Source of the DNA: a virus
Strand: one strand, 5' to 3'
IMG/VR virus record: IMGVR_UViG_3300048839_000472
Span: 1 to 30,824 of that record
DNA length: 30,824 nt
The notes under the pieces: generated by a model
Told to the model about the DNA's origin: nothing
Seen by the model: only the letters and a program-made list of their open reading frames with translations
The model's database searches: none
Translations under genes and position numbers: made by a program
Shown here: positions 1-30,824 of the stretch, one piece after another
Layout: the number at the start of each line of letters is the position of its first letter
Position numbering within the stretch: the stretch's first letter is position 1

Positions 1-208
1 CCGCTTGGATGTTCTTCGTCACCTTGAATATGATCGTGATGAGGCCCGGAATGAGGATGGAGACGATAAACTCAACGTCTTTCGTCAGCAGGCCTACCAC
101 CGTCGCCTCCGGGTCGAGCGTTGTGTCCACACCCTGAACACCAAGAAAGATGAACAGCAGCGTGACAACGTTGGTCAGAAAGTTCTGGCTCTCAAGTCTT
201 GTTTTCAT
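1..208 (-). CDS. small membrane protein, holin candidate (partial, runs off left edge)
   Basis: The leftward frame starts with ATG at 208 (MKTRLESQNFLTNVVTLL...) and is still open at base 1, so the C-terminus is missing. Two hydrophobic stretches are visible, one around residues 12-26 and one around residues 45-62 (VEFIVSILIPGLITIIF), followed by basic residues. Its start overlaps the end of the upstream gene by 17 bases, as expected within one leftward operon. Size, topology and the company of two other small membrane proteins suggest a lysis (holin-type) role. This is inference from context; I do not recognise a specific family. Confidence 0.6.
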   Translation of the reverse strand, partial: MKTRLESQNFLTNVVTLLFIFLGVQGVDTTLDPEATVVGLLTKDVEFIVSILIPGLITIIFKVTKNIQA

Positions 209-551
209 ATATAGATTTTTTTCGTTTCAATATCTCAATCAGCCGGTCCCGCTCCTCGTTGCGCTTGTACCGATAGCGGAACATGTGCATGACGATGAAA
301 ACGCCTGCATTCATCACCACCTCGGACAGACTGGGCACGTAGAGGCTAAAAGCGTCTATTGCGAACCCAGCAGCCACCATAGCTACACCAGCGCGAATCC
401 ACAAGCGGCTCAGAAATGGGTATGTTTCCAGCCATTTCGGGTCTGTCAAGAGCGTCTGCAATGCCCATACAGCCCACAAGGCTATGCCGATTACTGCCAC
501 CTTGTTGGCGACGATCACCACTATCATTCCGGCTTCAATCAGCTTTTCCAT
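192..551 (-). CDS. small membrane protein of the leftward operon
   Basis: This encodes 119 residues, starting MEKLIEAGMIVVIVANKVAV. The N-terminus is a long hydrophobic helix (about residues 6-34). A second hydrophobic region lies at about 52-70 and a third near 78-92. The C-terminus is strongly basic (RYRYKRNEERDRLIEILKRKK). It overlaps both neighbours by about 17 bases, so translation is probably coupled. A membrane protein with a charged cytoplasmic tail between two other small membrane proteins fits a holin/antiholin or spanin-like cassette, but no family signature is seen. Confidence 0.65.
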   Translation of the reverse strand: MEKLIEAGMIVVIVANKVAVIGIALWAVWALQTLLTDPKWLETYPFLSRLWIRAGVAMVAAGFAIDAFSLYVPSLSEVVMNAGVFIVMHMFRYRYKRNEERDRLIEILKRKKSIYENKT

Positions 552-771
552 TTTTCGTCATTTTCAGTCCAGCCAGGCGGTTCTTCACTACATCCTCCGC
601 CCCGGCGAATATCATCGGCACCAGGCGCATAGCCAGCAGCCCGACCAAGAAGCAGGCCCCCGCATAGGTAGGCCCTTCCAGGCTGAAAAACTTGGCTGCC
701 ACAGGCCCCAAGTATCCTGCCAGGATTGCGCCGCTAAATATGGATAGAGCCGCTTTGCACCTCCACCGCAT
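535..771 (-). CDS. holin-like small membrane protein
   Basis: I chose the ATG at 771, giving 78 residues (MRWRCKAALSIFSGAILAGYL...). A longer reading back to a GTG at 831 would run through the coding region of the upstream small gene. The sequence has a short basic N-terminus, a hydrophobic helix (about residues 7-24), a second one (about 34-52, GACFLVGLLAMRLVPMIF) and a basic C-terminus (KNRLAGLKMTKNGKAD). This is the compact two-helix layout of class II-type holins. The stop overlaps the start of the next gene. The holin role is inferred from size, topology and context. Confidence 0.6.
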   Translation of the reverse strand: MRWRCKAALSIFSGAILAGYLGPVAAKFFSLEGPTYAGACFLVGLLAMRLVPMIFAGAEDVVKNRLAGLKMTKNGKAD

Positions 772-883
772 ACTCCACCCCGCCAAAGTACAGGCGCAGC
801 GTGTCGGAGGAGTAGGTGAGGGAGTCGACACCAGGCGGTATGATCGCCACGCTTAATGCCGTCGCGCCGTAGCGCAACCGCAT
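734..883 (-). CDS. 49-aa hypothetical protein
   Basis: A short leftward frame of 49 codons (MRLRYGATALSVAIIPPGVD...) ends at a TAG inside the start region of the holin-like gene. I prefer it to the two other open frames here because it fills the gap between the lipoprotein gene and the holin-like gene and joins the following gene by a typical phage overlap. It reads as alternating hydrophobic and polar residues (TLRLYFGGVEYAVEV), that is, a small beta-rich protein. No family is recognised. Confidence 0.45.
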   Translation of the reverse strand: MRLRYGATALSVAIIPPGVDSLTYSSDTLRLYFGGVEYAVEVQSGSIHI

Positions 884-946
884 GTTTCCTGATTCCCATT
901 ATTGTAAAGTTTTGTGATATAGACCGCTGTTACACGGTCTTTATCC

Positions 947-1375
947 TCATTCCCACTTCTCAAGCTCTTCATTGATGAATCCGAGCATGTAGTTTTCCAT
1001 TTCCGGGTCGTAATTCCCGTGATTATGGATAACGAACTCCTTCCAATCACCGTCGGCGATGTTGTGGAGAAGTTGTTGTAACGCTGCTACTGCACCGACA
1101 GTGAACTGTTCTGCTTCCTTATCATACTTGATGGTTGCTTTGTACACCGGGATACTGCTGCCGAAGAAGTGGGCCGTTTCTTCCCCCGTCTTTTCGATGC
1201 TCGGCCACGCTGCGAACATGGTGTCAGGTCTGGTCGTATACCTGATCTCGAATATGTCCGTTGAGTCATTGGAAAGGATGACAGTTCTTTTTGCTTGTGG
1301 CGTGGAACAAGATGTCCCCATCATGAGCAAACAGAGGGTAACGACGATGGCTAGGATAGCTTTAAGAGTTTTCAT
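947..1375 (-). CDS. small putative lipoprotein
   Basis: This encodes 142 residues beginning MKTLKAILAIVVTLCLLMMG, followed by TSCSTPQ. It has a basic n-region, a hydrophobic core and a Cys at position 23, matching the relaxed lipoprotein signal peptides of Bacteroidota. The mature part is mixed alpha/beta with no recognised domain and an acidic C-terminus (INEELEKWE). It precedes the small membrane genes in the leftward operon, so a role at the cell envelope is plausible, for example an outer-membrane lysis partner or a superinfection-exclusion lipoprotein. Neither is demonstrated by the sequence. Confidence 0.7.
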   Translation of the reverse strand: MKTLKAILAIVVTLCLLMMGTSCSTPQAKRTVILSNDSTDIFEIRYTTRPDTMFAAWPSIEKTGEETAHFFGSSIPVYKATIKYDKEAEQFTVGAVAALQQLLHNIADGDWKEFVIHNHGNYDPEMENYMLGFINEELEKWE

Positions 1376-2056
1376 ATCCGTTATTTGAATTTGGTGACAT
1401 CCTGTAATGGTTGTCTAATGGATAACATTGAGAGGTTTCAATGTTTATAGGCATTCCAGCCTATTAAGAGATGAAAGCAGGCTTCTTCCGGTCCTCTAGT
1501 CCTTGCTCTTGGATCCTACCCGCCTTCTATTTCTTAAAAAAGGGAGAGCTGCGTTCAATGACCAGGAACACTGGTAAGCAAACTCCCCCCTGCATAATCA
1601 GCCTTCAAAATCCTCTGTCTCAACCCATTCGCTGGGGAGAACTCTCATACACCACATAGGCTGATTAACAATCTCATGACATCCATCCACTAAAGATGAT
1701 TGTCATTATTTTACACGTTATTATATATAACGGTGTAATCCAAAAAATCTTCAAGGGAATAACCCCTCAGAAGACAGCGAGTCTGCATGAATATGCAGGA
1801 TACGAGCGTCTGAAACGGGTTATGACCGATCAATTACTCGCAATAAAGAAAACAACATGAAAATTGTCTCTTTAAAAGTTATCAGAAATGACAACATACA
1901 ATCACCATATTCTGGAAAATTCTCGCATGTAATCTAAAAAAGATTTCATACATATATATAACGTGTAAACTTAGATACAAAGACAGAAAAATTTCTTTTC
2001 CTTGTATCTTGGAATACTCAGCAAAACTGAGTAAGGACATCCATATGGAGAACTCC
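1376..2056. other. gene-poor stretch of the leftward arm
   Basis: No convincing gene is seen on either strand. Short frames are present but lack good starts and normal composition. The stretch holds several inverted repeats: AATCAGCCT at 1596-1604 pairs with AGGCTGATT at 1658-1666, ACCAG/CTGGT flanks a 5-nt loop near 1561-1575, and CTGCAT/ATGCAG forms a hairpin near 1783-1798. It also holds the AT-rich palindrome listed separately. It may be a long 3' or 5' untranslated or regulatory segment. No tRNA could be fitted. Confidence 0.5.
1711..1738. repeat. AT-rich imperfect palindrome, operator-like
   Basis: TTACACGTTAT at 1711-1721 faces ATAACGGTGTAA at 1727-1738, forming an 11-bp inverted repeat with one unpaired G and a 5-base centre. 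The half-site TTTACACGTTATATATA recurs on the minus strand at about 1952-1970. A palindrome with a dispersed copy in a non-coding region looks like a protein-binding site more than a terminator, because no T-tract follows. Confidence 0.45.
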
Positions 2057-2209
2057 TTATCGTCGAAACTGAGTAAGGGTCTCCCCTTGGAGGGACGCCC
2101 CATTGCTGGGGTATCCTGCGCATACTCCGATGACTGCTGCCAACAGGCAACCGCCAACGAAGATGCAGAACAGGACGCTAAGCCCATTGTTCAGATCTTG
2201 CGTATTCAT
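2057..2209 (-). CDS. 50-aa single-span membrane protein
   Basis: I chose the ATG at 2209, giving MNTQDLNNGLSVLFCIFVGG followed by CLLAAVIGVCAGYPSNG and a polar tail ending TQFRR. A single hydrophobic helix (about residues 10-28) with several Cys residues is the only clear feature. It lies 52 bases downstream of the 216-aa gene on the same strand. A longer in-frame reading upstream to 2317 would overlap that gene heavily and is less likely. Function is unknown; a small phage membrane peptide is the safest description. Confidence 0.45.
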   Translation of the reverse strand: MNTQDLNNGLSVLFCIFVGGCLLAAVIGVCAGYPSNGASLQGETLTQFRR

Positions 2210-2261
2210 GTTATTGTAATTTTGATTCCTCTCCCCAGCTTTTACACTGGAGAGTGGAGTC

Positions 2262-2912
2262 TTAGACCAATTCGGCGACGACGTGCTTGCGGGCTGCGTC
2301 CAACTTGGCCTGGGCAACTTTGCCTTGGCTGTTGGTAAAGCCGGACAGATCGACCTGGTTTGCCGACGCGAGGGCGAGCAAAGACGCAGAGTCCATGCCC
2401 ATGATGCTCTCTTCGGAGAGATCGGGTTCGCTCGATACTGCCGGAGTGCTGGGACGTGCTCCGAGGATGGAAGCGAGGTCGTTAACCTTCTTCGTAGCCT
2501 GGGGCAGCGGAGAGCATCCGACTACGCGCAATACCTGCTTACCGGCGCGGTTTTCGACATGGCCGATGGAGAGTTTTACTACTTCTCCGTTCTCGGGGAT
2601 GTAGCGGGAATTCTCGCGGAAGCCTTGGGAAAGACCGAGGTTCAGGGCAGTCTGGAAATCGCCGTTGTTGAACGCCTCAACCAGCTCTTCGACTTGGTCG
2701 GGAGCAATGGCCTGGAAGTTACAGATGATCCGGGTCTCCCCGGTCTCTTCATCAACGAATTCGTTGCGGCCCACACACTTGGCGGTAAGGCTGCCCTCAC
2801 CACTTACAGTGTTCCGCAATTTAGCGTTGACAAGGCGTTCAAAGGCTTCGTAGGTCATCTCCCTGGGAGTACCGTCGCCATTGACCAATTGGATAACATC
2901 ATTCGGGTTCAT
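2262..2912 (-). CDS. 216-aa protein with C-terminal HeH/SAP-like segment, function unknown
   Basis: It starts MNPNDVIQLVNGDGTPREMT and is the first gene of the leftward arm. The central part (about residues 45-130) is beta-rich, with two Cys and a conserved-looking run (NSRYIPENGEVVKLSIGHVE) that suggests an OB-like or other small barrel fold. After a low-complexity linker (RPSTPAVSSEPDLSEES), the last 40 residues (SLLALASANQVDLSGF...) resemble the helix-extended-helix/SAP nucleic-acid-binding hairpin. Together this suggests a DNA- or RNA-binding protein such as a single-strand binder, but no family is certain. Plus-strand frames over it are composition shadows. Confidence 0.7.
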   Translation of the reverse strand: MNPNDVIQLVNGDGTPREMTYEAFERLVNAKLRNTVSGEGSLTAKCVGRNEFVDEETGETRIICNFQAIAPDQVEELVEAFNNGDFQTALNLGLSQGFRENSRYIPENGEVVKLSIGHVENRAGKQVLRVVGCSPLPQATKKVNDLASILGARPSTPAVSSEPDLSEESIMGMDSASLLALASANQVDLSGFTNSQGKVAQAKLDAARKHVVAELV

Positions 2913-3306
2913 ATGAACAAATTGAGGTGAATAAATGCTATGAAGTTGACAGCCTTCGGCCAGAGGAACCCCCCGGGCATTGAAAACTGTCCAGACTTAG
3001 TGGGGGTCTTCATTCAGGTGGTCCCCCCTCTCTCATCTCTCCAAAATTTTTTCTCAACATTCCCACAGAAAATTATCACTCTAATATTTTCCCAAAAATT
3101 TTTCCCAAATAAAATCGATCCAACATTCAAAATATACCCCCGGTATCGAAAAATTACTCAAAAAATCTTCAAAAATTAAGACCCCAAAAATTTTTTTTCA
3201 ATTTTTTGAAATTTTTTTTCTCAATGTTTACGCGGGTTTCAGCCGATTTTGACCTTTTTTGTTTAACTCTTTTTAAAAAAACCCCCTTTTTATCATTTTT
3301 TTTTAT

Positions 3307-3314
3307 TATATTTG
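3307..3314 (+). promoter_or_regulatory. Bacteroidota-type -7 box (TATATTTG)
   Basis: TATATTTG matches the TAnnTTTG -7 consensus used by the primary sigma factor of Bacteroidota. It lies directly upstream of the structured leader and about 475 bases before the first rightward gene. No good TTTG -33 element is present at the usual distance, only a T/C-rich run, so the call is moderate. It is the best candidate for the start of the long rightward operon. Confidence 0.4.
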
Positions 3315-3324
3315 CAACAGTTTT

Positions 3325-3780
3325 ACATGATTCTCAAAGTAGTGTAAAATTAGCCTACGCCCATAGACCTAAGGAATCTATGGAAACGGAACGCGCCTTA
3401 GGCCCCATTCTACAAGGCTATGGGATTTCCTAAGAGCACAGACGTCGGATTGTAGCCACTAAATAAGTGGTGAGTTTTCTCCGATAGGGCGACAAGGATT
3501 AGATATAAACCAGGATACGAGGGAGATTAGACAAAAGTATTGGTCTGCTTGAATTAACAAGATGATTTTATTTCCTCCGTGGTGTAAGAAATTGAAGATG
3601 CAAATCTGAGATTTTATCGGACTGTCTTGGCGAAGTTCTTTTCTGAAATAAGACCCGCGCTTTTCCGCTAAGAAAAAAGTGAAGGGGGAAGCCTTGGTCT
3701 GTCTGGTTGAATCGTATATCAGATTATCTGTTATGATGATAATACAGATTATACGATATTGAATATTCAGGAATGAAGCT
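3325..3780 (+). ncRNA. candidate structured leader RNA of the rightward operon
   Basis: About 450 non-coding bases follow the promoter box and are richer in G/C than the genes after them. Helices visible by eye are: CCCATAG 3360-3366 with CTATGGG 3418-3424; CCTAAGG 3368-3374 with CCTTAGG 3396-3402; CCACT/AGTGG around 3456-3470; and ATCGTATA/TATACGAT with an inner ATCTGT/ACAGAT near 3712-3758. CCATAG can alternatively pair with CTATGG at 3378-3383, and CCTTAGG with CCTAAG at 3429-3434, so mutually exclusive folds are possible. It fits no tmRNA, RNase P or group I core that I could find. Confidence 0.4.
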
Positions 3781-3788
3781 ACACGCGC

Positions 3789-4010
3789 ATGAGTTATGCA
3801 AGATTAAAAAAGGAAGTTGATCGATTGATTGGCTTTCTTGAGGCGCCAGATTTAGTGGTGGTTATTGATGATGATGATAACAGGACAATGTTTTGTTACA
3901 ATCAAGAAGTTTTAAGAGATATGCTCGTAAGGCTACGGATGGAAGAAAATTCTGATGATGAACTTAAAGTACGCTCTGTTAGAAGTAAAGAAGCTATATC
4001 CCAAAGTTAA
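3789..4010 (+). CDS. 73-aa hypothetical protein
   Basis: First gene of the rightward train (MSYARLKKEVDRLIGFLEAP...). It begins with a short amphipathic helix. Next come a hydrophobic strand with an acidic cluster (LVVVIDDDDNRTM) and a second helix (NQEVLRDMLVRLRMEE). The last 18 codons overlap the next gene in another frame. No family is recognised. Its position just behind the leader makes it the first product of the operon. Confidence 0.55.
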   Translation: MSYARLKKEVDRLIGFLEAPDLVVVIDDDDNRTMFCYNQEVLRDMLVRLRMEENSDDELKVRSVRSKEAISQS

Positions 4011-4188
4011 TATAGATATAGAAGTTAAGGATAATGAGTTTTGTTGGTATATTTATGGTATGCCGTATAAGAAAGATTTGAAGAAAGTAGTAAAGAAAAA
4101 TGATGGGATAAAATTTAAGATTCCAATTGAATTGTGGAATGACGAAGAAACCGTCATTAGAGTTTTAAAAGAAACGTTGCTGAAATGA
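3955..4188 (+). CDS. 77-aa hypothetical protein
   Basis: It starts at the first of two adjacent ATGs (MMNLKYALLEVKKLYPKVNI...; 3958 is equally possible). The sequence is Lys-rich with alternating strands and helices (DNEFCWYIYGMPYKKDLKKV). It overlaps the gene before by about 56 bases and the gene after by 4 bases (ATGA), so it is likely translationally coupled. No family is recognised. Confidence 0.55.
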   Translation: MMNLKYALLEVKKLYPKVNIDIEVKDNEFCWYIYGMPYKKDLKKVVKKNDGIKFKIPIELWNDEETVIRVLKETLLK

Positions 4189-4589
4189 TAGAAGAAACCG
4201 AAGCTATAGAGGTATTTTATGGAGAAGTTCCTTTATGGCCTACTGATGTAAAATTAAAAGTGTTTATTGGGAATCTTGGGATTCCTGATGTAATGACACG
4301 AATGTTAGGAGAAAGTCCTTTACATTGGGCAGAGATAGTTGGAAACAACGGTTCTTTGTCTTTCTTTTTTAAAGGGATGAATAATGAAGATTCCATTGTT
4401 ATGTATCTTGATGATAATAGAGTGGATCTTCTAATTAGAGAGGCTTTGGCTTCTGTATGGATTCTTGCTCAAAAAGAGAAGATAAAGATTAATGAAGATA
4501 ATTTGAGATTGATTTCAGACTTTGTAGTATATATTGTAAAGGCTGTTTTCAATTATAAAAGACATGGGTTAGATGAATCCGAGGATTAA
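4185..4589 (+). CDS. 134-aa hypothetical protein
   Basis: Starts MIEETEAIEVFYGEVPLWPT. It is acidic, with an N-terminal beta-rich half and a C-terminal helical half (LIREALASVWILAQKEKIKI). It overlaps the winged-helix gene by 17 bases. No motif or family is recognised. The start codon overlaps the stop of the preceding gene (ATGA), which supports the chosen start. Confidence 0.6.
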   Translation: MIEETEAIEVFYGEVPLWPTDVKLKVFIGNLGIPDVMTRMLGESPLHWAEIVGNNGSLSFFFKGMNNEDSIVMYLDDNRVDLLIREALASVWILAQKEKIKINEDNLRLISDFVVYIVKAVFNYKRHGLDESED

Positions 4590-4971
4590 TTTAAAGCTGG
4601 AAAGACAAGAGAAAGATATGTACAAAGATTACTTCTATCTTGTTAACTTGCACAGGCCAGAAGAAATGCGAATGAGTGGTAGAGAAATTGATCTTGCTGC
4701 CGCATTTGCTGTACTTGGTAATTTTTCGGTAGAACCTAGAAGTAGAAACACAAAGAATTTTGATTTGTTAAAAGAACAAACTGGAATGAGTTCTTCTATG
4801 ATTTCCCAGTATGTTGCTAAGTTAATGGATAAAAGAACATTGATAAAGGATGAGGATGGTTTGATTCGATTGCCTGACTCTGCTTTACAGTTTGTGAAGG
4901 TTTTGAAAGGACAACTTCAGAAAGAAAAGAAGTTTGTTTTTAACTATGATATAGAATATGAAGTTCAATAA
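4573..4971 (+). CDS. winged helix-turn-helix DNA-binding protein
   Basis: A 132-residue protein. Residues about 30-105 read as a winged helix: helix (GREIDLAAAFAVLGNF), a putative recognition region (LLKEQTGMSSSMISQYVAKL) and a wing (DKRTLIKDEDGLIRLPDSAL). The pattern 'TGMSSSMISQYVAKLMDKRTLIKDEDGLIRL' resembles MarR/ArsR-type replication or transcription regulators. It is placed early in the operon, so it may regulate phage transcription. Regulator identity and target are inferred from the fold only. Confidence 0.6.
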   Translation: MNPRINLKLERQEKDMYKDYFYLVNLHRPEEMRMSGREIDLAAAFAVLGNFSVEPRSRNTKNFDLLKEQTGMSSSMISQYVAKLMDKRTLIKDEDGLIRLPDSALQFVKVLKGQLQKEKKFVFNYDIEYEVQ

Positions 4972-5173
4972 GGTGTTGGATCAGATTGATTATGAAATTA
5001 TTCAGTGGAGAAAACTAATAGGAGAAATACCACACACCCTTATTGTTGATGTATTAACTTATCATAGAATTAAGGATGAATTAGAAATGCCTGTGTATCT
5101 TTATTTGAGCAGGTTAAAAGGTATGAGATTATTAGTAATGTTCACTGATGAGAATATTATTGAGTTTATATGA
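4958..5173 (+). CDS. 71-aa hypothetical protein
   Basis: Starts MKFNKVLDQIDYEIIQWRKL. It begins with a helix (QIDYEIIQWRKLIGEI), followed by a strand and helix pair (HTLIVDVLTYHRIKDEL) and two hydrophobic strands near the end (LLVMFTDENIIEF). It overlaps the gene before by 14 bases and the gene after by 4. The layout is seen in many small crAss-like proteins placed before the packaging genes, but it has no recognised function. Confidence 0.55.
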   Translation: MKFNKVLDQIDYEIIQWRKLIGEIPHTLIVDVLTYHRIKDELEMPVYLYLSRLKGMRLLVMFTDENIIEFI

Positions 5174-5502
5174 ATGAAATTGATACCAGAGTTTCTGGGG
5201 CTGAGGATATACAAAGTATAATTGACGAGGTCGCAGAAAGAAGTGGAGAGAGTCCGGAACTGATTAGAAAATTACTGTACAATGCTTTTGATTATATTAG
5301 AGCTGGTTTACAGAATCCGGAAAGGCCTTATATAATGTGGAATAAATTGTTCACGTTTAAGATGATGCCAAAAAGAATTAATCAGTATATCGAAAAAATT
5401 GAAACAGGAAAGGTACAATATCGCCCAGGAATGGAAATGAAACTGGAGAGGTATAGAAGGTATCTTGAGTTATGTAAAAAATATTATAATGGCAGTTGGT
5501 AA
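5170..5502 (+). CDS. 110-aa protein, possible distant HU/IHF-like DNA-binding protein
   Basis: Residues about 12-45 form two helices (IQSIIDEVAERSGESPELIR, then LLYNAFDYIRAGL). They are followed by a beta segment (RPYIMWNKLFTFKMMPKRIN) and a basic helical tail. The order helix-turn-helix, then a 'phi-x-G/N-x-F-x-F' strand, is that of HU/IHF subunits ('..v...l..GFG.F..'), and IHF-like genes are common near the structural genes of crAss-like phages. Similarity is weak and the long arm is not obvious, so this is a suggestion only. Confidence 0.5.
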   Translation: MNEIDTRVSGAEDIQSIIDEVAERSGESPELIRKLLYNAFDYIRAGLQNPERPYIMWNKLFTFKMMPKRINQYIEKIETGKVQYRPGMEMKLERYRRYLELCKKYYNGSW

Positions 5503-6115
5503 AAAAAGTAGCATTATTACACCAGATCAAAGTATTTATCTTCCTAGTAATGAAGCACAAAATATAGTCTTTGAAAGGCAGCAAAAAATTGGTGCGGAAA
5601 AACAGGCAATAGTTGAAGAATATAACAGGAATCTGTATAATATTGATCCCCGGTTTAAGGAAAAGATTTTTACGAATGGGATGGTTGTTGTTAAATTGAT
5701 GAAAGATGACTATCTGGAGATTAACCAAGACAGCGAAAGAAACGAAAGCGGTTTGATTATAAATGCCCCAACCAGAAAACAATCAAGGATGCAGGTAGAA
5801 TCTCAAGGAGGAAAATTAGAAATGATTGATAATCCTGTTCCTTATCTTATGATTGGTGTTGTTTGTGCTTTTGATGAAGATATTTTGGAGAAGGCCGGTG
5901 GTACTATGAAAGAGCATCTTAAAGTTGGCGCTACAGTTGAATTATTTAATTTGTCTCTTCAAGATTCCATTTATTATATTGATAAGAAAAAAGCAGATTC
6001 TCCTATTGAGAGAAATGAATTAATTGCTGGTGTAAATCCTTTCCCTAATTACGAGGGATATGTTTTGGTTAGACCTAGTGATATTGAATGTTTTATTCCT
6101 AAAATTAAGCTGTAA
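5489..6115 (+). CDS. 208-aa protein with possible GroES-like (co-chaperonin) fold
   Basis: I chose the ATG at 5489 (MAVGKKSSIITPDQSIYLPS); the frame stays open upstream to 5465 but only through a weak TTG start. From about residue 55 the order of elements recalls 10-kDa chaperonins and phage gp31-type versions: a strand 'NGMVVVKLMKDD', a mobile-loop-like charged stretch with 'SGLIIN', 'MIGVVCAFDED', then 'HLKVGATVELF' and a final 'YVLVRPSDIECFI'. If correct, it would help the host chaperonin fold the capsid protein. The N-terminal 50 residues are not part of that fold. Confidence in the gene is high, in the fold moderate. Confidence 0.65.
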   Translation: MAVGKKSSIITPDQSIYLPSNEAQNIVFERQQKIGAEKQAIVEEYNRNLYNIDPRFKEKIFTNGMVVVKLMKDDYLEINQDSERNESGLIINAPTRKQSRMQVESQGGKLEMIDNPVPYLMIGVVCAFDEDILEKAGGTMKEHLKVGATVELFNLSLQDSIYYIDKKKADSPIERNELIAGVNPFPNYEGYVLVRPSDIECFIPKIKL

Positions 6116-6483
6116 TGGGGAGAAATAAAAAAGGCCTAGAAACTTCGGACAATACTTTGCAAATTCAATTGGCTGTTCTCAAAGAAGAGAATTTAAAATT
6201 GAAAGAAAGGATCGTAGAGGAAAGAAAAGCAGGAGCAAGATATCAAGCACTAGTAAATGTTATTTTGTGTTTTATTGCCGCTAAGTTTGGAACGATTAAG
6301 AATTTTCAAAAGCTTGGTGGATGGAAAAATGTTTGGATGTGGGCTACAGCTATTCCTTTCTTGATTGATGTAATTTCTGAAATTGTTTGTATTGCTAGGA
6401 AGGATGAAGAACATGCTTGTAATGATAATGAGAAAAGAGAAGAAAGATTGAACTCTTGGTGTAAGCAAATAGGTTTAAAATGA
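6115..6483 (+). CDS. 122-aa coiled-coil membrane protein
   Basis: Starts MGRNKKGLETSDNTLQIQLA. An N-terminal coiled coil (about residues 15-40, LAVLKEENLKLKERIVEERK) is followed by hydrophobic stretches at about 45-60 and 75-92 (WMWATAIPFLIDVISEIVCI) and a charged tail with two Cys. The start overlaps the preceding stop as TAATG. Coiled coil plus membrane helices could suit an inner-membrane spanin or a superinfection-exclusion protein, but no family is recognised. Confidence 0.6.
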   Translation: MGRNKKGLETSDNTLQIQLAVLKEENLKLKERIVEERKAGARYQALVNVILCFIAAKFGTIKNFQKLGGWKNVWMWATAIPFLIDVISEIVCIARKDEEHACNDNEKREERLNSWCKQIGLK

Positions 6484-6710
6484 TTTGGTTTTCTACAGCT
6501 ATAACAATTGTAATGTTTTTTGTGTCTATTAAAACATATTGGGAAAATTCTGAATTACTGAGAATTTATCAAGATGTATCGAATATTGATCAAGAAGATA
6601 GAAAAATCATGTACGGATCTGGATTGCTAACATTTTATTTTGCCGGGTTCACTGTTCTTTCTTTGGCTTCTTTAATATTTCAAGTGATATGGATCATTCA
6701 CAATTTGTAA
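6480..6710 (+). CDS. 76-aa two-span membrane protein
   Basis: Starts MIWFSTAITIVMFFVSIKTY. It has an N-terminal transmembrane helix (about 2-18), a polar loop with acidic residues (DVSNIDQEDRKIM) and a second helix (about 48-74, TFYFAGFTVLSLASLIFQVI). It overlaps the genes on both sides by 4 and 22 bases. It is one of three small membrane proteins in this stretch. A hairpin membrane protein of this size could be a holin or an exclusion protein; the sequence does not decide. Confidence 0.6.
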   Translation: MIWFSTAITIVMFFVSIKTYWENSELLRIYQDVSNIDQEDRKIMYGSGLLTFYFAGFTVLSLASLIFQVIWIIHNL

Positions 6711-7006
6711 ACAAGTTTAATCTTTTGGTAGAAGAGTTAGATGGCACTCTTCTTAAGAAAGGAAGTGATTATGCAAATCAGGATAAGTTGTCTAACTTTA
6801 AATTGGCTGGAAATATTACAGGGATTGGGGCACCATTGAATTGCCTCAATCTCGTTGCAACTAAAGTAGCAAGACTGGGGGTTTTATTGAATAGTGATAA
6901 AGAGCCAAGTAATGAGTCAATCCAGGATTCTGTAAAAGATCTTATTTGTTATGGCATCTTATTATACATGATATTAGATGAACGAGATCATAATAGCGTT
7001 TTTTAA
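6689..7006 (+). CDS. DUF1599 / nucleotide modification-associated domain 1 protein
   Basis: A 105-residue protein matching the short all-helical DUF1599 family along its whole length: 'KKGSDYANQDKLSNFKLAG' near the N-terminus, then 'NCLNLVATKVARLGVLL' and 'NESIQDSVKDLICYGILLYM'. Members occur widely in phages and sit next to nucleotide metabolism and DNA modification genes. The fold is related to MazG-type nucleotide pyrophosphohydrolases, and the conserved acidic residues (D of GSDYA, E and D of NESIQD) would bind metal. The exact substrate is unknown. No base-modification gene is in view. Confidence 0.75.
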   Translation: MDHSQFVNKFNLLVEELDGTLLKKGSDYANQDKLSNFKLAGNITGIGAPLNCLNLVATKVARLGVLLNSDKEPSNESIQDSVKDLICYGILLYMILDERDHNSVF

Positions 7007-7205
7007 CGGGCAAACTATTATTATAAGTATTCTTTTCATTATAATGGCCGAGCTTATTTCTGCTAGACTTATGAGAGAAGCTGATGATACAGAATGCAAC
7101 GGTTTTTGGTGTACTTTGTCAATGTGTTTTATTTTGCTGGGTTATGTAGGAGGTGCAGCAGGATTTATTTCTTTAATTTTTATTGGAGTAAAAAATATGT
7201 TATGA
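6978..7205 (+). CDS. 75-aa two-span membrane protein
   Basis: Starts MNEIIIAFFNGQTIIISILF. Hydrophobic helices lie at about residues 12-30 and 45-72 (CTLSMCFILLGYVGGAAGFI), separated by a short acidic loop with a Cys (DDTECNG). It overlaps the DUF1599 gene by 29 bases and its stop overlaps the next start (ATGA). No family is recognised. Its position in a run of small membrane proteins suggests host-envelope functions during infection. Confidence 0.55.
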   Translation: MNEIIIAFFNGQTIIISILFIIMAELISARLMREADDTECNGFWCTLSMCFILLGYVGGAAGFISLIFIGVKNML

Positions 7206-7429
7206 CGATTAAAAAGTTTTGGGAAAATTTTACCCCAGCAAATGTTTGGTTTACTGTTCAGGGATATTGGAGAACTTATGTTTCACATAGAAAACCAAAG
7301 AAGTTAACTGTTGAAGAGAAGATAAAAAAATGTCCTGAATGTTGGGAAGCTGGAGAATGTGTTGTTTGTAATTGCCCCATAGTCCCCATGTTTCAGTCAG
7401 ACAAGCCTTGTCCAAAGGAAAATTTTTAA
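7202..7429 (+). CDS. 75-aa protein with C-terminal cysteine cluster (zinc-ribbon-like)
   Basis: I chose the ATG at 7202, which overlaps the preceding stop as ATGA; the longer frame from 7094 would run over the membrane gene. The product starts MTIKKFWENFTPANVWFTVQ, is basic in the middle (SHRKPKKLTVEEKIKK), and ends in a cluster (CPECWEAGECVVCNCP...KPCP) with six Cys residues, most likely binding zinc. Similar Cys clusters occur in small phage host-takeover proteins, but the partner is unknown. Confidence 0.6.
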   Translation: MTIKKFWENFTPANVWFTVQGYWRTYVSHRKPKKLTVEEKIKKCPECWEAGECVVCNCPIVPMFQSDKPCPKENF

Positions 7430-7431
7430 CA

Positions 7432-7545
7432 ATGAAAGAAGCTAAAGAACAAGAAAAAAAGTTTTCTGCACTTGAACAAATAGAATATGCTTTTGGTACT
7501 CCAGAAAGCGTTAAAGATTATATGCAAAGAAGATATGGAAACTAA
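7432..7545 (+). CDS. 37-aa hypothetical peptide
   Basis: A short frame starting MKEAKEQEKKFSALEQIEYA and ending MQRRYGN fills the gap between the zinc-ribbon-like gene and the DUF1573 gene. It overlaps the latter by 11 bases. It reads as a single charged helix with an aromatic tail. The normal codon use and the tight packing of the neighbours support it, but at this length the call is moderate. Confidence 0.45.
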   Translation: MKEAKEQEKKFSALEQIEYAFGTPESVKDYMQRRYGN

Positions 7546-7837
7546 TAATGGGTGGGTAGAAAAGACCCACAATTTTGGAGAAGTAAAAGAAAAAGAAGAG
7601 GTTATTTATACGTTTGAATATGCTGGTAATAAAAATTATAGTTATCATACTAGTAGCTGTGGGTGTACTACAGGAGTTTGGGATAACGGTAAAATAGTAG
7701 TAAAGTATAAAACAGGAGTAATTCCTGCGCATATTAAGGAGAAACAAAATTACATGGATACCACAAAGAAAGTATTCGTGTATTTTAAAGATGGTCATGT
7801 AGATGAATTACGATTAGTCGGAAAAATTATAACATGA
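7535..7837 (+). CDS. DUF1573-domain protein (Ig-like fold)
   Basis: I chose the ATG at 7535, giving 100 residues (METNNGWVEKTHNFGEVKEK...). The sequence follows the DUF1573 pattern common in Bacteroidota: 'HNFGEVKEKEEVIYTFEYAG', then 'SSCGCTTGVWDNGKIVVKYK', then a Lys-containing turn and 'KVFVYFKDGHVDELRLVGKI'. Cellular members are secreted or periplasmic Ig-like domains; this copy has no signal peptide. It was probably taken from a host and reused in the virion or in assembly. Function is unknown. Confidence 0.7.
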   Translation: METNNGWVEKTHNFGEVKEKEEVIYTFEYAGNKNYSYHTSSCGCTTGVWDNGKIVVKYKTGVIPAHIKEKQNYMDTTKKVFVYFKDGHVDELRLVGKIIT

Positions 7838-8091
7838 ACATAGAAAAATTATATCAGACGGTTAAGAATTGGTTCCGTCCTTATACTAAAGAAGAACAAG
7901 AACTAATAGTTGAAAGACTCCGACAAGCCAAAGAAAAATATCTGGCAGGAACCATATTATTTACTGGTTACTCCGAATTAGAAATCATTGATGTGGAATG
8001 GGATTACAAAGCAAAATGTCCAACTGCATACTGTTTTGATCATATTAGTCAATTAGATAAAAATATTTGGCTTACTGAATTTAAGTTATGA
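7834..8091 (+). CDS. 85-aa hypothetical protein
   Basis: Starts MNIEKLYQTVKNWFRPYTKE. The N-terminal half is helical (TKEEQELIVERLRQAKEKYL); the C-terminal half has strands and two Cys (WDYKAKCPTAYCFDHISQLD). It overlaps the DUF1573 gene and the next gene by 4 bases each (ATGA type). No family is recognised. Confidence 0.55.
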   Translation: MNIEKLYQTVKNWFRPYTKEEQELIVERLRQAKEKYLAGTILFTGYSELEIIDVEWDYKAKCPTAYCFDHISQLDKNIWLTEFKL

Positions 8092-8633
8092 TATTTACAA
8101 TTAGAAATAATGTACCTACGATAACTTTGGAGGGAGTAAATATTCCTGAATTCAAAGCTATTTGGATGAACGATCCTAGCGAGGAAAAGATACTGGCGTC
8201 TAAGGAGTTGGCCTATGTTTATCATATGGCCAGCCCGAAGTCGTCTTATGCTAAACTTTCCGAATTGGAAAAGGAAGGAGAAGTTAGAAGAGACTTTATA
8301 GGGAAAGACGATTGGGAACCTTCTGAACTTGTATTACAAGCTATTAATAAATTTAAGAAATTAAACACTACAGAGTTAATGCGTCTTTTAGATGCTGCTG
8401 CCAGTGTAGCCGATAAACTTGCGGATTATTTTAATGGTATTGATTTTGAAGAGGTGAGTATGCAAGGATTACCAAAGTATGAAGCAGCCTCCGTTATTAA
8501 TTCTCTTTCTAAACTTTCCAGTGTAGTTAAATCTATCAGAGAATTAAGGGAACAGGTTAATAAAGAACAGGAGCTTAATTCTGAGAAAGTACGCGGCAAT
8601 GTTAGCTTATCAATATTTGATGAAGATGAGTGA
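8088..8633 (+). CDS. 181-aa helical protein before the large terminase, small-terminase candidate
   Basis: Starts MIFTIRNNVPTITLEGVNIP. A beta-rich N-terminus is followed by a helical region (PSEEKILASKELAYVYHMAS; later LMRLLDAAASVADKLADYF) and a long C-terminal helix ending in acidic residues (SLSIFDEDE). It lies two short genes upstream of the large terminase, the usual place of the DNA-recognition (small) terminase subunit, and the helical repeats would suit such a ring-forming protein. No helix-turn-helix is clear, so the assignment rests on position and size. Confidence 0.6.
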   Translation: MIFTIRNNVPTITLEGVNIPEFKAIWMNDPSEEKILASKELAYVYHMASPKSSYAKLSELEKEGEVRRDFIGKDDWEPSELVLQAINKFKKLNTTELMRLLDAAASVADKLADYFNGIDFEEVSMQGLPKYEAASVINSLSKLSSVVKSIRELREQVNKEQELNSEKVRGNVSLSIFDEDE

Positions 8634-8868
8634 AATAAAAATTAGTATTGAGTATAATCCGAATGACCCCGAACATCTTAGGTCTATGAAAAGATTTTTA
8701 AAAGCTAGCGAAATGGCCAATGCTTTGTGGGATGTAAGAGATCTGTGGAGGAAATATAAACACGAAGATTTAACCGAAGATCAATGGAAAATTGTAGACG
8801 AATATACAGATAGAATTCGTGATATTCTTATTGATCGCGGAATTTTTCTTGATGACCTATTAAATTAA
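8626..8868 (+). CDS. 80-aa helical hypothetical protein
   Basis: I chose the ATG at 8626 (MSEIKISIEYNPNDPEHLRS), overlapping the preceding gene by 8 bases; the frame is open to 8599 but that would duplicate more coding sequence. It contains one strand, then helices with many charges (MKRFLKASEMANALWDVRDL, DQWKIVDEYTDRIRDILIDR). No family is recognised. It belongs to the block leading into the packaging genes. Confidence 0.6.
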   Translation: MSEIKISIEYNPNDPEHLRSMKRFLKASEMANALWDVRDLWRKYKHEDLTEDQWKIVDEYTDRIRDILIDRGIFLDDLLN

Positions 8869-8872
8869 TAAA

Positions 8873-9046
8873 ATGGCAATAAAAATTTTTGACCCAATTA
8901 TTTATGCTAACTGGGATCCAGATGAAGAGTTGGTAAACGAAGCAGCAAAGCTTATTCATGAGGCCAATGAAATACTTGATGAAGATGACGAAGATATTGA
9001 GGAAGGTACACAACTAGAGTTTGATTTTGGTGACGAAAAAGATTAA
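8873..9046 (+). CDS. 57-aa acidic hypothetical protein
   Basis: A short frame starting MAIKIFDPIIYANWDPDEEL and ending LEFDFGDEKD. It is strongly acidic in its second half (EILDEDDEDIEEGTQ), and the leader before its ATG is A/T-rich as for its neighbours. It ends 17 bases inside the chosen start of the large terminase, so the two are probably coupled. An acidic mini-protein next to a terminase could be a regulator or DNA mimic; this is speculation. Confidence 0.55.
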   Translation: MAIKIFDPIIYANWDPDEELVNEAAKLIHEANEILDEDDEDIEEGTQLEFDFGDEKD

Positions 9047-12000
9047 CTTTAAAGTAGCAAGAATATGGGATGACTATGAAAGTAGCATCCCAGTAGATAT
9101 TCTAGAAAAATATCCAGAGCTGTATGGCCCGATCACACATATGAGTTTAAAGAATCCAGTGCGCAATACCGATGAGCCGCTGCTATTTTTTAATGATGTT
9201 AGTGTGTTTAGGCCAGCAGCCCTGGCTTTTGAAAAATCAAGGCAAGAAGCTAAAGGAACAAGCCTAGATCCTAAATATACTTATGCCCTGGAGGGGACAA
9301 AAGCGTATAAAGATTTTTGGGAAGAAGAAAGGCGTAGATGTTTGCAAGGATATGAGCCTATTATTGATGGCGAACCTTGCGGTGTTAGAATTACAGGAGA
9401 GCACTATTTTTATCTTAACTACTGTATTATTGGTAAAGTAGTAAAGAATGAAATGACTGGTGAGGATACCGAAGAATTGGGATTCCCTAATTTTGCTTCG
9501 ATGGATTATTACTGGTTCAAGGAACTGGAAAAATCAGAGAACCCGCCAGAAGGAAAGGAAAAAGAAAACTTAATTGTGGCCAAGGCGAGACGAAAAGGAT
9601 ACCAGCAACCTAATTCGGAAATAGTAATGACTCCTAATGGTTATTCTACTATGGGTCAACTTAAACCTGGAGATAAAGTTTTAACGCCAACAGGAGAAGC
9701 CACTATATTAGAATATTATCCGCAAGGGCTTTCAGATGTCTATGAAATTGAGTTATATGATGGCAGGAAAGTTACTTGTGGTTTGGAGCATTTGTGGGAA
9801 GTTTATAGTAGAGTAGGAAGAAACGGAGAAAGACAGAAAAAAGTTGTAGATACAGAATACCTTTTGAAGCAACAATTAAAAAAACGTAATGCCTATCAAT
9901 ACTACCTTCCTATTAACGAAGAAGTTCAGTATGAAGAAAAAGAATTGCCTATCCCAGCATATACAATGGGTTGTATTCTTGGTGACGGTAATGTAAGTAA
10001 ACAGTTTAAAATTTCTGGTATAGACGATGAAATTTTTAATTATTGTTTAGAAGAGTTGGAAAATTATTACTCCGGTGGCGTGTATGAAATAGGAGCAGTT
10101 TATAAAGCAAACAAACAGTATGTTTTTGCTTGTTCACCAGAAACTAAAAACTATTATAAGCAAAAATATGGAACTTCTAAATTTGCTAATAGCGTTAACC
10201 CAGTATATGAGGAATTAAAAAAATTAAACTTAGACTGTACGTCGGATAAAAAATATATTCCTTATGAATATAAAATAGGTAGTGTAGAACAACGTTATAA
10301 CCTGGTTAGAGGTCTTATGGATACCGACGGTTCCATTACAAAAGATGGATACATTTCTTTTTCTAATGTGTCAAAACGACTTGTGTTGGATTTACAAGAA
10401 GTTTTGTACTCTTTAGGTATTGTATCAGTTTTTAGGCAGAGAAAAGATGGCTTATACATACTTTATATTGGCACAAGTAAATCTGTGTTCAAAATAAGCA
10501 GAAAGCTAAATAGAATAAAGCCTGAGATAGAACATAGAAACTATATTCCGATAGTTTCAATAAAAAAGTTAGATTATCAAGAGGAAAGTAGCTGTATCTT
10601 AATAGATTCAGACAATCACCTATATTTAACCAGAGGCTATATAGTAACGCATAATTCGTATAAAAACGCAGCTGGCGCCGTATGGAAATATACTTTCTTT
10701 AAAAACTCTAGGATTATTATTGGTGCTGAGTTTGGACAAAAGGCCAAGCAAACTTTTGATATGTGTTTGAACATGATTGATTTTCTTAATCAAAACACTG
10801 AATTCAGAAGTCCTTGGACCCATAGGAAAAGCGCAGAAACTAAATGTTATATTCGTTCTGGTGTAGAAGTAGAAAAAAATGGTAGAAAGTATACTAAAGG
10901 TAAAAAGTCTATTATCGAAACTGTTTCTTTTAGTAATAAACCAGATGCGGCTGCTGGTGCTTCTGCCACAAGAATATTGATCGAGGAGGCTGGTTTGATT
11001 ACAAATCTTAAAAAAGCCTGGAAATTTACTGAACCGTTATTAAGATCTGGCAAGAAAAGAAAAGGGATCGCAATTGCCTTTGGTTGTGTAACTAAAGGAA
11101 CAAAATTGTGGACTGCCGAAGGAAAAGTTGTAAATGTAGAAGACGTAAAATTACATGATCAGATCCTCGGTTATAATAAAATTGGCGCATCAAAAGAATC
11201 TGTCTCTTATTTGCAAGAACCCGCCAAGAAAGACTGTTACTATATTAAAACAGACAAAGGAACAGAATTAGAGTGCTCTTTTGACCACCCTATTCTGGCT
11301 AGTAATAACCATTCCTATTATCGGTTTAGAAAATATCTTGATAAGAAAACCCGTATAACAGAAAAAAGGGTTAAAAAGGCCTCCTTTGTTAGAGCGGAAG
11401 ATTTACAAAGGAAAGATCAAGTTGCTGTTATTGATTCAGTTCCTATGTGGGGAAAAGAACATCTTTTAGAAGCAAGATTTATAGGATGGTTAATAGGGGA
11501 CGGTTCTTATGGTTTCGATAAAACCCCGGTGCTATCCACAGAAAATGATGAGTTGTTTTCTCACGTTAAAAATAACTATGAACATACAGTAGAAAGGGAA
11601 AGAAAAACCAAGTTGGGCCGAATTTATCGCGAAATAAGAATAAAGGGCATTACTAAATATCTTAGACACACTGGGATTTATGGGCAGACTAAACAAGCAA
11701 AAAGATTGCCGATAGATATACACAAGTATAATCGAAAAAGTTTAGCAGAATTGCTTGGTGGACTGTTCGATACAGATGGATGTGTATTTTATAAAAGAGA
11801 TAAAAACGGACATTTAAATGGTTATATAAACTTCACTACGGCCGTAAAAGAATTGGCCGAAGAAGTTAAATACCAACTGATTAAGTTTGGGATTCATGCA
11901 AGTGTTGAGACAATTAAATCAAAACCAAGAGACAGAAAGATACAGGATAAAAGTATTTATTATAGGGTTTCTATAAGAGAGTCTGTTTCTATAAAAAGAT

Positions 12001-14630
12001 TTTATCGCCACATATCTTTTAGAGTAAAATATAAACAGCAAGCCTTGTCCAATTTTTATCGTCTTATCAAGAAAGAAAAGAAGATTGGCATCACCAAAAG
12101 CGCGCTTGTATTTAGAAATGGGAAAGAATTTGCAACAGTTTTATATCTTAATGGAGTAAGATTTGAAACTATAAAAGAGATAAAACCTATTGGAGAAAAA
12201 GATATTTACAATCTTACTGCTGAAGGAACAAATACTTATTTAGCAAACAACATTATTACCCACAATACGGGCGGGGATATGTCCGGTTCTACACAAGATT
12301 TTGCTGATATGTTCAATGATCCTTCTTCTCATATGTTTAAGGTATACGATAATATATATGAGGAACACGACTCTAGGGGGAAATGTGGTTGGTTTGTTGA
12401 CGATATGTGGTTTAGAGAAGGTGCCTGGGTTGAGATCAATGGCATTAGATATGAAGCTGTTGATGATAATGGCAATGCTTTAAAATGGGTAGCTGAAATA
12501 GACCTTAATCAAGAAAGAGCAAAGATAGCTGGAAAAGATAAAGAGGCTTATACAGTTGCCTTGTCGCAGTATTGTAAAAGTGTATCTGAGGCTTTCCTTA
12601 TTACTTCTGGTAATGTTTTTCCTGTTGCAGAATTGTCTTCTAGATTGAGTGTATTAAAAACTCCTGAAGGACAAAGGTTAGCAGGGACAAACGGAGATCT
12701 CGTAGAAAAATCCGGAGTTGTATATTTTCAACCAGATTTAACTGGGAAAAAAGAACCTATAAATCGTTATCCTACACCGAAAAGCAAAAAGAATTTAGAT
12801 GGTTGTGTTGTACAATTTGAGGCGCCGTTGGAAATAAACGGTAAAGTCCCTTCTGGTGCTTATATTATTTCCATTGACCCTCTTGGTATTGATGGTGCCG
12901 GCGAGGAATCACTTGTAGCTATATATTGTTTAAAGACAAAAAGATATGCACATTTAATTGGACACGATGAGATTGTTATGTCTTATGTTGGGAGGCCAGC
13001 AGTAGATCCTCTTGATGCTACTAATTGGATTCTTCTTAAAATGGCAAAATACTATAACGCAAAGGTTACACATGAAAATGATAGAAATGGTGCTGCAATA
13101 AGAAATTTCTTTATTCAACAAAAAGAAGTTGGAAGATTATTAAGGCCACCTGCTGACATTGTAGAAAAACATGTAACCCACTCTACTACTAATTTAAGAA
13201 AATCTGGCCACTCAATGGGTAACGTAAAGTTAAAAGAATTGGGTGAAATTTATCTTAAGAGATGGTTATTAGAGAGGAGGGGACTTAATCCAAGCAATGG
13301 GCTAGAAGAATTAAATTTAGATAAAATAAATGATCGTGGCCTTTTAGAAGAGTTGATATCCTATAATAGAGATGGAAACTTTGACAGATGCGTTGCAAAA
13401 GGAAGCCAAGTTCAAACATTAAAGGGTAAAGTTCCAATAGAATATCTTAATATTGGTGATCTTGTTTTAACTCATACAGGACATTATAAACCAGTAATAA
13501 AAACAACATCTACTATACAAGAACTTACAACCGAAGTTTATGTTGTGGGGCAAAATGAACCGTTAATTTGTACCCACGACCACCCAATATTAATTTCAGA
13601 ACAAGATAAACGGGCTGGCAACAGGCACTGGAAATTTAACGAAAAAACCTGTTTTAAATCCGCCGCATCTTTAACTCCTTACAGAGATTTTGTGTTTATT
13701 CCTAAGGAACAAGAGATCAAATACTTTTTAACTCCAGAAGAGGAGTACTTGGTGGGATGGTATGTTGGAGATGGTTATCTGCATAAGAATAGGCTAACAA
13801 TAACTTTTGGAAAAAAAGAAATGGAACAAGCAAAGAAAATTGCGGATATCATGGATAAAATTTCTTTGCAACACGATTTAACGCCCCACCATAACACAAA
13901 GCCAACAGCAACAATAAAAGATATGGGGTCTCATATATTAGTATCTAGAAATTCTCCATATATTGCAAGCATATGTAAAACATACGGTGGAGTTGCAAAC
14001 AATAAAAAACTGGAATTAAATAGTATAGAGGCCGCCATAGGGATTTTAGAAGCAGAAGGAAGTTTAAAGATTACGCCGAGGGTGGCAGTAGAAGTTTCTA
14101 TGTGTGATAAACATGTCATAGAAAAAACGAGACAAATTTTAATTAATTATGGAATATGGTCCACACAAAGAACTTTCAAGGTTAAAAATTACAAGAGTAT
14201 GTATAAGTTGACTATTCCACATCTGTACGTAGATCGCCTTACAAAATATACTCAAATGTACAAAACCAACCTCCGGGTAAAACAAATGCGAAACGTTGCT
14301 ATTGAAACGGAAAACGGGTTTTTAACTCCCGTAAAAAAGGTGGTTACAGAAAGAAAAAAACAATTGTTTTTCAATTGTGAAATTGAAGAACACCACACTT
14401 ATGTTTGCCAAGGTTTTGTTTCCCACAACTGTTTAGCATTTATGGGTTGTGTTTTACAACAAGAACAGATGCTTCTCTATATGAAAGACACAGAAGAAAA
14501 CGAAGAGAGAGATGAGGCTGCCGAATTTTTTAAAGAAAGGCTGCTGTATTTACCATCAATAAACAAAAAATATTATCATGAGCGAGTTAACACTAAGGTA
14601 TCGTCCGCCACAAAGAATCCCGTTTTCTAA
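9030..14630 (+). CDS. terL: phage terminase large subunit, interrupted by three inteins
   Basis: The precursor is 1,866 residues from the GTG at 9030 (MTKKINFKVARIWDD); a TTG at 9021 is an alternative. Removing three inteins leaves about 774 residues, normal for crAss-like large terminases. The motor packages DNA into the prohead using ATP and cuts it with an RNase H-like nuclease. Visible motifs in spliced order: Walker A (KARRKGY|SYKNAAG, intein 1 at the bar), Walker B (RILIEEAG, Glu652-653 of the precursor), the coupling motif (GIAIAFG|TGGDMSG, intein 2), nuclease motif I (YIISIDPLGIDG, Asp1283), motif II (HENDRNG), and motif III (GNFDR|CLAFMGCVL, intein 3). The 3' end overlaps the portal start by 53 bases. 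The protein can only work after triple protein splicing. Confidence 0.95.
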   Translation: MTKKINFKVARIWDDYESSIPVDILEKYPELYGPITHMSLKNPVRNTDEPLLFFNDVSVFRPAALAFEKSRQEAKGTSLDPKYTYALEGTKAYKDFWEEERRRCLQGYEPIIDGEPCGVRITGEHYFYLNYCIIGKVVKNEMTGEDTEELGFPNFASMDYYWFKELEKSENPPEGKEKENLIVAKARRKGYQQPNSEIVMTPNGYSTMGQLKPGDKVLTPTGEATILEYYPQGLSDVYEIELYDGRKVTCGLEHLWEVYSRVGRNGERQKKVVDTEYLLKQQLKKRNAYQYYLPINEEVQYEEKELPIPAYTMGCILGDGNVSKQFKISGIDDEIFNYCLEELENYYSGGVYEIGAVYKANKQYVFACSPETKNYYKQKYGTSKFANSVNPVYEELKKLNLDCTSDKKYIPYEYKIGSVEQRYNLVRGLMDTDGSITKDGYISFSNVSKRLVLDLQEVLYSLGIVSVFRQRKDGLYILYIGTSKSVFKISRKLNRIKPEIEHRNYIPIVSIKKLDYQEESSCILIDSDNHLYLTRGYIVTHNSYKNAAGAVWKYTFFKNSRIIIGAEFGQKAKQTFDMCLNMIDFLNQNTEFRSPWTHRKSAETKCYIRSGVEVEKNGRKYTKGKKSIIETVSFSNKPDAAAGASATRILIEEAGLITNLKKAWKFTEPLLRSGKKRKGIAIAFGCVTKGTKLWTAEGKVVNVEDVKLHDQILGYNKIGASKESVSYLQEPAKKDCYYIKTDKGTELECSFDHPILASNNHSYYRFRKYLDKKTRITEKRVKKASFVRAEDLQRKDQVAVIDSVPMWGKEHLLEARFIGWLIGDGSYGFDKTPVLSTENDELFSHVKNNYEHTVERERKTKLGRIYREIRIKGITKYLRHTGIYGQTKQAKRLPIDIHKYNRKSLAELLGGLFDTDGCVFYKRDKNGHLNGYINFTTAVKELAEEVKYQLIKFGIHASVETIKSKPRDRKIQDKSIYYRVSIRESVSIKRFYRHISFRVKYKQQALSNFYRLIKKEKKIGITKSALVFRNGKEFATVLYLNGVRFETIKEIKPIGEKDIYNLTAEGTNTYLANNIITHNTGGDMSGSTQDFADMFNDPSSHMFKVYDNIYEEHDSRGKCGWFVDDMWFREGAWVEINGIRYEAVDDNGNALKWVAEIDLNQERAKIAGKDKEAYTVALSQYCKSVSEAFLITSGNVFPVAELSSRLSVLKTPEGQRLAGTNGDLVEKSGVVYFQPDLTGKKEPINRYPTPKSKKNLDGCVVQFEAPLEINGKVPSGAYIISIDPLGIDGAGEESLVAIYCLKTKRYAHLIGHDEIVMSYVGRPAVDPLDATNWILLKMAKYYNAKVTHENDRNGAAIRNFFIQQKEVGRLLRPPADIVEKHVTHSTTNLRKSGHSMGNVKLKELGEIYLKRWLLERRGLNPSNGLEELNLDKINDRGLLEELISYNRDGNFDRCVAKGSQVQTLKGKVPIEYLNIGDLVLTHTGHYKPVIKTTSTIQELTTEVYVVGQNEPLICTHDHPILISEQDKRAGNRHWKFNEKTCFKSAASLTPYRDFVFIPKEQEIKYFLTPEEEYLVGWYVGDGYLHKNRLTITFGKKEMEQAKKIADIMDKISLQHDLTPHHNTKPTATIKDMGSHILVSRNSPYIASICKTYGGVANNKKLELNSIEAAIGILEAEGSLKITPRVAVEVSMCDKHVIEKTRQILINYGIWSTQRTFKVKNYKSMYKLTIPHLYVDRLTKYTQMYKTNLRVKQMRNVAIETENGFLTPVKKVVTERKKQLFFNCEIEEHHTYVCQGFVSHNCLAFMGCVLQQEQMLLYMKDTEENEERDEAAEFFKERLLYLPSINKKYYHERVNTKVSSATKNPVF
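9603..10655 (+). mobile_element. TerL intein 1 (351 aa, Gln1, LAGLIDADG endonuclease), Walker A site
   Basis: The block begins QQPNSEIVMTPNGYSTMGQL directly after extein ARRKGY and ends YIVTHN before extein Ser. Splicing block B carries CGLEHLWEV, and the C-terminal His-Asn plus Ser+1 are intact. The middle contains both LAGLIDADG helices (MGCILGDGNVS and LVRGLMDTDGSI), so it can plausibly home. The first residue is Gln instead of Cys/Ser, so the normal N-S/O acyl shift at position 1 cannot occur. Such Gln1 inteins are known from phage P-loop proteins and must start splicing by another route. The Walker A location explains selection for precise removal. Confidence 0.9.
11085..12266 (+). mobile_element. 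TerL intein 2 (394 aa, Cys1, LAGLIDADG endonuclease), coupling-motif site
   Basis: Starts CVTKGTKLWTAEGKVVNVED after extein GIAIAFG and ends NNIITHN before Thr+1 (TGGDMSG). The canonical blocks are present: Cys1, block B 'ECSFDHPILAS' with its His, block F 'DIYNLTAEGTNTYLANN', and the C-terminal His-Asn. Two LAGLIDADG motifs (FIGWLIGDGSYG and LLGGLFDTDGCVF) keep their acidic residues, indicating an active homing endonuclease. The Lys/Arg-rich region after the second motif probably binds DNA. It interrupts the loop linking the ATPase to DNA movement. Confidence 0.93.
13389..14429 (+). mobile_element. TerL intein 3 (347 aa, Cys1, LAGLIDADG endonuclease), nuclease-motif site
   Basis: Starts CVAKGSQVQTLKGKVPIEYL after extein GNFDR and ends CQGFVSHN before Cys+1 (CLAFMGCVL). 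Block B is 'ICTHDHPILIS'. The C-terminal block is 'FNCEIEEHHTYVCQGFVSHN'. LAGLIDADG motif 1 is LVGWYVGDGYLH. Motif 2 is AIGILEAEGSLKI, where Glu replaces the second Asp; this is tolerated in many active enzymes. The insertion point is next to the Asp of the third catalytic motif of the nuclease domain, so an unspliced protein would be dead. Confidence 0.92.
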
Positions 14631-17097
14631 GAAGACGGAAGAATGGAGGAAGGATAATGTGAAATACTGGTGCGACCAAGCAGACCTTCTTTATTATAAT
14701 GAGTGGCAGAGAATGAATGAAAACTATCTTTTCCATAATAATGTGTTTAATCAAGAAGAGTTTCAAAAATACTGTGATCCGCTTGGATTAGATGCTGGCC
14801 GGTATACTGACTATGTGCAACCATTTAATAGGTTGCCGAACAAGATTAATACTTTAATGGGGGAAGAAAGGAAAAGGCCTTTTAATTTCCACATTAAACA
14901 ACTAGGAAGTAACGCTACAAGTGAAATTCTTAGAGAAAAAGAAAAGGACTTTAGGAATTATGTGAATGCCTTACTCCAAAGAGAAATAGAAATGCAACAA
15001 CTAGAGTTGCAACAAGCTCTTGGGCAGATTCAAGATGCTGATCAGTATGAACAAATGGCAGCAGAAATTGAAGCTAGATTCCAAAAAGAAAACGAGGGAG
15101 TTCTTGATTTAAATAAGATCAAGAATAAATATAAAAACAGAAAGACTACTAAGGAAAAATTAGCCACAACACTTCTGAAAAGTTTTATTGTTAAAAACAA
15201 AGTGAAACATAAGAAGAACGAAGCTTTTTTTCATGCTTGTGTAGCTGGTGTAGAGGCCCTTCATATTTATAATCATAATGGCAAAACTTATCTTGAAGTA
15301 GTAAACCCACTTGGATTAGCTTGGCACAAATCTCCTGAAGAACAGTTTATGCAAAATGGCGACGCTGTTACTTATAAAAGAGAGATGACTGTTGGGGATG
15401 TTATGGATTATTATGGAGACTATTTGAGTAAAGAAGATATTGATAATATCGAAAATTTTCTATCTCGTGTTTATGGTTTGGATGCAAAACTTTATTCTAA
15501 GGATGGTTATTCGCCGTCTCATTATGAAAATACAACGAAGGGATATTCGCGGTATGGTGACGGAGATGTAAGACATTCTGGTGCTTATGGACAAGGAACT
15601 TCTGATGAAAGTTTCCTTACTGTTTATACCACTTATTGGAGATCTCAAAGAATGGTGGGGTTTTTGACTACTATTAATGAGTATGGAAAAGAACAAGTAG
15701 AAATTGTAGACGAAGCTTATGATGTTCCTAAGTATGCGGAAAAGATTAAATACACTAATGAAGAAGGTGTAGACAAGATTCAATATACATGGCAAGACCA
15801 AATTACTGGTCAACCGTTTACTCTTCAGTGGGAATGGGTTCCTCAAATATGGCAAGGAACAAGAATCGAAGACAATATTTATGTAAATATCAACCCTCTT
15901 TATGGATATTCTGTGTCCGTACACAATCCTAAAGAACAGAAATTACCTATTATTGGTGTTGCCTATAATAATGTAAATGCGCCGATAGTTTCTATTTTTG
16001 ATAGAGGAAAACATTGGCAAAAGCTGTTTTTAGCAGTTATGCATAAATGGACTAAGCTAATTATGCAAGACCAGTCTGTTCTTAATACTTTGGATACGTC
16101 CCTTCTTTCCAAAGAAATCCCCCTTGATATAGCACTTCGCTATGCTTTTGATGTTGGCCTTCTTCCTTATAACTCTTTGAGTAATGCAGAAGGCGCTGGT
16201 ATTTTAAATAATACAAGAAAGATTATTGAGTCATTCAATCTTTCCAATCCTAACCTGGAAAGATATACTAACATCTTATTATTTCTAGACAATCAAATCT
16301 CTGATGCTGTTGGCGTAACAAAACAAAGAGAAGGGCAAATGGCTCAATACTCTAATGCTACCGATAATCAACAGTCTATTATTCAATCTTCGCATATTAC
16401 TGAAAGTGTGTTTGCACTTCATGATCTTCTTTGGGAAGATACACTGAATTGTGCCATGAAACTTATTGTCGCCAATATAGATAAGTACAAGGGTTTTATG
16501 CGCGAAATTTTATCGGACGAAGAAATTGCTCTTATTGATTTAGGAGAAATGAATGAATTTGATGAGTTTAGTATTCGCGTAGTAGATTCTAATAAGTTGC
16601 AAGAAGATATTAATCTTCTCCGTGCTAATGCTCAATCCCTTCTTCAAAATGATGAGAATGCTCTTAAATATTTGATTGCTATTATGGGCGCAGAAGGAAT
16701 GGCAGAACTCAAAGAAGAGATTTATGCTATTCAAGCTGACATTGAAGCGAGAAGAGAAGCAATGCAAAGAATGCAAGGCGAACAAGCACAGCAGATTGAA
16801 CAAATGCGTATTGAAGCTAGAGAAGATGAGCAAGAGCACGAAATTATGCTCAAAGAAATGGATATTCAAGGACAACTTCTTAAGGCAGAAATTGATGCGT
16901 TTAAGTTTCAAAAACAACTAGATTCTGATAATAATCAAATTCCAGACCATCTTGAACTTGCTAAATGGAAGTCTAAAGCGGAAACCGATAATCGCAAACT
17001 AGACTTGCAAGAAAAAAAGATGGAACAAGATAAGGAGTTGAAGGAAAAAGAATTGGCAATTAAGAAAACTCAAAAAGCAAAACCAAATGCTAAGTGA
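14578..17097 (+). CDS. portal protein (crAss-like type)
   Basis: An 839-residue protein starting MSELTLRYRPPQRIPFSKKT, overlapping the terminase by 53 bases. It forms the dodecameric ring at the head vertex through which DNA enters. The N-terminal clip/stem region includes 'NRLPNKINTLMGEERKRPFN', typical of crAss-like portals. A coiled segment follows (about 125-180), then the beta-rich wing and a helical crown. The last 130 residues form a long charged coiled coil. Within it lies DSDNNQIPDHLE, which looks like a calcium-binding D-x-D-x-N-x-I-P-D loop of the thrombospondin-3 type. Length, order after terL and the motif support the call. The calcium loop is a pattern match only. Confidence 0.85.
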   Translation: MSELTLRYRPPQRIPFSKKTEEWRKDNVKYWCDQADLLYYNEWQRMNENYLFHNNVFNQEEFQKYCDPLGLDAGRYTDYVQPFNRLPNKINTLMGEERKRPFNFHIKQLGSNATSEILREKEKDFRNYVNALLQREIEMQQLELQQALGQIQDADQYEQMAAEIEARFQKENEGVLDLNKIKNKYKNRKTTKEKLATTLLKSFIVKNKVKHKKNEAFFHACVAGVEALHIYNHNGKTYLEVVNPLGLAWHKSPEEQFMQNGDAVTYKREMTVGDVMDYYGDYLSKEDIDNIENFLSRVYGLDAKLYSKDGYSPSHYENTTKGYSRYGDGDVRHSGAYGQGTSDESFLTVYTTYWRSQRMVGFLTTINEYGKEQVEIVDEAYDVPKYAEKIKYTNEEGVDKIQYTWQDQITGQPFTLQWEWVPQIWQGTRIEDNIYVNINPLYGYSVSVHNPKEQKLPIIGVAYNNVNAPIVSIFDRGKHWQKLFLAVMHKWTKLIMQDQSVLNTLDTSLLSKEIPLDIALRYAFDVGLLPYNSLSNAEGAGILNNTRKIIESFNLSNPNLERYTNILLFLDNQISDAVGVTKQREGQMAQYSNATDNQQSIIQSSHITESVFALHDLLWEDTLNCAMKLIVANIDKYKGFMREILSDEEIALIDLGEMNEFDEFSIRVVDSNKLQEDINLLRANAQSLLQNDENALKYLIAIMGAEGMAELKEEIYAIQADIEARREAMQRMQGEQAQQIEQMRIEAREDEQEHEIMLKEMDIQGQLLKAEIDAFKFQKQLDSDNNQIPDHLELAKWKSKAETDNRKLDLQEKKMEQDKELKEKELAIKKTQKAKPNAK

Positions 17098-17314
17098 CGA
17101 AGTTCTAGCAAAAATAGTGAATGGTGAAGAGTTGGAAGAACAAGAAGTACAGCCTGAAGTTGAACAGAAGGTTGTAGAGGAAGTTGTTTCAACTCTTCCC
17201 CCTACAGATGTAAGGTCCCCGGAATTAAAGTTTCCTGTAACAACAAGGAAGAATAAAAGGGGAAAAGTCTTTAGTTATGGTGCTGGTGTAAATGATTTTT
17301 TGTCTAATCGTTAA
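17087..17314 (+). CDS. 75-aa acidic hypothetical protein
   Basis: Starts MLSDEVLAKIVNGEELEEQE. A short helix is followed by a Glu/Val-rich disordered stretch (VEQKVVEEVVSTLPPTDVRS) and a basic C-terminus (TTRKNKRGKVFSYGAGVND). It overlaps the portal end by 11 bases. It may be a small head-assembly cofactor lying between portal and scaffold. No family is recognised. Confidence 0.6.
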   Translation: MLSDEVLAKIVNGEELEEQEVQPEVEQKVVEEVVSTLPPTDVRSPELKFPVTTRKNKRGKVFSYGAGVNDFLSNR

Positions 17315-17374
17315 CATTGAGGCGCATAATTAAAAGGAATTAAAAAAAGTACAAAATATATCGAATTTTATTGT

Positions 17375-17382
17375 TAATTTTG
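17375..17382 (+). promoter_or_regulatory. possible Bacteroidota -7 box (TAATTTTG) before the scaffold gene
   Basis: TAATTTTG fits TAnnTTTG and lies in the only non-coding gap (75 bases, very A/T-rich) between portal and scaffold. A start site 4-8 bases downstream would leave an almost leaderless mRNA for the ATG at 17390. The match is short and no -33 element is evident, so this is weak. Confidence 0.25.
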
Positions 17383-17389
17383 CATTGTT

Positions 17390-18505
17390 ATGGCAGAAAT
17401 TATTCATCCGGAAGACTTTCCGGTATTTGGTGCGACTAAAAAATCGAGCGCACAACCAGCAGAAGAAATTGACAATGGCCTTCATCCAGTCATCATAGAC
17501 CCTAATGAAGAAGTCGTTGTTCCTGCACAAGAAGAAGAAATTGAAACTCCGGATACAATTGAAGAAACCGAGGTAAATACTGAAGAACCGGTAGACGAAA
17601 AAGACGAGGATTTTGATCCAAAAGCTTATCTAGAACTGGCGTCTTCTTTAGGTGTTCTTGAACTTCCGGAAGGATATGAGTTTAATGCTGAAGATCCAGA
17701 AACATCTGTATTGGAAGCTATTGAACACACAAGAAAATTGAATTATCAAAAAGTTGAAGAAGCTTTTTTAAATGATGTTCAAGACAAAGGATTAGCCGAG
17801 CTAATCAAATACGGCATTGAAGGCGGTAAGTTTGCCGATCTGGAAGCTTACTTTAATGCTACAAAACAAGAGGTCGACTATGAACAGGTAGATCTTGATA
17901 GAGAAGAAAATCAAATTCAGATTTATCGAGAATATCTTAATAGTACTGGAAGGTTCACTGAAAAGAGGATTAACCAAATGATCGAAATGTTACAAGAAGA
18001 AGATGAGCTCAGTAATGAGGCTCATAAAGCACGGGATTATTTCATACAAGAAGCAAAAAAGCAAAGAGAAAATCTTTCACAAGAAGCGGCTAATAGAGCT
18101 AAAGAAGAAGAGAGAATGGTAAAAGAAAGGCAAAAAGCCTTTATGTCTACCTTGTCGGCTTCTGGTTATAGCAAACCGCAGCAGCAAAAGATTCTTAATT
18201 CTTTTAATACTGTAGAACTTGAAAATGGGATGAAAATTAGGACTTTTGAAAAAGCCCTTTTAGACATTCAAAACAACCCAAAACATTATATTGAATTTCT
18301 TTCATTGTTAAATGAATACAATCCAGAAAAAGGGTTTACTTTTAACAAAGCCGTTAAGGAGAAAGAAACAGAAATTACTAAAAGTGTTTTAGATAAATTC
18401 AAAGAAGCTGCTGGGCATATTGGAAAAGGAACTAGAGCGGCTGCTAAAGATAAGCCGATTGTGCCGAGAGATAATCCTTATGTAAAGAATATTGTTCGTT
18501 ATTAA
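17390..18505 (+). CDS. scaffolding / prohead core protein candidate
   Basis: A 371-residue, very acidic protein (MAEIIHPEDFPVFGATKKSS...). The first 90 residues are Glu/Asp/Pro-rich and disordered. Residues about 180-260 are helical and coiled-coil-like (TEKRINQMIEMLQEEDELSN; AKKQRENLSQEAANRAKEEE). The C-terminus is basic (HIGKGTRAAAKDKPIVPRDN), suited to contact the capsid protein. Acidic disordered N-terminus, central coiled coil and basic tail, placed between portal and capsid genes, is the usual scaffold pattern. It stops 18 bases before the capsid gene. No sequence family is recognised, so the role rests on composition and position. Confidence 0.65.
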   Translation: MAEIIHPEDFPVFGATKKSSAQPAEEIDNGLHPVIIDPNEEVVVPAQEEEIETPDTIEETEVNTEEPVDEKDEDFDPKAYLELASSLGVLELPEGYEFNAEDPETSVLEAIEHTRKLNYQKVEEAFLNDVQDKGLAELIKYGIEGGKFADLEAYFNATKQEVDYEQVDLDREENQIQIYREYLNSTGRFTEKRINQMIEMLQEEDELSNEAHKARDYFIQEAKKQRENLSQEAANRAKEEERMVKERQKAFMSTLSASGYSKPQQQKILNSFNTVELENGMKIRTFEKALLDIQNNPKHYIEFLSLLNEYNPEKGFTFNKAVKEKETEITKSVLDKFKEAAGHIGKGTRAAAKDKPIVPRDNPYVKNIVRY

Positions 18506-18523
18506 TAATAAAAAATAAATAAT

Positions 18524-18781
18524 ATGAATTTTCAAATGGGTGTTTTGCATCCCGTTACTACCATCACTGATGGTATTGGGGGCAATTCGTTTAATTCGCA
18601 ACACCTCATTTCCACATATGGATTGGATAAGCCGCACGATCTTAGCTATGGTTCTGTAGAACTTGCTCAGATTTTTTCTGCTTCTGACAGATATCAAGAC
18701 AAGCCGCTGATCGCCGCTACCGAAGCTAAAGGTAAAAAAATCCTTTTGAAATCGAACCAGTTTACGTGGAAATTACGAGGT
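18524..18781 (+). CDS. major capsid protein, exon 1
   Basis: 86 codons starting MNFQMGVLHPVTTITDGIGG and ending KSNQFTWKLRG at the 5' splice site. Read without splicing, the frame would hit TAA three bases later and give an 86-aa fragment. Spliced to exon 2 it gives WKLRG|YQKQRFRVVEVVE in frame and a total of 509 residues, normal for a crAss-like HK97-fold capsid protein. The last seven exon bases (ACGAGGT) form the P1 helix of the group I intron. The leader is A-rich without a Shine-Dalgarno. Confidence 0.9.
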
Positions 18782-19830
18782 TAATTTTTGATGGCCTCGT
18801 GTAACATGAAAATGTTACTGGAAACTTACTAAATTGCGGGAACATCTTTATTCCCTTGCGTACCAAGCTTTTTTAGTGATAATAAAGTGGCTCAAATTAA
18901 CTACTTGAGATAAGGTAAAAAGCGACAAGGGTTAGACAATCCGCAGCGAAACAACTTAAAATATGGATTACAAAGAACTCTATAAAGAGCACGTGTTAGG
19001 AAAAAGTATAAAGCAACTTGCTGAAGAAAATAATATAGCACGCATAACCATAACAAGAAACTGGAAAAAATTAGGTCTCGAAACTATTATTAGGAGACAC
19101 GGAGAACATTCTTTTGACTACAATTTTTTTCAAAATATAGATAACCAAACAAAAGCATATATTTTAGGGTTTACTCATGCAGATGGCAGTGTTAGGCTCA
19201 AAGGTATAAAATATCAAATTCAAGAACAAGACAAGGAAATTCTTACTTATATTAAAAATTCCTTGAAAGCAACTTATACGGTTAAATCTTATCCGGCTAA
19301 AAAAGTAACAATAATGGGGAAAAAATGTCAAAGTAATGGCTATGCCATTTTAACGTTATTCTCCAGAGAAACTACACGGCAATTAAGAGAGCTTGGGTTT
19401 GAAGATAATAAAACTTTTTCAATAGGTTTTCCGCATTATATTGACGATGATTTAATTCGTCATTTTATCAGAGGAAGTTTTGATGGTGATGGTGGCATCA
19501 CTTTTTATACAGACAAAAGGTATAATCGGATTAACGGAGAGGCTTTTATTTGTGGCAACAGTATTTATATAGATGAATTAAAATTGTTTTTTGAAGCAAG
19601 GGGTTATACACCAACAGCAAGACAAATGGGAAAAATAAAAGTTTTGCGGTTTTTTAAACATGAAGAATTAAAAAGCTTGTATGACTTTCTTTATGAAGAT
19701 GCCGATTTTGCTTTAAATAGAAAAAAGAAAAAATTTGAACAGTTTTTAAATTTTAAGTTAGACGTTCAGAGATCATAATGTAAGCACCGTATAGGTGAAG
19801 GTATGATCCAAATTAGATTAAATTCTAATG
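18782..19830 (+). mobile_element. group I intron (1,049 nt) in the major capsid gene
   Basis: P1: exon ACGAGGT (18775-18781) pairs over 7 bp with GCCTCGT (18794-18800), placing the required U-G pair exactly at the splice site. P10: TTTTTGATG (18785-18793) pairs over 9 bp with TATCAAAAA (19831-19839), and the base before it is G (omega-G, 19830). The core is also present: P element AATTGCGGGAAC at 18832, P4 TGCGG/CCGCA (18835/18941), P5 CCCTTG/CAAGGG (18853/18926), Q AATCCGCAGCGA at 18938, R GTTCAGAGATCAT at 19764, and S AAGGTATGATCC at 19798, with GATCAT/ATGATC pairing R to S. The endonuclease ORF lies between Q and R. Confidence 0.95.
18963..19778 (+). CDS. intron-encoded LAGLIDADG homing endonuclease
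   Basis: A 271-residue protein starting MDYKELYKEHVLGKSIKQLA. Residues about 13-37 form a helix-turn-helix (KSIKQLAEENNIARITITRN). Two LAGLIDADG helices follow: KAYILGFTHADGSV (about 60-73) and IRHFIRGSFDGDGGI (about 161-175), each with its catalytic Asp. So it is a single-chain, probably active enzyme that would cut intron-less capsid genes and spread the intron. It has the A/T-rich, TTA/AAA-rich codon use of a selfish element, unlike the surrounding capsid exons. Its stop codon lies inside the R element of the ribozyme, so the last codons are constrained by RNA structure as well. Confidence 0.92.
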   Translation: MDYKELYKEHVLGKSIKQLAEENNIARITITRNWKKLGLETIIRRHGEHSFDYNFFQNIDNQTKAYILGFTHADGSVRLKGIKYQIQEQDKEILTYIKNSLKATYTVKSYPAKKVTIMGKKCQSNGYAILTLFSRETTRQLRELGFEDNKTFSIGFPHYIDDDLIRHFIRGSFDGDGGITFYTDKRYNRINGEAFICGNSIYIDELKLFFEARGYTPTARQMGKIKVLRFFKHEELKSLYDFLYEDADFALNRKKKKFEQFLNFKLDVQRS

Positions 19831-21102
19831 TATCAAAAACAGCGTTTCCGCGTTGTTGAAGTTGTTGAAACTTCTGCACGTCCTGGTGAGAATGGTGTTG
19901 AGATTACTTTTGTACTTGACAAGGGCTGGCTTCGCGAACCTGATGTCATCATCGGTGAACACAATGAATTTCCTTTGGAGATCGTTGGTGAACCTATACA
20001 AAGAGGTCTTGGCTGGGAATACAAAGCTATCCTCCAAGACAGCTCCAATGGTCGTTACTTCCCATCTACCCTGCTTCAAGTAGGCCGTGAGTTCTGGAAA
20101 GTTTCTACTAGCGTTGCTGATGAAATGAACGAAAAATATGGTACAATCCAGTTCAACTCTGTGTTCGAACTGCGCAGCCACACTGGTAACGTTGCTGAAA
20201 AACTGCAATTTACTGATCGTGCTCTGCGTGTCGATATTAACAACAGAGGCGGTGAAATGCTGAAATATTGGAACGTTCCTTTCCTTGATAATAAAGGCAA
20301 GCGTTACAGCAAGTTCATGACGATGGCTGAGGCCGAAATGATGAACCAAGTTTACGAAGATATTGAGTGGGGTCTGAACTATGGCCGTAAGTCGATCCGC
20401 AAAGGTCCTAACGGTTACCTGAAGCGTACTCCTGCTGGTCTTCGCCAGCAAATGGAAGATGCTCACCAACTGTTGCATAACGGTAACCTGACTCTTACTC
20501 GTCTGGAAGAATGGTTGAATGGTATTTACTATGGCCGTAAAGACGCTACTCCTGCTTCGCGCCGGGTGGTTCTTTCTACTGGCGAAATGGGTGCCAAGAT
20601 GTTCGACCAAATGGTGAAATCTGAGATTTCTAACTTTGTTACTGTTGACAGTCACTTCATTCGCAGTGGTGGTGATTTCCGTCACCTGAGCTTTGGTGTG
20701 CAGTTTACTCACTATGTTGGTGTAAACGGTTTGGATGTTACTGTAATGCTTAACCCGCACTACGATAATCCTGACTACTGTCCTCAAATGCACCCAGTTT
20801 ATACTGATAAGACTATTGATTCGTGGAGAATGGATATTCTTGACTTTGGTTCTACCAGAGAACAGTCTACTGGTGCCATGGGCGATAACATCGCTTTTGT
20901 TGCTGAAGATAATGCCGACTATTACTTTACTACCTTTGGTAAGCATGACCCCAAAACTGGCATGCCGATCAACGATGGTAGCCAAGGTCTGGCCGGTGGT
21001 GTTGGTGGTTATACCACACAAATTGAAAAATCTTATGGTCTTCTGATTCGTGACATTACTCGTTGTGGTGTTGTGAGATTGAATCTGGAATCGATCTATT
21101 AA
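19831..21102 (+). CDS. major capsid protein, exon 2
   Basis: 423 codons from the 3' splice site (YQKQRFRVVEVVETSARPGE...) to TAA. The ATG at 19828-19830 that appears to start this frame is the last intron triplet; its G is the omega-G, so it is not the natural start. Features of a HK97-type capsid are a basic peripheral region (NYGRKSIRKGPNGYLKRTPA), a domain rich in strands, and a Gly-rich C-terminus (GSQGLAGGVGGYTT). Codons are strongly biased to CTG, CGT, GCT and AAC, as expected for the most abundant virion protein. A terminator follows at once. The spliced product is 509 aa. Confidence 0.9.
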   Translation, partial: YQKQRFRVVEVVETSARPGENGVEITFVLDKGWLREPDVIIGEHNEFPLEIVGEPIQRGLGWEYKAILQDSSNGRYFPSTLLQVGREFWKVSTSVADEMNEKYGTIQFNSVFELRSHTGNVAEKLQFTDRALRVDINNRGGEMLKYWNVPFLDNKGKRYSKFMTMAEAEMMNQVYEDIEWGLNYGRKSIRKGPNGYLKRTPAGLRQQMEDAHQLLHNGNLTLTRLEEWLNGIYYGRKDATPASRRVVLSTGEMGAKMFDQMVKSEISNFVTVDSHFIRSGGDFRHLSFGVQFTHYVGVNGLDVTVMLNPHYDNPDYCPQMHPVYTDKTIDSWRMDILDFGSTREQSTGAMGDNIAFVAEDNADYYFTTFGKHDPKTGMPINDGSQGLAGGVGGYTTQIEKSYGLLIRDITRCGVVRLNLESIY

Positions 21103-21110
21103 GATATATT

Positions 21111-21139
21111 GGTGGGGGATTAATTTCCCCCTCCTTTTT
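21111..21139 (+). terminator. intrinsic terminator after the capsid gene
   Basis: GGTGGGGG (21111-21118) pairs with CCCCCTCC (21127-21134) with one T-T mismatch across an ATTAATTT loop, followed by TTTTT. It lies 8 bases after the capsid stop and before the A-rich leader of the next gene. It would give a short, abundant capsid mRNA with limited read-through. Confidence 0.75.
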
Positions 21140-21150
21140 AAAAAATAAAT

Positions 21151-22176
21151 ATGAAGGTTCTTATTTTACCGAATCCTGATAAAAAGCCTTTTCATAAATT
21201 TGAGCGGGTTATTGAAACTAGCCCGGATGGAACACAAGAAACTACTGTTCCAGAAACACAATTAACAAGAGCTCCCGGTACTAAATATACTATCATGGCT
21301 CCTTACTCAAGAAAAGGGGACATTAATACTGGTGCGCTTTTAGAAGAAATTGATAATCCTTATGTGTCTTTGGTTTCTTATCGCACCCCTCAATGGGAAG
21401 CATACCTTAAAGGAAAACCTACTGTTCTTAGACAATATGTATTAGAGTACAAACACGGACGTGAGCCGGGATTCTACACTAATTCAATTCCACAAATAGC
21501 TAATCCGAAAAAAGATATGGATAAGATTCCCTTTTTTCAAACTGCCGATGCTACATGGAATTTAAATGATGGCGTAACTGTTCTTGATATGGATAATTGG
21601 AAGGACGAGCTGTTGTATTACATTATTCCAGCATTACCGCAGATAGCAAATTCTTTTACTGAAAGAAACCATGAAAGTGTTTTCTATCTCGCAGGAGAGG
21701 CTGAAGAAGAAGAAAGAAAAAGCAGAAAACTTAAGCAAGTAGATATTGCTATCGCTAAGTTGACTGAAATTGATGCTTTACAAGACGAAACTATTATTGA
21801 TTTTGCTAAAGTATTGATTCCTAGTTTGAGAGGTATCGGAAGAGACAAAGCATACGCTGAGATTAGCCGTTACATTAGACTGGGTAAAGATATGCTAATG
21901 GATTTCATGTCTAACTATAAAATGTGGGAAGACATGGGTACTCGTAAACGTTTTTACGCAAAAGTAAAAGCGGGTGACTACCAAGCTGCTCGTGTGATTA
22001 TTAAGAGAGGAAATACCTATCAATGGACTCCTCCCAGAAGTCAAGACACTGGTGTTCAACCAGAAACAGTCGTTTGGGACAGATATGATGATGTACTGGA
22101 TTTCTTATCTGATGTAAGATATCAGCCAGAACACGAGGAGATGAAAAAACAATATGAATTTAAATTGACATATTAA
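21151..22176 (+). CDS. 341-aa virion/assembly protein, function unknown
   Basis: Starts MKVLILPNPDKKPFHKFERV. The first third is beta-rich with Pro turns (ETTVPETQLTRAPGTKYTIM). The centre is helical and charged (AGEAEEEERKSRKLKQVDIA). The last third holds helices and a Trp-rich turn (RGNTYQWTPPRSQDTGVQPE). It is immediately downstream of the capsid terminator and abuts the connector candidate with one base between. Genes here in crAss-like phages encode capsid-auxiliary or connector proteins. No recognised family. Confidence 0.6.
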   Translation: MKVLILPNPDKKPFHKFERVIETSPDGTQETTVPETQLTRAPGTKYTIMAPYSRKGDINTGALLEEIDNPYVSLVSYRTPQWEAYLKGKPTVLRQYVLEYKHGREPGFYTNSIPQIANPKKDMDKIPFFQTADATWNLNDGVTVLDMDNWKDELLYYIIPALPQIANSFTERNHESVFYLAGEAEEEERKSRKLKQVDIAIAKLTEIDALQDETIIDFAKVLIPSLRGIGRDKAYAEISRYIRLGKDMLMDFMSNYKMWEDMGTRKRFYAKVKAGDYQAARVIIKRGNTYQWTPPRSQDTGVQPETVVWDRYDDVLDFLSDVRYQPEHEEMKKQYEFKLTY

Positions 22177-22177
22177 T

Positions 22178-22915
22178 ATGATTTCGGTTAGAGAACTACA
22201 CTACGAATTTAAACAAGAATGTGATAAAATCGATTCTCTTGGAAATGCTGGGTTTCTCCCGCATCAAGTGGATTCGTATTTAAATAAAGGAATTCGTAGT
22301 TGGTTCAATGACCATTATGATACTTCGAGAGATGGACGTGGATTTGAAACTACAGAACGTCAAGTTGAACGTCTTGGTGATTTCCACGTCCTTTCTCCTC
22401 AATTACAACCTGAAATTATTCCAGTAAATATAGGTAATGGAATTTATGAAGTTAAACTTTCCGATTTGCTTTATAATTACGCCTATATTACTAAGGTAGA
22501 AATAAATGGCTTTAAGCCTAATTGCGACGCTGAAAACATGCGGGCCATTTATTATAGAACAAACGATGTTCAAAATTTTTATAAGGCTTCTTCTTGGAAG
22601 TGGAAAACTGTTTACTATTCAATAGGAAACTCTTCTGATGGAGAAGGCAAATCAATTTATATCAATACCGCTAATGAATTTGAGTTAGCCGGTATTTTTA
22701 TTTCCTACCTTAAATGGCCTGTTGATGTTTATTTTGGTGGCTATAGCCATATCAACGGACAGGCTTCTTACCAAAGCCCAAGCCCTCCTATTGACAGCGA
22801 TGTAGACTACAACTTTAGAGATGAGGTTGTTTCCTATGCTGTTGAACAAGCCAAAATGGATGTTGGAGACAATACTTGGCAAATTTCCCGAAATAGAATA
22901 GAATTAAATAAATAA
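22178..22915 (+). CDS. putative head-tail connector / ring protein
   Basis: A 245-residue protein. The N-terminus is helical (MISVRELHYEFKQECDKIDS...QVDSYLNKGIRSWFNDHY), followed by a beta-sheet middle (GIYEVKLSDLLYNYAYITKV) and a C-terminal helix (FRDEVVSYAVEQAKMDVGDN). Helical bundle, beta insertion and C-terminal helix in about 240 residues, right after the capsid gene, is the layout of the first connector ring (R1-like) of crAss-like phages and of P22 gp4-type adaptors. The match is by architecture and position, not by a sequence motif. Confidence 0.5.
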   Translation: MISVRELHYEFKQECDKIDSLGNAGFLPHQVDSYLNKGIRSWFNDHYDTSRDGRGFETTERQVERLGDFHVLSPQLQPEIIPVNIGNGIYEVKLSDLLYNYAYITKVEINGFKPNCDAENMRAIYYRTNDVQNFYKASSWKWKTVYYSIGNSSDGEGKSIYINTANEFELAGIFISYLKWPVDVYFGGYSHINGQASYQSPSPPIDSDVDYNFRDEVVSYAVEQAKMDVGDNTWQISRNRIELNK

Positions 22916-22926
22916 ACTAATTTATT

Positions 22927-24300
22927 ATGTTAAGATATACTGATAAAGTTAGAGTAGAGAAGGTGCTTGTGGCTGCTGCTGGTACTGTAATCGAACCGAC
23001 TGCTCAGACTTTGTATGATGCTAATGGCAACTCCAATCTGGCTACTGGCCAAGTTGGTTTCTACAATGCTGCAAATAACACGTCGTTCGTTGGTGCTGGT
23101 GCTACCATGCCTGTCTTCTTCATTGCTCAAGGCCGTGATACGTCTAACGATCCGCCTCAACTGCCTTATCGTCCAATTGAACGTTCGGAGAATATCGTCG
23201 TAACTAATGGTGTAGTTTTTGCTGGCGAAATCTGTGCAATTCCTACTAACCATGCTTGGTTGCTTGATGATATTAATCTGAGCGACGAAGAAATCTACGA
23301 GACTAGAATTTCTTTTAGCGGACGTAGAAGTGATATTTACAATGGACGCAACATTCCTACCATCTATGGTTCGTTTACTGCTCCTAACTATACTGAAGCA
23401 GTTGCCGCCGGTACTTTCGCAAGTACTGCCGCTGCTAAAGACCATCTGGTTCAAAATATTGTTGCTGACCTGCAAGCCCAAGGCTCCAAGTCGATCCACG
23501 CTCCTTCTGTTATAGCTATTGCTCTTGACGAAGCTGATGCTGGTGGACATACTGCTACTGTTGCTGATCTTGCTGCGGCTTCTGTTGGTGATAAGTTTAC
23601 GATTGGTTGGACTAATGGTGATATTGCTCGTCCGATTCAACTGACTATGACCGAGGCTCTCATCACTACTTTTGCTGATGCTGTTACTGCTGGTGACCTG
23701 GCTGGTACGGAAGGTGTTGTTCCAGTGGTTGTTACTGCTGAAGCTGCAACTCAATCTTCGCTTGATATCGCTGGTACTGGTACTTCCCGTGCTGATCAGA
23801 TTGTTCTGATTGCTCCTGATGTACGCCTGGCTGCTCACGATAAAATTAAGCAGGTTAAAGAAAGAATTACTGTTGGTTTGACCAGTGGTTATAATACGTC
23901 TGTGGTTACTAAGACCGAAATTGCTCTTCCTAGCGAAGGCGCTGGTCTGGGCCGCAACTGGCAATTGTTCTACGAATCGACCGATGGTCTTCGTAAATTT
24001 GAGTCCACGATTCCTGGTCTGGATGGTCAAAGGATTGAATATCCTTCTGATATCGTCGAAGGTAGCCGCTATGCTGCTTACATGTTCTACCATAACTCCA
24101 GAGGAATGGCTTCTAATGGCCTTCAAAGTGAATCTCCTTATGTGACGATTGTACTTGTTCCTTGCTGCGATGGTGTACTAAAAGATGCTATCGAACTTAT
24201 TTGCAACACGTTTGTAACTAACTTCCCTGGTTTCGCTTCTACACATGATGGTTCTGCTATCGATCTGGGTGAATGCCCCGAAGGTGACGACGAAGGATAA
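22927..24300 (+). CDS. 457-aa abundant virion structural protein
   Basis: Starts MLRYTDKVRVEKVLVAAAGT. It is rich in Ala, Thr, Gly and Val with beta-strand periodicity throughout. The middle (about 150-300) is a low-complexity Ala/Thr-rich insertion (AAVAAGTFASTAAAKDHLVQ-like), and the C-terminus is acidic with two Cys pairs (VPCCDG, LICNT). Codon use is the same highly biased type as in the capsid gene, and a strong terminator follows, so it is probably made in large amounts: a major tail or head-decoration protein. Family is not recognised. Confidence 0.65.
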   Translation: MLRYTDKVRVEKVLVAAAGTVIEPTAQTLYDANGNSNLATGQVGFYNAANNTSFVGAGATMPVFFIAQGRDTSNDPPQLPYRPIERSENIVVTNGVVFAGEICAIPTNHAWLLDDINLSDEEIYETRISFSGRRSDIYNGRNIPTIYGSFTAPNYTEAVAAGTFASTAAAKDHLVQNIVADLQAQGSKSIHAPSVIAIALDEADAGGHTATVADLAAASVGDKFTIGWTNGDIARPIQLTMTEALITTFADAVTAGDLAGTEGVVPVVVTAEAATQSSLDIAGTGTSRADQIVLIAPDVRLAAHDKIKQVKERITVGLTSGYNTSVVTKTEIALPSEGAGLGRNWQLFYESTDGLRKFESTIPGLDGQRIEYPSDIVEGSRYAAYMFYHNSRGMASNGLQSESPYVTIVLVPCCDGVLKDAIELICNTFVTNFPGFASTHDGSAIDLGECPEGDDEG

Positions 24301-24308
24301 GATTTAAG

Positions 24309-24336
24309 GTGGGGGTGAAATTCCCCCACAATTTTT
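24309..24336 (+). terminator. intrinsic terminator after the 457-aa structural gene
   Basis: GTGGGGG (24309-24315) pairs perfectly with CCCCCAC (24323-24329) around a TGAAATT loop, followed by AATTTTT. It closely resembles the terminator behind the capsid gene, including the G5/C5 core, and lies 8 bases after the stop. Confidence 0.8.
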
Positions 24337-24356
24337 AACTATCATAATCATATAAT

Positions 24357-24722
24357 ATGGCTAATAAAGAAACCTTAGAGCTTGCTGGATTTCTTGCAGA
24401 AATTGCGAATGCTCTTGAAAAATCCCTGCGTGACGGTGTTCTTAACTTTGCTGATTTTGCAAACTTTTTGAATACTGCTCTTTCCGCCCCCAATGCTATT
24501 CAAGGCATTGATAAAATTGGCGAAGAAATCAAAGGTTGGACAGATGCCGAAAAAGCACAAGTAATTGTTCTGTTCCAAGAAAAACTTGATTTTGCTGCTG
24601 ATAATCTTGAAAGTGCAGTAGAAGATATTTTCACTGCCGTTGTTTTACTGGTTGGCGCTATTACCAAGCTGGGTTTGAAAGTTTCTGCCCCAGAAGAAGG
24701 TAATGCTGCTGTATCTGAATAA
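24357..24722 (+). CDS. 121-aa helical virion-associated protein
   Basis: Starts MANKETLELAGFLAEIANAL. It is almost entirely helical and acidic (GWTDAEKAQVIVLFQEKLDF, NLESAVEDIFTAVVLLVGAI), with no Cys and a short disordered tail. Codon use is intermediate between the highly biased structural genes and the others. It may be a small tail or head-assembly protein. No family is recognised. Confidence 0.6.
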   Translation: MANKETLELAGFLAEIANALEKSLRDGVLNFADFANFLNTALSAPNAIQGIDKIGEEIKGWTDAEKAQVIVLFQEKLDFAADNLESAVEDIFTAVVLLVGAITKLGLKVSAPEEGNAAVSE

Positions 24723-24733
24723 AAATTAATAGT

Positions 24734-25243
24734 ATGACTGTAACATTAAATAACTGTGATGATCTTCAAGTAACTTCAACTCTGTTAGCAACTTTTTTAG
24801 CAGACGAAGAAAGTTATACCGTAACCTTTAATAGTACGATCAACTGTTGTGACACTGTTTACACAAAGGATGTAGAAGTGGCTGATGTTACAGTCGATAC
24901 TATTTCTATTGATCCTACTGTATACAATTCTACTTGGACTGAATTCCTTTCCGGTGTATACTATTTAGAAATTGTATTAACTGAAACCGAGACAGGAACT
25001 ACTCAAACAGATAAAATATGTTTTCCTGTTGATTGTGCTAATTCTATTTGGACTCTTGTGTGTACACATATTGCTGCTGATACAGAGATGAAATCTAATG
25101 CAGACCGGCTTTATAGGGCTTTCCTTTTATCAGATAATTGTGATGATTGTGAATGCACCAAAGGTTGTACAATTTATGAGGCTCTTATGGAAGAATTGTC
25201 TGTCGACTTGACTAATATTAAAAAAGATTGTGGTTGCTCATGA
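24734..25243 (+). CDS. 169-aa Cys-rich virion protein candidate
   Basis: Starts MTVTLNNCDDLQVTSTLLAT. The first 110 residues are a Thr/Val-rich beta-sandwich-like domain with a Cys pair (INCCDTVY). The last 60 are helical and Cys-rich (SDNCDDCECTKGCTIYEALM, KDCGCS). At least ten Cys residues in a cytoplasmic phage protein suggest metal binding or disulphides formed after release. The stop overlaps the start of the next gene (ATGA). No family is recognised. Confidence 0.6.
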   Translation: MTVTLNNCDDLQVTSTLLATFLADEESYTVTFNSTINCCDTVYTKDVEVADVTVDTISIDPTVYNSTWTEFLSGVYYLEIVLTETETGTTQTDKICFPVDCANSIWTLVCTHIAADTEMKSNADRLYRAFLLSDNCDDCECTKGCTIYEALMEELSVDLTNIKKDCGCS

Positions 25244-25590
25244 CCAGACTACAAAAACTTCAGTGCTTCTTTTTAGATTTAATGTACAAAAATTATGTGT
25301 CTAAAAAGTACATGATCAACTGCAAAGTTGACGATAATCTTATTAATAAGATTGACCGCTACATTTTTTTGTTAGAACAAGATTGCGATATTCCTAATAA
25401 CATTGATTGTGATATTAATAACATCATTAGTTTCAATGAAGATTTTATTAGTTGTATGGCAACAACTTCTTTTTGTACAGAAAACGGAATTAGTACAGAA
25501 TTATGTACTATAACGATCTATGTCTTAGACTCTCGTCCAGACCCAGAACCAGAAATTTGCACTGTAATTAATATAACAGAAACTCCATGA
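25240..25590 (+). CDS. 116-aa Cys-rich protein
   Basis: The start is ATG at 25240 (MTRLQKLQCFFLDLMYKNYV), overlapping the preceding stop as ATGA; the frame is open to 25228 but only through a TTG. An N-terminal helix is followed by an acidic, Cys-containing middle (LLEQDCDIPNNIDCDINNII) and a beta-rich end with Cys residues. With the previous gene it forms a coupled Cys-rich pair, possibly partners. Function is unknown. Confidence 0.55.
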   Translation: MTRLQKLQCFFLDLMYKNYVSKKYMINCKVDDNLINKIDRYIFLLEQDCDIPNNIDCDINNIISFNEDFISCMATTSFCTENGISTELCTITIYVLDSRPDPEPEICTVINITETP

Positions 25591-27122
25591 TTACTTATTC
25601 AAACATAAGAAGATATTTTAGTTCTCCAACGGATTCTGCTCCCTGGACTTATTTGTTTTACGATGCAAATAATACTGGTTGTGTGACTTTTTCTAATGCG
25701 TCTGGCACAACTAATGCAAACAATGTTTCTACAAACATCACTTTTACTAATGAGTTATGTATTGAAGAAGCCGATATTCGCCTTAGAGTACAAGGTGTAA
25801 ATGGTTGCGTAAACACCGCAAATATTACTTTTGATACTTTACCGTGTTCCAACTTTGTAGTTTCTGATATTGCATATACTGCACCATTTTCTTTTTCTGT
25901 AGCTGCTTCTGGTGGAACTGCCCCTTATACTTATGAGTGGTTTTATGATGATACTGTTTTTACAGCAGGTGGAAATACTAACACACAGCTAATCAACTTT
26001 AGTGTAAACAATACTCCGCTACCAACCAGTACTGATATTGTTTGCAAAGTTACTGATAATTTTGGCTGCTCCGATACAAAAGTTTATACTTATAACTTCT
26101 GTACCGCAACAGCTAGTAATTTAGTTACTTCTCTTAGTTGTTTAGGAACTACTGGGGCTGCTAATAATGCAATGGTGTTTTTAAATGTAACTCCATGTGG
26201 CGGAACAACTATTGACTGGTTACAAGGAATAAGTTTTACAAATGTTCCTAGTGGCATGACTATTACACATCCATATTCTAGTGGAAACTTGGCTGCCCCG
26301 AATAATAAGATCATTATTCAAACTACTAATGCAGTAACCAACGGAACTTACTATCTTACTTACAGAGTAAAAGATAGTAATGGCTTATGGTCTTCTACGG
26401 GGTCATTAACAGTTATTGTTCCTATTTGTTATGAAGGTGTTGTTGTAACTCCTATTACTGCTCAAAATAGAACTATCCAAATTGGTTGCGATGTGGTTCC
26501 AGGGGATATTATAGAAGTTGACATTTCCGATGCAGTAGTCCCTAATACTACTGTTGATTGGACTTCTTTGGTCTTTACTGATAGCGGTACAAATCAAACC
26601 GCAACTACTCTTGGGGAAGATAATGGGTATGATGATGTAACAACTCCAAATGTTACTTATAGTTCGGCAAATAAAATTATTTACTATGAAGTTCCTGCTG
26701 TTAGTGGAACAGACTCATTTGAATGGTCTATTTCAACTTCAGGATCTCCTTCTCTTGTTTCTAATGGTGTAGTTTATACTATTCTTCTTGAATGTGTAGA
26801 TGCTCCAATTGCAGACGATGACGATGCTTGCGTTATCTGCGGAGAAACAATTGAAATAGACATTTTAGCAAATGACGATGCTAACGGTGGGGTTATCAAT
26901 ACAAATAGTGTTGTTTTAACCTCTGGACCTTCTAATGGTGTTGCTATGCTTAGTCTCGACGGTAAGATTACTTATACCGCCAATTCTGGTTTTGCTGGTA
27001 CAGACACTATTACTTATACTGTAAATAATAACAATAATAATCCACAAACATCTAATGAAGCAACTGTAACCATCACTGTAATATGTGCCGGCGAACCTGC
27101 AAATATTAGTGTTTGTAACTAA
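25587..27122 (+). CDS. multi-Ig surface protein with SprB-like and cadherin/VCBS-like domains
   Basis: A 511-residue beta protein (MITYSNIRRYFSSPTDSAPW...). About residues 100-170 match a SprB-type Ig repeat (FSVAASGGTAPYTYEWFYDD), a module of Bacteroidota gliding adhesins and gill-type surface proteins. About 415-505 match a cadherin-like/VCBS-type Ig domain (EIDILANDDANGGVINTN... AMLSLDGKITYTANSGFAGT), with Asp residues for calcium. Between them are two or three further Cys-containing Ig-like domains. There is no signal peptide, so it is probably a virion surface fibre or decoration that binds the host envelope. Confidence 0.8.
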   Translation: MITYSNIRRYFSSPTDSAPWTYLFYDANNTGCVTFSNASGTTNANNVSTNITFTNELCIEEADIRLRVQGVNGCVNTANITFDTLPCSNFVVSDIAYTAPFSFSVAASGGTAPYTYEWFYDDTVFTAGGNTNTQLINFSVNNTPLPTSTDIVCKVTDNFGCSDTKVYTYNFCTATASNLVTSLSCLGTTGAANNAMVFLNVTPCGGTTIDWLQGISFTNVPSGMTITHPYSSGNLAAPNNKIIIQTTNAVTNGTYYLTYRVKDSNGLWSSTGSLTVIVPICYEGVVVTPITAQNRTIQIGCDVVPGDIIEVDISDAVVPNTTVDWTSLVFTDSGTNQTATTLGEDNGYDDVTTPNVTYSSANKIIYYEVPAVSGTDSFEWSISTSGSPSLVSNGVVYTILLECVDAPIADDDDACVICGETIEIDILANDDANGGVINTNSVVLTSGPSNGVAMLSLDGKITYTANSGFAGTDTITYTVNNNNNNPQTSNEATVTITVICAGEPANISVCN

Positions 27123-27133
27123 TAATAACACAA

Positions 27134-27745
27134 ATGAAGAAGAAATATATTCCTTTTAATTTGGTGAGAAACAACAGGACTAATCTGCTTGGCCCGGATT
27201 TCGATCTGCAAAAGTATATTAAAGATGTTGTCGCTGAAGAACTGCTTGCCGGTACTTTTTCTCTGCCAGCTATTGATACCGTAACTGGTACGGTAGCCGA
27301 TGATAATGATGCAGCCACTAAAGGTGTTGCTGTATATCTTCACATAGACGAGAAAAGTCAGTCCATTTTTGGTCACCTTGAATTCGTATCTCCTACGAAC
27401 GCAAGCACAACTTTCAGAGTAGGTGCATCTGGTCCTTATGTAAAAGCTGTAGATGATGATGCCGCTGCTACTGGTGGTTATCAAGTTTACTTTGATGAAG
27501 ATGCTGCTGATGCAGACAGCCGCTTTTTGGTGAATAATGCACTGACTGGCACTGATATCTTTGTGGTTGCGTCTGATGGTAAACTGATTCGTTTCAAGCA
27601 TAATGCTACTCCTGCTACTCCTGGCGTTGCTGTCTATCTTGATGAAGATGCTGCTTCAGCGCACCTGAAATTGCTGTTTGTTTCTCCTACCAATACTAAT
27701 GGTACATTTACCACTGACGATTCGGTTACTTTTGTAAAACAATAA
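27134..27745 (+). CDS. 203-aa protein with three ~50-residue repeats, probable abundant virion protein
   Basis: Starts MKKKYIPFNLVRNNRTNLLG. The N-terminal 45 residues include a helix (DLQKYIKDVVAEELLAGTF). Then comes a repeat with a period of about 50 residues, at about 60-96 (ATKGVAVYLHIDE), 111-145 (ATGGYQVYFDEDA) and 161-199 (ATPGVAVYLDEDA); the first and third also share 'FVSPTN'. The N-terminal anchor plus beta repeats is the plan of a short fibre or decoration protein. Its codons are the biased CTG/GCT/CGT type of the capsid gene, so many copies are likely. Confidence 0.65.
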   Translation: MKKKYIPFNLVRNNRTNLLGPDFDLQKYIKDVVAEELLAGTFSLPAIDTVTGTVADDNDAATKGVAVYLHIDEKSQSIFGHLEFVSPTNASTTFRVGASGPYVKAVDDDAAATGGYQVYFDEDAADADSRFLVNNALTGTDIFVVASDGKLIRFKHNATPATPGVAVYLDEDAASAHLKLLFVSPTNTNGTFTTDDSVTFVKQ

Positions 27746-27746
27746 T

Positions 27747-28454
27747 ATGGCCACTACTATAACTCCTTTTAATGAAATTGGAGTAGCAACTACTGGTGGA
27801 ACATGGACTTATACGGGGAGTGGCTCTACAGGAGCTGTTCCCCTACCTCCTGATCCTCCTGCTCTTTATGATGATGAGCTTGACTTTGACGAAGTTGCTG
27901 CCGGTACTTATACGTATAAATATACTGTCTCTGAAGTTGGCTGCGACGATGCAGAAACTACTTTGACAATTAATGTATTTAAAGCCGTTCCGGTGAAAAA
28001 TGATGAGTGTAGTACACCAAGAATTATGGTATTTCCATATAATGGCGGCACAAGTATAACCTATAATCAAACTTTAGATTCTGATTGTCCTGGTACAACA
28101 GCGCCAACTTTATCAGCTATAGATCTTCCTGTTGAATGGGATGCAATAGATGTTGGAGTAGATGTTTGGTTTAGAGTTACATTTGATCCTACCTATCCTC
28201 CCGTACCTATTATTGCCTGTTCTTTTACAGTTGATGGAAATCCTTATGGTACTGAAGGAGTTTTAGAACCTTTGATTGCAGTTTATTCTAATTGTGATGA
28301 CGAAGATTTAATTGAGGCCGAAGTGCCCCAAGGCGGGGCAAGAGAAGTAAACCTTACATTAACCGACTTATTTGATACAGCACAAACTTTTCTTATTAGA
28401 GTAGCTTGTCCTGTTGGTTATGAAGGTAATTTTGATCTTACTTTAACAGTATAA
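27747..28454 (+). CDS. 235-aa two-domain beta-sandwich surface protein
   Basis: Starts MATTITPFNEIGVATTGGTW. Residues about 15-77 form an Ig/PKD-like domain (GGTWTYTG..., then AGTYTYKYTVSEVGCDDAET). Residues about 80-235 resemble the prepeptidase-C-like beta-sandwich that Bacteroidota attach to secreted proteins: 'VKNDECSTPRIMVF', 'VDVWFRVTFDPT', 'LIAVYSNCDDEDL', 'TFLIRVACPVGYEGNFDLTL'. No signal peptide. It is one of a run of adhesin-like virion proteins whose modules look host-derived. Confidence 0.6.
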   Translation: MATTITPFNEIGVATTGGTWTYTGSGSTGAVPLPPDPPALYDDELDFDEVAAGTYTYKYTVSEVGCDDAETTLTINVFKAVPVKNDECSTPRIMVFPYNGGTSITYNQTLDSDCPGTTAPTLSAIDLPVEWDAIDVGVDVWFRVTFDPTYPPVPIIACSFTVDGNPYGTEGVLEPLIAVYSNCDDEDLIEAEVPQGGAREVNLTLTDLFDTAQTFLIRVACPVGYEGNFDLTLTV

Positions 28455-28455
28455 T

Positions 28456-29178
28456 ATGCCTGTAATTTTTAGTAATGTTGTACAAAGGTCTGTTAACGAC
28501 GCAAATAATGACCTTAATTTAAATTCGGCTACTACTGCTGTAGACCATACCTTAGTACATATACTAGGTGTTAATGGTGTTGGAGGCGGTGGAAATATTG
28601 CACAATCAAGAACATTATATCTTGATTTAACAAATCTTACTGAATCATCCGTTATTGATGCTACACAGGACTATCTTGTTTTTTATGATACTTCTTCCGG
28701 AAATCATTATAAAATTAAGATTCAAGATTTAGTCAGTAGTGGTATTTTTCAGTATGTAAAGTATATTGATAATAACTGCACAATAATTGCCTCTAATACT
28801 GGCATTACAGTAACAAAATCTTCCGGCACTATTTCTGTAACTATCCCCGAAAATGTTCATTTAATATCTTTAAATATTACAGGTGAACTTGCTGATCTTG
28901 ATCCATATGCAAACTTATATGTAGAGTTTGTACATCAAATGGAAGTAACTATTAATCAAGATTTAGACTCTGCTGTAGTTCCTATAATGACGTATATTAA
29001 TACGACATTTCCAGTAACATTGAATGGTGGAGTTGTTTCTGAAGATTTTCCTGCCCAGTATGATCCAAATAAAACTTATAACTTAGTTGAATGCGGTTTA
29101 GACGGAACAGACGCTATACTTAAAATTAAGATTGAGTCTATTGTAGACGATCATTTTATTATTAAATTGAATTTCTAA
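28456..29178 (+). CDS. 240-aa fibre-associated protein candidate
   Basis: Starts MPVIFSNVVQRSVNDANNDL. The N-terminus contains a Gly-rich turn (HILGVNGVGGGGNIAQSRTL) followed by 'LYLDLTNL'; this segment resembles the shaft-attachment part of phage fibres. The rest is beta-rich with regular Ile/Val/Thr. It ends TAATG with the next gene. It probably supports or connects the last fibre gene. No defined family. Confidence 0.5.
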   Translation: MPVIFSNVVQRSVNDANNDLNLNSATTAVDHTLVHILGVNGVGGGGNIAQSRTLYLDLTNLTESSVIDATQDYLVFYDTSSGNHYKIKIQDLVSSGIFQYVKYIDNNCTIIASNTGITVTKSSGTISVTIPENVHLISLNITGELADLDPYANLYVEFVHQMEVTINQDLDSAVVPIMTYINTTFPVTLNGGVVSEDFPAQYDPNKTYNLVECGLDGTDAILKIKIESIVDDHFIIKLNF

Positions 29179-30824
29179 TGCGGTATATATTTATTGTCAT
29201 ACTATCCTTTTTAGCCTTTAGCTTAAAGGCCCAATCTATAGAAAGCTTTGGCGCCAGATTTAGTATTGTAACAGATACTCTTATTTCTGGTTCTGATGAT
29301 TTTTATATTAGAGGTTATTTAAGACATCCAAGAGCAACTTTTAATGCTGATTCCGCACAAGTAGGTGATATTATTGTTGATGCTGATTGCAATATTTTTA
29401 CTGTAGACTCTATTTTACAAACCAATGGGCAGTATTTAAGGGCAAGAATTACGCCGCAAGATACTACTATTAATGATATTAGACCCGCTACTGGTGGTAT
29501 TATTCGTCTGAATTCTCCTCCCAATGGAACATATACTATTCCAGCTAACGTTCCAATAGAGATTATTGATTGTTTTCTTAACTATAATTTCCAAGCTTTA
29601 TCGGGATTAGATACTGTTTATTATGATTCTGACACGTTATATATAGTAACACCAGCAGAGACATATAAAGCCTATATTCCAGCTCCGACTCTTAATAGTC
29701 TGCCGGACGTGGATACTACTGGCCTTCAAACAGATAACCTGCTCAGGTGGGATGGGACTGATTGGGTTCCTGCCGCTACATCCTGGGTCGTTTCTGACGC
29801 AGGTGCTCCTACCGGCTCCGGTACATCCGGAACTATTCCGATCTGGACGGGGGCGAATACGCTGGGTAATAGCTCGCTGACGGAGGCCAGCGGGGTGCTT
29901 TCTTCCTCCCTTACCGGGGCGCTGAAGCTGCCAGCGGGTACGGATGCGCAGGACCCGGTTTGGAGTGCGGGGATGTTGAGGTACAATACGACAGTGAACG
30001 GGTTGCAGGGGTATAACGGTACGGCAGAGAGGTTTTTGCCTTGGTCTGATGCTGATAATTGGGCAATTAATAGAATTCCTTACAGCAATGGCAGTAGCCT
30101 AACTTCATCAAATAAATTGCAATGGGATGGAAGTAGGTTGTTATTTGACAATAATGGGTTTCATCCATTGATTGAAATTGATGCAATTGGCGGTGGCGGT
30201 GGGACAAATACGGCTGTTGCAATTGGCACTTCTGCTTCAAATGATATTAACGGAAATTTTGTGCAGATAGGGAATAATAGCCTGGCCCAGTCAGGCTCTG
30301 TAGCCATTGGTATGGGGTCAATTGCAACAACTTCAAGTGTAGTAATCAGTAATGCTAACAGCACGGGCACTTATTCAGCCACTTATGGTACTGCAGCAGT
30401 ATCAAGCAACATTGGCGGCGTGGCAGTTGGTCATACAGCTTATGCGACCGGGCAAAAAAGTGTAGCGATAGGATATTACAGTAGAGCGAATGCAAATAAT
30501 ATTTTCGTTTGCGGTGCGGCGGGCACACAAGGCAGCCCTATTACAGATGTGTATTTTGGCTCCGGGGTGCAATATGGTATCGAAGGCAGTAATAATACAC
30601 CAACAACTGGTGCCGGTGCTTCGTATACAATTAACGGTTCAGGTGCTGGCGGCACGAACGGAAATGGTGGAAACATCACCATAGCAGGCGGCAAAGGTAC
30701 AGGCTCTGGCACACCAGGATATATTTCATTTTCAATTTCCACACCTGGCGCAAGCGGTTCCACCCTGCAAACGCTTACAGAAAAAGCCCGCATACAAAGA
30801 GACAGCTTTTTTCTTTATGGCTAC
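29178..30824 (+). CDS. fibre/adhesin with signal peptide and YadA-like head repeats (partial, runs off right edge)
   Basis: 549 codons are in view with no stop; the start overlaps the preceding stop (TAATG). The first 18-19 residues (MRYIFIVILSFLAFSLKAQS) are a classic Bacteroidota Sec signal peptide with an A-Q cleavage site. A beta-rich domain follows, then linker repeats seen in phage fibres (LLRWDGTDWVPAAT; SGTIPIWTGANTLGNSSLTE). From about residue 340 come YadA-type head repeats with the x-A-I-G/x-V-G pattern (AVAIGTSASN, SVAIGMGSIAT, GVAVGHTAYATG, SVAIGYYSRAN). DNA at about 29,700-30,045 is visibly GC-richer than before. It is either a receptor-binding fibre or an exported adhesin made for the host. 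Confidence 0.75.
   Translation, partial: MRYIFIVILSFLAFSLKAQSIESFGARFSIVTDTLISGSDDFYIRGYLRHPRATFNADSAQVGDIIVDADCNIFTVDSILQTNGQYLRARITPQDTTINDIRPATGGIIRLNSPPNGTYTIPANVPIEIIDCFLNYNFQALSGLDTVYYDSDTLYIVTPAETYKAYIPAPTLNSLPDVDTTGLQTDNLLRWDGTDWVPAATSWVVSDAGAPTGSGTSGTIPIWTGANTLGNSSLTEASGVLSSSLTGALKLPAGTDAQDPVWSAGMLRYNTTVNGLQGYNGTAERFLPWSDADNWAINRIPYSNGSSLTSSNKLQWDGSRLLFDNNGFHPLIEIDAIGGGGGTNTAVAIGTSASNDINGNFVQIGNNSLAQSGSVAIGMGSIATTSSVVISNANSTGTYSATYGTAAVSSNIGGVAVGHTAYATGQKSVAIGYYSRANANNIFVCGAAGTQGSPITDVYFGSGVQYGIEGSNNTPTTGAGASYTINGSGAGGTNGNGGNITIAGGKGTGSGTPGYISFSISTPGASGSTLQTLTEKARIQRDSFFLYGY

Follow-up and report, generated by a model that had tools for sequence, protein, structure and literature searches.

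Three inteins in the large terminase of a crAss-like phage: predicted splicing chemistries and probable separate acquisition

The terminase locus and its insertion sites

The window, by which we mean the whole stretch of DNA analysed in this work, is a complete virus record of 30,824 bases from an environmental (metagenomic) contig, and the triple-intein allele is read from this one contig. It contains an open frame for a large terminase (TerL) precursor in which four extein segments alternate with three inteins (Table 1). Two start codons are candidates for this frame, the earlier note on the sequence having retained the GTG. Together, the inteins amount to 1092 aa or 58.4-58.5% of the precursor, in line with the 58% given in that note, and the mature spliced terminase would be of ~777 aa. 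Since 58% of the gene is not terminase, loci of this kind are misread by length filters and gene callers. No recoded stop codon was found within the terL frame. Split or trans-spliced inteins as well as introns were ruled out, the frame being uninterrupted and the window being devoid of any Rfam match.

Table 1. Features of the terL region in the window (a hyphen within a motif marks the insertion point)
Feature	Coordinates	Strand	Description
TerL precursor ORF with three inteins	9021 (TTG) or 9030 (GTG) to 14630	+	1869/1866 aa, single open frame
Extein 1	9021..9602	+	ATPase N-terminal part to Walker A loop (KARRKGY); tblastn 57% to L004, 46% to L007
Intein 1	9603-10655	+	351 aa; site A, Walker A loop GY-S; predicted class 3; internal LAGLIDADG endonuclease domain
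Extein 2	10656..11084	+	ATPase core, Walker B region (ILIEEAG), up to coupling motif (AIAFG); 71% to L004
Intein 2	11085-12266	+	394 aa; site C, coupling motif FG-TGG; predicted class 1; internal LAGLIDADG endonuclease domain
Extein 3	12267..13388	+	Coupling motif TGG, linker, nuclease domain through motif III (GNFDR); 54-58% to L004-L007
Intein 3	13389-14429	+	347 aa; site N3, nuclease motif III DR-C; predicted class 1; LAGLIDADG domain with second motif EAEG
Extein 4	14430..14630	+	Nuclease domain C-terminal end including stop codon
+1 Cys codon (TGT) of C-extein, site N3	14430..14432	+	Val, Ile, Ala, Leu or His in empty alleles
Portal gene	14578-17097		After terL
Major capsid gene (MCP)	19828-21102		Farther on

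The exteins match the terminase large subunit family phrog_6681 with an E-value of 4.8e-85, and a search with the extein sequence recovered 139 phage records, mostly of crAss-like or Flavobacterium phages (30-32% identity for the best rows). Both the portal and the major capsid genes match crAss-like and related records at 24-27%. Once joined, the exteins keep the Walker A-like loop RRKGYS and the coupling motif FGTGG, while the nuclease acids D204, E270 and D373 (with R374) of extein 3 are invariant across the 11 sequences of alignment A1. On these matches, the gene is assigned to the TerL of a crAss-like phage (order Crassvirales), as had been proposed in the earlier note.

The limits of the three inserts are given by relatives devoid of inteins. 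Indeed, the TerLs of four viral contigs align without gap across GY-S, FG-T and DR-V/C, and the continuous terminase alignment that would have refuted the earlier note was not observed. Their identity over extein 3, the longest one, is 54% (L004-L006) and 58% (L007), and a fifth intein-free TerL is found at 57% identity on a genome-bin contig (L239). Compared with these homologues, the boundaries proposed in the earlier note for three complete inteins are exact to the residue, and the predicted spliced junctions (GY-SYK, FG-TGG and DR-CLA) are identical to those that it listed. The position of each site was further defined in an alignment of 69 TerLs, made of 68 intein-free proteins encoded by a single ORF plus the exteins of the window in joined form. 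Site A comes directly after RRKG(F/Y) of the Walker A-like loop, with a +1 residue that is Ser in 65 sequences and Thr in 3; site C lies inside the coupling motif, G-TGG, whose T-G-G is invariant; and site N3 follows N-F-D-R of nuclease motif III, whose Asp is invariant. These are the three motifs named as targets in the earlier note. As each insertion splits a catalytic motif, packaging very likely depends on splicing.

Predicted splicing chemistries of the three inteins

Intein 1 has no Cys, Ser or Thr at its first position, which is occupied by Gln1, and it carries Trp65, Cys331, Thr349 and a terminal His350-Asn351. The W-C-T triad formed at positions B:12, F:4 and G:5 defines class 3 inteins (PMC3196547, PMC5050341). 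When intein 1 is aligned with its relatives, these residues prove conserved in 35/36, 36/36 and 35/36 sequences, respectively. Although no match to the Pfam Hint profiles was obtained with intein 1, its AlphaFold2 model is confident (pLDDT 88.7, pTM 0.90) and superposes over its full length on PI-SceI (321 residues, Z 27.0, rmsd 3.4). The splicing domain of the model also superposes on the class 3 intein of M. smegmatis DnaB (6bs8; 122 residues, Z 19.0, rmsd 1.6, 25% identity). From its residues, intein 1 is assigned to mechanistic class 3, unlike the two others. Splicing would then start with an attack of Cys331 on the peptide bond preceding Gln1, followed by transfer to Ser+1.

Inteins 2 and 3 are class 1 by sequence. 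Intein 2 displays Cys1, a block B ECSFDH, a C-terminal THN and Thr+1, and it matches the Intein_splicing profile at 49.4 bits (cut-off 35.8). The corresponding residues of intein 3 are Cys1, ICTHDH, SHN and Cys+1; it reaches 35.5 bits with Hint_2 (cut-off 28.4) and just 25.4 with Intein_splicing (cut-off 35.8). Its AlphaFold2 model, calculated from a 3-row alignment, is unusable (pLDDT 36), and its identification relies on profile matches, boundaries and three relatives at the same site. Both inteins would follow the class 1 route, with an acyl shift at Cys1, transfer to Thr+1 or Cys+1, respectively, and cyclisation of the terminal Asn.

An internal LAGLIDADG endonuclease domain had been announced for every intein, and LAGLIDADG_3 indeed scores above the Pfam cut-off of 22.5 in 3/3, at 43.9 bits for intein 1, 57.1 for intein 2 and 27.2 for intein 3. 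Both acidic positions are kept in all of them, with the motifs GDG/DTDG in inteins 1 and 2 and GDG/EAEG in intein 3. The profile search suggested in the earlier note is therefore positive for the endonuclease domains and for the Hint-type domains of inteins 2 and 3, but intein 1 stays below the Hint profiles. In the same vein, its treatment of the three inteins as equivalent is valid for the endonuclease domains but not for the splicing chemistries, which are of two types. Self-excision of each intein after translation, cutting by the endonucleases and activity of the reconstituted terminase are all predicted here from conserved residues and domains.

The features of intein 3 also raise the question of decay. 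One or more of the inteins, most plausibly this one, might be splicing-defective, leaving the phage partly crippled or reliant on the terminase of co-infecting phages. Intein 3 is the most diverged of the three (about 32-33% identity to its same-site relatives in L074, L192 and L244), and it has SHN in block G and EAEG as second LAGLIDADG motif; besides, a class 3 pseudo-intein has been documented (PMC3196547). However, the frame is open throughout, the terminal catalytic residues are all present, Cys+1 is retained and the exteins keep every invariant motif. As for the second endonuclease motif, Glu is accepted as catalytic acid in LAGLIDADG enzymes such as I-DmoI. We consequently regard decay as unlikely.

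Separate acquisition and intein load

Inteins at site A are found elsewhere in L008-L011, L075, L178 and L187. The one of the window shares 70% identity with that of L008, whereas the TerL exteins of this pair share 36-42%. In the respective trees, the extein of L008 is sister to that of L009 (100/100) and far from that of the window, while its intein is sister to that of the window (100/99). This conflict between trees, together with the gap in identity, shows a horizontal transfer of intein 1 between terminases, which is also indirect evidence for cleavage of the empty site by its endonuclease. For the same pair, a dN of 0.25 and a dS of about 1.6 are consistent with purifying selection on the intein, the ratio being rough since dS is near saturation.

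More generally, a tree of 27 TerL inteins, in which ten multi-intein genes are represented, resolves four groups that follow the insertion site and not the host, with 3 changes of site label versus 14.3 in shuffles. As its rows were picked in part by similarity, this tree speaks for separate ancestry within multi-intein genes and not for a single origin per site. This grouping by site indicates that the window acquired its three inteins separately. Duplication of one intein inside terL was ruled out, since inteins 2 and 3 share 23% identity and all three cluster with same-site inteins of other phages.

Single-sequence scans of viral contigs with intein 2 or intein 3 gave no matches. The alignment-based scan did recover relatives of intein 2, and with intein 3 it returned L238 only, in which an unrelated gene carries an intein-like insertion. 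By combining intein-alignment scans with the mapping of insertion points on the TerL profile, we collected about 134 intein-bearing TerL loci, in which four sites are occupied overall: A (Walker A), C (coupling motif), N1 (nuclease motif I) and N3 (nuclease motif III). Occupancy is C in 66 loci, N1 in 33, C+N1 in 12, A+C in 9, A in 5 and N3 in 2, with one A+C+N3 (the window), one C+N1+N3 (L192) and a few others that linear mapping places between sites; these counts are not frequencies, as some contigs are near-duplicates and most loci were retrieved by intein similarity. Site C inteins thus occur in dozens of other loci. In the second triple case (L192, IMGVR_UViG_3300008255_001421), a single ORF of 1835 aa includes all three inteins, with clean junctions at CAFG-TGG, YIAG-CDP and NFDR-CMA, i.e. 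a set of sites (coupling motif, nuclease motif I and motif III) partly different from that of the window. No TerL with all four sites occupied was found among the mapped loci. The load called exceptional in the earlier note is therefore rare but not unique, given L192 and the two-intein TerLs found in about 20 loci.

These counterparts also bear on the integrity of the allele. On a metagenomic contig, and with each site found occupied alone in other phages, a triple allele could in principle be an assembly chimera of TerL genes from several phages. Yet every extein lying between inteins has the same nearest relatives (L004, L007), the base composition varies rather little, and L192 carries three inteins on an independent contig, as about 20 contigs carry two. 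A chimera is accordingly very improbable, and we consider the three inteins as residents of one genuine gene.

Another reading makes a regulatory timer or sensor of the three inteins, conditional or slow splicing keeping the motor switched off up to a late stage of infection or to the arrival of a redox or other cue. The insertions all split catalytic motifs and intein 1 is class 3; in M. smegmatis DnaB, the splicing rates of a class 3 and a class 1 intein differ widely and oxidation inhibits the former (PMC6195587). However, the relatives at 54-58% identity are entirely without inteins and occupancy varies freely among phages, so that no conserved need for inteins is visible. Moreover, a reporter assay on five TerL inteins of mycobacteriophages showed ready splicing (PMC5050341), and homing targets in invariant DNA account for the choice of sites. 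A timer seems to us improbable, and the idea of the earlier note that splicing delays packaging is, in view of the same relatives and mycobacteriophage inteins, speculation.

By far the most probable explanation is that this crAss-like TerL has accumulated, as parasites, three separately acquired and horizontally mobile homing inteins. Empty alleles would be cleaved by each endonuclease at the cognate site, into which the intein would be copied. Since every insertion lies within an invariant catalytic motif, an imprecise loss would destroy the motor, which would hold the inteins in place. The best-supported view is thus that of selfish elements lodged at sites that combine the most conserved homing targets with the greatest obstacles to loss; a working motor would require three self-excision events. 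Given the same-spot counterparts of each intein in other phages, the window represents the extreme end of a known type of gene invasion and not a new mechanism.

Several known systems share part of this organization. The crAss-like phage OBYQ01000140 (Delta group) also has more than one in-frame intein in TerL, described as Hint-Hop type (Yutin et al. 2021, PMC7886860), but these are two and come with TAG recoding, whereas the window has three and no recoding. In mycobacteriophages, TerL inteins occupy sites a-g, all seven in the ATPase domain (Kelley et al. 2016, PMC5050341). They resemble those described here by their Walker A loop and C-motif sites, by the presence of classes 1 and 3, by endonuclease homing and by transfer between phages; in contrast, nuclease motif III is used in the window, L074, L192 and L244, and nuclease motif I in other loci of our collection. 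The PolB of Haloquadratum walsbyi has three inteins and other multi-intein archaeal genes are known (Turgeman-Grott et al. 2023, PMC10643990). As in the window, three endonuclease-bearing inteins reside in one essential gene at sites occupied in different combinations, although the host protein is an archaeal DNA polymerase and not a phage packaging motor. Finally, M. smegmatis DnaB combines class 3 and class 1 chemistries in one P-loop ATPase precursor (PMC6195587), but with two inteins in a helicase instead of three, two of them class 1, in a terminase. In the literature searched, whose coverage was partial with most subscription journals outside it, no published TerL with three inteins was found.

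The window shows how far intein load builds up in one essential phage enzyme. The TerL of crAss-like phages also offers a natural four-site system in which to study how sites are occupied, co-homing and the interference of neighbouring inteins with one another, as was done for haloarchaeal MCM.

The +1 residue at nuclease motif III

Splicing requires a Cys, Ser or Thr at position +1. The native residue is already nucleophilic at site A (Ser/Thr) and at site C (Thr). The situation differs at N3, where 108 distinct empty sequences display Val (90), Ile (8), Ala (6), Leu (2) or His (2) and never Cys, Ser or Thr (0/108), four Cys in the residue count having been set aside as position 1 of the inteins themselves. 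Wherever N3 is occupied (window, L074, L192 and L244), the +1 residue is Cys (4/4), encoded by TGT in each case, but these carriers are not four independent events since they share one intein lineage. Considering these two sets, the N3 intein accompanies a Val-to-Cys change next to the catalytic Asp. The DR-CLA junction of the earlier note is exact, but the non-nucleophilic native residue and its replacement by Cys had been overlooked.

Since splicing needs a nucleophile that empty alleles lack, spread of the N3 intein probably requires that the flanking Cys codon be copied along. In haloarchaea, a non-nucleophilic +1 residue (Pro) blocks splicing but not target recognition (PMC10643990). We tentatively propose, with somewhat less than even confidence, the stronger version of this scenario, in which the native N3 residue cannot support splicing and the intein spreads only via its own +1 Cys codon (co-conversion), leaving a lasting change of the packaging nuclease beside its catalytic Asp. 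Alternatively, rare Cys alleles lying outside our sample may have pre-existed. If co-conversion is true, the N3 intein would be a parasite forced to rewrite its host protein in order to be removable. The Val-to-Cys change at this site makes it possible to test directly whether an insertion can be spread by homing when its target has no splicing nucleophile.

Coupling-motif inteins and a second triple insertion

The TerL of locus L192 (IMGVR_UViG_3300008255_001421) is a second case of three inteins in a single TerL ORF, the insertions being located at the coupling motif and at nuclease motifs I and III. At the coupling-motif site, inteins with a C-terminal glutamine look recurrent: Lys-Gln, and not His-Asn, directly precedes Thr-Gly-Gly in locus L095, and the KQ/TGG junction is also found in locus L191. 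The coupling-motif intein of locus L068, inserted at A/TGG, shares ∼40% identity with intein 2 of the window and its host terminase is not matched by the crAss-like profile, which suggests intein transfer between terminase families.

Elements outside TerL

Two loci, L072 and L227, also carry a relative of the class 3 inteins downstream of TerL, the one in L072 lying within the annotated portal gene. In the window, a separate LAGLIDADG ORF located between the portal and major capsid genes matches PF14528 (24.2 bits; cut-off, 22.5) and the endonuclease family phrog_4645; it is likely a free-standing homing endonuclease. Finally, the window encodes a bacterial Ig-domain protein (Big_9, 54.1 bits) that probably decorates the head or fibre.

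Coordinates of the features in the window and comparison loci
Feature	Locus	Position	Strand	Profile match
Three-intein TerL, one ORF	L192	1359-6863		
Coupling-motif intein, Lys-Gln end	L095	361-1503		
Coupling-motif intein related to intein 2	L068	6001-7068		
Class 3-related intein, downstream of TerL	L072	9296-10303		
Class 3-related intein, downstream of TerL	L227	7700-8707		
LAGLIDADG endonuclease ORF, separate from TerL	window	18963-19778	+	PF14528, phrog_4645
Protein with bacterial Ig domain	window	25587-27122	+	Big_9

Follow-up and report, generated by a model that had tools for sequence, protein, structure and literature searches.

In a crAss-like phage, the gene for the major capsid protein is interrupted, with a probability that we put at about 94% on the strength of its sequence, by a mobile group I intron whose removal would join the two exons in frame into a message of 509 codons. 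The gene lies in the IMG/VR virus record IMGVR_UViG_3300048839_000472, and the window analysed here is that whole record, 30,824 bases long. Three same-strand ORFs are present in the capsid region, at 18524-18784 (86 aa), 18963-19778 (271 aa) and 19828-21102 (424 aa), and the RNA segment that contains the middle one very probably cuts itself out of the capsid transcript. The features discussed below, with the evidence on which each was assigned, are the following:

18524-18781, + strand: exon 1 of the major capsid gene, 86 codons (end-to-end alignment of the joined protein with intron-less capsid ORFs)
18774-18801, + strand: P1, pairing 18774-18781 with 18794-18801, with U18781.G18794 at the 5' splice site (pairing, fold)
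18782-19830, + strand: predicted group I intron of 1049 nt, opening with an in-frame UAA and closing with G19830 (P1/P10, core, model R1, weak RF00028 match)
18785-18801, + strand: guide sequence (within the P1/P10 region)
18785-18793, + strand: P10 5' strand, 9 bp with 19831-19839 (pairing)
18802-18817, + strand: P2 hairpin (pairing, fold)
18825-18829, + strand: P3 5' strand, pairing with 19780-19784 (pairing)
18834-18946, + strand: P4 (18834-18840 with 18940-18946), enclosing the P5 domain (fold)
18843-18935, + strand: P5 domain, matched by R1 (53.4 bits, E 1.9e-9, model from 33 other phage introns)
18953-18962, + strand: P6 5' strand, 10 bp with 19750-19759, the endonuclease ORF lying in the P6 loop (pairing)
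18963-19778, + strand: LAGLIDADG homing endonuclease ORF, 271 aa (LAGLIDADG_3, phrog_4645, motifs)
19769-19809, + strand: P7 (19771-19776 with 19803-19808) with bulged A19770 and G19769-C19809, enclosing the P3 3' strand and P8 (pairing)
19785-19797, + strand: P8 hairpin (pairing, fold)
19812-19829, + strand: P9 hairpin, followed by G19830 (pairing, fold)
19831-21102, + strand: exon 2 of the major capsid gene, 423 codons and stop (Pfam Crass_capsid E 3.8e-52; phrog_11589, major head protein)

Spliced in silico, 18524-18781 and 19831-21102 give a protein of 509 aa with a single stop, at its end, which bears out an earlier sequence-only reading that had proposed an in-frame join of KLRG to YQKQR and a capsid product of this length. 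The capsid ORF matches the Crassvirales major capsid protein profile (Crass_capsid, PF23898) with 177.7 bits, for a cut-off of 27. In both the Pfam and the PHROG capsid profiles, the match of the 424-aa ORF starts at position 95, so that the N-terminal part is absent from this ORF, and the missing N-terminus is supplied by the first ORF (exon 1, to 18781). The apparent start codon of the 424-aa ORF, ATG 19828-19830, is the last triplet of the intron, as had been claimed, and it ends in the expected terminal G (G19830). One could suppose instead that a free-standing homing endonuclease gene disrupted the capsid gene, that no splicing takes place and that the 424-aa ORF, read from its ATG at 19828, encodes the functional capsid protein. 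The ATG and the open frame of 424 aa are both present, but the ATG falls where P9 ends, all four close intron-less relatives conserve the first 86 residues, and P1, P10 and the whole core have all been kept, which is unexpected for a broken gene; we consider this scenario very improbable.

The intron reading places the junction between residues 86 and 87, and this position was compared with intron-less capsid genes. In close relatives (L001-L004, 65-70% identical) the capsid gene is a single unbroken ORF of 505 or 507 aa. Aligned with these, the joined protein crosses 86/87 without a gap (WKLRG/YQKQRFRV versus WKLSG/HKKQKLRV). A gap or insertion at this point had been named beforehand as an observation that would speak against the join; no gap was seen within 3 residues of it in any of the 24 distinct relatives, four of which are close (L015, L017, L018 and L019) and have full-length ORFs of 504-507 aa. 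The 24 alignment rows comprise 19 capsid loci together with Fpv3, cr6, cr113, cr272 and cr115; the 19 remained from 28 capsid loci after removal of nine with identical proteins, and they include two shorter ORFs (L039 and L041) and one that starts close to a contig end (L034). No internal stop was found within the match in any of the 28 capsid loci. The cr113 capsid protein contains one internal stop; in the annotated gene of cr113_1 (L009, 2213-3682) it appears under table 11 and perhaps reflects stop-codon recoding. A second capsid scan, of which the best 80 of 450 were taken, ranks unsplit genes higher and is thus uninformative on the frequency of splitting. On the intron reading, an annotation of two capsid fragments would be an error, as the sequence-only reading had warned.

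Both ends of the intron are marked by pairing with the guide sequence. P1 has an internal guide sequence and, at the 5' splice site, a U.G pair, both characteristic of group I introns; it was proposed with 7 bp and forms with 8 contiguous pairs, the eighth being U18781.G18794. P10 has the 9 contiguous pairs attributed to it, although it is "perfect" only if wobble is allowed, its first pair (19831-18793) being U.G; its 3' strand is formed by the first 9 nt of exon 2 and, with the terminal G19830, it defines the 3' splice site in the manner of this intron class. To judge these pairings against chance, the exons were left untouched while the first 60 nt of the intron were dinucleotide-shuffled (n = 2000). 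A P1 of at least 7 bp alone appeared in 52 of the 2000 shuffles, one accompanied by an adjacent P10 of at least 5 bp in a single shuffle, and one accompanied by a P10 of at least 9 bp in none. In the minimum-energy fold of 18774-18823 (z -4.49), P1 reaches 2 bp further, into the P10 strand. P1 and P10 have the guide sequence in common and would exchange between the splicing steps.

With looser thresholds (P1 and P10 each of at least 6 bp), the real sequence offers 13 splice pairs, that is, 12 besides 18781/19831, and in these 12 P10 measures 6 to 8 bp. The capsid frame is kept to the end of the gene in 4 of the 13, and the 509-aa product comes only from 18781/19831. Splicing at another 3' site (e.g., 19856 or 19865), which would trim the capsid protein slightly, might be argued from the other three in-frame pairs, which combine a 6-bp P10 with an open frame and all start from U18782; however, they drop 8, 11 or 22 residues present in the close relatives, their P10 is shorter and no P9 adjoins it, and such a choice of site strikes us as most improbable.

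The elements of the ribozyme core are also present. The sequence-only reading had placed P4, P5, Q, R and S in the right order, and P2 to P9 were located in order, including the P3/P7 pseudoknot, the P/Q and R/S elements and the P7 bulge. The bulged A19770 and the G19769-C19809 pair are expected to form the guanosine-binding site. When the 3' part of the intron (19745-19830) was shuffled, P6, P7 (with its bulged A and outer G-C pair) and P3 appeared in order in 4 of 2000 shuffles, and three local domains fold at lower energy than their shuffles (z -2.3 to -4.5). The presence of P7.1/P7.2 marks subgroup IA of the group I introns. These elements are absent between P7 and P3, where only 3 nt (19777-19779) separate the strands, and by this feature the intron is not one of subgroup IA. 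P7.1/P7.2 are named as class features in a passage of PMC3984707. This intron was not found at this capsid site in any other locus, so covariation lends P3, P7, P8, P9 and P10 no separate support.

A search with the group I intron model had been suggested as a check: at the Rfam gathering threshold, which is a score threshold and not an anatomical feature, nothing is found in the window, but a weak sub-threshold match to RF00028 does appear with lax filters (18773-19006, 19.4 bits versus a gathering score of 50, E 0.035). Its start is correct and its end is misplaced inside the ORF, so that the first half alone is correctly covered. This low score would fit a ribozyme that had decayed and no longer spliced itself, or a chimeric assembly. 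The 0.8-kb ORF in P6, which splits the model, can account for it; moreover, every helix forms and both exons and the endonuclease are open, and we judge decay or chimerism extremely improbable.

A separate model of the P5 domain supports the group I assignment. IMG/VR was scanned with the P4 strands of the intron, leaving the interior free, which returned 59 stretches. Model R1 was built from the interiors of 33 of them with the window excluded; 22 were left out for identical interiors, judged by eye, and four (L079, L082, L086 and L097) as divergent or near-duplicates. R1 matches the window once in 30.8 kb, at the P5 domain with the score listed above, E-values being rough; the P4 strands were preselected by the pattern and carry no weight in this match, of which only the interior counts. 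RF00028 scores above its cut-off at the position of the P4 pattern in 7 of the 20 loci searched and, together with R1, this indicates that the P4-P6 domain is homologous to that of other group I introns. Across the 33 training introns the P5 stem has standard pairs in 229 of 231 cells, many with two-sided (compensatory) changes, a count that takes the best register per row and is thereby biased towards structure; the pair adjoining the stem varies between T-A, C-G, G-C and A-T. The window keeps 5 of 8 pairs in the rigid register on account of an additional A, treated by cmsearch as an insertion, and RNAalifold on alignment A4 recovers the P5 stem only, with 11 pairs. Elsewhere the R1 scores are low: cr118_1 reaches only 21.4 bits (E 0.048) and L015 only 17.5 bits (E 0.36). 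The intron of L006 (IMGVR_UViG_3300031994_000067) has a P4-P5 domain very similar to that of the window, but lies in a different gene, which by eye looks like an RNA polymerase subunit, and bears an ORF with an HNH-like motif, also read by eye. Within about 2.3 kb (1947-4217), this record holds three RF00028 introns above cut-off and another intron-like P4-P5 element.

The 271-aa ORF matches LAGLIDADG_3 (24.2 bits, cut-off 22.5) and the phrog_4645 endonuclease (E 1.1e-34), and two acidic LAGLIDADG-type motifs can be read by eye, ILGFTHADG at residue 67 and FIRGSFDGDG at residue 168. It starts immediately downstream of the P6 5' strand, and at its other end the final codons and the stop overlie the P6 3' strand, R and the P7 5' strand, a layout of ORF overlapping core that is described in part of PMC3984707. 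The warning against the label of a stray endonuclease was justified, with the qualification that the enzyme appears to be the intron's own homing gene and overlaps its core; family and position suggest the homing function. A plausible target is the intron-less junction DNA, which is similar in L018 and L019 and has ATCAAAAACA in common with exon 2. Six stretches of IMG/VR matched the pattern of a close endonuclease relative and none was confirmed. Distant relatives occur in 141 phage records, all below 60% identity, and in two crAss-like neighbourhoods of such enzymes (L013 and L014) neither lies in the capsid gene.

The sequence itself shows both exons, a junction free of gaps, the pairings, the family match of P5 and the family of the endonuclease; splicing, the cut site and mobility we infer, along the following lines. 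In the transcript, the guide sequence would base-pair to both exons, forming P1 where exon 1 ends and P10 where exon 2 begins. Cleavage after U18781 would come from exogenous guanosine bound in P7, and the exon 1 end released in this way would attack after G19830 to yield an in-frame capsid mRNA of 509 codons. On unspliced RNA, ribosomes would halt immediately at the UAA that opens the intron. The ORF in the P6 loop encodes the LAGLIDADG enzyme, which would cut intron-less capsid alleles near KLRG/YQKQ, and the intron would then be copied into these alleles. A bolder and rather doubtful extension is that capsid output is gated on this one RNA: the UAA would stop ribosomes at the 5' splice site, leaving the ribozyme free to fold, translation of the endonuclease over P6/P7 would block splicing, and the enzyme would damage the capsid gene of co-resident intron-less crAss-like phages, acting as a weapon of competition. 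The lead for this weapon came from PhiPA3, for which part of PMC11620839 describes an intron endonuclease helping one phage against a co-infecting phage.

Other features were observed elsewhere in the window. The large terminase ORF (9021-14630, 1869 aa) contains three inteins, at residues 195-545, 689-1082 and 1457-1803 (window positions about 9603-10655, 11085-12266 and 13389-14429), and Pfam reports intein, Hint and LAGLIDADG domains in it; without the inteins, 777 aa align along the Fpv3 terminase (31%, E 6e-85). The first intein seems to start, at 9600-9608, with glutamine rather than cysteine or serine: excised from residue 195 onwards, it leaves GYSYKN, which aligns without a gap to GYSFKN of Fpv3. 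It interrupts what looks like the ATP-binding loop. A literature search for three inteins in a terminase gave no match, which says little. An ORF of 511 aa at 25587-27122 has Ig-like domains and a weak match to Hoc-like head decoration proteins.

Capsid introns are already known in crAss-like phages, and we do not claim the site at residue 86 as unreported. Like the window, Delta and Zeta crAss-like phages have group I introns in the capsid gene, detected there through their endonuclease domains, according to part of Yutin et al. 2021 (PMC7886860), a finding repeated in a passage of a 2023 review (PMC10136315). In an unrelated phage, the Cluster J mycobacteriophage LittleE, splicing of a capsid intron was shown by RT-PCR and protein sequencing, as given in part of Pope et al. 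2013 (PMC3706429), who also name a capsid intron in the lactococcal phage Tuc2009; like ours, the LittleE intron has a LAGLIDADG-type ORF in the major capsid gene, but on the opposite strand. The capsid genes of the Suoliviridae cr118_1 (L010, 1763-3589) and cr50_1 (L184, 1284-3592) are likewise split and deposited as two fragments. In cr118_1 an intron accounts for the split: RF00028 reaches 94.7 bits at 2124-2421, starting at the end of fragment 1 and preceding fragment 2, with no ORF annotated between them, whereas the window intron has its 271-aa ORF. In cr50_1 the split holds a NUMOD4/HNH ORF in place of LAGLIDADG, and the same end of exon 1 and this intervening ORF mean that an intron is probably behind it. 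Exon 1 of both reads 125 residues and ends near residue 121 of the window capsid, compared with 86 in the window, and their intron site therefore differs from ours. Together, these comparisons correct a real annotation error in cr118_1 and cr50_1, deposited as two capsid fragments, of a kind that can conceal the capsid marker gene from surveys; they point to two different intron sites in the capsid genes of crAss-like phages and to a P5 domain common to introns across many phage contigs.
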